Assembly: GCA_030831965.1 (NCBI GenBank)
Contig: JAURJZ010000015.1
Span: forward strand, 1 to 54,183
Source: Verrucomicrobiota bacterium
GTDB lineage: Bacteria; Verrucomicrobiota; Verrucomicrobiia; Opitutales; UBA953
Length of the DNA stretch: 54,183 nucleotides
Direction: 5' to 3'
Each line of letters starts with the position of its first letter. The stretch's first letter is position 1. Below are positions 1 through 54,183 of this stretch, piece by piece. The notes beneath the pieces are model-generated. The model made no database searches. It was not told the DNA's origin and was given only the letters and a program-made list of their open reading frames with translations. The position numbers were made by a program, and so were the translations under genes.

Positions 1-65
1 CCAAGAAGGGCGACGGCAAGGTGGTCGACGGCGACTTCGAGGTCGTCGACGACGGCAAGAAGTGA
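1..65 (+). CDS. dnaK: DnaK (Hsp70 chaperone), C-terminal tail only
   Basis: Only the last 20 codons and the TGA stop (63-65) are in the window. They read as a Lys/Gly/Asp-rich tail containing VVDGDFEVVDD, which resembles the acidic VVDA(D/E)FEEV ending of bacterial DnaK. In Hsp70 this flexible end follows the lid domain and contributes to client and co-chaperone interactions. The rest of the gene lies upstream of base 1. The stop is 10 bp from the stop of the next gene, which converges on it. The call rests on the C-terminal motif alone; no nucleotide-binding domain is visible. Confidence 0.75.
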   Translation, partial: KKGDGKVVDGDFEVVDDGKK

Positions 66-75
66 GGGGTTCCGG

Positions 76-960
76 TCACCCGGCGCGCACGCGCGCGCCG
101 GGCATGACCCTGTCCAGCTCCCGCAGGTCGGCCTCATAGGCCTCGCCCAACGCCGCCCTCTCCTCGGCCGTGAAGGGCGAGAACCGCCCCTTGCCTGTGT
201 CTGATTCCCGGAGAATTCGGCGTTTTCGCCGCCGCAGGTAGCGGGGCACCCAGAAGGGAATCGCCATCATCGCGGCCATCGTCTCGGCGGAGGGAGAGCG
301 CGTCTCCTCGGGCGCCGAGGGGAGCGCCCAGGGCGACATCCGGTGCCCAATCAGCGCCTCCATCACCAGGTCGGGATCCCCGAGAAAATCCTCGAACGTC
401 CACACGCGCAGCGGGCATCCCGGCATCGCGGCGCGAATGCGCTCCGCAAGCCGCGTCCAGCTCAGGGGTTGGGCGAGCGCCCTGCGGGCAATCGGCTCAA
501 AAGCCCCTCTCCAGTTGCCCCGGCAAAGCTTGTGCGCGAACGCCGACGGCAGGAGAGTCGCCGGATTGCGCACCGCGAGGAAGAGCGTCGCCTCGGCCTT
601 GTCCACGACCCTGCGCAGCCGGGTGAGCCGAACCTCCAGCTCCCGATAGGGCCTCGCGTCGAGAAGATCGGGCACAAACCCCAGCAGCTGTTCCTCAGCT
701 AGCAGCAGGGTGGGGAGGGGGGAGGCGATGGCCGCCAAGGAGCGCCGCAAGCGCGGTTCCTGGAGAAGCCAGGGCCTGAAATGGTGCCCGCGGCTCGGAC
801 CCAAGTTGGCCGCGAGGCCGCACAGCCTCAGCTCCTCGCGGCTAGGGCAGTGGATCCCCAGGTCGGTCAGCTCCGCCCGGCGAAGGGCCAGCATGTCCTG
901 GAGCGTCGTGCTGGCGGTCTTGTGCGCGCCAAGCAGGATTCTCCACCTCGGGGTTGGCAT
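76..960 (-). CDS. sulfotransferase-like protein
   Basis: The 294-residue product has near its N-terminus (residues 8-20) the motif ILLGAHKTASTTLQ. This matches the 5'-phosphosulfate-binding loop HKTGSTSLQ of PAPS-dependent sulfotransferases and related P-loop glycan-modifying proteins. The C-terminal part (LRELDRVMPG) also fits the pattern of small bacterial sulfotransferase-like proteins. The protein has no signal peptide and is rich in Arg. The acceptor is unknown; cell-surface polysaccharide is a reasonable guess. It converges on dnaK and diverges from hemL across about 96 bp. The sequence is highly diverged, so an inactive or differently acting P-loop protein is possible. Confidence 0.6.
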   Translation of the reverse strand: MPTPRWRILLGAHKTASTTLQDMLALRRAELTDLGIHCPSREELRLCGLAANLGPSRGHHFRPWLLQEPRLRRSLAAIASPLPTLLLAEEQLLGFVPDLLDARPYRELEVRLTRLRRVVDKAEATLFLAVRNPATLLPSAFAHKLCRGNWRGAFEPIARRALAQPLSWTRLAERIRAAMPGCPLRVWTFEDFLGDPDLVMEALIGHRMSPWALPSAPEETRSPSAETMAAMMAIPFWVPRYLRRRKRRILRESDTGKGRFSPFTAEERAALGEAYEADLRELDRVMPGARVRAG

Positions 961-1056
961 GCCGCACCTTGCCGCATCCCCGCGTTGGGGTCAAGGTTCG
1001 GTCCAGCCGTTGTCGCTTGTCACCCACCCGGCCTCGGCTAACCCTAGCGCCTGTCC

Positions 1057-2337
1057 ATGGCCTCCGCCTCCGAAGACCTGTTCGCCCGCGCCCAGACGAT
1101 GATCCCGGGCGGCGTCAACTCGCCCGTGCGGGCCTTCCGCTCGGTCGGCGGCACCCCTTTCTTCACGGTCAAGGCCGACAGGGCCCGCCTGACCACCGCC
1201 GACGGCAAGGAGTTGATCGACTTCGTCCTGACCTGGGGTCCCGCCATCCACGGCCACACCGACCCCGAGATTCGCGCCGCCCTCGCCGAGGCCCTTGCCC
1301 GCGGCACCTCCTTCGGCACCCCCAACCCCCTCGAGGTCGAGATGGCCGAGCTCATCCTCTCGTGCGTCCCCGCGGTCAGGAAGGTGCGCATGACCAACAG
1401 CGGCACCGAGGCCACGATGTCCGCCATCCGCCTCGCCCGCGGCTTCACCGGACGGCCCAAGATCCTCAAGTTCTCCGGCTGCTACCACGGCCACGTCGAC
1501 TCCCTCCTCGTCAAGGCCGGCTCCGGCGCCCTCACCCAGGGCAATCCCGACTCCGCCGGCGTCACCCCGGGCACCGCGGCCGACACCCTCGTCGTCGAGT
1601 ACAACAACCTCGCCTCGGTCGAGACCGCCTTCGCCGCCAACCCCGGCGCCGTCGCCGGCGTCATCCTCGAGCCCTATCCCGCCAACGTCGGGCTCATCCT
1701 CCCCGACCCCGGTTTCCTCGCCGGCCTCCGCACCCTCTGCACCCGGGAGGGCGCCGTTCTTGTCTTCGACGAGGTCATGACCGGCTTCCGCCTCTCCCTC
1801 GCCGGCACCCAGGGCCTGCACGACGTCGTCCCCGACCTCGTCTGCATGGGCAAGATCATCGGCGGCGGCCTGCCCGTCGGCGCCTTCGGCGGACGGGCCG
1901 ACATCATGGACCACCTCGCGCCCCTCGGCCCCGTCTACCAGGCCGGCACCCTCAGCGGCAACCCCCTGGCCATGGCCGCCGGCCTGGCCTCCGTCCGGAA
2001 GCTCCGCCGCGACAATCCCTACGCCCGGCTCGACGCGCTCGGCCGCCGCGTGCGCGACACCCTCCTCGGCGCCGCCAAGGCCAAGGGCGTCGCCCTCCAG
2101 GTCCCCCAGGTCGGCTCCATGTTCTCCCTCTTCTTCAACGAGCAGCCTGTCCGCAACTACGACCAGGCCGTCGCGTCGAAGGGCGAGCTTTACCGCCGCG
2201 TCTTCCGCCACGCCCTCGACGCCGGCGTCTACCTCGCGCCCTCGCCCTACGAGACCGCCTTCCTCTCCACCGCCCACGAGGGCGCGGACATCGACCGCGC
2301 CTGCGAGGTGCTCGACGCCGCCGTGCGCTCCCTCTGA
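1057..2337 (+). CDS. hemL: glutamate-1-semialdehyde 2,1-aminomutase
   Basis: This PLP enzyme converts glutamate-1-semialdehyde to 5-aminolevulinate, the last step of the C5 route to tetrapyrroles. The 426-residue length is normal. Class III aminotransferase features are in place: [13 protein letters not shown] near the N-terminus, the NSGTEA motif near 114-119, FDEVMTGFR near 228 and the PLP-binding Lys266 in [14 protein letters not shown]. The ATG at 1057 gives the usual family N-terminus; no clear Shine-Dalgarno precedes it. proC follows after 2 bp, so the two are probably co-transcribed. Confidence 0.97.
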
Positions 2338-2339
2338 CC

Positions 2340-3140
2340 ATGCCCACCACCGCCTTCATCGGAGCCGGCCGCATGGCCTCCGCCATGGCGCGGGGCCTCC
2401 TCCGCTCCGGCACCGCCAAGCCCAGCCAGCTCGCCTGCATCGGCGGCGCCGGCACCACCTCGCTTCAGCTTTCCCAGGAGCTTGGCATTCGTCTCGCCGG
2501 CTCGCCCCAGGCCCTGCTCGAGGACGCCCAGACCCTCGTCGTCGCCTGCAAGCCCCAGGTCTTCGCCGCCCTCGATCCCGCCTATGGCGCGCTCGCCCAG
2601 GGCAAGCTGGTTGTCTCCGTGCTCGCCGGCACGCGCCTCGACCGCCTCCGCGCCTTCTTCCCCCGCGCCCGCGCCCTCGTCCGCGTCATGCCCAACACGC
2701 CCGGCGCCATCGGCCAGGGCATCTCCGCCTGGACCTCCCTCTCGCCTCTCGACGAGGCTGATCGCGGCCGGCTCGCCCGCCTGCTCGCCGGCCTGGGCGA
2801 TTCCGTCGAGGTCCCCGAATCCCAGCTGGACGCCGTCACCGCCGTCAGCGGGAGCGGCCCCGGGTTCTTCTTCGAGTTCCTCGCGGCCTACGAGCGCGGC
2901 GCGATCGCTCTCGGCCTCGAGCCCGAGCTCGCCCGTCGGCTCGTCCGCACCACCTTCGTGGGGTCGCTCGCGCTGGCCGACGCCACCGGCGAGCCTCCCG
3001 CCCGCCTTCGCGACCAGGTGACCTCCCCCAACGGCACCACCCGCGCCGGTCTCGATGTCCTCCAGGGCGCCCATCTCGACGACCTCGTCGCCCTCGCCCT
3101 CGAGGCCGCCCGCGACCGGGCGAGGGAACTTAGCCGCTGA
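2340..3140 (+). CDS. proC: pyrroline-5-carboxylate reductase
   Basis: This NAD(P)H-dependent enzyme makes proline from pyrroline-5-carboxylate. The 266-residue product begins with the Rossmann motif FIGAGRMASAMARGL. It carries VVACKPQ, the conserved RVMPNTPGAIGQG, the family signature VSGSGPGFFFEF and the C-terminal QVTSPNGTTRAGL involved in proline/substrate binding. The ATG starts 2 bp after the hemL stop. The reading frame is open far upstream inside hemL, but only this ATG gives the correct N-terminus. It is followed directly by an inverted-repeat block. Confidence 0.96.
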   Translation: MPTTAFIGAGRMASAMARGLLRSGTAKPSQLACIGGAGTTSLQLSQELGIRLAGSPQALLEDAQTLVVACKPQVFAALDPAYGALAQGKLVVSVLAGTRLDRLRAFFPRARALVRVMPNTPGAIGQGISAWTSLSPLDEADRGRLARLLAGLGDSVEVPESQLDAVTAVSGSGPGFFFEFLAAYERGAIALGLEPELARRLVRTTFVGSLALADATGEPPARLRDQVTSPNGTTRAGLDVLQGAHLDDLVALALEAARDRARELSR

Positions 3141-3142
3141 GT

Positions 3143-3291
3143 CGAGGAGCGGGGAGCGGGGAGTGGGGAGCGAGGGGGGTGCCTGTCCGCAGACTTTGGC
3201 TTGGTGATTCCACTACCTTGCTTTTGAAGCCCTACCTATTCCCTTGTGGCTCTTTGCATCTCGCTTCCCGCACCTCGCCCCCCGCTCCTCG
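3143..3291. repeat. Inverted-repeat block, family 1 (GAGGAGCGGGGAGCG words)
   Basis: A 31-bp arm at 3143-3173 is the reverse complement of 3261-3291 at 26 of 31 positions. The arms enclose about 87 bp of less GC-rich sequence. The right arm ends 5 bp before the pirin ATG, so the block fills the whole proC-pirin gap. The same word recurs at 36879-37037, 43184-43210 and 45257-45333. No ORF is inside. Confidence 0.75.
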
Positions 3292-3296
3292 CAGTC

Positions 3297-3998
3297 ATGT
3301 CCCTGACCCTCCGACCCTCCGCCGAGCGCGGCCACTTCGACCACGGCTGGCTCAAGACCTGGCACAGCTTCAGCTTCGGCGACTACCACGATCCGGCCCA
3401 CATGGGCTTCCGGTCGCTCCGGGTGATCAACCAGGACATCGTCGTGCCCGGACGGGGCTTCCCCATGCACGGCCACCGGGACATGGAGATCTTCAGCTAC
3501 GTGGTCGAGGGCGCGATTGAGCACCGGGACAGCATGGGCAACCACGCCCGCGTCGTGCCCGGCCGGATCCAGGTGATGGGCGCCGGAACCGGTGTCCGTC
3601 ACAGCGAACACAACCCGCTGCCCGATCGCCCCATGCAGATCCTCCAGGTCTGGATCCTCCCGGAAAAGGCCGGGCTGCCGCCTTTCTACGCGGAGTGGAG
3701 TCCCACGACCGAGCAGCGCGCCGCCGCCAAGGCCCTGATCCTCTCGCGCGACGGTCGCGAGGGCTCGGCCCGACTCCGGCAGGATGCCGACGTCTACCGC
3801 CTGCTCGCCCCGGCTGGCACCCGCCTCACCCATGTGCTTCGCTCCGGTCGCGGATTCTGGCTCCAAGTCATCAAGGGCAGGGTTGAGGTCGGCGGCCAGG
3901 TGGCCGGCCCCGGCGACGGGCTATCGACGGAGGAGCCTGGGGCCATTGTTCTCGATGTGCTGTCCGATGCGGAGGGACTGCTGTTTGACCTCGCCTGA
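3297..3998 (+). CDS. pirin family protein (YhhW-like)
   Basis: The 233-residue bicupin protein shows the full pirin metal site: His58 and His60 in GFPMHGHRDMEIFSYV, then His102 and Glu104 in GTGVRHSEHNP. The related Escherichia coli YhhW binds metal and oxidises quercetin; the physiological role of bacterial pirins is otherwise uncertain (redox sensing and metabolic control have been proposed). The N-terminal RGHFDHGWLKTWHSFSFGDY block is diagnostic. The ATG at 3297 was chosen because the frame upstream (from 3246) translates the repeat block and resembles no pirin. There is no visible Shine-Dalgarno. Confidence 0.9.
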   Translation: MSLTLRPSAERGHFDHGWLKTWHSFSFGDYHDPAHMGFRSLRVINQDIVVPGRGFPMHGHRDMEIFSYVVEGAIEHRDSMGNHARVVPGRIQVMGAGTGVRHSEHNPLPDRPMQILQVWILPEKAGLPPFYAEWSPTTEQRAAAKALILSRDGREGSARLRQDADVYRLLAPAGTRLTHVLRSGRGFWLQVIKGRVEVGGQVAGPGDGLSTEEPGAIVLDVLSDAEGLLFDLA

Positions 3999-4028
3999 TT
4001 TTCGACATTAGTCTACCTACTCACCCGC

Positions 4029-4511
4029 ATGAAAACCGCCACCACCGTCGTCGCCTCCCTCCTCGGCCTGATGTTCATCGTCTTCGGACTGAACTTCTGG
4101 CTCAAGTTCGCCCCCGTGCCTCCGCCCCCTGAGGGCACCCCGGCCGCCGCGTTCCTCGGCGCCATGTTCACCTCCGGCTACCTCGCCACGGTCAAGGCTG
4201 TCGAGGTCCTCGGCGGCATCGCCCTCCTCATCCCCCGCTTCCGCCGCCTGGGCATCATTCTGATCGCCGCCGTGGTCTTCAACATCGCGACCTTCCACGT
4301 GGCCTTCTTCGGCTGGGGCAGCCTGCTCGACGCCAAGGTCCTCTTCGCCATCGTCGCCTCCCTGTTCCTCGTCCGCATGCACGCCCTTTGCAGCTGCCTC
4401 TGCGGCTGCGGCACCTGCAACTGCGAGGGCACCGGCTGCTGCAACAGCGGCGCCTCCTGCTGCTCGACCGACAAGGCCGAGTCGAAGGGCGGCTGCTGCG
4501 GCGGGAACTGA
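4029..4511 (+). CDS. DoxX-like membrane protein with a 12-cysteine C-terminal tail
   Basis: The 160-residue protein has four predicted membrane helices (about 4-24, 50-70, 73-95, 99-117), with the pattern of DoxX/DUF4149-like small membrane proteins (VEVLGGIALLIPRFRRLG between helices 2 and 3). The last 40 residues are unlike a normal DoxX: 12 cysteines at 121, 123, 125, 127, 130, 132, 137, 138, 144, 145, 156 and 157, in CxC, CxxC and CC groups. This resembles a metallothionein or a thiolate metal/persulfide sink. It lies 30 bp after pirin and just upstream of an ArsR regulator and a rhodanese-rich CoA-disulfide reductase. Some DoxX relatives take part in sulfur oxidation; a role in thiol or metal stress is inferred. 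Confidence 0.7.
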   Translation: MKTATTVVASLLGLMFIVFGLNFWLKFAPVPPPPEGTPAAAFLGAMFTSGYLATVKAVEVLGGIALLIPRFRRLGIILIAAVVFNIATFHVAFFGWGSLLDAKVLFAIVASLFLVRMHALCSCLCGCGTCNCEGTGCCNSGASCCSTDKAESKGGCCGGN

Positions 4512-4530
4512 TCCCCGGCGCCTGAACCGA

Positions 4531-4554
4531 GGGCCGGCGGGAAACCGCCGGTCC
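4531..4554 (+). terminator. Probable terminator after the DoxX-like gene
   Basis: A 10-bp stem (4531-4540 with 4545-4554, one G-U pair) closes a GAAA tetraloop 19 bp after the DoxX stop. It is followed by TCTTGCTT, a weak U-tract. It would separate the DoxX transcript from the ArsR promoter that starts at 4561. Confidence 0.65.
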
Positions 4555-4560
4555 TCTTGC

Positions 4561-4600
4561 TTGACATGCCCCCAAATACATTCAATAATTTGAATATATG
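4561..4600 (+). promoter_or_regulatory. Sigma70-type promoter of the ArsR-like gene, nearly leaderless
   Basis: A perfect -35 TTGACA (4561-4566) is followed after 17 bp by the -10 AATAAT (4584-4589). The ATG (4598) begins 9 bp after the -10, so transcription should start within a base or two of the start codon. There is no room for a Shine-Dalgarno. It is an AT-rich patch in a GC-rich region. Confidence 0.75.
4580..4595. promoter_or_regulatory. Putative operator ATTC-N8-GAAT over the -10 element
   Basis: The sequence ATTCAATAATTTGAAT is an inverted repeat with 6-bp perfect arms (ATTCAA/TTGAAT) around TAAT. It covers the -10 hexamer, so a bound protein would block RNA polymerase. The ATTC-N8-GAAT form is the one I recall for the persulfide-responsive ArsR-family repressor SqrR. 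Autorepression by the adjacent ArsR-like protein is inferred. Confidence 0.65.
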
Positions 4601-4897
4601 ATTCAGGCCATCGATCCCAAGGTCCTCCGGCGCTGCGGCGCCGCCCTGCGGACGCTCGCCCATCCCGAGCGGCTGCGCCTCGTCGAGTCGCTCGAGCGCG
4701 GCGCCCGGTCGGTTGGCGAGCTGACCGCGATCCTGCGTCGTCCCCAGGCCACCGTCAGCCAGCACCTGATGCGGCTCCGCGCCCATGGTCTGGTCAAGGC
4801 CGACCGACGGGGCAGGGAGGTCCGCTACGCCATCGCCCAGCCCGGCTGCCTTTCCATCCTGGGCTGCATCCGCACCCACTTCGCCAAGTCCCGCTGA
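4598..4897 (+). CDS. ArsR/SmtB-family transcriptional regulator
   Basis: The 99-residue winged-helix protein contains LAHPERLRLVESLERGARSVGELTAILRR followed by the recognition helix QATVSQHLMRLRAHGLV and a beta-wing GREVRYAI. Its cysteines are Cys13, Cys84 and Cys90. It lacks the CxC of arsenic/cadmium sensors in helix 3 and lacks the helix-2 cysteine of BigR/SqrR, so its trigger cannot be read off directly; a Cys84/Cys90 site in the last helix (with Cys13) is possible. It is followed after 49 bp by the CoA-disulfide reductase-rhodanese gene, as ygaV precedes the rhodanese gene ygaP in Escherichia coli. A sulfane-sulfur or thiol-stress repressor is therefore my best inference. Confidence 0.88.
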   Translation: MIQAIDPKVLRRCGAALRTLAHPERLRLVESLERGARSVGELTAILRRPQATVSQHLMRLRAHGLVKADRRGREVRYAIAQPGCLSILGCIRTHFAKSR

Positions 4898-4946
4898 CCC
4901 CTCCCCATCCCTCGTGTCGCTTCATCCTTTTCCCCTCCCTCCCCCC

Positions 4947-7211
4947 ATGTCCCACGCCAACTCCCCCCGCATTGTCATCATTGGGGGCGTCGCCGGCGGC
5001 GCCTCCGCCGCCACCCGCGCCCGACGGATGAACGAGCGCGCCTCCATCGTCATGCTCGAGAAGGACGGCCATGTGTCCTTCGCCAACTGCGGCCTGCCCT
5101 ACCACATCGGCGGCGCCATCCAGGACCGGGCCAAGCTCCTCGTGGCCAAGCCCGAGATGTTCCGCCGGCGCTTCAATATCGATGTCCGTGTGCGCCACGA
5201 GGCCCTTGCCATCGACCGTGCGGCCAAGGTGGTGCGCATCCGCGACCACGCCAAGGGGGTCGTGTACGACGAGCCGTATGACAAGGTCATCCTCGCCCCC
5301 GGCGCCGCCCCGCTCGTGCCCGACCTCCCGGGCGTCCGCGCCCCCGGGGTTCACTCGCTCCGCAACATCGAGGACATGGACCGCATCCTCGCCGACCTGC
5401 CGGGCGTGCGCCGCGCCGCCGTCGTCGGCGGCGGGTTCATCGGCCTCGAGGTCGCCGAGCAGCTGCGCGAGCGCGGGCTCGAGGTGAGCCTTGCCGACCG
5501 CAATGCCCAGGTCCTGACCCCGCTCGATCCCGAGATGGCCGAGCGCCTGCGTCGCGAGCTGCTCGCCCACGGCGTCCGGGTTCACCTTGGCTCCGGGCTG
5601 GCGGCGGTTGAGACCGATGCGAAGGGCCGCGCCTCCGGTGTCCGTCTGGAGGACGGCGCGATCATCCCCGCCGAGCTTGTCATCCTGGGCCTTGGCGTGC
5701 GGCCCTCCAACCGGCTTGCGGTCGAGGCCGGGCTCGACACGGGCCCGACGGGCGGCGTCCGGACCGACGCCTACCAGCGCACGAATGATCCCGACATCTA
5801 TGCGGTTGGCGACGCGGCGGAGTATTCGCTGGGCACGACCGGCGGCCGGGGGCGCGTTCCCCTTGCCGGCATCGCCAATCGCACCGGTCGACTTGCCGGC
5901 GAGCACGCCGCCACCGGCATGTCCGCGCCCGCGCCCGCGGCCTGGGGCACCGCCATCCTCAAGGTCTTCGGCGTCGCCGCCGGCATCACCGGCGACTCGG
6001 TGAAGTCCGCCAAGGCCCGCGGTCTCGATGTCCGGGCCGTTCACATCACCGCCAACCACCACGCCGGCTACTATCCCGGGGCCCAGTCCCTCACCTTCAA
6101 GCTGGTCTACGAGGCGGGTACCGGCCGCATCCTCGGCGCCCAGGCTTTCGGCGGCGCCGGCGTCGACAAGCGCCTGGACATCGTCGCCTCGCTCCTGCAC
6201 TTCCGCGGCACGGTCGCCGACCTTGCCCAGGTCGACCTCGCCTACGCCCCGCCCTTCGGGTCGGCGAAGGACGCCGTCCACATGGCGGCCTTCGCCGCGC
6301 TCAACGATCTTGCCGGACACGCGCCTGTCGCGGCGGTCGACGCCGACCTGGCCGGTTTCCAGGTGGTCGATGTCCGCGACCCCGACGAGCGGGCCCAGCT
6401 TCCCCTCGCCGGCGCCCCGCACGCCATCGCCATCCCGCTCAACGAGCTTCGGACCCGCGCCGGCGAGCTGGACCGGGCCCGCCCGACGGTCGTCGCCTGC
6501 CACAGCGGCCTGCGAGCGCACGTCGCCACCCGGCTCCTGCGCGAGCTGGGCCTTGACGCCCGCAACCTTTCCGGCGCGGCCTCCCTGCGCGACCTCGCCC
6601 TGAACCGTCCCTCCGCCGCCCCCGCGTCGGCGGCCTCCTCCTGCTCGGCCGCCAAGCCCTGCGGCGCGCCCGGCGGGACCGTCGCCCCCGATCCCCACGA
6701 CGAGCTTCATCCCCGCAATGTCCTCGCCGAGGCCGCCGGCGGCGCCCTGCTGCTCGATGTCCGCTCGCCCGCCGAGTACCGCTCGGGACACGTCGAGGGG
6801 GCCGTCAACCTGCCGCTCGACCAGCTCAAGCCCGGCGCGGTCAAGGCCCTGATGGGCGGGGGCGAGGACAGGGTTGTCCTGCTCCTGTGCGCGGCCGGCG
6901 GTCGCGCCCGCACCGCCGCCAAGCGGCTCGAGGGCTCAGGCGTCAGGTCCGTGGTCGTCGCGGGCGGCACCAACGCCTGCGTCGGCGCCGGGCTGCCCAT
7001 CCGGAAGCTCAAGGGGGCCGTGATCTCGATCGAGCGCCAGGTCCGCATCGGGGCCGGCCTGATGGTCGCCGCCGGGGTCGCGCTCGGCACCTGGGTCCAT
7101 CCCGGCTTCCACGGCCTCAGCGGCTTCGTCGGCTGCGGCCTCGTCTTCGCGGGTGTGACCGACTTCTGCGGCATGGGCCTGCTTCTCGCCCGCATGCCTT
7201 GGAACCGATGA
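4947..7211 (+). CDS. CoA-disulfide reductase fused to two rhodanese domains and a DUF2892 membrane tail
   Basis: The 754-residue protein has five parts. Residues 8-320 are an FAD/NAD(P)H pyridine-nucleotide-disulfide oxidoreductase with one active cysteine, Cys48, in FANCGLPYHIGG. Residues 330-445 are the dimerisation domain with Tyr375/Tyr376 and YAPPFGSAKD. Rhodanese 1 spans about 460-550 with catalytic Cys518 (CHSGLRA). A short linker holds CSAAKPC. Rhodanese 2 spans about 590-680 with Cys648 (CAAGGRA). The tail 695-754 is YgaP-like (ISIERQVRIGAG ... MPWNR) with two membrane helices. Relatives reduce CoA persulfide or polysulfide. Translation is taken from ATG 4947; the open frame upstream overlaps arsR and is not homologous. 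Confidence 0.9.
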   Translation: MSHANSPRIVIIGGVAGGASAATRARRMNERASIVMLEKDGHVSFANCGLPYHIGGAIQDRAKLLVAKPEMFRRRFNIDVRVRHEALAIDRAAKVVRIRDHAKGVVYDEPYDKVILAPGAAPLVPDLPGVRAPGVHSLRNIEDMDRILADLPGVRRAAVVGGGFIGLEVAEQLRERGLEVSLADRNAQVLTPLDPEMAERLRRELLAHGVRVHLGSGLAAVETDAKGRASGVRLEDGAIIPAELVILGLGVRPSNRLAVEAGLDTGPTGGVRTDAYQRTNDPDIYAVGDAAEYSLGTTGGRGRVPLAGIANRTGRLAGEHAATGMSAPAPAAWGTAILKVFGVAAGITGDSVKSAKARGLDVRAVHITANHHAGYYPGAQSLTFKLVYEAGTGRILGAQAFGGAGVDKRLDIVASLLHFRGTVADLAQVDLAYAPPFGSAKDAVHMAAFAALNDLAGHAPVAAVDADLAGFQVVDVRDPDERAQLPLAGAPHAIAIPLNELRTRAGELDRARPTVVACHSGLRAHVATRLLRELGLDARNLSGAASLRDLALNRPSAAPASAASSCSAAKPCGAPGGTVAPDPHDELHPRNVLAEAAGGALLLDVRSPAEYRSGHVEGAVNLPLDQLKPGAVKALMGGGEDRVVLLLCAAGGRARTAAKRLEGSGVRSVVVAGGTNACVGAGLPIRKLKGAVISIERQVRIGAGLMVAAGVALGTWVHPGFHGLSGFVGCGLVFAGVTDFCGMGLLLARMPWNR

Positions 7212-7217
7212 GATTTA

Positions 7218-7248
7218 GGTCGCGCGGCTCATGGCGCGCCGCGCGACC
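7218..7248. terminator. Hairpin between convergent genes
   Basis: An 11-bp perfect stem (7218-7228 with 7238-7248, core GGTCGCGCGGC) with a 9-nt loop lies between the CoA-disulfide reductase stop (7211) and the leuA stop (7260). The strand order suggests a shared terminator. Neither side has a strong T-run, so function is uncertain. Confidence 0.5.
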
Positions 7249-7259
7249 GGATCTCGGGC

Positions 7260-8918
7260 TCAGGCCCGGTTGATCGCGCTGACCAGGGCCCTGAGGCCGG
7301 CCAGCTCGATGTTGGGGTCGACCCCGCAGCCCCAGACCATGCGGCCGCCGGCGGCCTGGATGGAGACATAGGCGGCAGCCGAGGATTCCTCCCCGCTGGA
7401 AAGGGCATGGGAGCGGTAGTCGCTCAGGCTGAAGTCGACCCATCCCTGGGCATTGAGGGCGTGGACGAAGGCGCTGATCGGGCCGTTGCCCTCGCCCTTG
7501 AGCACGCTGCGGTCGCCGTTCCAGGAGACCTCGGCGCGGATCAGGACCTTGTCCTTGCCCAGGGGGTCGGAGTCGAAGGCATGGAGCTGGAGCGGGGAGG
7601 CGAGGTTCACGAACCCGCGCCGGAACTCGGCGAGGATCTCGTCCGGGCCCAGCTCCTTGCCCAGCTTGTCGGCCACCGCCCCGACCTGGTTGCCCACCTC
7701 GGGGTGCATCTTCTTGGGGAGGTCGTAACCGAACTTGCTGTCGAGGATGTAGGCCACGCCGCCCTTGCCGCTCTGGGAGTTGATGCGGATGATGGCCTCG
7801 TAGGAGCGCCCGATGTCGCGCGGGTCGATGGTCAGGTAGGGCACGTCCCAGAGGGCGCCGGCGCCGCCCTTGGCGCGGCGGTCCATGCCCTTCTTGATCG
7901 CGTCCTGGTGCGAGCCCGAGAACGCCGTGAAGACGAGGTCGCCCGCGTAGGGATGCCGCTCGGGCACGCTCATGCGGGTCGTGCGCTCGTAGACCTCGCG
8001 GATGCGGGGCAGGTCGGAAAGGTCGAGTCCGGGGTCGACGCCGTGGGAGAAGAGGTTCAGGGCGACCGTCACGATGTCCAGGTTGCCCGTGCGCTCGCCG
8101 TTGCCGAAGAGCGTGCCCTCGACGCGGTCGGCCCCCGCCATCAGGCCGAGCTCGGTCGCGGCCACCCCCGTGCCGCGGTCGTTGTGCGTGTGCAGGGACA
8201 CGATGGCGGCCTTGCGGTCCCTGAGTCGGCGGCAGAACCACTCGATCTGGTCGGCGTGGGTGTTCGGGGGCCCGGCCTCCACGGTCAGGGGGAGGTTGAG
8301 GATGACGGGGCGGCTGGCCGAGGCGCCCCAGGCGCCGGAGACGGCCTCGCACACCTCGAGGGCGTAATCGGTCTCGGTCAGCACGAAGGTCTCCGGGCTG
8401 AACTCGAGCCGCCAGTTGGTCTCCGGGGCGGACTCGGCCAGCTGGCGGATGAGCTTGGTGGCGCCGACGGCGACATCGCGGACCTGGTCCTTGGACATCC
8501 CCAGGACGATCTCGCGCTGGGCGGGGTTGGTCGGGGTGTAGAGATGGACGATTGCCTGACGGACGCCCTTGAGCGACTCGAAGGTCCGCCGAATGAGGTG
8601 CTCGCGCGCCTGCACCAGCACCTGCACCGTCACGTCGGCGGGGATGAGCTTCTCCTCGATCAGGCGGCGGGTGAAGGTGAACTCGGTGTCCGAGGCCGAG
8701 GGAAAGCCGATCTCGATTTCCTTGAAGCCGATGCGGCAGAGCATCGCGAACATCTCGAGCTTCTCCTCGACCCCCATGGGGATGGCCAGGGACTGGTTGC
8801 CGTCGCGCAGGTCGACGGAGCACCAGGTGGGCGCGCGGTCGAGGACGGCGTCCGGCCAACGGCGGTCCTTCAGGGTCACCGTCTCGAACCGACGGTATTT
8901 GCCGGGGGTGGGTTTCAT
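7260..8918 (-). CDS. leuA: 2-isopropylmalate synthase (type 2 LeuA)
   Basis: This enzyme condenses acetyl-CoA with 2-oxoisovalerate in the first committed step of leucine synthesis. The 552-residue length and the N-terminal YRRFETVTLKDRRWPD with APTWCSVDLRDGNQ (metal and catalytic motif, 36-42) mark the type-2 form found in actinobacteria and yeast. SLHTHNDRGTG supplies the metal-binding histidines. The C-terminal third, after about 430, is the allosteric leucine-binding domain. The ATG at 8918 fits the family. It is a single gene, with no leuB/C/D next to it. Confidence 0.95.
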   Translation of the reverse strand: MKPTPGKYRRFETVTLKDRRWPDAVLDRAPTWCSVDLRDGNQSLAIPMGVEEKLEMFAMLCRIGFKEIEIGFPSASDTEFTFTRRLIEEKLIPADVTVQVLVQAREHLIRRTFESLKGVRQAIVHLYTPTNPAQREIVLGMSKDQVRDVAVGATKLIRQLAESAPETNWRLEFSPETFVLTETDYALEVCEAVSGAWGASASRPVILNLPLTVEAGPPNTHADQIEWFCRRLRDRKAAIVSLHTHNDRGTGVAATELGLMAGADRVEGTLFGNGERTGNLDIVTVALNLFSHGVDPGLDLSDLPRIREVYERTTRMSVPERHPYAGDLVFTAFSGSHQDAIKKGMDRRAKGGAGALWDVPYLTIDPRDIGRSYEAIIRINSQSGKGGVAYILDSKFGYDLPKKMHPEVGNQVGAVADKLGKELGPDEILAEFRRGFVNLASPLQLHAFDSDPLGKDKVLIRAEVSWNGDRSVLKGEGNGPISAFVHALNAQGWVDFSLSDYRSHALSSGEESSAAAYVSIQAAGGRMVWGCGVDPNIELAGLRALVSAINRA

Positions 8919-8949
8919 CGTGGAGGTTGGGTTAAGGGGGTTAAAACGG

Positions 8950-8982
8950 AAGGACCCGCCCGGACGATCCGGGCGGGTCCTT
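8950..8982 (-). terminator. Strong terminator downstream of the small basic protein gene
   Basis: A perfect 15-bp stem (8950-8964 with 8968-8982, AAGGACCCGCCCGGA) closes a 3-nt loop. On the minus strand it is followed by CCGTTTTAA, giving a short U-tract. It lies 25 bp past the stop of the small basic protein gene and upstream of leuA, so it insulates the two. Confidence 0.85.
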
Positions 8983-9006
8983 CGCTTGGGGGCGAGGAGA
9001 CCCGGA

Positions 9007-9159
9007 TCAGGCGTCCGGCTTGGTCTTGCGAAGGCCCGTGACCCGCTTGCCCTTGAAGTCGCCGCGCTTCTTGAGGAGCTCGACGCGCTCGAAGCGCTTC
9101 AGGACGTTGCGCTTGGCGCCGGTGGCGGCGTTGCTCTTGAAGCTGGCGTGCTGGGTCAT
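9007..9159 (-). CDS. small basic protein (Chlamydiae/Verrucomicrobia ribosome-associated family)
   Basis: The 50-residue, Lys/Arg-rich product begins MTQHASFKSN and continues with ATGAKRNVLKRFERVELLKK and GLRKTKPDA. This matches the small basic protein family restricted to Chlamydiae and Verrucomicrobia, which is thought to be a ribosomal component. An ATG at 9159 gives this length; the longer frame upstream is Pro-rich noise. It is a single-gene unit with its own strong terminator, as expected for a highly expressed ribosomal gene. This gene is the main taxonomic clue in the window. Confidence 0.88.
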   Translation of the reverse strand: MTQHASFKSNAATGAKRNVLKRFERVELLKKRGDFKGKRVTGLRKTKPDA

Positions 9160-9472
9160 GGCGGAAAAGGGGAAGGGAATGGGTAGGGAGGGGGGCAGGT
9201 CAGGGCAAGGAAAATAAGGGTGCGGGGGCAAGGGGCGCCCGGAGCCGGCTGGCGGGGGGTGAAGGGTTGCCGGTGAAAGGTGCGGAGCTCGCGGCGCCCG
9301 TCGCCGGCAGGCGCCAGGTTGCGACACGCGCGGCGAAACCATGACGCCGGCAAGCCTTCGGCTCTAGGTTCCCTCGCCCTGAGGCGCGATTGCCGTCGAC
9401 CCGTCTCCCATTCCCCTGAACCGCGTCTCTCAAGGCTTGCCCCCTTTGTCGACCCGCGGTCACCCTTGCCTT
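9160..9472. other. Intergenic region between the small basic protein gene and lptF
   Basis: These 313 bases lie between divergent genes and should hold both promoters. I see no convincing -35/-10 pair. Two GGCGCC copies (9293-9298 and 9310-9315) could pair weakly. None of the four repeat families occurs here and no credible small ORF is present. Confidence 0.5.
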
Positions 9473-10594
9473 GTGCGCATCCTCGACCGCTACATCCTGG
9501 GCGAGTGGGCCAAGGTCTTCGGGCTTTGCCTGGCCGCGCTCTCCGGCCTGGCGGCCATCTCCATCTCCTATCGCCACGCCCGGGATTTCATCGACTGGGG
9601 TGCGGACGCGGGGGATTTCGCCCTGTTCCTGGTCTTCCGGCTCGTCGGGGAGCTGCCGACGCTCCTTCCCGTCACCCTCCTGATCTCGGTCATCTTCGTG
9701 CTGGGCCAGCTGAACCGCAACCAGGAGCTGGCGGCGGCGCGCGCGGCGGGGCAGGGCGTGCTTCGCCTGACCGCGCCCCTCTGGGCGGCGGCGGCGGCGC
9801 TCGCCGGGTTGCTCGCCTTCCTGAATGCCGCGTGGGTCTCGACCTCGCAGGAGGCCGCCCGCCAGCTTTCCGAGCGCCTGGAGTTCGCGGCGCTCGCCGA
9901 CAAGGGTCGAAAGGTGAGGGCCTCGGGCGACTCCGAGCTCGTCGCCTTCGACAACAAGGACGGCGGCCGGCGCTGGATCATCGGCAAGCTCAGCCTCTCG
10001 ACCGGCCGCGCCTCGGATGTCCACCTCCACCTCCTCGCCCCCGACGGCCGCGAGCTGCGCCGGCTCGCGGCGGCCTATGCCGAGTTCCGCCGCGACGGCG
10101 GCCGCTGGCGCTGGGCCTTCCGCGATGTCCGCGAGATGGTCTTCGACCCCGCCACCCAGGCCTTGGTCCGGCAGCCCCGCTTCGACCTGCTCGAGCTTCC
10201 CGAGGTCGACGACAATCCCGAGGTGATGGCGGCGACCGTGCTTCGGCCCCAGAAGCTCTCCTTCCGCGAGCTCGGGATGATCGCCGGCCAGGCGGGCTGG
10301 GCGCCGGAGGGCAGGATGGCGCAGTTCGCCATGCGCTACCACCGCACGCTCGCCAGCCCGATGATCTGCCTCGTCGTGGTCGCCATCGCGATCCCGTTCG
10401 CCGTGGTCGGCGGCCGGGTCAACCCGATGATCGGTGTGAGCAAGACCCTCGGGCTTTTCCTCGGCTACTACTTCCTGACCATGATCCTCGACTCGCTGGG
10501 CTCGGCCGGGCATCTCCCGCCGGCGATCGCCGCCTGGGTCGCGCCGGTCCTTCTCGCGCTCTGGGCCTTGCCCCGCCTGAGGGAGGTCAACTGA
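9473..10594 (+). CDS. LptF/LptG family lipopolysaccharide export permease
   Basis: The 373-residue protein begins (GTG at 9473) with the family motif RILDRYILGEWAKVFGL. It has three N-terminal helices (about 13-38, 55-80, 92-112), a soluble beta-jellyroll region (about 115-270) and three C-terminal helices (about 283-370). LptF and LptG form the membrane part of the ABC transporter that pulls LPS out of the inner membrane. Only one homologue is in this window, so F versus G is not decided. The GTG was preferred to a TTG 36 bp upstream because it gives the canonical N-terminus. rlmI begins 2 bp after its stop. Confidence 0.88.
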   Translation: MRILDRYILGEWAKVFGLCLAALSGLAAISISYRHARDFIDWGADAGDFALFLVFRLVGELPTLLPVTLLISVIFVLGQLNRNQELAAARAAGQGVLRLTAPLWAAAAALAGLLAFLNAAWVSTSQEAARQLSERLEFAALADKGRKVRASGDSELVAFDNKDGGRRWIIGKLSLSTGRASDVHLHLLAPDGRELRRLAAAYAEFRRDGGRWRWAFRDVREMVFDPATQALVRQPRFDLLELPEVDDNPEVMAATVLRPQKLSFRELGMIAGQAGWAPEGRMAQFAMRYHRTLASPMICLVVVAIAIPFAVVGGRVNPMIGVSKTLGLFLGYYFLTMILDSLGSAGHLPPAIAAWVAPVLLALWALPRLREVN

Positions 10595-10596
10595 CC

Positions 10597-11751
10597 ATGC
10601 TCCGCGCCGTCCGACTCGCCAAGGGGCGCCCCGCCCGCGCCCTTCGCGGCCATCCCTGGGCCTATCGGGCCGAGGTTGAGCTCGCCGGGCCGCCGCCGAC
10701 CGACGGCGACTGCGTCGAGCTGACCGATCCCCGCGGGTACACCCTCGGCGCCGGCCTATGGAACGCCCGCTCGCAGATTGTCTGGCGGCGCCACAGCAGC
10801 GTCGCGCGGCCGCTCGACGACGCCCTGCTTGGCGAGCGCCTCGCCGCCGCCGTCGCCCGCCGCGGCCCGGCCGCCTTCTCGCGCATCGTCTACGCCGAGG
10901 CCGACCACCTGCCCGGGCTGATCGTCGACCGCTTCGGCCCCCTGCTCTCCGTCCAGGCCAACACCCTGGGCATGGACCGGCGCCTCCCCGCCATCGTCGA
11001 TTGGCTGCGGCGCCATCTCTCGCCCGAGGAAATCGTCCTCCGCAACGACGCCCCTGCGCGCGAGCTCGAGGGTCTCGGCTTGTCCGTGTCGACCGCCAGC
11101 GGCAAGCCCCTGGCCCCCCGTCGGCTGTCATTCAACGGGCTCAGCTGGCAGGTCGACCTGCTCGGCGGCCAGAAAACCGGGCTCTATCTCGACCAGTTCC
11201 CCCAGCATGCCCGCGTGGCCTCCCTCGCCAAGGGGCGCCGCATGCTCGACGCCTTCTGCAACCAAGGTGGCTTCGCCCTCGCCGCCGCCCAGGCCGGCGC
11301 CCGCGAGGTCCTCGGTGTCGACCAGTCCGAGGAGGCCGTTGCCGCCGCCCGCGCCAACGCCGTCGAGAACGGGCTGGCCACGGCGGCCTTCGAGGTCGCC
11401 AACGTCTTCGACTGGCTTCGGCTGCGCGCCGACGAGCGCTTCGACCTCATCGTCCTCGATCCCCCGCCGTTCGCGCGGTCCAAGACCGCGGTCGAGGGCG
11501 CGCTCCGCGGCTACAAGGACCTCGCCCTGCGCGCCCTCAAGATGCTCGGGCCAGGCGGCATCCTCGCCACCTACTCCTGCTCCCAGCGCGTCACGGAGGA
11601 CCTCTTCACCGAGGCCACCGCCTCGGCCGCGGCCGACGCCCGCCGCGCCTTGCGTGTCATCGAGCGCGTCGGCCAGCCTCCCGACCATCCCGAGCTCCTC
11701 AATTTCCCCGAGGGACGGTATTTGAAGGGGCTCATTCTAGAGGTGGTCTAG
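10597..11751 (+). CDS. rlmI: 23S rRNA m5C methyltransferase (RlmI-like)
   Basis: The 384-residue protein has an N-terminal PUA-like domain (1-75, with LRGHPWAYRAEV) and a SAM-dependent Rossmann methyltransferase domain. DAFCNQGGFAL (218-228) is the SAM motif, LDPPPFARSK (287-296) is the catalytic motif IV and ATYSCSQ contains Cys328, the probable nucleophile. Escherichia coli RlmI methylates C1962 of 23S rRNA. GGGAGG at 10581-10586 lies 10 bp before the ATG and is one of the better Shine-Dalgarno sequences in the window. The gene follows lptF after 2 bp. Confidence 0.88.
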   Translation: MLRAVRLAKGRPARALRGHPWAYRAEVELAGPPPTDGDCVELTDPRGYTLGAGLWNARSQIVWRRHSSVARPLDDALLGERLAAAVARRGPAAFSRIVYAEADHLPGLIVDRFGPLLSVQANTLGMDRRLPAIVDWLRRHLSPEEIVLRNDAPARELEGLGLSVSTASGKPLAPRRLSFNGLSWQVDLLGGQKTGLYLDQFPQHARVASLAKGRRMLDAFCNQGGFALAAAQAGAREVLGVDQSEEAVAAARANAVENGLATAAFEVANVFDWLRLRADERFDLIVLDPPPFARSKTAVEGALRGYKDLALRALKMLGPGGILATYSCSQRVTEDLFTEATASAAADARRALRVIERVGQPPDHPELLNFPEGRYLKGLILEVV

Positions 11752-11887
11752 GTCGGGAAGCGCGCGGGGGCGCGGAGGCTCAGGGGCTCGGGAGAGGCAG
11801 GAGGGCGGAGGAAGACAGGAGGTGAAGGGTTTCTTAGGATGCCAAGGAGACGTAGGAGGCTGATCCCTCTTCATCCCTTTAGTCTCT

Positions 11888-11917
11888 CCCGTGCCCCCGT
11901 GAACCTGTGCCCCCGAT
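11888..11917. repeat. Family 2 repeat (GTGCCCCCGTG words) after ruvA
   Basis: TCCCGTGCCCCCGTGAACCTG followed by TGCCCCCG occupies the bases next to the ruvA stop. The same words occur at 12584-12677, 23979-23998, 43135-43300 and 45405-45450. The rest of the rlmI-ruvA gap (11752-11887) is a purine-rich GGAGG-type stretch with no gene. Confidence 0.6.
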
Positions 11918-12517
11918 TTATCGCCCTAGGGCCGCCTTCACCAGCTGGTCGGCCGTGGCGGACGGACCAAGCTTCGCGACCGCGGTGCGCACGAGCTTGT
12001 CGGCGTCGGCCGCCTTCGTCCCCAGGGCGACGAGCGCGGCGACGGCGTCTCCCGCGGGAGAGGTCGCGGGGACGGACCCCGGGGGCAGGGCGGGTGCCGC
12101 GGTCGCGCCGCCGACCGAGACTTTGTCCCTCAGGTCGAGGATGAGGCGCTCGGCGGTCTTCTTGCCGATGCCGGGGCAGGAGGAGAGGAGGGCGAGGTCG
12201 CCCGTGGCCACCGCCTGGGTCAGGATGGGCAGGGAAAGGCGGCTGAAGAGGGCCATCGCGGTCTTCGGTCCGATGCCGCTCACCTTCTCGACGACCAGCG
12301 CGAAGAAGTCGCGCTCCTCGGCCGTGGCGAAGCCGTAAAGCGACTGGCTGTCCTCGCGGAAGACCTGGTGCGTGTGCAGGGTCACGGTCGAGCCGACCTT
12401 GCCGAGGCGCTCCGCGGTCGTCACCGGGATGCTCACCTCGTAGCCCACACCGCCGCAGGAGACCACCGCGCGCAGCACCGTGCAGGCGACCAGCTTGCCC
12501 TCGAGGACGACGATCAT
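11918..12517 (-). CDS. ruvA: Holliday junction branch migration protein RuvA
   Basis: The 199-residue protein has the OB-fold N-terminal domain (MIVVLEGKLV ... GGVGYEV), two helix-hairpin-helix motifs (VSGIGPKTAMAL near 80 and CPGIGKKTAERLILDLRDK near 114) and, after a Pro/Ala-rich linker, the small domain III that contacts RuvB (about 153-199). RuvA tetramers grip the four-way junction while RuvB drives migration. ruvB and ruvC are not in the window. The ATG at 12517 is standard. It is flanked on both sides by family 2 repeats. Confidence 0.95.
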   Translation of the reverse strand: MIVVLEGKLVACTVLRAVVSCGGVGYEVSIPVTTAERLGKVGSTVTLHTHQVFREDSQSLYGFATAEERDFFALVVEKVSGIGPKTAMALFSRLSLPILTQAVATGDLALLSSCPGIGKKTAERLILDLRDKVSVGGATAAPALPPGSVPATSPAGDAVAALVALGTKAADADKLVRTAVAKLGPSATADQLVKAALGR

Positions 12518-12583
12518 GGCCGATTCCTAGCCGACCCGACCTAGCCTAGGCAAAGGAAATGGAGACGGGGGCGCGCGCCGGCT

Positions 12584-12677
12584 GCACAGGGCACAGGGTC
12601 TCAGGGGCACGGGGGCACGGGAGATACCCAGCCCAACGGGCAACGAGCGACGCGAGTTCTTCCTCCCGTGCCCCCGT
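12584..12677. repeat. Family 2 inverted repeat between ruvA and dapB
   Basis: A run of GGGCACAGG and GGGGCACGG words at 12584-12623 faces a reverse-complement arm. The inner 15 bp are perfect: 12609-12623 against 12663-12677. The right arm ends 2 bp from the dapB stop, so on the minus strand it could act as a 3' hairpin for dapA-dapB. Confidence 0.7.
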
Positions 12678-12679
12678 CC

Positions 12680-13414
12680 TCACTCCAATCCCAACACCGC
12701 CTCCATCCCGTGGATTCCAGCTGGCTTGCCGATGGCCCAGCGGGCCGCGCGCAAGGCGCCCTGGGCGAAGATGGTCCGCGAGGAGGCCTTGTGGGTGAGC
12801 TCCAGCCGCTCGCCGTCGGAGGCGAAGAGGACGGTGTGGTCGCCGATGACATCCCCCCCGCGAAGGGCGTGGACGCCGATCTCGGACGGGGTGCGTTCGC
12901 CGACGAGGCCGCTGCGGCCGTGGCGAAGCTGGTCCGCGCCGACCCGGCGCTCCTCGCGCAGGATCTGGAGGAGCTTCTCGGCCGTCCCGCTGGGAGCGTC
13001 CTTCTTCAGCCGGTGGTGCATCTCGACCAGCTCGATGTCCCAGCCTTCGCCGAGGACGCGGGTGGCGCGCCGGACGAGGGCGTTGAGGAGGTTGACGCCG
13101 ATGGAGTAGTTGCCTGCCCAGACGACGGGGATGGGGGCGACCGCCTTCCGGATGGCGACCTTCTCCGGCTCGGTGTGGCCGGTGGTGCCGATGACGAGGG
13201 GCTTGCCGTGGCGGGCGGCCAGGGCGGCGATGCCGGCGGTCGCGGCGTGGAACGAGAAGTCGACCACGACATCGACCTGGGGGACCAGGGGCGCCGGGTC
13301 GTCGCCTTGGTCGACGCCGACCACGGCGACGCCGGCCGCGGGGGCGGCGGCGGAGATGGCCTGGCCCATCCGGCCCTTGGCGCCGTGGAGGAGGATGCGA
13401 AGCGAGGTGCTCAT
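12680..13414 (-). CDS. dapB: 4-hydroxy-tetrahydrodipicolinate reductase
   Basis: This enzyme reduces the DapA product on the way to diaminopimelate and lysine, and so also feeds peptidoglycan. The 244-residue protein has the nucleotide-binding motif LLHGAKGRMGQAI, the cofactor-region VIGTTGH, and the catalytic motif ELVEMHHRLKKDAPSGTA. AGNYSIGVNLLN is also diagnostic. The start overlaps the dapA stop by 4 bp (ATGA), so the pair is translationally coupled. The length is slightly short of the Escherichia coli protein (273) but normal for this clade of DapB. Confidence 0.96.
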   Translation of the reverse strand: MSTSLRILLHGAKGRMGQAISAAAPAAGVAVVGVDQGDDPAPLVPQVDVVVDFSFHAATAGIAALAARHGKPLVIGTTGHTEPEKVAIRKAVAPIPVVWAGNYSIGVNLLNALVRRATRVLGEGWDIELVEMHHRLKKDAPSGTAEKLLQILREERRVGADQLRHGRSGLVGERTPSEIGVHALRGGDVIGDHTVLFASDGERLELTHKASSRTIFAQGALRAARWAIGKPAGIHGMEAVLGLE

Positions 13415-14349
13415 CGGCGATTGGCGAGGAAGGCGTCGGCCGTGGCCTCCACCGCGGCGCGGTTGGCGGCTGACATCTCGCAGAGCGGCAGCCGGACCTC
13501 GGCGGAGCCGATGATGCCCGCGCGGGCGAGGAGGTGCTTCACGGGAACCGGGTTGGGCTCGACGAAGAGCACCCGGAACAGGTCGGCGAGGCGGATGTGC
13601 AGGTCGCGGGCCTCGGGCAGCTTGCCCTCGGCGCAGAGGTTGGCGAGGCGCGCGATCTCCGAGGGAATGAGGTTCGAGGCCACGGAAACGATGCCCCGGG
13701 CGCCGAACTCGGCGAAGGCCACGGTGAGGGCGTCGTCGCCGGAGAGGACGGCGAAGCCCGGGTCGAGCTCGCGGACGAGCCGGCCCGCCTTCTCGACCGA
13801 GCCTCCCGCCTCCTTGATGGCGACGATGTTCGGGTGGGCGGCCCGCAGCCGGACCACGGTCTCGACCGCGATCTCGACGCCGCAGCGGCCCGGGATGGAA
13901 TAGAGCACGATGGGCCGCTCGGTTTCCCGGGCGATGGCTGAGAAGTGGCGGAAGAGGCCCTCCTGGCTGGGCTTGTTGTAGTAGGGGGCGACCTGAAGGT
14001 GGGATGTGGCGCCCGCGGCGTCGGCGCGGCGGACAAGGTCGATGGCCTCGGCGGTGGCATTGGAGCCGGTCCCTGCCATGACGGGAACGCGGCCGCGGGC
14101 GAACTCGACCGTGCGGCGCACGACCTCGATGTGCTCGTCGACGTCGAGGGTGGGCGATTCCCCCGTGGTGCCCACGGCGGCCAGGCCGTGGATGCCCCCC
14201 GCGACCTGGTGCTCAACCAGCCTGGCCAGGTCCTCCCAGGCCACCTGGCCGTCGCGAAAAGGGGTGACCAAGGCGGTGTGCGCCCCGGAAAAAGGGTTTG
14301 TCCCCCGGGCGGCTCCGGCGTTCCCTGACTGTGCTCCTGCGTTGGCCAT
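13411..14349 (-). CDS. dapA: 4-hydroxy-tetrahydrodipicolinate synthase
   Basis: The 312-residue aldolase condenses pyruvate with aspartate semialdehyde. The Schiff-base lysine is Lys179 (NIVAIKEAGG) and the catalytic tyrosine is Tyr150 (VLYSIPGRCG). AVGTTGES and GTGSNAT are the other signature segments. The N-terminal 20 residues (Gly/Ala/Asn-rich) are longer than in most family members, so translation may begin a little later, but no good internal ATG precedes the barrel. It is the first gene of a dapA-dapB operon, divergent from pilT. A perfect 18-bp palindrome lies 11 bp upstream of the ATG. Confidence 0.96.
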   Translation of the reverse strand: MANAGAQSGNAGAARGTNPFSGAHTALVTPFRDGQVAWEDLARLVEHQVAGGIHGLAAVGTTGESPTLDVDEHIEVVRRTVEFARGRVPVMAGTGSNATAEAIDLVRRADAAGATSHLQVAPYYNKPSQEGLFRHFSAIARETERPIVLYSIPGRCGVEIAVETVVRLRAAHPNIVAIKEAGGSVEKAGRLVRELDPGFAVLSGDDALTVAFAEFGARGIVSVASNLIPSEIARLANLCAEGKLPEARDLHIRLADLFRVLFVEPNPVPVKHLLARAGIIGSAEVRLPLCEMSAANRAAVEATADAFLANRR

Positions 14350-14360
14350 GCGGTCCCTTT

Positions 14361-14378
14361 GGGTTGGCTAGCCAACCC
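14361..14378. promoter_or_regulatory. Perfect 18-bp palindrome in the dapA/pilT divergent region
   Basis: GGGTTGGCTAGCCAACCC is identical to its own reverse complement. It sits 11 bp upstream of the dapA ATG and 31 bp upstream of the pilT ATG. Such a site can bind a dimeric repressor or form an mRNA cruciform at the dapA leader. No regulator gene is adjacent, so the binder is unknown. Confidence 0.55.
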
Positions 14379-14409
14379 TCGGCCTCAACGGGAGACAAAC
14401 AAAAAGCCC

Positions 14410-15510
14410 ATGCCCCCCATGCCCGACGTCATCCAGGCCCTGCTTCGCCTCGCGGTCGAGGCCGGGGCGAGCGACATCCACCTGCGTGTCGGTCGACCGG
14501 CCCTCTTCCGGGTCGACGGCTCCCTCGTCGCCGCCGAGATGGAGCCCCTGGCCGAGGCCCAGTTGTCCGCGTTTGTCGACGCCACCCTGCCGCCCGACTT
14601 CCGGCCGGGCTGGGAGCGCGATCACCAGGTCGACTACGCCCTCGATGCCGCCGCCGCCGGACGCTACCGCGTCAACGCCTACCGGCAGAGGGGCACCACC
14701 GGGGCCGTCCTCCGCCTCGTCCGGACCAACCCGCCCTCGCTGGCGGAGATCCACCTCGAGCCCTCGCTTGCGAGGCTCGCCGAGTTTCCCTCGGGCATCG
14801 TGCTCATCTGCGGGCCGACCGGCTCCGGCAAGAGCTCGACCCTGGCGGCCCTGCTCCGGCATCTCAACGAGACGGCCGACCGGCATGTCGTGACCCTCGA
14901 GGACCCCGTGGAGTATCTCTTCGCCGACCAGCGGTGCACCTTCAGCCAGCGCGAGGTGGGCATCGACGTCCCCGGTTTCGCCGAGGGCCTGCGCGCCGCG
15001 CTTCGCCAGGATCCGGACGTCATCCTCATCGGCGAGATGCGCGACCGGCAGACCTTCGAGACCGCCATCCAGGCGGCCGAGACGGGGCACCTCGTCCTGT
15101 CGACCCTGCACGCGGGCACCAGCCAGCAGGCCGTCCAGCGGCTCTTTGAGTTCTTCCGGCCGGAGGAGGTCGCGACCGCCCGGCGCAACATCGCCTCGAC
15201 GCTCCGCGCCATCGTCGTCCAGACCCTCGCTCCCCGGGCCGACGGCCAGGGCGTCGTGCCCGCCTGCGAGATCCTGGTCGTCGACTCCCTGGCCAGCCGC
15301 GTCATCGCCGAGGGGCAGTTCGAGAAGATCCCCGACCTGGTCGAGGCCGGCAGGGACAGCGGCTCGCGCGGGATGAACGCCGACCTGCTGCGCCTCGTCC
15401 GCTCCGGCCAGGTCGACAAGGCCGAGGCGCTCGCCCGGTCCCCGGCTCCCCGCGCCCTCGAGATGCTCCTCGCCGGCATCCAGAACGCCTCCGGCCGAAT
15501 CGTCCAGTGA
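14410..15510 (+). CDS. PilT/PilU-type twitching motility ATPase
   Basis: The 366-residue secretion-type ATPase carries an N-terminal PAS-like domain (ASDIHLRVGRPALFRVDG), Walker A GPTGSGKSST (135-144), the Asp box VVTLEDPVEYLF, Walker B DVILIGEMRD (203-212) and the His box ETGHLVLSTLHAG (224-236). PilT and PilU power type IV pilus retraction at the inner-membrane base. The C-terminal motif (SRVIAEGQFEKIPDLVEAG) is a diverged version of the PilT AIRNLIRE motif, so T versus U is open. The ATG at 14410 (or 14419) is preferred; the frame upstream reads only from a TTG. The hydrolase overlaps its stop. The pilin-like genes of this window are at 33196-36867. Confidence 0.9.
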   Translation: MPPMPDVIQALLRLAVEAGASDIHLRVGRPALFRVDGSLVAAEMEPLAEAQLSAFVDATLPPDFRPGWERDHQVDYALDAAAAGRYRVNAYRQRGTTGAVLRLVRTNPPSLAEIHLEPSLARLAEFPSGIVLICGPTGSGKSSTLAALLRHLNETADRHVVTLEDPVEYLFADQRCTFSQREVGIDVPGFAEGLRAALRQDPDVILIGEMRDRQTFETAIQAAETGHLVLSTLHAGTSQQAVQRLFEFFRPEEVATARRNIASTLRAIVVQTLAPRADGQGVVPACEILVVDSLASRVIAEGQFEKIPDLVEAGRDSGSRGMNADLLRLVRSGQVDKAEALARSPAPRALEMLLAGIQNASGRIVQ

Positions 15511-16277
15511 GCCTGGACCTGGCCAGCCGCGAGCTGGGAGGCGAGGGGGCGGCCCTGGTTGTCGTCCTGCACGGGCTCCTCGGCTCCTCGCGCAACTGGC
15601 AATCCGCCGGCGCCGCCCTGGCCTCGCGCGGGCCGCGCGTCGTCGCGCTCGACCTTCGCAACCACGGCGAGTCGCCCTGGGACAACGACGGCTCCTTCGG
15701 CGCGATGGCCGACGACGTGGCCGCGTGGCTGCGCCGCGCCGGCGCGGGCCCCGTCCACCTCCTCGGGCACAGCCTCGGGGGCAAGGTCGCCATGCGGCTG
15801 GCCGCCGATCAGCCCGGGCTCGTCTCGAGGCTCACGGTGGTGGACATCGCCCCGCGGGCCTATCCCGGACGCCTGAGGGTGGAGTTCGAGGCGATGCGTC
15901 GGCTCGACCTCGGCGCGATCGCCTCGCGGCGCGACGCCGACACCGCCCTCGCCGGGCATGTGCCCGACTGGGCGCTCCGGCAGTTCATCCTCACGAACCT
16001 CGGGCAGGACGCCTCGGGCCGATGGTGCTGGAAGGTCAATCGCGCCGCCCTCGAGCGCGCCTTGCCCGAGCTCACCGGCGACCCGCTCCTGGCCGGCCAG
16101 TCGTTCGCAGGGCCCTGCCGCCTGATCCGCGGGGGGAGGTCGGACTATGTCCGGGACGAGGACCTGGCCGGCTTCGCGGCGCGCTTCCCGGCCCTCGACG
16201 TGGTCACGCTGCCGGACAGCGGGCACAACCCGCACTTCGACGCCCGCTCGGGCTTCGTCGACGCGGTGCTCGGCTAG
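15507..16277 (+). CDS. alpha/beta hydrolase (YbfF-like esterase)
   Basis: The 256-residue protein has VVVLHGLLGSSRNW (oxyanion region), the nucleophile elbow GHSLGG with Ser89, a probable acid at Asp213 (GGRSDYV) and His240 (PDSGHNPHFDA). LDLRNHGESPW is typical of the YbfF/abhydrolase-11 esterases, whose natural substrate is unknown. It starts with GTG at 15507, overlapping the pilT-type stop by 4 bp, so it is co-transcribed with that gene. Its stop is 6 bp from the converging PpiD-like gene. Confidence 0.85.
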   Translation: MSLDLASRELGGEGAALVVVLHGLLGSSRNWQSAGAALASRGPRVVALDLRNHGESPWDNDGSFGAMADDVAAWLRRAGAGPVHLLGHSLGGKVAMRLAADQPGLVSRLTVVDIAPRAYPGRLRVEFEAMRRLDLGAIASRRDADTALAGHVPDWALRQFILTNLGQDASGRWCWKVNRAALERALPELTGDPLLAGQSFAGPCRLIRGGRSDYVRDEDLAGFAARFPALDVVTLPDSGHNPHFDARSGFVDAVLG

Positions 16278-16283
16278 CCTGGA

Positions 16284-17960
16284 TCAGCGCTCCAGGGGCG
16301 CGTCCAGCTTGGGCTGGGAGGTCAGCTCATCGAGCAGGCCGACGCCGCCCCCGCCGATGGTCTGCCCGTTCGGCAGCGTGAAGCCGGGGTTGCCAAGGAG
16401 CGTTGTGCGCGCGTTCTGGCGGGCGACGTTGGCCATGGCGCTGCGGAAGGCCTCGGAGGCGGTGTCCACGGTCGCCACCTCGCGCTTGGTCGGGTTGAGG
16501 TAGACGAAGTCGCCTCCGGCCACGCGGATGGCCCCGGTCACCTTGCCCTCGCCCGCCTCGGCGAGCTCGGCGAGCGTGGACACGGTGGTCCCTCGGACGC
16601 TTTCCGGGATGTCGGCCGCGGCAAAGGGCGCGGGCGAGGCCAGGATCCCGAGCCCGGCCTCCTTGGCCGCCTCGGCGAAGGTCTTGCCCGCGGCGAGGCC
16701 CTTGGACAGGGCGGCTCCCGCCTCCTTGGCGCGGAGCAGGAGCAGGCGGGCGCGCTCGCTGGCTCGCCAATCGGCCAAGGCGGCGGCTTGGACCTCCTCG
16801 AACGAGGGAAGGCGAGACGGTGTCCGCTCGGCCACCGTCAGGACGACCGCCCCGGCGGAGGTTGGGTAGAACTCGGTGTGCCAGCCTGTGGACTCGGCGA
16901 GGGCGGAGGCGGCCCGGAGGGCGGACGCCGGGACGCCCGGCACGCTGGGCTCCTCCCCGACGGAGAAGGCGGGCAGATCGCGCGTCGCGCCTTTCTGCGA
17001 GGCGATCCAGGCGTCGATGTCCGCGGCGACCGGGGCTTGGTCGACCAGGGGGAACCGCTGGGCTAGCTGGTCGGAGAGGTTGGCGCAGTCCTCCTGCACG
17101 GCGTCGCGGGCGAGGATCCGGGCGGTGATCTCGTCCTTCCGGCGGGGCGCCTCCTCGGCCACCTTGCCCTCGGCGATGCCAAGCTCCCGGGCGAAGTTGT
17201 AGGCATGGGTCTGGACCTCCTCATCCGTCACCGTGCGCTTGCGCGGAGCCGAGGGCGGGAAGGTCGTCGCCTTCAGCCTGATCCGCGCGGGGATGCGGTG
17301 TCGCTCGACATTCGCGGCGAAGTGCGACTTGGCCTTCGCGAGGTCGTCGGGGAAGGCGGGGTTGAACGCGTCGGCGTCGAGCGCCGCGACCTGCACGGTC
17401 CAGCGCGTGCCCATTTCCTCGAGCACGCGGCGGACCTCCGCGGGGGAGGCGTGGCCGGGGCCGGCCAGCAGCTCGGAGGCGGTTTCCCAGCGGAGCTGGT
17501 CCTCCAGCACCGCCTCCAGTCTGGCCAGCGCCTCGGCGCGGTCGCATCCCAGCTCGACCTGGAGGCCGGAGACGAAGGCCTCCCATTGCTTGGGGTCGAG
17601 GTTGGTCCCGGCGCCGCGGGTGAGCAGCTCGCGGACCCTGGCTTGCACGGCCTCGGCCGAGGGCGTGGGAATCTCGAGGGAATCGGCGAGATGCCGGCGC
17701 GCGATGGCCAGGCAGACCTCGTAGGTCCGGCGCTCGCCGTCGACGCGGAAGCCGGAGAGCCGCAGGGCGTCGTCGAAGCGCTCGACCGCGCGGCGGTTGC
17801 CGAGGTCGACGCCGAGATACCTGGTCTCGCCCCGGAAGGTCGTCTGGCTGGGGCCGGTCCCGGTGTAGAAGACGAAGGAGACGGCGACCACGACCAGGAG
17901 GAATCCGAAGATCAGCCGGTGGTGCTTCTGGGTGTTGGCTTGGAGCCAGGTGATGACCAT
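16284..17960 (-). CDS. PpiD/SurA-N-like periplasmic membrane-anchored protein
   Basis: The 558-residue protein has a short cytoplasmic start, one membrane helix (about 16-33, LIFGFLLVVVAVSFVFY) and a long periplasmic part. Its layout, with FRGETRYLGVDLGNR and helical SurA_N-like blocks, resembles PpiD, the membrane-anchored chaperone/foldase at the Sec translocon exit. I cannot recognise a canonical parvulin catalytic domain in the middle; the region 340-440 (GWHTEFYPTSAGAVVLTVAERTP) keeps only the outline of PpiD C-terminal segments. It may act as a chaperone without prolyl-isomerase activity. The ATG at 17960 diverges from folA across 92 bp. Confidence 0.65.
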   Translation of the reverse strand: MVITWLQANTQKHHRLIFGFLLVVVAVSFVFYTGTGPSQTTFRGETRYLGVDLGNRRAVERFDDALRLSGFRVDGERRTYEVCLAIARRHLADSLEIPTPSAEAVQARVRELLTRGAGTNLDPKQWEAFVSGLQVELGCDRAEALARLEAVLEDQLRWETASELLAGPGHASPAEVRRVLEEMGTRWTVQVAALDADAFNPAFPDDLAKAKSHFAANVERHRIPARIRLKATTFPPSAPRKRTVTDEEVQTHAYNFARELGIAEGKVAEEAPRRKDEITARILARDAVQEDCANLSDQLAQRFPLVDQAPVAADIDAWIASQKGATRDLPAFSVGEEPSVPGVPASALRAASALAESTGWHTEFYPTSAGAVVLTVAERTPSRLPSFEEVQAAALADWRASERARLLLLRAKEAGAALSKGLAAGKTFAEAAKEAGLGILASPAPFAAADIPESVRGTTVSTLAELAEAGEGKVTGAIRVAGGDFVYLNPTKREVATVDTASEAFRSAMANVARQNARTTLLGNPGFTLPNGQTIGGGGVGLLDELTSQPKLDAPLER

Positions 17961-18052
17961 GGGAGCCCCACCCTTGGAAACCCGGCGGGGGCTGTCAAAG
18001 GCGAACCCGGGCGTCCGCTTGCCTTCCCGACCGCCCGTCGCAGGATTGGGCC

Positions 18053-18559
18053 ATGAGCCCCAAGCCGATCCACTGCATCGTGGCCGTCGCGCCCGACGGC
18101 GCCATCGGGGCCTCGGGCCGCCTGGCCTGGGACATCCCGGAGGACACCCGCCAGTTCATCGCCCTGACCGAGGGTGGGGTCATGATCGAGGGTCCCCTCT
18201 GCTATGCCGAGCTCGGCAAGGCCCTTCCCGGTCGTGGCACGGTCGTGGTCTCGCGCGACCCCGCCAAGCGTTTTCCCGGAGCCGAGCGCGCCGCTAGCCT
18301 GGCCGAGGCGGTCGCGACCGCCCAGGCCATGCCGTGGCCGGGTCCGGTCTGGATCACCGGCGGCGAGCGCATCTACGCCGAGGGGCTGCCCCTCTGCTCC
18401 CGTCTCTACATCACCCGGGTGGGCATGGAAATCCGGGGCGACCGTTTCTTTCCCCGGGACTGGGAGGCTCGGTTTCCCCGCCTGCTGAGCTCCCGCCGCT
18501 CGAGCCAGAGGGGCGCTGCTCTTTCCTTCGAGGTTCGCGCTCCCTTGAACGGTGCTTGA
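18053..18559 (+). CDS. folA: dihydrofolate reductase, atypical NADPH motif
   Basis: The 168-residue protein reduces dihydrofolate to tetrahydrofolate if the family assignment holds. It keeps AIGASGRLAWDIPEDTRQF with the catalytic acid Asp31, LPGR at 58-61, the ITGGERIY glycine pair and the C-terminal FEV strand. The cofactor motif MGR(H/R)T of Escherichia coli DHFR (42-46) is replaced by EGPLC (46-50), so the arginine that holds the NADPH 2'-phosphate is missing. Altered cofactor preference is possible. The ATG at 18053 fits the family. It is not near thyA. Confidence 0.85.
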   Translation: MSPKPIHCIVAVAPDGAIGASGRLAWDIPEDTRQFIALTEGGVMIEGPLCYAELGKALPGRGTVVVSRDPAKRFPGAERAASLAEAVATAQAMPWPGPVWITGGERIYAEGLPLCSRLYITRVGMEIRGDRFFPRDWEARFPRLLSSRRSSQRGAALSFEVRAPLNGA

Positions 18560-18597
18560 CCGTGGCTTGGGCGGGGGTTTGCTCCCAGCTCCCGCAC

Positions 18598-18669
18598 GCT
18601 CCTGTATTTCAATGGATAGAATTCTGGCCTCCGAAGCCGGCGATCTGGGTTCGAGTCCCAGCGGGAGCA
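18598..18669 (+). tRNA. tRNA-Arg(CCG)
   Basis: A 72-nt cloverleaf can be drawn: acceptor GCTCCTG (18598-18604) with CGGGAGC (18662-18668) and discriminator A, a D-arm with AATGGATA, an anticodon stem CTGGC/GCCGG around the loop CTCCGAA (anticodon CCG) and a T-arm CTGGG-TTCGAGT-CCCAG. CCA is not encoded. It converges on thiL, 15 bp away. No integrase is nearby. Confidence 0.93.
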
Positions 18670-18684
18670 CGCGGGGCGCGGCCT

Positions 18685-19644
18685 TCAGCGCCTGAAGTGG
18701 CTGAAGCCGCCCTTGGGCACGGGCTCGCCCCCGACGTCCGCGACGCCCGGGTCGGCGGTCACCTCGCCCAGCCGCGCGAGGCGAGTCGAGGGGAAGGTCC
18801 GGCGGAACCGGGCCTCGATCCAGTCGGCCTGGGCGGGCTCGGTCGCGAACAGCAGCTCGTGGTCCTCGCCGTCGCACCAGGCGTGCTCGAGAGCCGGGAT
18901 GCCGTCCGACCTCGCGAGGCGGGCAGCGGCCTCGGCGACCGGCGTCGCGGCGAGGTCGACCCGCGCCCCGAGCGCCGGACCGAGCAGGCCGGGCAGGTCG
19001 GTCGCCAGGCCGTCGGACAGGTCGGTGCAGGCGTTGACGGCCGGCTGGCCGCAAAGCCACTCGCCCTCGGCGAGGCGGGCCTCGAAGCTGAGGTGGCGTC
19101 CGAGCCGCGAGCCGCCGAGCTCGCCCGTGACGAACAGGATGTCCCCCGGGCGCGCGCCCTGGCGGGCGAGCACGCGGTGGGCGAACCCGGTCGCCGAAAG
19201 GTGCGCGGCGACGTGCCCGTCCGGGCCTCGCGCGACGTCCCCGCCGACCACCTCGAGGCCGGCGCGACGGGCCGCCTCGCCGACGCCGCGGGCGAGCGCC
19301 TCGAGCCAGGCGAGGCTGACATCCCCGCCCGCCACCAGGGTGAGGAGGGCGTCGGACGGCGCGGCGCCGGCCGCGGCGAGGTCGCTTAGGTTGCGGTGGA
19401 CCAGCTTGTGGCCGACCGCCTCGGCCGGCGCCATGGGGTCGAAGTGCCGGCCGAGAAGGACGCCGTCCGCGGTGACGACGCGGTACCGGCGCTCGCCCGC
19501 CGTCTCGAGCGCGGCGCAGTCGCTCCCGGGACCCCGCGGCGCCGGCGGGCAGGCGGCGCCCAGCGCGTCGACCAGGCGCGAGACAAGCGCGCGCTCGCCG
19601 ATGCCGTCGGCCCGGTCTCCCGGTTGGCGCGCGAGGGGCCCCAT
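18685..19644 (-). CDS. thiL: thiamine-monophosphate kinase
   Basis: The 319-residue protein phosphorylates thiamine monophosphate to the active pyrophosphate. AIR-synthase-like ATP-binding features are seen: GSDCAALE near 40 (metal/ATP), the D-rich VTADGVLLGRHFD near 57, HRNLSDLAAAGA, VVGGDVARG near 137 and CTDLSDGLATDLPGLL near 206-221 in the second domain. The ATG is 1 bp after the CPBP gene stop, so it belongs to the pyrB-pyrC'-CPBP-thiL unit. No TPP riboswitch-like sequence is visible upstream. Confidence 0.9.
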   Translation of the reverse strand: MGPLARQPGDRADGIGERALVSRLVDALGAACPPAPRGPGSDCAALETAGERRYRVVTADGVLLGRHFDPMAPAEAVGHKLVHRNLSDLAAAGAAPSDALLTLVAGGDVSLAWLEALARGVGEAARRAGLEVVGGDVARGPDGHVAAHLSATGFAHRVLARQGARPGDILFVTGELGGSRLGRHLSFEARLAEGEWLCGQPAVNACTDLSDGLATDLPGLLGPALGARVDLAATPVAEAAARLARSDGIPALEHAWCDGEDHELLFATEPAQADWIEARFRRTFPSTRLARLGEVTADPGVADVGGEPVPKGGFSHFRR

Positions 19645-19645
19645 C

Positions 19646-20575
19646 TCAGAGGTGGCGGGCCGCCTCGGGCGCGCGCAGCAGCCAGCAGAAGGTCCAGGCG
19701 TTGACGCCCATGTGCAGGAGCACGCAGGGCCACAGGCCGAAGCGGTCGCGCACCAGGCAGAGCCAGGCGCCGAGCATCGCGATGGGCAGCAGGGTCGCGA
19801 GGTTGCCGTGGATGATGGCGAAGAGGAAACCGGTGAGGGCCACCGCCCAGCCTCGCGGCAGGATCTCGCGCCAGGCCGGGTAGACCATGCCGCGGAACCC
19901 GATCTCCTCGACCAGGGGCGCGCCGACGATGACGAAGAGCCCGAGCACGACGAGCGGCCAGGCCAGGCCGTCGTGGTTCAGGATGAGGTCGACCATCACC
20001 TGGTTGTCCCTCGGCAAGTCCATGCCCTGGGCCTCGGCGAAGGTGGCGAAGCCCAGCCAAAAGAGGCTGGCGATCCACATCAGCGCGAAGCCCGCCGCCA
20101 GCAGGCCGCCCAGCCGGCGAGCCGAGGCGGCGTCGGGTGCCAGCCGCTCGGCGTCGGAACCGTCGGCCCGGATGCGCACCAGCGCCGGATCGACCCGGCC
20201 AAGGCCGAGGAGGATGGCGGCGGTCAGGAGCTGCCCGAGGAAGCCCGCGAGGATCATCTGCGACTGGAGGACCCCGCCCACGGCGGCCGGCTGGGGTTGT
20301 CCGGCCAGCGCGAGCAGGCCGCCGGCCAGCTTGACCAGGAACGGCGCGTGCTGGGTGAGCAGCCCGAAGAGCCCGAGGAAGAGCAGCACCGACAGCGGCG
20401 CCTGCAGCGAGGCGGGCAGGGCCCCGCGCGGCCCAGGCTCGACGTCCGGCGACGGGGTGGCGTCGCCGCGGGCTAGCCGGACCAGCCCGTTGCCGATCAT
20501 CGCGGCGGAGAGCGCCAGGAACAGCCAGTCCCACCAGCCGAGCTGCGCCCAGGGAATCTCGCCGAGCCCGCCCAT
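19646..20575 (-). CDS. CPBP family intramembrane metalloprotease
   Basis: The 309-residue, multi-helix membrane protein has the CPBP (Abi/CAAX prenyl protease-like) motifs in the last third: Glu223, Glu224 and Arg228 in APLVEEIGFRGMVY, His256 in FAIIHGN, and His288 in LLHMGVNA. These residues form the intramembrane metal site. Family members process prenylated or bacteriocin-related proteins; the bacterial substrate is usually unknown. It lies 3 bp after pyrC' and 1 bp before thiL. A role tied to pyrimidine or thiamine synthesis is not evident, so operon membership looks incidental. Confidence 0.88.
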   Translation of the reverse strand: MGGLGEIPWAQLGWWDWLFLALSAAMIGNGLVRLARGDATPSPDVEPGPRGALPASLQAPLSVLLFLGLFGLLTQHAPFLVKLAGGLLALAGQPQPAAVGGVLQSQMILAGFLGQLLTAAILLGLGRVDPALVRIRADGSDAERLAPDAASARRLGGLLAAGFALMWIASLFWLGFATFAEAQGMDLPRDNQVMVDLILNHDGLAWPLVVLGLFVIVGAPLVEEIGFRGMVYPAWREILPRGWAVALTGFLFAIIHGNLATLLPIAMLGAWLCLVRDRFGLWPCVLLHMGVNAWTFCWLLRAPEAARHL

Positions 20576-20578
20576 CGG

Positions 20579-21864
20579 TCAGGTGACCTTGCGGCCGCCG
20601 ACGAAGGTTGCCTTGACCCGGCCGCGGAGTCGGCGGCCCTCCAAGGCGTGGTTGCCGGCGAGGGACGCGGAGTCCCTCGCGCGGAAGACCCAGCCCGCCT
20701 TGGGGTCCAGCAGGGCGATGTCGGCCGGCCGGCCCTCCGCCAGCGTGCCGGCCTCGATGCCGAGGATGCGGGCCGGCCCGGAGGTCAGCCTCGCCAGGAG
20801 GGTCGGCAGGTCGGCGACGCCCCCGAGCACAACCGCCTCGTGGGCGGCGGCGAAGGCGACCTCGAGCGTGGCGGCGCCGAAGGGGGCGAGGTCGAACTCG
20901 CGGTCCTTCTCGGTGGCGGTGCAGGGCGAGTGGTCGGACGCGATGGCCTCGATCACGCCCTCGGCCAGCCCGGCCAGCAGCGCCTGCCGGTCGCCCTCCT
21001 CGCGCAGCGGGGGGTTGAGCTTCAGGTTGGGGTCGTAGCCGGCCAGCGCCCGGTCGGTGAGCAGCAGGTGGAGGGGCGAGACCTCGGCGCTCACGCGCGC
21101 GCCCCGGGAGCGGGCCCGGCGGACGGCGTCGACCGTCCGCGCGGCGGAGAGGTGCTGGAGGTGGATGCGCGCGCCGGTGAGCTCGGCCAGGGCGCAGTCG
21201 CTCGCGGCGACGACCTCCTCGGCCGCCGAGGGGAAGCCGCGCAGGCCGAGGCGGAGGGAGACGGCGCCCTCGTGCATCTGCGCGCCCTCCGTCATGCTGC
21301 TGTCCTGGCAATGGTCGAGGACGACCAGCCCGAACATCGCGGCGTACTCGAGCGCCCGGCGCATGATCTCGTTGTTCTCCACGCCGCCGACGGTGTCGGT
21401 CACGGCCACCACGCCCGCCTTGGCCAGGGAGCCGATGGGGGCGAGGGCCTTGCCCGCCAGGCCCTTGGTCAGGGCGCCGGCCGGGAGCACGCGGACGGCG
21501 GCGTCGGTCTCGCAGATGTCGTGGATCAGCTGGAGCGTGCCGGGATGGTCGACGCAGGGCAGGGTGTCCGGCATCGCCAGCAGGGTGGTGAACCCGCCGG
21601 CGGCCGCGGCGCGGGTGCCGGTCGCGATGCTCTCGCGGGCGGAGCGCCCGGGCTGGCCGAGGCGGCAGTTGAGGTCGACGAAGCCGGGCGCGGCGACCAG
21701 GCCGCGGGCGTCGACCTTGCGGGCCTTGGCGAGCTGGGCCGGGGTGAGGCGCGCCACGAGGCGGCCGTCGACCGCGAAGAGGTCGCCCTTGGCCTCGTCG
21801 CGCCCGGAGGCGGGGTCGATGACGCGGGCGCCCTTGATCCAGAGGGGCGTGGGGTCGGGGGCGT

Positions 21865-21868
<4 letters not shown>
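20579..21868 (-). CDS. dihydroorotase-like protein, probably inactive (PyrC')
   Basis: The 429-residue amidohydrolase-fold protein aligns with type I dihydroorotases, but the HxH zinc motif of strand 1 (normally DLHxHLREPG) reads DLNCRLGQPG, with Asn67 and Arg69. It keeps Asp158 (VTDTVGG), His186 (LDHCQD), His239 (LQHLSA) and Asp312 (SDHSPC). The start overlaps the pyrB stop by 4 bp (ATGA). The same arrangement occurs in Pseudomonas, where an inactive PyrC' is needed to assemble active aspartate transcarbamoylase. A structural role is therefore likely, and a true PyrC should lie elsewhere in the genome. Confidence 0.8.
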
Positions 21869-22806
<938 letters not shown>

Positions 22807-22895
22807 GCGGTGATTCCGTGCGGCCCCGGCGAGTCGGGACCGCGGTGAGCGTGGAAACCGACCCCCTCGTGGCAAGGCAAAACCCGGCTACCCGC

Positions 22896-23702
22896 TCAGG
22901 GACGGCGTTCCAGCCCCGCGGCCAGCTCGCGGACCTTCGCGCCGACGGCCTCCGCGGCCTTGCCCGGCGAGGCGCGGTTGGCCGCCACGACGTTGACCAG
23001 GGCGCTCCCCACGACGACGCCGTCGGCCACCTCGCCGACCGCCCTCACCTGCGCGGGGGTTGAGATGCCGAAGCCGACGCAGACGGGCAGGGCGGTGTGG
23101 CGGCGGATCTCGGCGACGCCCGCCGCGAGGTCGGCGGCCAGGTCGGACCGCTCGCCGGTGACGCCGGCGCGGGACACGTAGTAGATGAAGCCCGAGGCGA
23201 CCTTGGCGATGGCGGCGATGCGCGCGGGGGGCGTGGTCGGCGCCACGATGAAGATGGCCTGCAGCTTGTGCTTGGCGCAGGCGGCCAGCAGGTCGCCCGC
23301 CTCCTCGGGCGGGCAGTCGAGCGTCAGGAGCGCGTCGGCCCCGGCGGCCTTGAGCGCGGCGCACGAGGCTTCGAGCCCGCGGGCGAACAGGAGGTTGTAA
23401 TAGGTGTAGAGAACGAGGGGCTTGTCCGTCCCGGCCCGGACCTTGCGAAGAACCTCGAGCAGGCCCTCGTGCGTCATGCCGCCCTCGAGGGCGCGCTGGG
23501 CGGCCAGCTGGTTGGTCAGGCCATCGGCCAGCGGGTCGGAGAAGGGCACCCCGACCTCGAGGATGTCCGCGCCACCCCTGGCGAGGGCCAGGAGGATGTC
23601 GGCCGACGTCGGCCCGTCGGGGTCGCCGGCGCAGACATAGCTGACGAAGGCCGAGCGGCCCTCGGCCTTGCAGCGCGCAAACGTGTCCTCGATGCGACCC
23701 AT
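22896..23702 (-). CDS. trpA: tryptophan synthase alpha chain
   Basis: The 268-residue TIM-barrel subunit cleaves indole-3-glycerol phosphate and passes indole to TrpB. Catalytic Glu is in ILEVGVPFSDP and the catalytic Asp in DPLADG. FVAPTT-like (FIVAPTTPPARI) and FGISTPAQV phosphate-binding loops are present. The segment after ADG reads LTNQLAAQRAL rather than PTIQ. The ATG at 23702 (MGRIEDTF) is used; an in-frame start 42 bp upstream reads Pro-rich noise. trpB is not adjacent. It lies 89 bp upstream of pyrB. Confidence 0.93.
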   Translation of the reverse strand: MGRIEDTFARCKAEGRSAFVSYVCAGDPDGPTSADILLALARGGADILEVGVPFSDPLADGLTNQLAAQRALEGGMTHEGLLEVLRKVRAGTDKPLVLYTYYNLLFARGLEASCAALKAAGADALLTLDCPPEEAGDLLAACAKHKLQAIFIVAPTTPPARIAAIAKVASGFIYYVSRAGVTGERSDLAADLAAGVAEIRRHTALPVCVGFGISTPAQVRAVGEVADGVVVGSALVNVVAANRASPGKAAEAVGAKVRELAAGLERRP

Positions 23703-23754
23703 GGCGGCGATGGAAACGCCCCCGGCTGGGGGAGGGAAGGACAAAGGTGGGTTT

Positions 23755-23800
23755 GCGGGTCAGCGGGGACAGCGGCGTCCGCGGGGTCAGCGGGCGAGGA
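23755..23800. repeat. Family 3 repeat (GCGGGGTCAGCGG words)
   Basis: Overlapping copies of GCGGGTCAGCGGGGACAGC, GGCGTCCGCGGGGTCAGC and GGGCGAGGACTCGC follow one another. A second copy with both arms is at 50781-50869, in the lepB-nadK gap. Confidence 0.6.
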
Positions 23801-23887
23801 CTCGCTGGCGCTCGTCGCCTCGGCTAGGGCGGTTTCTCCGAAACCGCTTCATCTCTCCATGCCTCTCCCCTCCTAATGGAGGATCCC

Positions 23888-23975
23888 GCTTAGCAGCTAA
23901 CCAGCTGATCAGCTAGTCAGCTATAGCCGCTATTCAGCTAGAGAGCTAGTGAGCCATGGGGCTAGAGAGCTAATT
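23888..23975. repeat. Family 4 repeat (AGCTA-rich)
   Basis: At least six AGCTA or GCTA pentamers occur in 88 bases, several as GCTAGAGAGCTA, with the palindrome AGCTGATCAGCT. The sequence is much less GC-rich than its surroundings. It is unlike any coding sequence here and was seen only once in the window. Confidence 0.55.
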
Positions 23976-24040
23976 CCCCCGAGCCCCTGTGTCCCCCTAT
24001 TCAGCATTTCCATCCCAGGGGATTCGCCTACGCTACCCCC

Positions 24041-24901
24041 ATGCGCCGTCTCCTGCCCGCCTTCCTCGTCGCCGCCGCCCTTCGCGCCGACCCGCCTCGG
24101 CCGGCCGATTTCGGCGATGGTTGGAAGCTCGAGGCCGACGCCCGCCTGTCCTCCGGCACGGGCGACCTTGGTCGCAAGGAATCCTCCTCCTCGGCGCGCA
24201 TCGAGGCGATGAGCCACCTGACCAACGTCGGGGACTGGCGCCTCTCGCTCACCGGTTCCGCCGCGGCCGAGGCCCATGACTGGAAGGGCGCCGCGTTGCC
24301 CGCTCCCTACGAGTTCGTTCGCGAGCTCGACCTGGGTCTCGCCGCCGCCCAGCGGCCCGGACCCCAGGGCGGGCCCTCGCGCTTCCTCGCCCTCGAGCTT
24401 GGGACGCGCACGGCCGATGAGATTCCCATCGAGAAGGATCTCACCGTCTCGTTCGTCGGGGGCTCGTCCTGGAAGATGTCCGAGACCCTCGACCTCGGCT
24501 TCCTCGTCATCGCCGAGACCCGCCGCGTCGAGAACGACCTCCTCATTCTCGTCCCCACGTTCCGCTGGTCGTTCGCGCCCGACTGGAGCCTCGCCACCGG
24601 CCGCAAGGCCCTCGTCCTCGGTCGACGTCTATCTCCCGACAGCCAGGCCACGCTCAGCATCGGGTACACCGGCGAGGAGACCCGCGTCGAGCCCGTCGGC
24701 GGCGCCGCCGCCCGCGTGCTCGACGAGCGCCTTGTCGCCGCCGCCGGCTACGCCTGGGAATGGCAGGGCTGGCAGGTCAGCGCCCGGCTCGGCTGGGAAC
24801 TCGACGCCGAGCTGCGCTTCCGCATCGACGGCGACCCCGAGGTCCGGGTCGACCCCGGCCAGGGCCTTCACCTCGGCCTCTCCGCCCGTATCCGGATGTA
24901 A
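24041..24901 (+). CDS. secreted hypothetical protein, possible outer-membrane beta-barrel
   Basis: The 286-residue protein starts with a short signal peptide (MRRLLPAFLVAAALRA). The rest alternates polar and hydrophobic residues in stretches of 8-12 (for example WRLSLTGSAAAEAH, LDLGFLVIAETRRV, WQVSARLGWELDAELRF), typical of a beta-barrel, and it ends LHLGLSARIRM. I recognise no family. The start at 24041 gives the signal peptide directly; there is no Shine-Dalgarno. It is a lone gene between the repeat-packed region and tRNA-Leu. Function is unknown. Confidence 0.6.
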   Translation: MRRLLPAFLVAAALRADPPRPADFGDGWKLEADARLSSGTGDLGRKESSSSARIEAMSHLTNVGDWRLSLTGSAAAEAHDWKGAALPAPYEFVRELDLGLAAAQRPGPQGGPSRFLALELGTRTADEIPIEKDLTVSFVGGSSWKMSETLDLGFLVIAETRRVENDLLILVPTFRWSFAPDWSLATGRKALVLGRRLSPDSQATLSIGYTGEETRVEPVGGAAARVLDERLVAAAGYAWEWQGWQVSARLGWELDAELRFRIDGDPEVRVDPGQGLHLGLSARIRM

Positions 24902-24909
24902 GCGGGTAG

Positions 24910-24931
24910 GGTCATGGCTACGTCCATGACC
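24910..24931 (+). terminator. Hairpin after the possible outer-membrane protein gene
   Basis: Perfect 8-bp arms GGTCATGG (24910-24917) and CCATGACC (24924-24931) with a 6-nt loop lie 8 bp after the stop. They are followed by TCCTTCGG, a poor U-tract, so terminator function is tentative. Confidence 0.45.
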
Positions 24932-25001
24932 TCCTTCGGGAGTCCCCGCGCCTCTTGGGTTGCCTTGTCAACCTGTCCGCGAACACTCGACACCCTCACC
25001 G

Positions 25002-25083
25002 GCCCCGGTGGTGGAATGGCAGACACACGGGACTTAAAATCCCTTGCCCAAAAGGCGTGCAGGTTCGAGCCCTGCCCGGGGCA
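25002..25083 (+). tRNA. tRNA-Leu(TAA)
   Basis: An 82-nt cloverleaf of the long-variable-arm class: acceptor GCCCCGG (25002-25008) with CCGGGGC (25076-25082), discriminator A, the anticodon loop CTTAAAA (anticodon TAA), a variable arm TTGCCCAAAAGGCG and a T-arm GCAGG-TTCGAGC-CCTGC. CCA is not encoded (the next bases are CCT). The stop of the minus-strand gene at 25085 lies 2 bp away. Confidence 0.93.
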
Positions 25084-25084
25084 C

Positions 25085-25402
25085 CTAGGGGAACGCCGCC
25101 TGGCTTCCCGCCAGTTTCGCGGCGACACCGAGCACGACCAAGATTGCGGCCAAGGCCAGGCTGGACCCAACCTTGCGAAGCGTGGAGTGGGGCGGGCTCA
25201 GTTGCCCGGCTCGGCGGCCAATCTCCAATCCCAGCGTCGCATCCATGAGGGCGCCGGCCAGCGCGAAGGACAGCCAGTCGGGCGCCTCGCCGCTCGGTGA
25301 GGCGATCAGGCCGAGGATGGCGCAGGTCAGCGCGAGGATGAATGCCGAGATGCCGAGCGCCAGCGCGACGATGCCAAGTCCGGGACGCGGGGTGGGCCTC
25401 AT
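25085..25402 (-). CDS. small hypothetical membrane protein
   Basis: The 105-residue protein has three hydrophobic segments (about 10-34, 43-60 and 81-99), with a short loop (SPSGEAPDW) and a basic stretch (GRRAG ... RKVG). It resembles small multi-pass proteins of unknown function; no family can be named. The ATG at 25402 was preferred to the longer Pro/Arg-rich frame upstream, which overlaps the next gene. It starts 17 bp after the stop of the DUF3147-like gene, so the two are probably co-transcribed. Confidence 0.6.
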   Translation of the reverse strand: MRPTPRPGLGIVALALGISAFILALTCAILGLIASPSGEAPDWLSFALAGALMDATLGLEIGRRAGQLSPPHSTLRKVGSSLALAAILVVLGVAAKLAGSQAAFP

Positions 25403-25419
25403 GCGGGAGTCCAGCAGGC

Positions 25420-25761
25420 TCAGGCCGCCCAGCGGGTGATCAGAGGGTCGCACAGGCGGTAGCAGCCGGCGGTCAGGAGACAGGAGAGGAGCAGCGAGGC
25501 CCAGAAGCCGAGGCCGAGGCGCAGGCCGAGGGGCAGGAGCAGGAAGAAGGGCAGGGAGGGGAGGGTGTAGGCCAGGATGGAATGGCTGAGCGTGGTGACG
25601 CGCGCCGCGTCCGGTCCCTCGATCCAGATCCAGGAAAAGGTCAGGATGGAGGTCAGGGGAAGCGAGATGATGATGGCCGCCAGGGTCGGGCTGCGTTTGG
25701 CGATCTCGGAGGCGCCCGCGATGATGCCGGCCGAGAGCATGAGCTTGAGGAGGGGGAGCAT
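25420..25761 (-). CDS. DUF3147-like membrane protein
   Basis: The 113-residue protein has four predicted membrane segments. MLPLLKLMLSAGIIAGASEIAKRSPTL at the N-terminus and SLPLTSILTFSWIW resemble the DUF3147 family of small bacterial membrane proteins, whose function is unknown. Two cysteines lie near the end (LTAGCYRLCDPL). It is divergent from the RND efflux operon across 92 bp. Confidence 0.65.
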   Translation of the reverse strand: MLPLLKLMLSAGIIAGASEIAKRSPTLAAIIISLPLTSILTFSWIWIEGPDAARVTTLSHSILAYTLPSLPFFLLLPLGLRLGLGFWASLLLSCLLTAGCYRLCDPLITRWAA

Positions 25762-25822
25762 GGAGGGAGGCTGGGGGCGGACGGGGTCGGGGGCAAGCGG
25801 TGGAAAACGCGTATCGGGTTGT

Positions 25823-25849
25823 CAAACAGCCGTTTCACCCTCCTGTTTG
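25823..25849. promoter_or_regulatory. Candidate operator upstream of the RND efflux operon
   Basis: CAAACAG (25823-25829) and CTGTTTG (25843-25849) form perfect 7-bp arms around 13 bp, ending 4 bp before the adaptor ATG. The centre-to-centre spacing is about two helical turns. A TetR- or MarR-like repressor could bind, but no regulator gene is adjacent. Confidence 0.4.
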
Positions 25850-25853
25850 CGAC

Positions 25854-26960
25854 ATGTCCCGGCGCGCCCCCCTTTCCCTCGGAGCCCTTGCCCTCTGCCT
25901 CGCCGGCTGCGGCGAGCCTCCGGCCGCCCCTCCCCAGGGCCCCGTCCAGGTCAGCGTCATGACCGTCGCGCTCGGCGAGCTCGGCCAGTCGGCGCTCGCC
26001 CCCGGGCAGGTCGAGGGGGTCCGCGAGGTCGAGGTCCGGGCCCGCGTCACCGGCATCCTGCAGGCCGTCGATTACCGCGAGGGCGGCAGGGTCAAGGCGG
26101 GCGACATCCTTTTCCGCATCGATCCCGCGCCCTACGAGGCCGCCCTCGCCCTCGCCAAGGCCCAGCTGCGCCAGGAGGAGGCCCGCTCCACCCAGGCCCG
26201 CGCCGAGGCCGCCCGCCTCGAGCGCCTGCTCGCCGCCAAGGCGGCCGGCAGGAAGGAGGCCGAGGACGCGCTTGCGGCCGCGCTCGCGGCCGAGGCCTCG
26301 CGCGACGCCGCCGCGGCGCGGGTGCGGATGGCCGAGCTCGACCTTGGTTACTGCGAGCTCCGCTCCCCCATCGACGGCGTGGCGGGTCGCCGCCTCCGCA
26401 CCGAGGGCGCGCTGGTGACTCCGGGCGGGCCCGACGGCCTCCTCACCACCGTCGTGCAATCGGACGAGGTCTGGGTGCGATTCGGCCTCTCCGAGGCCGA
26501 GTTCGCCCGCCTTTACAAGGGCGCCGCCTCGGCCGCGGGAGCCGAGGTCCGGGTGCTCGGCGCCGACGGCGCTCCGGTTGGCGCGGCCGGCAAGGTCGAC
26601 TTTGTCGCCCCCGGGGTCGACACCCGGCTGGGCAACATCCAGATCCGCGCCCGCTTCGCCAACGCCGGCGGCGCCCTCCTCCCCGGTCAGTTCGTCCGCG
26701 TGCGCGCCGAGGGCCTCAAGGCCCCGGGCGCCTGCCGCATCCCGGAGGTCGCCCTCGTGCAGACCCCCGCCGGGCGCTCGGTCCTCGTCGCCAACGCCGA
26801 GGGCAAGGCCGAGGCCCGTGTCGTGACCGTCGGCGGCGCCTCCGGCGGTCAGGCCGACATCCTGGCCGGCCTGCGCGACGGCGACCGCGTCATCCTCGAC
26901 CAGCTCCAGCGCCTTCGACCTGGCGCCGCCGTCGCCCCCCGCGCCCCGGCCGCCAAGTAA
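25854..26960 (+). CDS. RND efflux periplasmic adaptor lipoprotein
   Basis: The 368-residue membrane fusion protein starts at ATG 25854 with a lipoprotein signal peptide ending LCLAGC, so the mature protein should be lipid-anchored. It then shows the barrel-sandwich start (EVRARVTGILQAVDYREGGRVKAGDILFRID), a long alanine-rich coiled-coil hairpin (about residues 90-160), the returning lipoyl half (LGYCELRSPIDGVAGRR) and beta-barrel and membrane-proximal domains. It links the permease to the outer-membrane channel. It is the first of three genes in the MexAB-OprM order; the permease starts 6 bp after its stop. Confidence 0.93.
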   Translation: MSRRAPLSLGALALCLAGCGEPPAAPPQGPVQVSVMTVALGELGQSALAPGQVEGVREVEVRARVTGILQAVDYREGGRVKAGDILFRIDPAPYEAALALAKAQLRQEEARSTQARAEAARLERLLAAKAAGRKEAEDALAAALAAEASRDAAAARVRMAELDLGYCELRSPIDGVAGRRLRTEGALVTPGGPDGLLTTVVQSDEVWVRFGLSEAEFARLYKGAASAAGAEVRVLGADGAPVGAAGKVDFVAPGVDTRLGNIQIRARFANAGGALLPGQFVRVRAEGLKAPGACRIPEVALVQTPAGRSVLVANAEGKAEARVVTVGGASGGQADILAGLRDGDRVILDQLQRLRPGAAVAPRAPAAK

Positions 26961-26966
26961 GCGACC

Positions 26967-29900
26967 ATGCGCTGGGAATTCTTCATCCGCCGGCCGGTCC
27001 TCTCGATCGTCCTCTCGGTCATCCTCGTCCTCGTCGGCGGGCTGGCCCTGACCAAGCTGCCCCTCTCGCAGTACCCCGAGATCGCCCCGCCGTCCGTCAC
27101 CGTCGTCGCCAGCTATCCCGGCGCCTCCCCCGAGGCGGTCATCCGCACCGTGGCCGCTCCCCTCGAGGAGGAGATCAACGGCATCGAGGGCCTGCTCTAC
27201 TACAGCTCCAACGCCTCCTCCAACGGCACGCTGACCATCACGGTCACGTTCGAGAACGGCACCGACCCCGACATGGCGGCGGTGCTCCTCTCCAACCGCG
27301 TGCGCATCGCCGAGCCCCGGCTCCCCGAGGAGGTGCGCCGCCTCGGCGTGATCACCAAGAAGCGCTCCAACGACATCCTGCTCTCCGTCTCCATCCTCTC
27401 GCCCAAGGGCACGCGCGACACCGTCTTCCTCAGCAACCTCGCCTCGACCGTCGTGGTGGAGGAGATCAAGCGCATCCCCGGGGTGGGCGACGCGGCTGTC
27501 TTCGCCTCGCGCGACTACGCCATGCGGGTCTGGCTCCGCCCCGACCGGATGTCCGCGCTCGGCGTGGCCCCGGGGGACGTCGTCCGGGCCATCCGCGCGA
27601 CCAACACCCAGTACGCCGTGGGGCGCCTCGGCCAGGAGCCCTCGGCCGACGCCTCGTTCGTCATCCCCGTCGTCACCCGCGGCCGCCTGTCGACCGTCGA
27701 GGCGTTCGGCGACATCGTCGTGCGCTCCGACGGGCCCGCCGGCACCCTCCGCCTCCGCGACGTCGCCCGGGTCGAGCTCGGCTCGCAGAGCTATGAGCAG
27801 CTGGGCGCCCTCGACAACCAGCCCTGCGTCGGGACCCGCATCTTCCTCCAGACCGGCGCCAACGCGCTGTCCACCGCCAACGCCATCTACGACCGGATCG
27901 CGGTGCTGCGCAAAACCTTCCCTCCCGACGTCGAGGCCGTCATCCCCTTCGACACCACCCGCTTCGTCCGCGCCGCCCTCGGCGAGGTCCGCACCACCCT
28001 GCTCGAGGCCGCCCTGCTCGTCGCCCTCGTCGTCTTCCTCTTCCTCGGCAGCGCCCGCGCCACCCTCATCCCCATGGTCGCCGTGCCGGTCTCCCTTGTC
28101 GGCGCCTGCGCCGGACTCTGGCTGATGGGCTTCGGGCTCAACATCCTCACCCTCTTCGCCATGGTCATCGCCATCGGCATCGTGGTGGACGACGCCATCA
28201 TCGTGCTCGAGAACACCGAGCGCCTGATGCGCGAGAAGGGCCTCCCGCCCCTCGAGGCCGCCGCGGCGTCCATCCGCGAGGTCTCGGGCGCCGTCATCGC
28301 CATCGTCTGCGTCCTCGTCTGCGTCTTCCTCCCCGTGGCCTTCCTCGGCGGCATCTCCGGCGCCCTCTACCGCCAGTTCGCCGTCACCCTCTCGCTCTGC
28401 GTCATCCTCTCCGGCTTCGTCGCGCTCACCCTCACCCCGACGCTCTGCGCCCTCTTCCTCAGGCCCCACGAGGCCCCCGCCGGCCCGGCCGGCCCCGTCG
28501 GGCGCCTCCTCGGCGCCTTCGGCCGCGGCTTCGCCGCCCTCGCCGCCTGGCACGGGCGCGCCGTCCGCTGGCTGCTCGACCACCCGGTCAAGGCGAGCCT
28601 CGCCTTCCTCGCGGTCTGCGCCCTCAACCTGCTGCTCCTGTTCTCCATCCCCCGCGCCTTCCTTCCCTCCGAGGACCAGGGCTACCTCATCGGCATGGTC
28701 AACCTGCCCGACGGGGCCAGCGTCGGCCGGACCAAGGCGTTCATGGACCGCATCACGCCCCAGTTCCGCGCCCTGCCCGAGGGCAAGCCCGCCGTGCGGC
28801 ACACCTTCGCCATCAGCGGCTTCGACCTCATCGGCGGCGGCGAGAAATCCAGCGCCGGCACCATCTTCCTCCCGCTGAGGGATTACGGCGACCGGGACAT
28901 CTCCGGGCAGGACCTGGCCAAGCGCCTCCTCGGCATCGGGATGTCGCAGCCCGACGGCATGTGCCTCGTTGTCAACCCGCCCGCGATCCGCGGCATCGGC
29001 TCCGCCGGCGGCTTCGAGCTCTACCTCCAGGCCCGGCAGGACGACGACCCGGCCAGGCTCGCCGCCCAGACCGAGCGGCTCGCCGCCGCCCTGCGCGCCC
29101 GTCCCGAGCTGACGGGCATCAACACCTTCCTCCGCCCCGGCGTGCCCCAGCTGCGCGCCGAGGTCGACGAGGCCCGCGCCGCCGCCCTCGGGGTGCCGCT
29201 CGACGACCTCCACCAATCGCTCCAGGCCACCGTCGGCGCCCTCTATGTGAACGACTTCAACCTGGCCGGCCGCACCTACCGCGTGCTCATGCAGGCCGAG
29301 CCCGGCGAGCGCGTCGGCGCGGCCGACGCCGGCCGCGTGCCGGTGCGGGCCTCGGACGGCTCCCTGCTGCCCGTCTCCACCTTCGTCACCTTCGCGCCCG
29401 CCTCCGGGCCCGAGCAGCTCGAGCGCTACCTGGGCTTCCTCGCCTCCCGCCTCATCGGCTCCGCCGCCCCGGGCACCAGCTCGGCCGAGGCCCTGGCGAT
29501 CGTCGAGCAGGTCGCGGCCCAGACCCTTGATCCGGGCTACGCCATCGAGTGGACCTCCCAGGCCCTGCAGGAGAAGCGGGCGGCCACCTCGGCCCTGCCC
29601 GCCTTCGTCCTGGCCCTGCTCATGGTGTTCCTCATCCTCGCCGCGCTCTACGAGGACTTCCGCCTGCCCGTCGGCGTCCTCCTCACCGTGCCCTTCGCCT
29701 CGCTCGGCGCCCTCCTCGCCCTGCTCGCGCGCGGCATGCCGAACGACATCTATTTCCAGATCGGCCTCGTCACCCTCATCGGCCTCGCCGCCAAGAACGC
29801 CATCCTCATCGTCGAGTTCGCCGAGTCCGCCCGCCGCGCCGGGATGGACGCCGCCGAGGCCGCGGTCGAGGCGGCGCGGCTCCGCCTGCGCCCGCTCGTC

Positions 29901-30107
29901 ATGACCTCGATGGCGTTCATCCTCGGCGTGCTCCCGCTCGTCTTCGCCTTCGGCGCCGGCTCCGCCGCCCGCCGCTCGATGGGCACCGGCATCATCGGCG
30001 GCATGCTCCTCGACACCTTCGTGGCCACGCTCTTCATCCCCTGGTTCTTCCACCTGCTATCCGGACGCCGCAAGGCCGCCGCGCCGACGACGGAGGTGAC
30101 CCCGTGA
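26967..30107 (+). CDS. RND multidrug efflux permease (HAE1 type)
   Basis: The 1046-residue inner-membrane pump has the AcrB layout: helix 1 at the N-terminus (FFIRRPVLSIVLSVILVLVGG), two large periplasmic loops and twelve helices in total. The proton-relay pair Asp408/Asp409 lies in helix 4 (VIAIGIVVDDAIIVLENTER), matching AcrB Asp407/Asp408. PLSQYPEIAPPSVTV and RIPGVGDAAVFA are HAE1 features. It uses proton influx to export drugs or other hydrophobic compounds. Substrates cannot be predicted. Its stop overlaps the start of the outer-membrane gene by 4 bp. Confidence 0.96.
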   Translation: MRWEFFIRRPVLSIVLSVILVLVGGLALTKLPLSQYPEIAPPSVTVVASYPGASPEAVIRTVAAPLEEEINGIEGLLYYSSNASSNGTLTITVTFENGTDPDMAAVLLSNRVRIAEPRLPEEVRRLGVITKKRSNDILLSVSILSPKGTRDTVFLSNLASTVVVEEIKRIPGVGDAAVFASRDYAMRVWLRPDRMSALGVAPGDVVRAIRATNTQYAVGRLGQEPSADASFVIPVVTRGRLSTVEAFGDIVVRSDGPAGTLRLRDVARVELGSQSYEQLGALDNQPCVGTRIFLQTGANALSTANAIYDRIAVLRKTFPPDVEAVIPFDTTRFVRAALGEVRTTLLEAALLVALVVFLFLGSARATLIPMVAVPVSLVGACAGLWLMGFGLNILTLFAMVIAIGIVVDDAIIVLENTERLMREKGLPPLEAAAASIREVSGAVIAIVCVLVCVFLPVAFLGGISGALYRQFAVTLSLCVILSGFVALTLTPTLCALFLRPHEAPAGPAGPVGRLLGAFGRGFAALAAWHGRAVRWLLDHPVKASLAFLAVCALNLLLLFSIPRAFLPSEDQGYLIGMVNLPDGASVGRTKAFMDRITPQFRALPEGKPAVRHTFAISGFDLIGGGEKSSAGTIFLPLRDYGDRDISGQDLAKRLLGIGMSQPDGMCLVVNPPAIRGIGSAGGFELYLQARQDDDPARLAAQTERLAAALRARPELTGINTFLRPGVPQLRAEVDEARAAALGVPLDDLHQSLQATVGALYVNDFNLAGRTYRVLMQAEPGERVGAADAGRVPVRASDGSLLPVSTFVTFAPASGPEQLERYLGFLASRLIGSAAPGTSSAEALAIVEQVAAQTLDPGYAIEWTSQALQEKRAATSALPAFVLALLMVFLILAALYEDFRLPVGVLLTVPFASLGALLALLARGMPNDIYFQIGLVTLIGLAAKNAILIVEFAESARRAGMDAAEAAVEAARLRLRPLVMTSMAFILGVLPLVFAFGAGSAARRSMGTGIIGGMLLDTFVATLFIPWFFHLLSGRRKAAAPTTEVTP

Positions 30108-31471
30108 GCCGCCTCGCCGTCGCCGCCCTGGTGCTCTCCGGCTGCGCCGCCGGGCCCGACTACGTCCGCCCCGGGCAACCCTTCCCCGAGACCCACGGCG
30201 CCCTGGCCCGCGACGGCGCGGAGCTCGGCGCCGCGTGGTGGAAGGCCCTCGGCGACCCGGTGCTCGACGACCTGGTCGACCGCGCGCTCGCCGGCAACCG
30301 CGACATCCTCGCGGCCTCCGCCCGCGTCGACCGCGCCCTCGCCATCCTCGGCGAGGTCGAGGCCGCCGGGCTTCCCTCGCTCGCCGCCAGCGCCGCCTAC
30401 GAGCGCCGCCGCGCCAGCGTCGACCTCGCCACCAATTTCCCCGCGGGCACGCCGCGCATCCGGCCCGTCGCCGAGGTCGGCGTCTCGCTCAACTATGAGA
30501 TCGACCTCTGGGGACGCGCCCGCCGCGCCCGGGAGTCGTCCCGCGCCCTGCTCGAGGCCGGGCGCGAGTCGCTGCGCGCGGCCGAGCTCTCCGTCGCCGC
30601 CCTGGTCGCCCGCACCTATGTCGGCCTCCGCTCCGCCGAGACCGAGCTCGACGCCATGGCCGGCGCGCTCGCCGCGCGCGACGAGGCCCTCCGCGTCGCC
30701 CGCGAGCGCGAGGCCGCCGGCGCCGCCGCTCCCGACGAGGTCTCCCGGGCGGAGGTCGCCCGCTCCGACGCCCACACCCGCCTCGCCATGGCCCGCCGCC
30801 AGCGCGCCGCGCTCGCCCATCTCCTCGGCAGCCTGACCGGCGAGCCCTCGCTCGAGATCGCCCCCGCGACCGCCAAGCTGAGCGTGCCCCCGCCTCCCGC
30901 CTCCGGCCTGCCCTCCGCGCTCCTCGAGCGCCGCCCCGACGTCCGCGAGGCCGAGCAGCTGGCCGTCTCGGCCAACGCCCAGGTCGGGGTCGCCAAGGGC
31001 TCCGCCTTCCCCCGCCTCTCCCTCACCGGAGCCGTCGGCAGCGCCAGCCGCGAGCTCAGCGGGCTTTTCGCCTCGCCCGCCGCCACCGCCGCGCTCGGCG
31101 GCGCGATCCAGTACGACCTCCTCGACTGGGGAGCCTCGCGCCGAGCCACCGAGGCCGCCAAGGCCGCCGCCAACGAGGCGGCCGCGAGCTACTCGCGGGT
31201 CGCCCTCGAGGCCCTGCGCGAGACCCGCGACGCCTTGGTCGACCTTGGGGAGGCCATCGAGCTCGCCGAGTCGACCGAGCGCCGCGCCGCCGCGTCCGCC
31301 GCCCTGCTCGACCTGGCCCGTCGCCGCTTCGAGGCGGGCGAGATCGGGCCGCTCGAGTGGGCCGAGGCCCGCGTGGCCCACGCCGACGCCGTGGCGGTCG
31401 CCGCCGCGGCCCGCCGCGACCGCATCGTCGCCCACCTGCAGGTGGTCAAGGCCCTCGGCGGCGGCTTCTGA
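30104..31471 (+). CDS. RND efflux outer-membrane factor (NodT family lipoprotein)
   Basis: The 455-residue channel protein starts with GTG (30104), overlapping the permease stop. It has a signal peptide with lipobox LVLSGC, then AAGPDYVRP and the NodT-family start WWKALGDPVLDDLVDRAL. Two repeats of helical hairpins and beta-strands follow (LNYEIDLWGRARR ... IQYDLLDWGASRR), with RRPDVREAEQL in between. It would form the TolC-like trimeric exit duct. The gene completes the three-gene pump operon. Confidence 0.93.
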   Translation: MSRLAVAALVLSGCAAGPDYVRPGQPFPETHGALARDGAELGAAWWKALGDPVLDDLVDRALAGNRDILAASARVDRALAILGEVEAAGLPSLAASAAYERRRASVDLATNFPAGTPRIRPVAEVGVSLNYEIDLWGRARRARESSRALLEAGRESLRAAELSVAALVARTYVGLRSAETELDAMAGALAARDEALRVAREREAAGAAAPDEVSRAEVARSDAHTRLAMARRQRAALAHLLGSLTGEPSLEIAPATAKLSVPPPPASGLPSALLERRPDVREAEQLAVSANAQVGVAKGSAFPRLSLTGAVGSASRELSGLFASPAATAALGGAIQYDLLDWGASRRATEAAKAAANEAAASYSRVALEALRETRDALVDLGEAIELAESTERRAAASAALLDLARRRFEAGEIGPLEWAEARVAHADAVAVAAAARRDRIVAHLQVVKALGGGF

Positions 31472-31557
31472 GCGCCTGGGGGATCTGCGCCGGCAATCGG
31501 CCGGCCGAGCGGACAGTCTTGGTTGCAATCATGCCTTGCTCCGCCAACTAGGATGCC

Positions 31558-33036
31558 ATGGCCTCCAACCAGACCCTTTGGCAGGAGCTGAGCGCAGCCG
31601 CCTCGGCCGACCCTTTCCTGGTTGTCGCCTCGCTGATCTTCCTGCTGGCGATCATCCACACCTTCCTGACGCCGGTCTTCAACCGCATGGCCCATCGCCT
31701 CGCCGAGGCCCACGCCGAGAAGGTCCGCCAGGGCAGGGCGCCGGTCGGGCCCGACGGCAAGTCGGCCGACTTCCGGGCCTCCCTGTTCCATTTCCTCGGT
31801 GAGATCGAGGCGGTGTTCGGCATCTGGGCCTTCGTCCTTTTCTACACCTTCGTCTTCTGGCCCGGCAAGGGCTGGGCCTTCGCCACCGCCTACATGGAGA
31901 CGGCCGACTACGCCCTGGCGACCAAGCTCGCCGCCGGGCAGGCGGGGCAGGGTGTCCGGATCCTCGCCTCCCCCAAGTACCTCGAGCCCCTCTTCGTCTT
32001 CGTCATCATGGCGATCGCCTCGTCCCGGCCGATCTTCAGCACGGCCTCCGGCCTGCTCAACGCCATCGCCCGCCGGCTCGGCGGCACGCCGCTGATGCGC
32101 TGGGCGGTGGTGCTGACCGTCGCCCCCCTGCTCGGCTCGCTCATCACGGAGCCGGCCGCCATGACCATCGCGGCCCTGATGCTCTCGGCGCAGTTCCATG
32201 AGCTGAAGCCCTCGGGCCGCCTGCGTTACGCGACGCTCGGCCTGCTCTTCGTCAACGTCTCCATCGGCGGCACCCTCACCCATTTCGCCGCCCCGCCCGT
32301 GGTGATGGTCGCCGGCGTGTGGGGCTGGACCACGCCCCATATGTTCCTCCATTTCGGCCTCAAGGCGCTGCTGTCCATCCTCCTGTCGACGCTGGCCTAC
32401 GGCCTCCTCTTCCGCCGGGAGTTCGCCGACCTCGCCAGGCGGGCCGACCCGCCCCTGCGCCCGGAGTCCGAGGCCCGCGTCCCCGCCTGGGTCGTCGGCT
32501 TCCACCTCGTCTGCATGGCGTGGACCGTGCTCATGCTCGTCGGCCACCATGGCGCGCTCCTCATGGCCGGGCTCCTCGTCTTCCTCGCCTTCACCGTGGC
32601 CACGCCCCAGTGGCAGTCGCCCATCCAACTGCGCGGCCCCCTGCTCGTCGCCTTCTTCCTCGCCTCGTTGGTTCTGCATGGCGGCCTCCAATCATGGTGG
32701 ATCTCGCCCATCCTGACCCGGCTGGGCGAGCTGGAGCTCTTCGCCGGCGCCACCGTCCTGACGGCTTTCAACGACAACGCCGCCATCACCTACCTCGCCG
32801 CCCAGGTTCCCGCGCTGAGCGACGGCTCGGAGGCCGCCCGCGCCATGCAGTTCGCGGTGCTGGCCGGGGCGGTGACCGGCGGTGGGCTGACCGTCATCGC
32901 CAACGCGCCCAACCCGGCCGGTCTCTCCATACTCTCGCGGCACTTCGGCGACGGCGTGTCGCCGGTCCGGCTTTTCCTCTGGGCCCTGGGACCCACCCTG
33001 ATCGCCTCGGCCTGCTTCCTTCTTTTGCCGCGTTGA
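31558..33036 (+). CDS. putative Na+/H+ antiporter
   Basis: The 492-residue protein has about 12 predicted membrane helices. LITEPAAMTIAALML, FVNVSIGGTLTHFAAPP, and LTAFNDNAAITYLAAQVP contain the buried acidic and asparagine residues expected of an ion transporter. The overall pattern resembles the putative Na+/H+ antiporter family seen in Chlamydiae and Verrucomicrobia (ArsB/NhaD-like superfamily), which has little experimental support. The ATG at 31558 is followed directly by family-like sequence. It is a single gene with a strong terminator. Confidence 0.75.
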   Translation: MASNQTLWQELSAAASADPFLVVASLIFLLAIIHTFLTPVFNRMAHRLAEAHAEKVRQGRAPVGPDGKSADFRASLFHFLGEIEAVFGIWAFVLFYTFVFWPGKGWAFATAYMETADYALATKLAAGQAGQGVRILASPKYLEPLFVFVIMAIASSRPIFSTASGLLNAIARRLGGTPLMRWAVVLTVAPLLGSLITEPAAMTIAALMLSAQFHELKPSGRLRYATLGLLFVNVSIGGTLTHFAAPPVVMVAGVWGWTTPHMFLHFGLKALLSILLSTLAYGLLFRREFADLARRADPPLRPESEARVPAWVVGFHLVCMAWTVLMLVGHHGALLMAGLLVFLAFTVATPQWQSPIQLRGPLLVAFFLASLVLHGGLQSWWISPILTRLGELELFAGATVLTAFNDNAAITYLAAQVPALSDGSEAARAMQFAVLAGAVTGGGLTVIANAPNPAGLSILSRHFGDGVSPVRLFLWALGPTLIASACFLLLPR

Positions 33037-33101
33037 AGTTGCCTGCGCCCGTCTCCAAGGGGCGCGGGGGATTGCCGCCCATGGACGCGACTGCGTCGGG
33101 C

Positions 33102-33125
33102 AAGGCCCCCGCCGGGGCCTTTTTT
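33102..33125 (+). terminator. Rho-independent terminator after the antiporter gene
   Basis: Perfect 8-bp arms AAGGCCCC (33102-33109) and GGGGCCTT (33114-33121) enclose CGCC and are followed by TTTT (33122-33125). It separates the antiporter from the pseudopilin genes. Confidence 0.88.
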
Positions 33126-33195
33126 GCGGCTTTCCTTCCCCGAAGGCCGCCCCCATACTTGGGGAAAGGGTTTCCCGACCCCTGATTCCCCTTCC

Positions 33196-33921
33196 ATGCG
33201 ACCGACCCCCCGTCCCGGTTTCACCCTGATCGAGTTGCTGACCGTCGTGGCCATCATCGGTGTCCTTGCCGCCATCCTCATCCCGGCCGCCATGGGTGTC
33301 CAGAAGCGCGCCAAGATCGCCAATTCCCAGACCTCGCTCGGGGGTTGGGCGTCCGGTCTCGTGCGTTACAAGCAGGCCTATGGTTTCTACCCCAACCTCG
33401 CCGGGGGCACCTATCCCTCCGCCGACACCTGCTTCAAGCTCGAGGAGGGGACCGGCGCGGCCAACCGCGGCGCCACGCTCGTGATGTGCCTCGCGGGGCG
33501 CAATCCCAACGGGGCGGCGCTCTCCGCCGGCGGCTCCGGCAACCGCATCAAGTGGAACCGCAACGCCGAGACCTTCGTCGAGTTCTCCCGGGAGGACTAC
33601 GAGGACTTCACCAAGCTCCCCGCCGCGACCGACACCACCGGCTCCATCGGCACGGGGAACTACCTCGTCGACCGGCTGGGCAACCGCAACATCCGCGTGG
33701 TGATCGACTTCAACGGCAACGGCAACATCGCCTCGGCCTCCGGCGCCCCCTCGCCCAGCACCGCCATTCCCGGGGACGTCCGCAACCTTTCCGCCTCCTC
33801 GGGCGTGCCCGCCCGCGTCATCGTCTACACCTCGGCCACGGATGTCACCTCGCTCGACGTCCCCTCGGCGTCCGTCGGCACCAAGCGCGACGACTACGCC
33901 GACGTCGTCTCCGTCCAGTGA
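33196..33921 (+). CDS. type IV pilin-like / GspG-like pseudopilin
   Basis: The 241-residue protein has an 8-residue leader cut at PG|FTLIELLTVVAIIGVLAAILIPA, with Glu5 of the mature form present. That motif and the single hydrophobic helix define a prepilin-peptidase substrate. The C-terminal domain has two early cysteines (DTC ... VMC) and a segment VDRLGNRNIRVVIDFNGNGN that looks like the metal-binding loop of GspG-like pilins. It is the first of four consecutive pseudopilins and probably the major subunit. The ATG at 33196 was chosen for the short leader. It may match the verrucomicrobial cassette D family; I cannot confirm this. Confidence 0.87.
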   Translation: MRPTPRPGFTLIELLTVVAIIGVLAAILIPAAMGVQKRAKIANSQTSLGGWASGLVRYKQAYGFYPNLAGGTYPSADTCFKLEEGTGAANRGATLVMCLAGRNPNGAALSAGGSGNRIKWNRNAETFVEFSREDYEDFTKLPAATDTTGSIGTGNYLVDRLGNRNIRVVIDFNGNGNIASASGAPSPSTAIPGDVRNLSASSGVPARVIVYTSATDVTSLDVPSASVGTKRDDYADVVSVQ

Positions 33922-34829
33922 TGCCCCCCTCGCCCCAGAGCCGGCCCCGCGCCCGCCGCGGCTTCACGCTCGTGGAGCTGATGATCGTCATCTCGGTCAT
34001 CCTCATCCTGGCCAGCATGATGCTCGCCATCCAGCCCACCAACCCCGAGGGGCTGGCCAACGGCCAGCGCATGCTCGCCTCGACCCTCCGCTCGGCCCGC
34101 GCCCAGGCCATGGCCAACCGGGCGGCGCTGCCCAAGCCCGCCGGCCTCTCCCTGAACTGGGCCCCGTCCGACTTCCGCTACCGGGTCCTGATCAAGAACG
34201 ACCCCACCGACCCCGACCGCCATCTCCGCGAGGTTGTCATCGCCATCGGCGTCCGCGGGCTCGGCGCCTCGACCACCGCCGCCAAGTACGCGTGGTTCTC
34301 GCCCGATCCCTCGATCATGCTGCCGCCGGGCGTCTACTTCGTGCCTCCCGTCGTCGACGCCGCCCCCGCCACCGGCTTCACCAATCCCGCCGTGACCATG
34401 CCCGCCGGGGTCAACCTCGCCGGCACCTCCTCCGCCACCCGCCTCAGCCGCATCTCCGCCCTGGCGGATCCCACCGGCTTGACCGCCGGGACCTACGACC
34501 AGCCCAGCCCCACGGGCAGCCAGGCGCCGATGATGCTCTACCGCCCCGTCTTCGCGCCCAACATCTCGACCACCGTCGTGACCTTCGACAACACCTCGGT
34601 GCACGCCGCGGCCCAGGGGGCCAAGCAGTGGTTCTACGTGGAGCTCGGCGCCGACGGCACGAGCAACCACGCCGGCCGCGTCGTCCTGGTCGTCGCCGAG
34701 GGCGCCAACACCGGCGGCCAGGTGCTCCTCACCTCGCCCGACAAGTTCGGCGCCATCGTCCTCCGGCGCAGCGGCGACCTCTCCCTGACCACCGACTCCA
34801 GCGAGTTCGAGCTCACCTCCGTCAAATGA
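33921..34829 (+). CDS. GspH/FimT-like pseudopilin
   Basis: The 302-residue protein has a basic 14-residue leader (RPRARRG|FTLVELMIVISVILILASMML) and a globular beta-rich part of about 260 residues. The helix is followed by NGQRMLASTLRSARAQAMANRA, which is the GspH/FimT pattern (RSEAIKRN-like). It starts within the stop of the preceding gene (TGATG) and its stop overlaps the next start, so all four genes are translationally coupled. Minor pseudopilins like this one usually initiate pilus or pseudopilus assembly. Confidence 0.82.
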   Translation: MPPSPQSRPRARRGFTLVELMIVISVILILASMMLAIQPTNPEGLANGQRMLASTLRSARAQAMANRAALPKPAGLSLNWAPSDFRYRVLIKNDPTDPDRHLREVVIAIGVRGLGASTTAAKYAWFSPDPSIMLPPGVYFVPPVVDAAPATGFTNPAVTMPAGVNLAGTSSATRLSRISALADPTGLTAGTYDQPSPTGSQAPMMLYRPVFAPNISTTVVTFDNTSVHAAAQGAKQWFYVELGADGTSNHAGRVVLVVAEGANTGGQVLLTSPDKFGAIVLRRSGDLSLTTDSSEFELTSVK

Positions 34830-35620
34830 CCCCCGACGTCCCCGCTCCCCGCCCGCGCCGCCGCGGCTTCACCCTGGTCGAGGTCATCCTCGCGGTGGGC
34901 GTGATCGGCATCGCCATCGCCTCGCTCATCGGGATCCTCGCCACCACCTTCCAGCAGGTCGACGACATCATGCAGACCAACCGGGCGCTCACCGCCGCCC
35001 AGGGCCTCGTCACCGGCCTCGACAACCCGCGCTCCGTCCTCCGCGAGCTCACCGTGACGAGCGGCCTCAGCCACAACAACACCGCCAGCTTCTACCTTCC
35101 CAGCCGGACGGGGATCGACAATGCCACGGGCGACGCCCCCAATTTCGACCTCGCCTACAACCTGCTCAAGGGGGCGACAACCCTCGACAACGCCGTCTGG
35201 GTCTACGTCTACGAGCGCAAGATGGTCACCGCCATCGCGGAGACCGTCGTCTCCGGCTCCGCCGCCAACTACAACCTCAACGCCAACCCCGCCCTGCTCG
35301 AGGTCGTCTCCATGGCCGACGAGACCTTCCCGCCCGACCTGGCCCAGGCCCGCAACGTCATCGGCGCCCCGATGCGCGTCCGGCTAACCGTCTCCCGCCT
35401 CCTCGTCGGCCAGCGCGTCACCCTCGACGCCGCCACCGGCGAGCCCACCGCGGCCACCTGGGCCGTCGGGACCGCCCTCCCCGCCTCGCCGGACGGCTAC
35501 GCCCTCGCCTATCTGCCGGTGGTGGCTGAGTTCTTCCCCCACGACTACACCCCTCCCGCGACCTTCAAGGCCCGCGAGGAGACGCCCGTCCTCACCCAGA
35601 CCATCGTCATCAACCGATGA
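34826..35620 (+). CDS. GspI-like pseudopilin
   Basis: The 264-residue protein has leader RPRRRG|FTLVEVILAVGVIGIAIASLIGIL, with the VEV(I/L)LA variant typical of GspI/PilV-type minor pilins, then a domain of about 235 residues without cysteines. The start overlaps the preceding stop and its own stop overlaps the next gene, each by 4 bp (ATGA). It may correspond to cassette protein B of the verrucomicrobial pilin-like clusters; this is a guess from the motif. It would pair with the J-like protein in a tip complex. Confidence 0.8.
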   Translation: MTPDVPAPRPRRRGFTLVEVILAVGVIGIAIASLIGILATTFQQVDDIMQTNRALTAAQGLVTGLDNPRSVLRELTVTSGLSHNNTASFYLPSRTGIDNATGDAPNFDLAYNLLKGATTLDNAVWVYVYERKMVTAIAETVVSGSAANYNLNANPALLEVVSMADETFPPDLAQARNVIGAPMRVRLTVSRLLVGQRVTLDAATGEPTAATWAVGTALPASPDGYALAYLPVVAEFFPHDYTPPATFKAREETPVLTQTIVINR

Positions 35621-36867
35621 GCCAGCCCGCCGCCGCCCGCCGCGCCTTCACCCTGGTCGAGCTCCTGGTGGCCTCGGCCATCATGGTCATGATCGTCCTC
35701 GTTGTCGTGAAGGTCGCGGTCGACACCATGACCGCCTACGACCGCGTCGTGGCCGACCTCTCCGCCCAGTCGGAGGCCCGCGCCGTGCTCGACAACCTCG
35801 AGCGCGACATGAACACGGCTGTCATCCGCCCCGACGGACGCTGCTGGATGGAGATCATCGCCCCCGGCGCCCCCGGCGCCCCGACCGGCTTCGCCAACGG
35901 CGTCCCCAACGTCCCCCCGGACCTGCAGCCGATCCTGATGTTCTTCGCCTCGCCGGCGGATCGGCCCAAGTTCGTCCCCGGGTCGACCACCATCCCCCGC
36001 GAGCCCATCCGCGGCGACCTCTGCGCCGTCGCCTACCGCATGGGCCTGCGCTCGCCCTTCGACATGCCGGGCCAGCTCATCCAGCAGGTTTACTGCATCC
36101 AGCGCACGCTGATCGACCCCCAGAGCACCTTCCAGGAGGCGCTCCCCCACCTCACCGTCCCCACCGTGGCGCTCAGCGCCGTCGTCACCGGCGTGCCCTC
36201 CACCTATTGGCACGGCACCCCCCGCCGCTATCCCAGCTACAACAGCCCGTCGGCCGGCTGGGTCACCGGCAACCTGATGGACGGCACCGCCAACGGAGGA
36301 TGGACCATGGACGAGTCCAATTTCTGCGCCCAGAACACCGTCGCCCTCAATGTCACCCTCTGGTGCGCCTCGAGCGAGACCAAGGCGCAGGACTTCGCCC
36401 GGGTCGGGGCTCGTCCCGCCGGCGCCAACGTCGCCAACGGACTCCCGCCTGACGCGCTGCGCCCCGTCACCCTTTATCCGAAATCCACCGAGACCACCTA
36501 TCGCGCCGGCAATTCCGGCACCACCTACGGACAGCAGCATGCCTATTGGGGGCTGATGCCCTCGGGTCACACCACCTCGGCCTCGACCAGCACCTCGCAG
36601 GCCGACAAATACATCTACCGCGCTCGCGTCTACGCCGATCGCATCCAGCTCGACGCCCGCACGGCGCCCTTGCCCTACGCCCTCCGCCAGGTCGAGTTCT
36701 CCGTCACCGTCCTCACCCCCGAGGGCGCCCGCGAGCTCCGCGCACTCCAGGCCGCGACCGGCAGCGCCACCTTCGCCGAGACCAACCAGAGCACCTTCCG
36801 CCGCATCGTCGCCCAGCACGGCCGCCCTTACTCCCGCCGCGTGCTTGTGCTCGGCAACGGTGGCTGA
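35617..36867 (+). CDS. GspJ-like pseudopilin
   Basis: The 416-residue protein has a 10-residue leader, AAARRA|FTLVELLVASAIMVMIVLVVV, so the residue before the cleavage site is Ala instead of the usual Gly. The helix is followed by SEARAVLDNLERDMNTAVIR, the GspJ pattern (R..LD.LERDL). The globular part is unusually large for GspJ (about 390 residues) and rich in Thr, Ser and Pro. The ATG overlaps the preceding stop by 4 bp. The gene ends the cassette. No secretin, ATPase or prepilin peptidase gene adjoins the four pilins. Confidence 0.82.
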   Translation: MSQPAAARRAFTLVELLVASAIMVMIVLVVVKVAVDTMTAYDRVVADLSAQSEARAVLDNLERDMNTAVIRPDGRCWMEIIAPGAPGAPTGFANGVPNVPPDLQPILMFFASPADRPKFVPGSTTIPREPIRGDLCAVAYRMGLRSPFDMPGQLIQQVYCIQRTLIDPQSTFQEALPHLTVPTVALSAVVTGVPSTYWHGTPRRYPSYNSPSAGWVTGNLMDGTANGGWTMDESNFCAQNTVALNVTLWCASSETKAQDFARVGARPAGANVANGLPPDALRPVTLYPKSTETTYRAGNSGTTYGQQHAYWGLMPSGHTTSASTSTSQADKYIYRARVYADRIQLDARTAPLPYALRQVEFSVTVLTPEGARELRALQAATGSATFAETNQSTFRRIVAQHGRPYSRRVLVLGNGG

Positions 36868-36878
36868 TTGGAAGGCGC

Positions 36879-37037
36879 GAGGAGCGGTGCGCGGGAGCGA
36901 GGTCTAATCTGGCCTCCCCCGGTCCTCATTTATCGTGTTTTTGGGCGTTATTCGGATAAATTGCCCCCTGTTTGTAGCCTTTATTTTTAGCCCTCCCCAC
37001 CTAAGTTGATTTTACGGGACCCCGCTCCCCGCTCCTC
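36879..37037. repeat. Inverted-repeat block, family 1, before accA
   Basis: Left arm 36879-36896 and right arm 37019-37037 (GAGGAGCGG-type words) are inverted with about 15 of 18 positions matching. The enclosed core is AT-rich (36930-36995), the only such stretch nearby. The block fills the 177-bp gap and ends 7 bp before the accA ATG, like the block before the pirin gene at 3143-3291. Confidence 0.65.
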
Positions 37038-37044
37038 CCTCTCC

Positions 37045-38016
37045 ATGACCACGGTCGCCAAGCCTCGCTTCACCCTTGAGTTCGAGAAGCCCATCCGGGA
37101 ACTCGAGGACCAGATCGCCCAGATTCGCGCGTCCTCCGAGGGGGCGGGCATCGACGCCTCCAAGGAGCTCGCCTCGCTCGAGGACAAGCTCGAGAAGACC
37201 CGCCGCGAGATCTACGGCAACCTCACCCCCTGGCAGCGCGTCCAGCTCGCCCGCCATCCCCGCCGCCCCTACTCGCTCGACTACATCCAGCTGCTCTTTG
37301 ACGACTTCCAGGAGCTGCACGGCGACCGGCTGTTCATGGACGACGAGTCGACCGTCGGGGGCACCGCCATCTTCGAGGGCAACCCCGTGGTGGTCATCGG
37401 CCAGCAGAAGGGCCGGGACACCAAGGAGAACCTCCGCCGCAACTTCGGCTGCCCCAACCCCGAGGGGTACCGCAAGGCCCTCCGCCTGATGCGCCTCGCC
37501 GAGCGCTTCGGCCTGCCCATCGTCACCCTGGTCGACACCCCTGGCGCCTTCCCCGGCATCGGCTCCGAGGAGCGCCACGTGGCCGAGGCCATCGCGGTCA
37601 ACCTCCGCGAGATGAGCCAGCTGCGCGTCCCCATCGTGACCTTCGTCATCGGCGAGGGCGGCTCGGGCGGCGCCCTCGGCATCGCCGTCTCGGACCGCGT
37701 CTACATCCTCGAGAACGCCTATTATTCCGTCATCTCGCCCGAGGGCTGCGCCGCCATCCTCTTCAAGGACCGCGCCCACGCCCCCAAGGCCGCCGAGGCG
37801 CTCAAGCTCGACTCCGCCAACCTGGTCAGGCTCGGCGTGGTCGACGGCGTCGTGCGCGAGCCGCTTGGCGGCGCGCAGGAGGATCCCGCCGCCACCGCCT
37901 CGGGCATCCGCAAGACCCTGCGCGGCGCCCTCGCCGAGCTCGGCAAACTCAAGCCCGAGAAGCTCCTCGCGGGGCGTTACGCCAAGTTCCGCGGGATGGG
38001 CGTCTACGCCTCCTGA
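37045..38016 (+). CDS. accA: acetyl-CoA carboxylase carboxyltransferase subunit alpha
   Basis: With AccD this subunit transfers the carboxyl group from biotin to acetyl-CoA, making malonyl-CoA for fatty acids. The 323-residue length is normal. FTLEFEKPIRELEDQIAQI, LTPWQRVQLARHP, GCPNPEGYRKALRLM and IGEGGSGGALGIAVSDRV are signature stretches; the last forms an oxyanion loop. The ATG at 37045 was chosen over a TTG 39 bp upstream. Its last 13 bp overlap the end of the converging kamA-like gene. accD is not adjacent. Confidence 0.96.
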   Translation: MTTVAKPRFTLEFEKPIRELEDQIAQIRASSEGAGIDASKELASLEDKLEKTRREIYGNLTPWQRVQLARHPRRPYSLDYIQLLFDDFQELHGDRLFMDDESTVGGTAIFEGNPVVVIGQQKGRDTKENLRRNFGCPNPEGYRKALRLMRLAERFGLPIVTLVDTPGAFPGIGSEERHVAEAIAVNLREMSQLRVPIVTFVIGEGGSGGALGIAVSDRVYILENAYYSVISPEGCAAILFKDRAHAPKAAEALKLDSANLVRLGVVDGVVREPLGGAQEDPAATASGIRKTLRGALAELGKLKPEKLLAGRYAKFRGMGVYAS

Positions 38017-39170
38017 GCGGGCAGCGGGCTCGGCCTTGCCTCGCCGCTCGGGTAGCGGAAGGGCCGGTCCTCGTAGTTCCGCAGCTGCACCCAGCCCTCG
38101 CGCACGGCCTCGACGTACTCGGGGTTGACGGGAATCTTCCCGCCGCCGCCGGGGGCGTCGATGACGTACTGGGGCACGGCGAAGCCGGTGGTGTGGCCGC
38201 GGAGGGAGCGGATGAGGTCGACGCCGCGGGCCACGGGCACCCGGAGGTGGCCCGACCCCTCGATGAGGTCGCAGGCGTAGAGGTAGTAGGGTCGGACGCG
38301 CATGCGGAGCAGCCGGTGCGTGAGCGAGCGGAGCGTCTCGGCGTCGTCGTTGACCCCCTGGAGCAGCACGGATTGGTTGCCGAGGGGGACGCCGGCGAGG
38401 GCGAGGCGCTCGCAGGCCGCGGCCAGCTCGGCCGTGCACTCGCGGGGGTGGTTCGTGTGGATGTTGACCCAGACCGGGCCGTGGCGGCGCAGGATGTCGG
38501 CCAGGGCGGGGGTGACGCGCTGGGGCAGGAACACCGGGATGCGCGAGCCGATGCGGATGACCTCCAGGTGGGGGATGGCCCTGAGGCGCCCGAGGAGCTT
38601 GTCCAGCTTCTCATCCGAGAGGAGGAGGGGGTCGCCGCCCGAGATCAGCACGTCGCGGACCCCGGGATGGGCGGCGATGTAGCCCAGGCCCGCCTCGAGG
38701 TCGGGATGGAAGTCGTACTGCTGGGCGTTGGACACCAGCCGGCTCCGCGTGCAGTAGCGGCAGTACGCGGCGCAGCGGTCGGTGACCAGGAAGAGGACGC
38801 GGTCCGGGTAGCGATGGACGATCCCCGGGACCGGCGAGTCGCCGTCCTCCCCGACCGGGTCGGGGGTCTCGCCGGGCGAGAGAACCGATTCCTCGATGCG
38901 GGGGATGACCTGGCGTCGGATGGGGCAGGCGGGGTCGTCCCGGTCGATCAGGTTGAAGAAGTGCGGGGTGACGGCCAGGGCGAGCTTGCCGGGCGCGAAG
39001 AGGCAGCCAGCCCGCTCCTCGGGGGTGAGGGTCATCCTCGCCTCGAGGTCCTTGAGGGACGTCAGGCGGTTGCGCAGCTGCCAATGCCAGTCGTTCCAGC
39101 TCTCCGCGGGGATATCCGACCAGAGGCCTTGGCCGGAATGCCAGCGGTCGGGTAGGTCTTGGGGGAACAT
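38004..39170 (-). CDS. KamA family radical SAM lysine 2,3-aminomutase
   Basis: The 388-residue enzyme has the radical SAM cluster Cys133, Cys137 and Cys140 (DRCAAYCRYCTRSR), the PLP lysine Lys345 in APGGGGKIPVNP, and the two substrate-amine aspartates seen in true lysine aminomutases, Asp301 (YACDLIEG) and Asp338 (VIDAPGG). These favour free-lysine aminomutase over the EF-P modifier EpmB. The product would be beta-lysine, a lysine-degradation intermediate or, after acetylation, an osmolyte. No acetyltransferase (ablB) is next to it. It overlaps accA tail-to-tail by 13 bp. Confidence 0.88.
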   Translation of the reverse strand: MFPQDLPDRWHSGQGLWSDIPAESWNDWHWQLRNRLTSLKDLEARMTLTPEERAGCLFAPGKLALAVTPHFFNLIDRDDPACPIRRQVIPRIEESVLSPGETPDPVGEDGDSPVPGIVHRYPDRVLFLVTDRCAAYCRYCTRSRLVSNAQQYDFHPDLEAGLGYIAAHPGVRDVLISGGDPLLLSDEKLDKLLGRLRAIPHLEVIRIGSRIPVFLPQRVTPALADILRRHGPVWVNIHTNHPRECTAELAAACERLALAGVPLGNQSVLLQGVNDDAETLRSLTHRLLRMRVRPYYLYACDLIEGSGHLRVPVARGVDLIRSLRGHTTGFAVPQYVIDAPGGGGKIPVNPEYVEAVREGWVQLRNYEDRPFRYPSGEARPSPLPAQEA

Positions 39171-39228
39171 CGGTCGTTCCCCATCCTATCCGACGGCGGT
39201 CCTGCAGGCAAACGCCAACCCCGCTTCC

Positions 39229-39987
39229 TCAGCGGGGAAGATGCCAGATATTGCGGAATTCGATGGGGTCGCCGTGGAACTGCAGGGCCAGGGGGGCCGT
39301 CGGCGGGTGCTTGGCGTAGGTGGCGACGCGCTTGTGGGTGCTGATGCCCATCAGTTCCTGTCGGTCATGGACGGTGATCCCGTTGTGGACGACCGTGACC
39401 ACGGCGGGCTTGATCAGCTTGCCGTCCTCCGCGAAGACCGGAGCCTCGAAGTCGATGTCATAGCTCTGCCACTCCCCCTGGGGCAGGGACGCGTTGCTGG
39501 CCGGGGGATATTGGCCGTAGAGCGCGGCGGCTTGGCCGTCGGCGTAGGTGACATTGTCAAACGACTCGAGGATCTGCACCTCGTAACGCTCGAGGAGGAA
39601 GAACCCGCTGTTGCCGCCGCTCTGGCCGCTGACCTTGCGGCCGGCGGGGATGCGCCACTCCACGTGGTAGCGTCCGGAGCCGAAGGCGTCCTTTGTCTTG
39701 ATGTCGTTGGCCGTCGCGACCATCACGCCGTCCTTCACCGGCCAGACCTGGGGCTTCTTGCCGCCGCGCGGCACCCAGGCGTCGGTCCCCTTGCCGTCGA
39801 GGAGAACCACCGCCCCCTTGGGCGCGGGCGAGGCCTGGCAGCTCGCCTTGCCCGCCTCGACCTTGGCGGGCTTGGGACGGTTCATGTCGTGCACCTGCCA
39901 GTTCGTCCCGGGTATGATGGGATTGGGCTTGGCCGGCTCGGCGCCGAAGGCCAGCGGACAGACGAGGAGGGGGAGGAGGCGTCGCAT
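39229..39987 (-). CDS. DUF1080 (3-keto-disaccharide hydrolase-like) secreted protein
   Basis: The 252-residue protein has a signal peptide (MRRLLPLLVCPLAFGA) and a jellyroll domain with the DUF1080 motifs VVLLDGKGTDAWVPRGG, the YHVEWRIPAG strand, GNSGFFLLERYEVQILES and NGITVHDRQELMG, and the closing PIEFRNIWHLP. Family members act on 3-keto-glycosides or related polysaccharides in Planctomycetes and Verrucomicrobia and are abundant there. The ATG at 39987 gives the signal peptide. It sits alone between kamA and the tRNA. Confidence 0.9.
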   Translation of the reverse strand: MRRLLPLLVCPLAFGAEPAKPNPIIPGTNWQVHDMNRPKPAKVEAGKASCQASPAPKGAVVLLDGKGTDAWVPRGGKKPQVWPVKDGVMVATANDIKTKDAFGSGRYHVEWRIPAGRKVSGQSGGNSGFFLLERYEVQILESFDNVTYADGQAAALYGQYPPASNASLPQGEWQSYDIDFEAPVFAEDGKLIKPAVVTVVHNGITVHDRQELMGISTHKRVATYAKHPPTAPLALQFHGDPIEFRNIWHLPR

Positions 39988-40070
39988 GGGGTGGGGTTGG
40001 AAATCTAGACCTCCTGTGGGGCGGGTGAGTTCCCGGTCGTGACGGGGTAATCCAGGGGTGGGAGCGTCAA

Positions 40071-40098
40071 AAGGACCGCATCCGGGGATGCGGTCCTT
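40071..40098 (-). terminator. Terminator after tRNA-Arg(ACG)
   Basis: Perfect 13-bp arms (40071-40083 with 40086-40098, AAGGACCGCATCC) around GG lie just downstream of the tRNA on the minus strand and are followed by TTGACGC with A4 on the plus strand (40069-40072). The stem begins AAGGACC, like the terminator at 8950-8982. Confidence 0.82.
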
Positions 40099-40104
40099 CG
40101 AAAG

Positions 40105-40179
40105 TGGCGGGCCCGTAGGGATTCGAACCCCAAACGTCTGATCCGTAGTCAGAAGTGATATCCATTTCACCACGGGCCC
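40105..40179 (-). tRNA. tRNA-Arg(ACG)
   Basis: The minus strand gives acceptor GGGCCCG (40179-40173) with CGGGCCC (40115-40109), discriminator G and an encoded CCA (40107-40105). The anticodon stem TCTGA/TCAGA holds the loop CTACGGA (anticodon ACG, read as inosine at position 34 in most bacteria), and the T-arm loop is TTCGAAT. It is the second tRNA-Arg in the window and the only one of the three tRNAs here with a genomic CCA. Confidence 0.94.
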
Positions 40180-40253
40180 GTTGACTGACAGGTTTCCATC
40201 AAGAAACGCGCCCCCCTTCCGGGCAAGCCAAAACCTCCCAAGCCCCGTTCCGA

Positions 40254-40958
40254 CTAGGCTTCCGCCTCGTGCAGGGCCACGGTCCCGAAGAGGAGCTTGC
40301 GATGTCGCACCTGGGAGAAGCCCGCCGCAAGGAGCTCCTGCTCGAGCCCCTTGGCGTCGGGGAAGCCGGCGATGCTGAACGCCAGGTAGCGGTAGGCGGA
40401 GATATCCCCCGTGAACAGCGCGGCCAGCACGGGGGCCACCAGCCTGACCTGGACGAAATGCAGGGGGCGGAACCAAGGGTCGGGCTGGCTGAACTCGAGG
40501 ATGAGCGCGGCCCCTCCCGGACGGAGGATGCGCCGGAGCTCGCGGAGCCCGCTTGGCCTGTCCTCGAGATTCCTGATGCCGTAGGCGATGGTGGCGACAT
40601 CCACCGAGGCGTCGGGCAAGGGCAGGGCGAGGCAGTCGCCTGGCCGGAAGCGGATGCCCGCGGTGCCCTCCTTGGCGGCCCGGGCGCGGGCCAGCTCGAG
40701 CAGGGGTTCGCAGAAGTCGTAGCCCGCGACCTCGGAGGTGGGCGGCAGGATCGCCCGGAGGGCGAAGGCGACGTCCCCGCTGCCCGTCGCGAGGTCGGCC
40801 ACGGACCGGGGTTGGCGGGCGGCGGCGGCCCGGACGAGGGCGTTGCGCCAGCCGACGCACATCCCGGCGGAGAGGATGCGGTTGACCAGGTCGTAGCGCC
40901 AGGCGATGCGGCCGAACATGGCGCGCACCTCCTTGGCCCGCGGGACGCCGTCGCTCAT
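40254..40958 (-). CDS. ubiE: demethylmenaquinone / UbiE-type methyltransferase
   Basis: The 234-residue class I methyltransferase has the motifs SGDVAFALRAI and VADLATGSGD near 52-65, YGIRNLEDRPSGLRELRRILRPGG near 125 and RRILRPGGAALILEFS. These define the UbiE/MenG family that puts the last methyl on menaquinone (or ubiquinone). With menD in the same window, a menaquinone role is likelier. Its ATG overlaps the mnmA stop by 4 bp, so translation is coupled to a tRNA-modifying gene, an unexpected pairing. Confidence 0.92.
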   Translation of the reverse strand: MSDGVPRAKEVRAMFGRIAWRYDLVNRILSAGMCVGWRNALVRAAAARQPRSVADLATGSGDVAFALRAILPPTSEVAGYDFCEPLLELARARAAKEGTAGIRFRPGDCLALPLPDASVDVATIAYGIRNLEDRPSGLRELRRILRPGGAALILEFSQPDPWFRPLHFVQVRLVAPVLAALFTGDISAYRYLAFSIAGFPDAKGLEQELLAAGFSQVRHRKLLFGTVALHEAEA

Positions 40959-42040
40959 CGCAGCACGCCCCCTCCCAGCAGGCTGTCGTTGTCGTACAGC
41001 GCCACCACCTGGCCCGGGGCGAGGCCCCGCTGGGTGGCGGAGAACCTGATCTCGGCGGCGCCGCCGCCGAGCGGCGTGAGGCGCGCGGGGAGGGCCGGGT
41101 CGCGGTGCCGGACGCGCGCGAGGAGCTCGCGCTCGCCATCGACCGGGTGCCGGATCCAGCTGAGGTGGTCGACCGTCGCGCGGTCGGCGTAAAGGCCGGG
41201 CAGGCCGGGGCGGTCGAAGGCGACCCTCAGGGTGCGCGTGGCGAAGTCCTTCGCCACCACGACGAAGTGCTCGTGGTCGGTGTTGGAGGGCAGGCCGATG
41301 CCCTTGCGCTGGCCGAGGGTGAATCGGTGGAGCCCGCGGTGCTCGCCGAGCACCGTGCCGGCGAGGTCGACGATGGGCCCGGGAGCGTCGGGGATGTGTC
41401 GCTCGAGGAAGTCCTGGATGCGGACCTGGCCGAGGAAACAGATGCCCTGGCTGTCCTTGCGGTCGGCGTTGGGCAGGCCGGCCTCGGTCGCGAGCCGCCG
41501 CACCTCGGCCTTGCGCAGCCCGCCAACGGGGAAGCGCGCGGCCCGCATCTGGTCCTGGCGGTTGAGCGCGAGGAAGTAGGTCTGGTCCTTGTCCCGGTCG
41601 GCGCCCATCCGGATGTCCACCGTGCCGTCGTCCATCTCGACGCGCCGGACGTAATGGCCCGTGCCCACGGCCTCGAACCCGTCGGCCTGCGCCACCCGGA
41701 GGAAGGCCCCGAACTTCATCTCGCGGTTGCAGACGATGTCGGGGTTGGGGGTCAGCCCGCGGGCGTAGCCCTCGACGAGGTAATCGACCACGGCCCTGCG
41801 GTACGGGTCGACGAGGTCGACGGAGCGGAAGGGGATGCCGAGCGTCCGCGCCACCGCCTCGGCGTCGCGCTGGTCGGTTTCCCAGGGGCACTCGCCGGGG
41901 AAGGGCAGGCCCTCCTCGTTGCGCCAGGTCCGGATATGGGCCCCGTGCACGTCGTGCCCCTCGCGCTTCAGGAGAAGCGCGGCCACGGCGCTGTCGACGC
42001 CGCCGGAGAGACCGACGAGGATCCTGGCCACGGACACCAT
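40955..42040 (-). CDS. mnmA: tRNA-specific 2-thiouridylase MnmA
   Basis: The 361-residue enzyme makes 2-thiouridine at U34 of tRNA(Lys, Glu, Gln). The PP-loop SGGVDSAVA (12-20), the catalytic cysteines Cys104 (NPDIVCNREMKF) and Cys201 (DSQGICFLGQ), and the central FTLGQRKGIGL motif are all present. Sulfur reaches Cys201 as a persulfide from the IscS/TusE relay. The ATG at 42040 fits; a GTG (codon 4) is a weaker alternative. ubiE overlaps its stop. Confidence 0.95.
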   Translation of the reverse strand: MVSVARILVGLSGGVDSAVAALLLKREGHDVHGAHIRTWRNEEGLPFPGECPWETDQRDAEAVARTLGIPFRSVDLVDPYRRAVVDYLVEGYARGLTPNPDIVCNREMKFGAFLRVAQADGFEAVGTGHYVRRVEMDDGTVDIRMGADRDKDQTYFLALNRQDQMRAARFPVGGLRKAEVRRLATEAGLPNADRKDSQGICFLGQVRIQDFLERHIPDAPGPIVDLAGTVLGEHRGLHRFTLGQRKGIGLPSNTDHEHFVVVAKDFATRTLRVAFDRPGLPGLYADRATVDHLSWIRHPVDGERELLARVRHRDPALPARLTPLGGGAAEIRFSATQRGLAPGQVVALYDNDSLLGGGVLR

Positions 42041-42079
42041 CCAACCCCGCCCGGCGGGGGTCGGAAGCCTAAAGCGGGC

Positions 42080-43072
42080 TCACCGGTCGCCGAAGCCGGC
42101 GGGGTGGGCGAGGTGCCAGCGCACGGCCGTGGCCACGATGGGGTCGATGGTGGCGTGCCTGGGCTCCCAGCCAAGCTCCCGGCGTGCCTTGGAGGCGTCG
42201 GCGTAGAGCGCGGGCGGGTCGCCCTCGCGGCGGGGACCGAAGGTGTGCGGGACGGCCTTGCCCGTGGCGCAATCGACGGCCAGGAGGATGTCCCTCACCG
42301 AGGTGGGCACGCCGGTGCCGAGGTTGTAGAAGAGGGCGGCGCCCGGGGCCTCGAGCTTGGGGAAGACGGCGATGTGGGCGCGCGCGAGGTCGTCCACGTG
42401 CACGTAGTCGCGCAGGCAGGTGCCGTCGGGCGTCGGGTAGTCGGCGCCGAAGACCTCGAGCGGCGGGCGGCGTCCCAGCGCGGCCGCGATGGCCAGGGGG
42501 ATGAGGTGCGTCTCCGGCGCGTGATCCTCGCCGATGGCGCCGTCCTCGGCCGCGCCGGCGGCGTTGAAGTAGCGGAAGGCGGCGAAGCGCATGCGGCCCT
42601 CGGCGGCGAGCCCGCGCAGGGCGTTCTCCACGTCGAGCTTGTTTTGGCCGTACGGGTTGATGGGGCGCTGGGGGAGGTCCTCGGACATCGGCATGCGCTC
42701 CGGGACGCCATAGGTGGCGCAGGTCGACGAGAAGACCAGCCGCCGCACGTCCTCGGCCTCCATGGCGGCGAGGAGCCCCAGGGTGGCGACAACGTTGTTG
42801 CGGTGATAGCGCTCGGGCTGGCGGACGGACTCGCCGACGTTGATCAGGGCGGCGAAGTGCATGACGAGGCCGATCCGCTCCTCGCGCAGGACGCGCCGGA
42901 CCAGCGCTTGGTCGTCCATCTCGCCGACCACCAACCGAACTCCCGCCGGAACCGCCGCGCGGTGGCCTTGGGAGAGGTTGTCCAGGACCACGGGGCGGTG
43001 TCCCGCCGCCAGCAGCTGGCGCACGCAGTGGCTGCCGATGTAGCCGGCCCCGCCCACGACAAGGACGTCCAT
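42080..43072 (-). CDS. galE: UDP-glucose 4-epimerase
   Basis: The 330-residue short-chain dehydrogenase-type enzyme interconverts UDP-glucose and UDP-galactose. The Rossmann motif GGAGYIGSH (7-15), the SSTCATYG segment with Ser116, and Tyr141 and Lys145 (PYGQNK) of the YxxxK catalytic motif are present. The ATG at 43072 was used; an upstream frame translates repeats and is not homologous. UDP-galactose would feed LPS or exopolysaccharide. It is a single gene with a repeat-packed upstream region. Confidence 0.94.
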   Translation of the reverse strand: MDVLVVGGAGYIGSHCVRQLLAAGHRPVVLDNLSQGHRAAVPAGVRLVVGEMDDQALVRRVLREERIGLVMHFAALINVGESVRQPERYHRNNVVATLGLLAAMEAEDVRRLVFSSTCATYGVPERMPMSEDLPQRPINPYGQNKLDVENALRGLAAEGRMRFAAFRYFNAAGAAEDGAIGEDHAPETHLIPLAIAAALGRRPPLEVFGADYPTPDGTCLRDYVHVDDLARAHIAVFPKLEAPGAALFYNLGTGVPTSVRDILLAVDCATGKAVPHTFGPRREGDPPALYADASKARRELGWEPRHATIDPIVATAVRWHLAHPAGFGDR

Positions 43073-43134
43073 GGGGTGATGGTGGGGATTGGGAGACCGG
43101 GGGACAAGGAACAAGAAGCCGGTGCACAGGGGCA

Positions 43135-43300
43135 CAGGGGCACAGGGGCACGGGAGGTTGAACTCGCTGGCGCTCGTTGATTGCCGAGGAGCGAGGAGCG
43201 GGGAGCGAGTTTGGCCTGGCCGATACGCCAGCCGGCCACCTACGAATCCAATCTTAAAGCTAGCCCGCAGGGTTGTCCCTCCCGTGCCCCCGTGCCCCTG
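43135..43300. repeat. Family 2 inverted-repeat element, 166 bp
   Basis: The 23-bp arms at 43135-43157 and 43278-43300 are inverted with only one mismatch. They begin with the CAGGGGCAC word. Nested inside is a run of the family 1 word at 43184-43210. The element length (166 bp) is close to the family 1 blocks at 3143-3291 (149 bp) and 36879-37037 (159 bp). Confidence 0.72.
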
Positions 43301-43319
43301 TACCGCCGTGCCCTCCCAT

Positions 43320-43336
43320 GCGGCGCTGCGCGCCGC
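43320..43336. repeat. Short GC hairpin GCGGCGC-N3-GCGCCGC within family 2
   Basis: A perfect 7-bp stem with loop TGC is set inside family 2 words. The same hairpin with loop TCC occurs at 45434-45450, again followed by CGCCC-type sequence, which resembles the core of a REP element. Confidence 0.6.
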
Positions 43337-43403
43337 CCGTGCCCCCGTGCCCCTGATTCCCGTGCACTGGGGCGGCGCCAGCCGTCAGCGGCCTTGCCGC
43401 CGC

Positions 43404-45203
43404 CTACCCCTCGTTCTTGAGGATCTTGATGAAGGCCTCCTGGGGGATGGAGACCTTGCCGACCTGCTTCATGCGCTTCTTGCCCTCCTTCTGCTTCTCG
43501 AGGAGCTTGCGCTTGCGGGTGATGTCGCCCCCGTAGCACTTGGCGGTGACGTCCTTGCCGACCGAGCCGATGGTCTCGCGGGCGATGACCTTGGAGCCGA
43601 TGGCGGCCTGGATGGCGACCTTGAAGAGCTGGCGCGGGAGGAGATCCTTGAGCTTCTCGCAGAGCTGGCGGCCGCGGCCCTCGGCCTTGCTTTGGTGGAC
43701 GATGCTGGAGAAGGCGTCGACGGGGTCCTGGTTGACCAGGATGTCCATCTTGACGAGGTCCGACTGGACGTAGGGGCCCATCTCGTAGTCGAGCGAGCCG
43801 TAGCCGCGGGTGATGGACTTCAGGCGGTCGTTGAAGTCGACCAGGATCTCGTTGAGGGGCAGGGTGCAGACGAGCACGACCCGCTGGTCGTCGATGGTCG
43901 CGGTGCGGTCGCAGGTGCCGCGCTTCTCCTGGACGAGGGCGAGCATGTCGCCGATGGAGGTCCCCGGGATGTGGATGCGGGCGAGGATGGTCGGCTCCTC
44001 GATATGGGAGATCGAGGAGGGGTCGGGCATCAGCACGGGGTTGTCGACGATGTGCAGCTGGCCGTCGGCGGTGTGCACCTTGTAGACGACCGAGGGGTAG
44101 GTGGAGATGATGTCGAGGTCGTACTCGCGCCGGAGGCGCTCCTGGACGATCTCCATGTGGAGGAGGCCGAGGAAGCCGCAGCGGAAGCCGAAGCCGAGGG
44201 CCACGGAGGACTCCGCGGTGTAGGTCAGGGCGGCGTCGTTCATCGCCAGCTTGGCGAGGGAGACCTTGAGCTTCTCGTAGTCGGCGGTGTCGAGCGGGTA
44301 GATGCCGCTGAAGACCATGGGGACGACCTCCTTGAAGCCGGGGACGGGCTCCTTGGCGGGGGCCTCGGAGAAGGTGAGGGTGTCGCCGATCTTGACGTCG
44401 TGCACGTCGCGGATGTTGGTGACGATGTAGCCGACGGAGCCCGGGCCGAGCTCGCCCGCGGGCACCATCTTGGGGCTGAAGCGGCCGACCTCCTTGATGA
44501 CGGTCCTCACGCCGTTGGCGAGGAGCTGGATGGATTGGCCGGCCTTGAAGGTGCCGGAGAAGACGCGGACGTAGGTGATGACGCCCTTGTAGGAGTCGAA
44601 CACCGAGTCGAAGATGAGGGCGCGGGCCTGGGGGTAGTCCGACCAGCGGGGCGGGGGCACGCGCCGGATGACGGCCTCGAGGATGTCCCCGATGCCGATG
44701 CCGGCCTTGCCCGAGGCGAGCACGGCGTCGTCCGCGGGGATGGCGAGGACGTCCTCGACCTGGCGGCGCGACTCCTCGACGCGGGCCGAGGGCAGGTCGA
44801 CCTTGTTGATGACGGGGACGATCTCGAGGTTCTGCTGCTGGGCCAGGGTGGCGTTGGCCACGGTCTGGGCCTCGACCCCCTGGGAGGCGTCGATCAGGAG
44901 CACGGCGCCCTCGCAGGCGGCGAGGGAGCGCGAGACCTCGTAGGAGAAGTCGACGTGCCCCGGCGTGTCGATGAGGTTGAGCTGGTAGGTCTTCCCGTCG
45001 GCCGCGGTGTAGGCCATTGTCACGGGGTGGCACTTGATGGTGATGCCCTTCTCGCGCTCGAGGTCCATCGCGTCGAGGTGCTGGTCCTTCATCTGCCGCA
45101 TCTCGATCGTCTTCGTGTGCTCAAGCAGGCGGTCCGAGAGGGTCGTCTTCCCATGGTCGACATGGGCGATGATGCAGAAGTTGCGGATAAGGGGCTCGGA
45201 CAC
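43404..45203 (-). CDS. lepA: elongation factor 4 (LepA)
   Basis: This ribosomal GTPase promotes back-translocation or subunit biogenesis. From the GTG at 45203 the protein has 599 residues, the family norm. IIAHVDHGKTTLSDRLL (G1), LEREKGITI (G2), LIDTPGHVDFSYEV (G3) and NKVDLP (G4) are clear, and the C-terminal GGDITRKRKLLEKQKEGKKRMK is the LepA-specific tail. An in-frame ATG farther upstream (45377) would add 58 residues, but they are the translated family 1 repeat, so the GTG is the better start. Confidence 0.96.
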   Translation of the reverse strand: MSEPLIRNFCIIAHVDHGKTTLSDRLLEHTKTIEMRQMKDQHLDAMDLEREKGITIKCHPVTMAYTAADGKTYQLNLIDTPGHVDFSYEVSRSLAACEGAVLLIDASQGVEAQTVANATLAQQQNLEIVPVINKVDLPSARVEESRRQVEDVLAIPADDAVLASGKAGIGIGDILEAVIRRVPPPRWSDYPQARALIFDSVFDSYKGVITYVRVFSGTFKAGQSIQLLANGVRTVIKEVGRFSPKMVPAGELGPGSVGYIVTNIRDVHDVKIGDTLTFSEAPAKEPVPGFKEVVPMVFSGIYPLDTADYEKLKVSLAKLAMNDAALTYTAESSVALGFGFRCGFLGLLHMEIVQERLRREYDLDIISTYPSVVYKVHTADGQLHIVDNPVLMPDPSSISHIEEPTILARIHIPGTSIGDMLALVQEKRGTCDRTATIDDQRVVLVCTLPLNEILVDFNDRLKSITRGYGSLDYEMGPYVQSDLVKMDILVNQDPVDAFSSIVHQSKAEGRGRQLCEKLKDLLPRQLFKVAIQAAIGSKVIARETIGSVGKDVTAKCYGGDITRKRKLLEKQKEGKKRMKQVGKVSIPQEAFIKILKNEG

Positions 45204-45256
45204 GGAAAAAGACGCCCCTAGAGGAAGGGGGAGGGTGGCAAAGGTCAAGGGGAAGG

Positions 45257-45333
45257 GGAGGAGCGAGGTGCGAGGAGCGAGGTGCGAGGAGCGAGGAGCG
45301 GGGAGTGAGGTGCGGGGAGTGAGGTGCGAGAGG
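45257..45333. repeat. Family 1 repeat run upstream of lepA
   Basis: About seven tandem, imperfect copies of GAGGAGCGAGGTGC-like words lie between the lepA GTG and the menD start. The word is the same as in the inverted blocks at 3143 and 36879, here as direct repeats. It has no spacers and is not a CRISPR. Confidence 0.7.
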
Positions 45334-45381
45334 GGGCGGAAGACAGGATGGGGAGGAGGGGGAGAGATGCTGGTCACCTGT

Positions 45382-45396
45382 CATCGGTTACCGATG
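45382..45396. promoter_or_regulatory. 15-bp palindrome in the lepA/menD divergent region
   Basis: CATCGGTTACCGATG has perfect 7-bp arms around one T. It lies about 180 bp from lepA and 105 bp from menD. A dimeric regulator site is possible; no binder is known. Confidence 0.4.
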
Positions 45397-45404
45397 TGTT
45401 TATC

Positions 45405-45450
45405 CGAGCCCCCGAGCCCCTGTGCGCTCCCCCGCGGCGCTCCGCGCCGC
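45405..45450. repeat. Family 2 repeat with GC hairpin upstream of menD
   Basis: CCGAGCCCCCGAGCCCCTGTG is followed by the hairpin GCGGCGC-TCC-GCGCCGC (45434-45450), matching the copy at 43320-43336. It ends about 50 bp before the menD ATG. Confidence 0.6.
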
Positions 45451-45500
45451 CCGCCGTTTATCCTTTAGCGCGGGCATGGGCGGGGTAAGGTGAGGGGACC

Positions 45501-47207
45501 ATGCCGCGCGCCGTTTTCCGCAACCCGAACGCCCTCTGGGGCGCGGTCGTCGCGCGCACGCTCCAGAAACTGGGCCTGCGCCATGCGGTGGTCTCGCCCG
45601 GCTCGCGCTCGACCCCTTTGGCCGCCGCCTTGGTGTCGGAGGACGACCTGCAGGTGACGGTTGCCCTCGATGAGCGCTCGGCGGGTTTCCACGCCCTGGG
45701 CCTCGCGAAGGCCTCGCGGCGTCCCGTGGTGCTCCTGTGCACCTCGGGGACGGCCGCCGCCAACTACCTTCCCGCCGTGGTCGAGGCCCGGATGTCGGGA
45801 GTCCCCCTCCTGGTCCTCACCGCGGACCGTCCGCCCGAGCTGCGGGAATGTCGCTCCGGCCAGACCATCCGCCAGGATGGAATCTTCTCCTCCTACCCGG
45901 TCTGGAGCGCGGAGACCGCGGTGCCGGACGGCGACCTGGGGCGTCTCCGCCACGCGCGCCAGACAGTTGTCGACGCTTGGCAGCGCGCCCAGGGTCCCCT
46001 CGCCGGGCCCGTCCACCTCAACCTCCCTTTCCGCGATCCCCTTCCTCCGGAGGTCGCCCAGCCCGGCTTCAGGCTCCCCAAGGGTTTCGACTTGGACAAG
46101 TTCTGCGATGTGCCGGTTGCGCGCCCCATCCAGCCCTCGGTGCGTCCGTCCGACCTTCTCCCGCTCCCTGGCTCGGGCGCGCGCGGCGTGATCGTGGTCG
46201 GCCCCCATGCCCCGGCCGACCGCGACGCCTTCGCCTTGGCTGTCCGCGAGCTGGCGGGCCTGACCGGCTGGCCGGTGTTGGCGGATGCCGCCGGGACGCT
46301 GCGCGGCGATCTGGCAGGGCTGCCCTGCCTGGTGACGGCCTACGACCGCATCCTGCGTGATTCCGCCCAAGCCAGGCGCCTCCGGCCCGTCTCGGTCATT
46401 CGCGTGGGCGACCTCCCGGTCAGCAAGGTTCTGCGCCAATGGCTGGCCGAGGCCGACGCGCCGACGGTCCTGCTCGGCAACCCCGGCGAGAACACCGATC
46501 CTTGCCACTCGCGCTGGACGCGGGTCGACGCGTCGCTGGCGCCCGGAGGGGTCGGCGCCGCGGTCGCCTCCTCGCCCTGGCAGAAACTCTGGGCCGCGGC
46601 CGAGGCCCGTGCGGCACGGCAGCTCGACCGCGCGGCGGCCGTCGACTGGCCCTTCGAGGGTCGGGTGGTGCCGCTGCTCGAGGAGGCGCTGGGATCGGAC
46701 GACCGCCTGGTGGTCGCGAGCTCGATGCCCATCCGCGACCTGGAGTCCTTCTGGCGCCCCTCCGGCCCGGGGCCCGAGATCCTCTGCAACCGCGGCGCCA
46801 ACGGCATCGACGGCACGGTGTCGACCGCCCTGGGCGTGGCCGCGGAGGGGCGTCGCACCGCGCTGCTCTGCGGCGACCTCGCCTTCCTGCACGACGGCAA
46901 CGCGCTCCTCCTTGCGGCCGGCTTCCGCGGCCGCCTCACCGTGGTCGTGGTCAACAACGCCGGCGGCGGCATCTTCAACCACCTGCCGGTGGCCGCCTCG
47001 CCGCATTTCGAGAGGCTCTGGGGCACGGAGCAGCGCGCGGACATCGGCAAGCTCTGCGGGGCCTTCGCCGTGCCCCATGTCGCCATCCGCGACTGGGCCC
47101 ACCTGCGCCGCGAGCTCGCCCTCGACCGCCCCGGCGTGCGCGTCCTCGAGGTCCGCTGCGACCGCGCCAGGGACAGCGCCCACCGCCTCCGCTCCTTCCG
47201 CAGGTGA
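45501..47207 (+). CDS. menD: 2-succinyl-5-enolpyruvyl-6-hydroxy-3-cyclohexene-1-carboxylate synthase
   Basis: The 568-residue ThDP enzyme joins 2-oxoglutarate to isochorismate in menaquinone synthesis. The N-terminal VSPGSRSTPLAAAL and LDERSAGFHALGLAKAS are MenD-specific. The ThDP/Mg motif is CGDLAFLHDGN ... NN (457-486). FNHLPVA near 495 is also conserved. No menF, menH or menC gene follows; instead a Tat-type phosphoesterase overlaps its stop by 4 bp. With the ubiE gene, it indicates a menaquinone-based respiratory chain. Confidence 0.95.
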   Translation: MPRAVFRNPNALWGAVVARTLQKLGLRHAVVSPGSRSTPLAAALVSEDDLQVTVALDERSAGFHALGLAKASRRPVVLLCTSGTAAANYLPAVVEARMSGVPLLVLTADRPPELRECRSGQTIRQDGIFSSYPVWSAETAVPDGDLGRLRHARQTVVDAWQRAQGPLAGPVHLNLPFRDPLPPEVAQPGFRLPKGFDLDKFCDVPVARPIQPSVRPSDLLPLPGSGARGVIVVGPHAPADRDAFALAVRELAGLTGWPVLADAAGTLRGDLAGLPCLVTAYDRILRDSAQARRLRPVSVIRVGDLPVSKVLRQWLAEADAPTVLLGNPGENTDPCHSRWTRVDASLAPGGVGAAVASSPWQKLWAAAEARAARQLDRAAAVDWPFEGRVVPLLEEALGSDDRLVVASSMPIRDLESFWRPSGPGPEILCNRGANGIDGTVSTALGVAAEGRRTALLCGDLAFLHDGNALLLAAGFRGRLTVVVVNNAGGGIFNHLPVAASPHFERLWGTEQRADIGKLCGAFAVPHVAIRDWAHLRRELALDRPGVRVLEVRCDRARDSAHRLRSFRR

Positions 47208-48166
47208 GCCTGGCGCGGCGCGACTTCATCCGCATGACCGGCGCGACCGGCCTTGCGTGGTCCCTTCCCCTGCGCGGCCAGGAGACCCCCGCCAGCCTGC
47301 GGCTCGGCGTGGGCGCGGACCTCCACCAGGATGTCGTTCCCGACGCCCCCGCGCGCCTGGCCGCCCTCCAGCAGGCCGCGCGCGAGTTCAAGGCCGACGC
47401 CGTCGTGCAGCTCGGCGACTTCTGCAAGCCCGTCGCGGCCAACCTCGCCCTGCTCAGGCAGTGGAGGGATGGGCCCAGGCCCCAGATCGACGTGCTGGGC
47501 AACCATGACATGGACGGCGGCTTCACGCCGGACAGGACCGTGGCCTGGATGGGCATGCCGGGCCGCCATCACGCGTCGGTCGTGGCCGGCCACCGCATCA
47601 TCGTCCTGGACGGCAATGAGAAGCGGGCGGACCGCCCGGTGAGGGGCTATCCGCGCGCGATTGGCGACGCCCAGCTGGCTTGGCTGGAAAAGACCCTCGG
47701 GCTCGACGACCTGCCGGTCGTGGTGTGCTGCCACCAAGGCCTCGACGGCATGGAGCTGGGCGTGGTCAATTCCGCCGATGTCCGGGCGATCCTCGAGAAG
47801 GCCAACGCCAAGGCCGGCCGACCGCGCATCCGGCTCGTCCTCACCGGCCACCACCATCTCGACTACCTTGCTCAGGTGAAGGGCATCCCCTACTTGCAGG
47901 TGAACAGCTTCAGCTATTATTGGACGGACAGGAAGACGCCCGGCGGGCGTTTCCCCGCCGACGTCGAGGCGCGTTACCCCTACCTCAAGCAGGTGCTCGT
48001 CTACGACCGGCCCCTGTTCGCCCTGGTGGAGCTCACCCCGAAGGGAGGTCGGGTCCTGGGCCGGGCCGCCGCGTATGTCGGCGGCCACGGCCCCGCCCAG
48101 GCGGGCATCGCCCCCTCGGTCCATGGCCATCCCATCGCGCCTACGGTCACCGACCGAAGCCTGTAG
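47204..48166 (+). CDS. Tat-exported metallophosphoesterase
   Basis: The 320-residue protein starts with GTG and a twin-arginine signal (ARRDFIRMTGATGLAWSLPL). The calcineurin-like metal motifs follow: GVGADLHQD (D and H), QLGDFC, LGNHDMDGG, CCHQGLDG, and TGHHHLDYL. The substrate is unknown; periplasmic phosphate monoesters or diesters are likely. It overlaps menD by 4 bp and so is probably co-transcribed. The serpin gene follows 40 bp later. Confidence 0.85.
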   Translation: MSLARRDFIRMTGATGLAWSLPLRGQETPASLRLGVGADLHQDVVPDAPARLAALQQAAREFKADAVVQLGDFCKPVAANLALLRQWRDGPRPQIDVLGNHDMDGGFTPDRTVAWMGMPGRHHASVVAGHRIIVLDGNEKRADRPVRGYPRAIGDAQLAWLEKTLGLDDLPVVVCCHQGLDGMELGVVNSADVRAILEKANAKAGRPRIRLVLTGHHHLDYLAQVKGIPYLQVNSFSYYWTDRKTPGGRFPADVEARYPYLKQVLVYDRPLFALVELTPKGGRVLGRAAAYVGGHGPAQAGIAPSVHGHPIAPTVTDRSL

Positions 48167-48206
48167 GCGAAACCACCCACGGGCGCCGCTCTCTCCGTAC
48201 ACCCCG

Positions 48207-49376
48207 ATGCGACTCCCCCTCCTGCTGGCTGGCCTGGCCCAAGCCTCCCTCCTTGCGGCGCCTCCCTTGGACGAGCCGAAGGCCCTGGACGAGGCCAACA
48301 ACCTGCTCGCCTGGGAGCTTCACCGTGCGGTCTCGGGTCGGGAGGGCAACGGCTTCCTCTCGCCCCTCAGCATCGGGTCCGCCATGGGCATGGTGGCTCA
48401 GGGAGCCAAGGGGGCCACGCTCGACGAGATACGCCGGGTGCTGCGCCAGCCGCTGCCGCCCGAGCGGCAGCACGCCGCCTTCGGCGAGCACGCGCGCTCC
48501 CTGGTTCGCCGCTCCCATGTCGACGGCCAGGAGCTGGCCGTGGCCAACGCGGTGTTCCAGGTCGGGTTCGAGCTGGCGCCGGCCTATCGCTCGGACATCG
48601 CCCGCGACTACGGCGCGGAGATCTTCACGGGCGACCTCGGCGCCATCAACCGCTGGGTGGACGGCAGGACGCGCGGGATGATCCCCAAGCTCGTCGACCA
48701 GCTGCCCGCGGAGACGGCGGCGGTTGTGCTCAACGCCGTCTATTTCAAGGGCACCTGGGCGTCGTCCTTCGCCAAGGAGGCCACGCAGCCGGGCGACTTC
48801 CTCCTGTCGTCCTGCGAGAGGCGCCGGGTGCCGATGATGCGCAAGACAGGGCGCCTCGCCCACCTGGCCCGCGGCGATTTCCGCCGGCTCACCCTGCCTT
48901 ACGGCGGGGGCGACTTGGCGATGCACCTGCTGTTGCCCGCCGAGGGCCGCAAGTTGGCGGAGGCCGAGACGGCGCTGGATGCCGCGGGGTTCGCCGCCCT
49001 GATCTCCGATCCCGGCAAGCCGACCCAGGTGGATGTGGCCCTGCCGCGCTTCCGCCTTGCCACGGAGTATCGGCTGAAGGCCCCGTTCGCGCGCATGGGG
49101 ATGTCGGAGCCATTCTCACGGTCGACCGCCGACCTGAGCGGGATGGGTGGGCGCAAGGGCGACCTCTGGATCGACGATGTCATCCACAAGGCCGTGGTGG
49201 AGGTCGACGAGGTCGGTACCAAGGCCGCGGCGGTCACGGGGGTGGTGATCCGCGCCACCGCCTTCAGGCCCGACGACGAGCCGGTCGTCTTCCACTGCGA
49301 CCAGCCCTTCCTGTTCGCGATCACCTCGGGCCGGACGGTGCTCTTCCTCGGTCGGGTTGCGGACCCGGGCAACTGA
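48207..49376 (+). CDS. secreted serpin (serine protease inhibitor family)
   Basis: The 389-residue protein has a signal peptide (MRLPLLLAGLAQASLLAA) and the serpin fold: GFLSPLSIGSAMGMVAQGAKGAT, VVLNAVYFKGTW, LPRFRLATEYRL and IHKAVVEVDEVGTKAAA. The hinge (Gly337, Thr338, then KAAAVTG) has small residues, so loop insertion and inhibition are plausible. The reactive loop is about 5 residues longer than in alpha1-antitrypsin between the hinge Gly and the distal PF motif (PFLFAI), so P1 (near Thr351, possibly Arg354) is uncertain. It likely guards against extracellular proteases. Confidence 0.92.
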   Translation: MRLPLLLAGLAQASLLAAPPLDEPKALDEANNLLAWELHRAVSGREGNGFLSPLSIGSAMGMVAQGAKGATLDEIRRVLRQPLPPERQHAAFGEHARSLVRRSHVDGQELAVANAVFQVGFELAPAYRSDIARDYGAEIFTGDLGAINRWVDGRTRGMIPKLVDQLPAETAAVVLNAVYFKGTWASSFAKEATQPGDFLLSSCERRRVPMMRKTGRLAHLARGDFRRLTLPYGGGDLAMHLLLPAEGRKLAEAETALDAAGFAALISDPGKPTQVDVALPRFRLATEYRLKAPFARMGMSEPFSRSTADLSGMGGRKGDLWIDDVIHKAVVEVDEVGTKAAAVTGVVIRATAFRPDDEPVVFHCDQPFLFAITSGRTVLFLGRVADPGN

Positions 49377-49388
49377 GGCCGTTTCGCC

Positions 49389-50708
49389 TCAGCGCGCCAG
49401 GCCCCAGCGGTGGGTGAAGGGGTAGAGGATGAAGAGGGCGGGGCCGACGGCGTCGCGCCGGGGCACCTCGCCCCAGCCGCGCGAGTCGTAGCTGTTGGAG
49501 GAGTTGTCGCCCATGGCGTAGTAGCCTTGGTCGGAGAGGGTGCGGGGGGTGTCGAGCGGCATGGCGTCGGACCCCGTGCAGCGGGGGAGGTAGCCGAAGT
49601 AGTTTAGGTCGGCGGCCTGTCGGCTGTTGAGGTCGATCGGCGTGCCGGGCTCGCCAGCGGGCTTGCCGTTGCGCTCGAGGCGCCCGTCGGCCACCCGGAG
49701 GGTGTCGCCCGGCAGGCCGACCAGGCGCTTGATGTAGTACTGGTCGCCCGCGCGGCTGAGCTCCGGGATGTTGCCGGTGGTGAAGACGAAGGGGTCGCCG
49801 ACCGAGGGATTGACGAAATGGTAGCGCATCTTGTCCACGAAGAGCATGTCGCCCGTGAGGATGTCGAAGTTGACCAAGGGCTGACCCGCCTTGGCCTGAA
49901 GGCCGGTGCGCACGAAGGCCTGCGCGCCGTCCTGCACGATGCGACCCTCGGCCTCGGCGCGCCTCATGGCCAGCTGCCAGCGGGCGGCCTCGGCGTGGGG
50001 CAGGGCGGCCTCGCGCGGGAAGAAGGTGCGGAGGTAGACGGAGCGGATGGTGAACTCGTCGGGCGTGCGAATCTGGGCCATGCCGCGGTCGCCGATGCGG
50101 ACGGCGTGGAGGCGGTCGATGCCGCGCAGGACGCCGGTGCCGAGGATGCCGCCGTCCGGCACCTGCTGGCCGGGCACGGGCTCGTAGCCGACGACGGTGT
50201 TCTGGACGGGAATGAGAACCTCGCCCGACGATGGGGCGAGGGGGGCGACGGTCTTGGTCCACTGGGTGAGCTTGCCCCAGGCCTGCTCGGGCGCCGACGG
50301 AACGGGGTCGGACGGCGCGCGCACCTCGGCGGTCATGCCGTGGTAGGTGGGCCACATGGAGTTGGTCGGGATCTTGAAGGGCTGGAGGAAGAAGCTGCGG
50401 ATGGCGCCGGCGACGATGGCGGCGAGGACGAACATCTCGGTCCAGTCGGAGGCGACGGTGACGGGGTAGACCTTGCCGCCGTTGCGAACCATGGCGTTGT
50501 GGAGGCGCTGGGCGGCGGCGTTGACCGCCTCGGGGTCGAGGGGCTTGGCCTTCCTGGCGGCGTCGAGCCCGGCGTGGGCGGAACGCTGCTCGGCGAGGTC
50601 GTCGGGCGGGAGGATGTCCTGGCGGAGCGACTGCACCTTGGACGAGAGGTCGAGCAGGTTCTTGGCCTGCTTGCGCAGCTTCCGGTTGCCGTACCAGGTG
50701 AGGAGCAT
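49389..50708 (-). CDS. lepB: signal peptidase I with a large insertion
   Basis: The 439-residue membrane protease cuts Sec/Tat signal peptides. A cytoplasmic start of about 90 residues precedes a helix and the catalytic Ser117 (KIPTNSMWP). The catalytic Lys327 lies in YIKRLVGLPGD, and MGDNSSNSYDSRGWGEVP closes the core. The 210-residue gap between Ser and Lys is about four times that of Escherichia coli LepB (55). The added domain (about 121-285) has no family I recognise. The ATG at 50708 begins a soluble N-terminal part with basic and alanine-rich character. Confidence 0.9.
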   Translation of the reverse strand: MLLTWYGNRKLRKQAKNLLDLSSKVQSLRQDILPPDDLAEQRSAHAGLDAARKAKPLDPEAVNAAAQRLHNAMVRNGGKVYPVTVASDWTEMFVLAAIVAGAIRSFFLQPFKIPTNSMWPTYHGMTAEVRAPSDPVPSAPEQAWGKLTQWTKTVAPLAPSSGEVLIPVQNTVVGYEPVPGQQVPDGGILGTGVLRGIDRLHAVRIGDRGMAQIRTPDEFTIRSVYLRTFFPREAALPHAEAARWQLAMRRAEAEGRIVQDGAQAFVRTGLQAKAGQPLVNFDILTGDMLFVDKMRYHFVNPSVGDPFVFTTGNIPELSRAGDQYYIKRLVGLPGDTLRVADGRLERNGKPAGEPGTPIDLNSRQAADLNYFGYLPRCTGSDAMPLDTPRTLSDQGYYAMGDNSSNSYDSRGWGEVPRRDAVGPALFILYPFTHRWGLAR

Positions 50709-50780
50709 GGGGTCTTACTAGCGGGGTGAGCCGAGGGGGGACAGTGAAATTTAGGTGGTGAGTGATTGGGAATAGGTGAG

Positions 50781-50869
50781 CAGCGGGGAAACGGTCTCAG
50801 CGGGGTCAGCGGGCGAGTTCTGACCCGCCGACACCGCGGACGCCGCTAACCCCGCAGTCCCCGCAGACT
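50781..50869. repeat. Family 3 inverted repeat between nadK and lepB
   Basis: GCGGGGTCAGCGGGCG-type words at 50781-50818 face their approximate reverse complement at 50826-50866. The right arm repeats the 23755-23800 sequence (inverted) and ends next to the nadK stop (50869-50871). It could act as a 3' hairpin for nadK. Confidence 0.6.
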
Positions 50870-51684
50870 TAAGTCCACCTCAGCTTCGACCGCAGCACGT
50901 CGAAGTGGCTGAGGCCGGCGGGGCGGAGGATGCCGAGGCGGACCTTGGCGGTGCGGACGGTGAGGGGGAGGCGGCCGGCGGCGTCGAGCGTCCCGCGCCC
51001 GTCGACGGAAAGGCCGAGGGGGACGGCGTCGAGGCTGTCGACCTGGATCTCGGACTCGGCCGAGAAGACGAGGGGCTGGTTGGAGAGGGTGTGGGCGCAG
51101 AGCGGGGTGAGCGCGATGACGGACGCCGCGGGGTCGATGAGGGGTCCGCCGGCGGCGAGGCTGTAGGCGGAGGATCCGGTGGGGGTGGCGATGATCAGGC
51201 CGTCGGCCCGGTAGGTGTTGACGGGGTGGCCGTCGGCCTTGACCGCGAGGCGGGCCATGCGGAAGACATCGCGGGTCTTGATGACCAAGTCGTTGAGGGC
51301 CAGGGCGAAGTCGCCGTCGGCGAAGCGCACCTCGAGCAGGGCGCGGTCCTCGCGGCGGCAGTTGCCGGCGATGATGGATCGGAGGCTGGCGGCGACGTCC
51401 TCGGCGGGGTAGGCGGCGAGGAAGCCGAGCTTGCCGCGGTTGATGCCGAAGAGGGGGACGCCCTCCTTGGCCGCGGCCTCGGCCACGCCGAGGAAGGTGC
51501 CGTCGCCGCCGACGACGCAGCAGGCGTCGGCCCCGCGCAGGTTGGCCTGCGCGATGGGCCACTCGACCGGGACGACCGTCACGCCGGTCTCGCGGGCGAC
51601 CTGGCCGATCTCGGCGACGATGGCCTCCGCGCCGGGCTTGGCGCGGTTGACGACCAGGGCGAGCTTGCGAATGGCCACGGTCAC
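50869..51684 (-). CDS. nadK: NAD kinase
   Basis: The 271-residue enzyme phosphorylates NAD to NADP. The active-site motif GGDGTFLG (59-66, catalytic Asp61), INRGKLGFL, LNDLVI (usually NE) and ATPTGSSAYSLAAGGP are all in place. Translation starts at a GTG (51684) or a second GTG two codons later; no ATG is available. alaS lies 45 bp upstream and may be co-transcribed. Confidence 0.94.
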   Translation of the reverse strand: MTVAIRKLALVVNRAKPGAEAIVAEIGQVARETGVTVVPVEWPIAQANLRGADACCVVGGDGTFLGVAEAAAKEGVPLFGINRGKLGFLAAYPAEDVAASLRSIIAGNCRREDRALLEVRFADGDFALALNDLVIKTRDVFRMARLAVKADGHPVNTYRADGLIIATPTGSSAYSLAAGGPLIDPAASVIALTPLCAHTLSNQPLVFSAESEIQVDSLDAVPLGLSVDGRGTLDAAGRLPLTVRTAKVRLGILRPAGLSHFDVLRSKLRWT

Positions 51685-51729
51685 AGGCTGTCGGGCGGCC
51701 GGGCGGGGGCGAGCCGGAAAAGGCCGCCC

Positions 51730-54183
<2,454 letters not shown>

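Follow-up and report, generated by a model that had tools for sequence, protein, structure and literature searches.

Within the window analysed here, a 54,183-nucleotide stretch of DNA from a Verrucomicrobiota bacterium, we found a gene for a DoxX-clan membrane protein that ends in a Cys-rich tail, and this tail is kept by selection, so that a chemical role at the inner membrane side is very likely. DoxX proteins occur widely, and quinones or oxidants induce some of them. Our favored reading, which we put forward tentatively, is that the protein belongs to an electrophile/quinol-stress module at the inner membrane and that its tail is a thiol redox or electrophile cluster; binding of a soft metal competes closely with it. 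It would be unusual for a bacterial membrane to anchor a metallothionein-like sequence, and as a natural fusion of core and thiol-rich tail maintained by selection, the protein offers a single-protein handle on DoxX-like chemistry and on the question of thiols versus metal.

A predicted four-helix core joined to a Cys-rich tail

The tailed gene (Table 1) is single-copy in its source genome (1.85 Mb, 98% complete). The initial annotation had described 12 cysteines in the last 40 residues, arranged in CxC, CxxC, and CC groups and preceded by a four-helix membrane core, and all of these elements were present: the tail contains CxC (CSC, CLC, CGC, and CNC), CxxC (CGTC), and three CC pairs, residues 1 to 112 contain no cysteine, and the AlphaFold2 model places four membrane-length helices (residues 2–25, 51–67, 69–94, and 102–117) ahead of the tail. 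Under a Cys background of 1%, a value we assumed rather than took from this genome, the probability of at least 12 cysteines in 40 residues is ∼4e-15. Phe, Trp, Tyr, and His are absent from the last 35 residues. Block means of pLDDT were 73 to 92 across residues 1 to 120 and fell below 50 in residues 121 to 160, which are predicted to be disordered. Mean counts of Lys plus Arg were higher at the N terminus (1.67), in loop 2 (2.13), and on the C-terminal side (1.40), and lower in loop 3 (0.60) and in the long loop 1 (1.13 over 25 residues, a low value per residue). Because of this distribution, both ends of the protein are probably cytoplasmic, and the earlier suggestion that the tail lies on one side of the membrane now has a predicted side, the cytoplasm, which rests on these counts.

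Table 1 Features of the window around the tailed gene
Feature	Position	Strand	Basis
Tailed DoxX-like gene	4029–4511	+	ORF, 160 aa, single-copy
DoxX-clan membrane core, residues 1–120, four predicted TM helices	4029–4388	+	AF2, hhalign, homologues
Cys-rich tail, residues 121–160, 12 Cys, predicted cytosolic, plus stop codon	4389–4511	+	Composition, purifying selection, alignment
Pirin (quercetinase-like bicupin)	3297–3998	+	Pfam Pirin 4.3e-33, Pirin_C_2 8.8e-22
Hairpin, 12-nt stem, just past the stop codon	4529–4556	.	Inverted repeat
Sigma-70-like promoter of the next unit, TTGACA-17-AATAAT	4561–4589	+	11/12 consensus matches
AT-rich palindrome, ATACATTCAA-N4-TTGAATATAT	4576–4599	.	10-nt arms, 90% complementary
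ArsR-family repressor, first gene of the adjoining unit	4598–4897	+	Pfam HTH_5 1.8e-11
Flavoprotein, presumably CoA-disulfide-reductase-like, with two rhodanese domains and YgaP-like membrane anchor	4947–7211	+	Pfam Pyr_redox_2, Rhodanese (two stretches), Pyr_redox_dim, YgaP-like_TM

The description of the core as DoxX-like stood at the level of the family but not for the window protein alone, which had no Pfam or NCBIfam match; likewise, none of the 15 tailed members matched PF07681 at E up to 0.1. When 56 tailless relatives were searched against Pfam at the same threshold, 12 matched DoxX (best 2.4e-7), four DoxX_2, and one MauE. An hhalign comparison of an alignment made from tailless relatives only with one of 12 canonical DoxX proteins including Escherichia coli YqjF spanned 119 columns (E 9.3e-6, probability 83%); a smaller set of relatives gave 39 columns and a probability of 11.5%. 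We class the core with the DoxX clan and not as a PF07681 member. A fold search of the PDB yielded nothing meaningful (best E 0.76), and we put the sole PDB sequence match, to a viral spike protein (E 0.019), down to chance similarity of its Cys-rich end.

The tail is conserved and under purifying selection

Our homologue search covered 57 relatives, 18 of which had a match. The tailed gene was present in 16 of these 18, all within the window's own family, f1, a group of Opitutae metagenome-assembled genomes described as freshwater bacteria. Of the other two matching genomes, one (G056) contains two tailless relatives, and the match in the other (G008) was a transporter found by chance, which we dropped. 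In G003, the tailed gene is split over two contigs and present as fragments only, and L025, which comprises the core only, does not enter the tail counts. The tail was present in all 15 full-length members that we aligned. Its cysteines number 9 to 12 throughout the tailed group, and Cys residues were retained more often than other tail residues (74% versus 43%), a difference that leans upward because the tail alignments were guided by the cysteines.

We measured dN/dS in 10 pairs, nine of which were informative; the tenth (L023/L024) had no replacement change. Values ranged from 0.05 to 0.59 in the tail and from 0.10 to 0.35 in the core, with the tail above the core in three pairs (window/L021, L033/L034, and L030/L031), equal to it in one (L035/L036), and below it in five. 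By the initial annotation, its reading would fail if close homologues lacked the tail and it arose only by a local frameshift; because each of the 16 genomes with the tailed gene has it, and it is also under purifying selection, we exclude a frameshift or an assembly artefact. It could still be argued that the tail, as a low-complexity extension of the C terminus, has little function and is tolerated because it is cytosolic and disordered, and its varying length and Cys positions, an insertion in the L021 tail, the poor retention of its non-Cys residues, and its predicted disorder would all suit such an explanation. We consider this improbable because every one of the nine informative pairs had a tail dN/dS below 1, with values of 0.05 to 0.13 in four of them, and because cysteines are kept in every member, with C123, C127, and C157 invariant.

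Two irregularities in the assemblies of relatives were seen along the way. The start of the L027 contig (positions 1–90) resembles sequencing adapter joined to the gene, a probable assembly artefact in that genome, and N stretches within the L022 and L030 contigs interrupt neighboring genes.

The tail was probably gained once

With a profile built from the 15 members, we found matches in 116 of 384 class genomes; in a phylum sample that overlaps with the class set, 41 of 288 genomes matched. Among 74 distinct proteins extracted, one of them cut off by a contig end, 15 had 9 to 12 cysteines past the fourth helix, and 58 had 0 to 2. That DoxX proteins normally lack such a tail, as had been proposed, was thus borne out in all 58 tailless relatives and in 48 of 52 canonical DoxX proteins, which have none. 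In a tree built from the core only, the 14 tailed rows fell on one side of a single branch (support 99/94), requiring one change. Because the core tree recovers this one clade, whose members all belong to one bacterial family, a single gain of the tail, in the ancestor of genera g1 and g2, is probable. One tailless relative (L069 of G332, 4057–4473) carries two cysteines, which form a CxxxC in its C terminus FCALACPAKDASSS, at the membrane edge where the long tail begins; this end is possibly an intermediate of the tail. Searched by itself in 38 relatives, the tail matched only the DoxX-like gene, in six genomes; the search had low sensitivity, as 5 of the 11 tailed genomes among these relatives escaped it. 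A plasmid search gave no match.

Pirin and CDGSH genes are the older neighbors

The pirin gene lies 30 bases upstream of the tailed gene in the window and is its probable operon partner. Across the 17 tailed loci (16 genomes), pirin was found upstream at 11, either directly or across a CDGSH gene. Two loci (L023 and L027) begin at the tailed gene, so their upstream sequence is not visible, and four others (L022, L024, L025, and L026) have visible upstream sequence without pirin; counted by genome, pirin is missing beside the gene in 4 of 15 tailed genomes with visible upstream sequence. At eight of nine g2 loci with pirin (L028–L035), a gene for a double-CDGSH protein of ∼79 residues is located between pirin and the tailed gene, and the one such protein tested matched Pfam zf-CDGSH at 2.6e-16. 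Among the matches listed from the open-licence literature, no title pointed to a paper on a bacterial pirin–CDGSH gene pair. At L029, a divergent LysR gene (Pfam) extends the order to LysR–pirin–CDGSH–DoxX; in the window, LysR is not adjacent to the tailed gene. At 40 tailless loci, pirin occurred at 8, with LysR beside it at 6 of these, and the CDGSH gene of the tailed loci occurred at none.

Counted over the 37 genomes of f1, the CDGSH gene was present in 15 of 16 tailed versus 1 of 21 untailed genomes (Fisher p 2.6e-8), an association confounded by phylogeny (p 0.11 within g2 alone). In the sole untailed genome with CDGSH (G022), the CDGSH and pirin genes sit at the edge of a contig, a position at which the DoxX-like gene could have dropped out. 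The g1 genomes carry their CDGSH gene elsewhere, for example on contig C63 in G000. Pirin, at an E value of 1e-20, was found in 13 of 16 tailed versus 4 of 21 untailed genomes, and in G003 and G005 it was a distant one on another contig. Pirin, CDGSH, and, in relatives, the divergent LysR are the older neighbors of the tailed gene, in an arrangement resembling E. coli YhaJ–YhaK–YqjF.

The downstream genes probably form an independent unit

The initial annotation had also suggested that the tail might hold persulfides, and a role in holding or passing them together with the adjoining ArsR and reductase/rhodanese genes would draw on the position of these genes directly downstream of the tailed gene in the window and in L021, on the rhodanese and YgaP-like domains of the flavoprotein, and on the association of mycobacterial DoxX with the sulfurtransferase SseA reported in a review (PMC7662651). 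A hairpin, a promoter, and a palindrome separate the two units. The hairpin is also present in the sister locus L021 (740–765); because no T run follows it, and a scan for terminators with a required T run found none, it is only a likely terminator. Two promoter sites were found in this region versus 0.1 expected, and the palindrome, judging from its position, is a probable ArsR operator. The reductase gene is on the opposite strand in L023, L024, and L027, and no homologue was found near the tailed gene at the nine g2 loci (L028–L036), which leaves these genes as neighbors in the window's genus only. Because the adjoining genes look like a separate unit, probably independent of the DoxX unit, and are neighbors in one genus only, the suggestion is weakened; we rejected a persulfide operon as the main setting of the tail, and we regard a persulfide function as a whole as quite unlikely.

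A second Cys-rich tail occurs on canonical DoxX

The eight genomes of a sister genus, g3, in the homologue search lack the tailed gene, and four of them (G007, G011, G017, and G020) encode a canonical DoxX with a Cys tail of its own. These tails (L136, L137, L139, and L140) contain four to six cysteines, for example SCCNAKCACC and CKCPDCAC, and the two proteins tested matched PF07681 at 2.1e-17 and 1.9e-18. An AhpC/TSA-type (peroxiredoxin) gene, with Pfam checked for one locus, follows DoxX at two of the four loci (L168 and L170). Among 52 canonical DoxX proteins resolved from 55 loci, only the four from g3 had at least four tail cysteines; a further protein (L154) also has four cysteines among its last 40 residues, but these seem to lie in the membrane part. 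Cys tails on two different DoxX-type cores in one family suggest convergence, toward a function that involves thiols or metal, with the caveat that the g3 tail is short and the sample small. An extension that we hold to be doubtful is that DoxX proteins work through a cytosolic partner thiol, which would have been fused to the core twice independently, in g1/g2 and in g3, with the tail, a thiol-rich redox buffer tethered to the membrane, taking oxidizing equivalents from quinones and passing them to the core. If this were true, DoxX chemistry would be laid open in one polypeptide.

Thiol chemistry and metal binding

Metallothioneins have a Cys content of about 20 to 30%, CxC, CxxC, and CC groups, and few aromatic residues. 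The tail, which had been called metallothionein-like, agrees with this in composition (12 of 40 residues are Cys, and the last 35 contain no aromatics) but not in sequence, as none of 13 tails matched any Pfam family at E up to 1 and the tails had no match among PDB sequences. Judged by title, no paper in the open-licence literature searched dealt with a DoxX protein with a Cys-rich or metallothionein-like tail, and none paired DoxX with CDGSH. The tail may be a membrane-tethered, metallothionein-like site for a soft metal (Zn, Cu(I), Cd, or As(III)), which would buffer or deliver metal or provide it for iron–sulfur repair. Its 30% Cys, with neither aromatics nor His in the last 35 residues, points this way, as does a Cys number that is kept (9–12) while positions shift, which a multimetal cluster predicts; the co-occurring CDGSH protein is itself a metal-cluster protein, and many CC pairs without aromatics suit metal binding equally well. 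Set against this are the missing match to any metallothionein family or structure and the neighborhood, in which we saw no metal exporter by eye in the neighbor lists, nor any among the conserved neighbors. We judge metal binding possible, though less probable than the reading we favor.

In that favored reading, the tail would be a disordered, cytosolic, membrane-tethered cluster of 9 to 12 thiols. At the inner face of the membrane, quinones and other oxidants of thiols would react with its cysteines or trade electrons with them, and the cysteines would be recycled by way of the DoxX core. The [2Fe-2S] CDGSH protein and pirin would act as partners; we infer the cytosolic side and each of these chemical steps. 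A role for the tail as a stand-in for glutathione was not supported: glutathione synthetase had no match in any of the 14 tailed genomes searched, and tailless genomes mostly lack it too (no match in 15 of 20). The module is placed in quinol/electrophile stress because of its likeness to E. coli, an analogy that concerns a canonical DoxX and not the window's subfamily. In E. coli K-12, yqjF (DoxX), yqjG (glutathionyl-hydroquinone reductase), yhaJ (LysR), and yhaK lie within 5 kb. According to a published study, both yqjF and yhaK are under the control of YhaJ, yqjF is known to be induced by hydroquinone and catechol, and its induction is stronger when yhaK is lost (PMC5031710).

Comparison with known systems

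Like bacterial and eukaryotic metallothioneins, the tail is ∼30% Cys, has CxC, CxxC, and CC groups, and lacks aromatics; unlike them, it is fused to a membrane protein and matches no family in sequence. With canonical DoxX (PF07681; E. coli YqjF), the window protein shares a predicted four-helix membrane core, and its group shares the pirin and LysR neighbors seen in E. coli, whereas it falls below Pfam detection and carries a 40-residue Cys-rich tail. A parallel in gene content is the E. coli YhaJ–YhaK–YqjF response to quinols and nitroaromatics (PMC5031710), in which LysR, pirin, and DoxX genes likewise occur together; the window differs in having no adjacent LysR, most g2 relatives add CDGSH, and the tail is found here. 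Finally, the mycobacterial DoxX–SseA–SodA membrane complex, in which DoxX and SseA take part in thiol recycling according to a review (PMC7662651), also links a DoxX protein with the oxidation and recycling of thiols; next to the tailed gene, we recognized neither SodA nor SseA, and here the thiols are on the DoxX-like protein itself.
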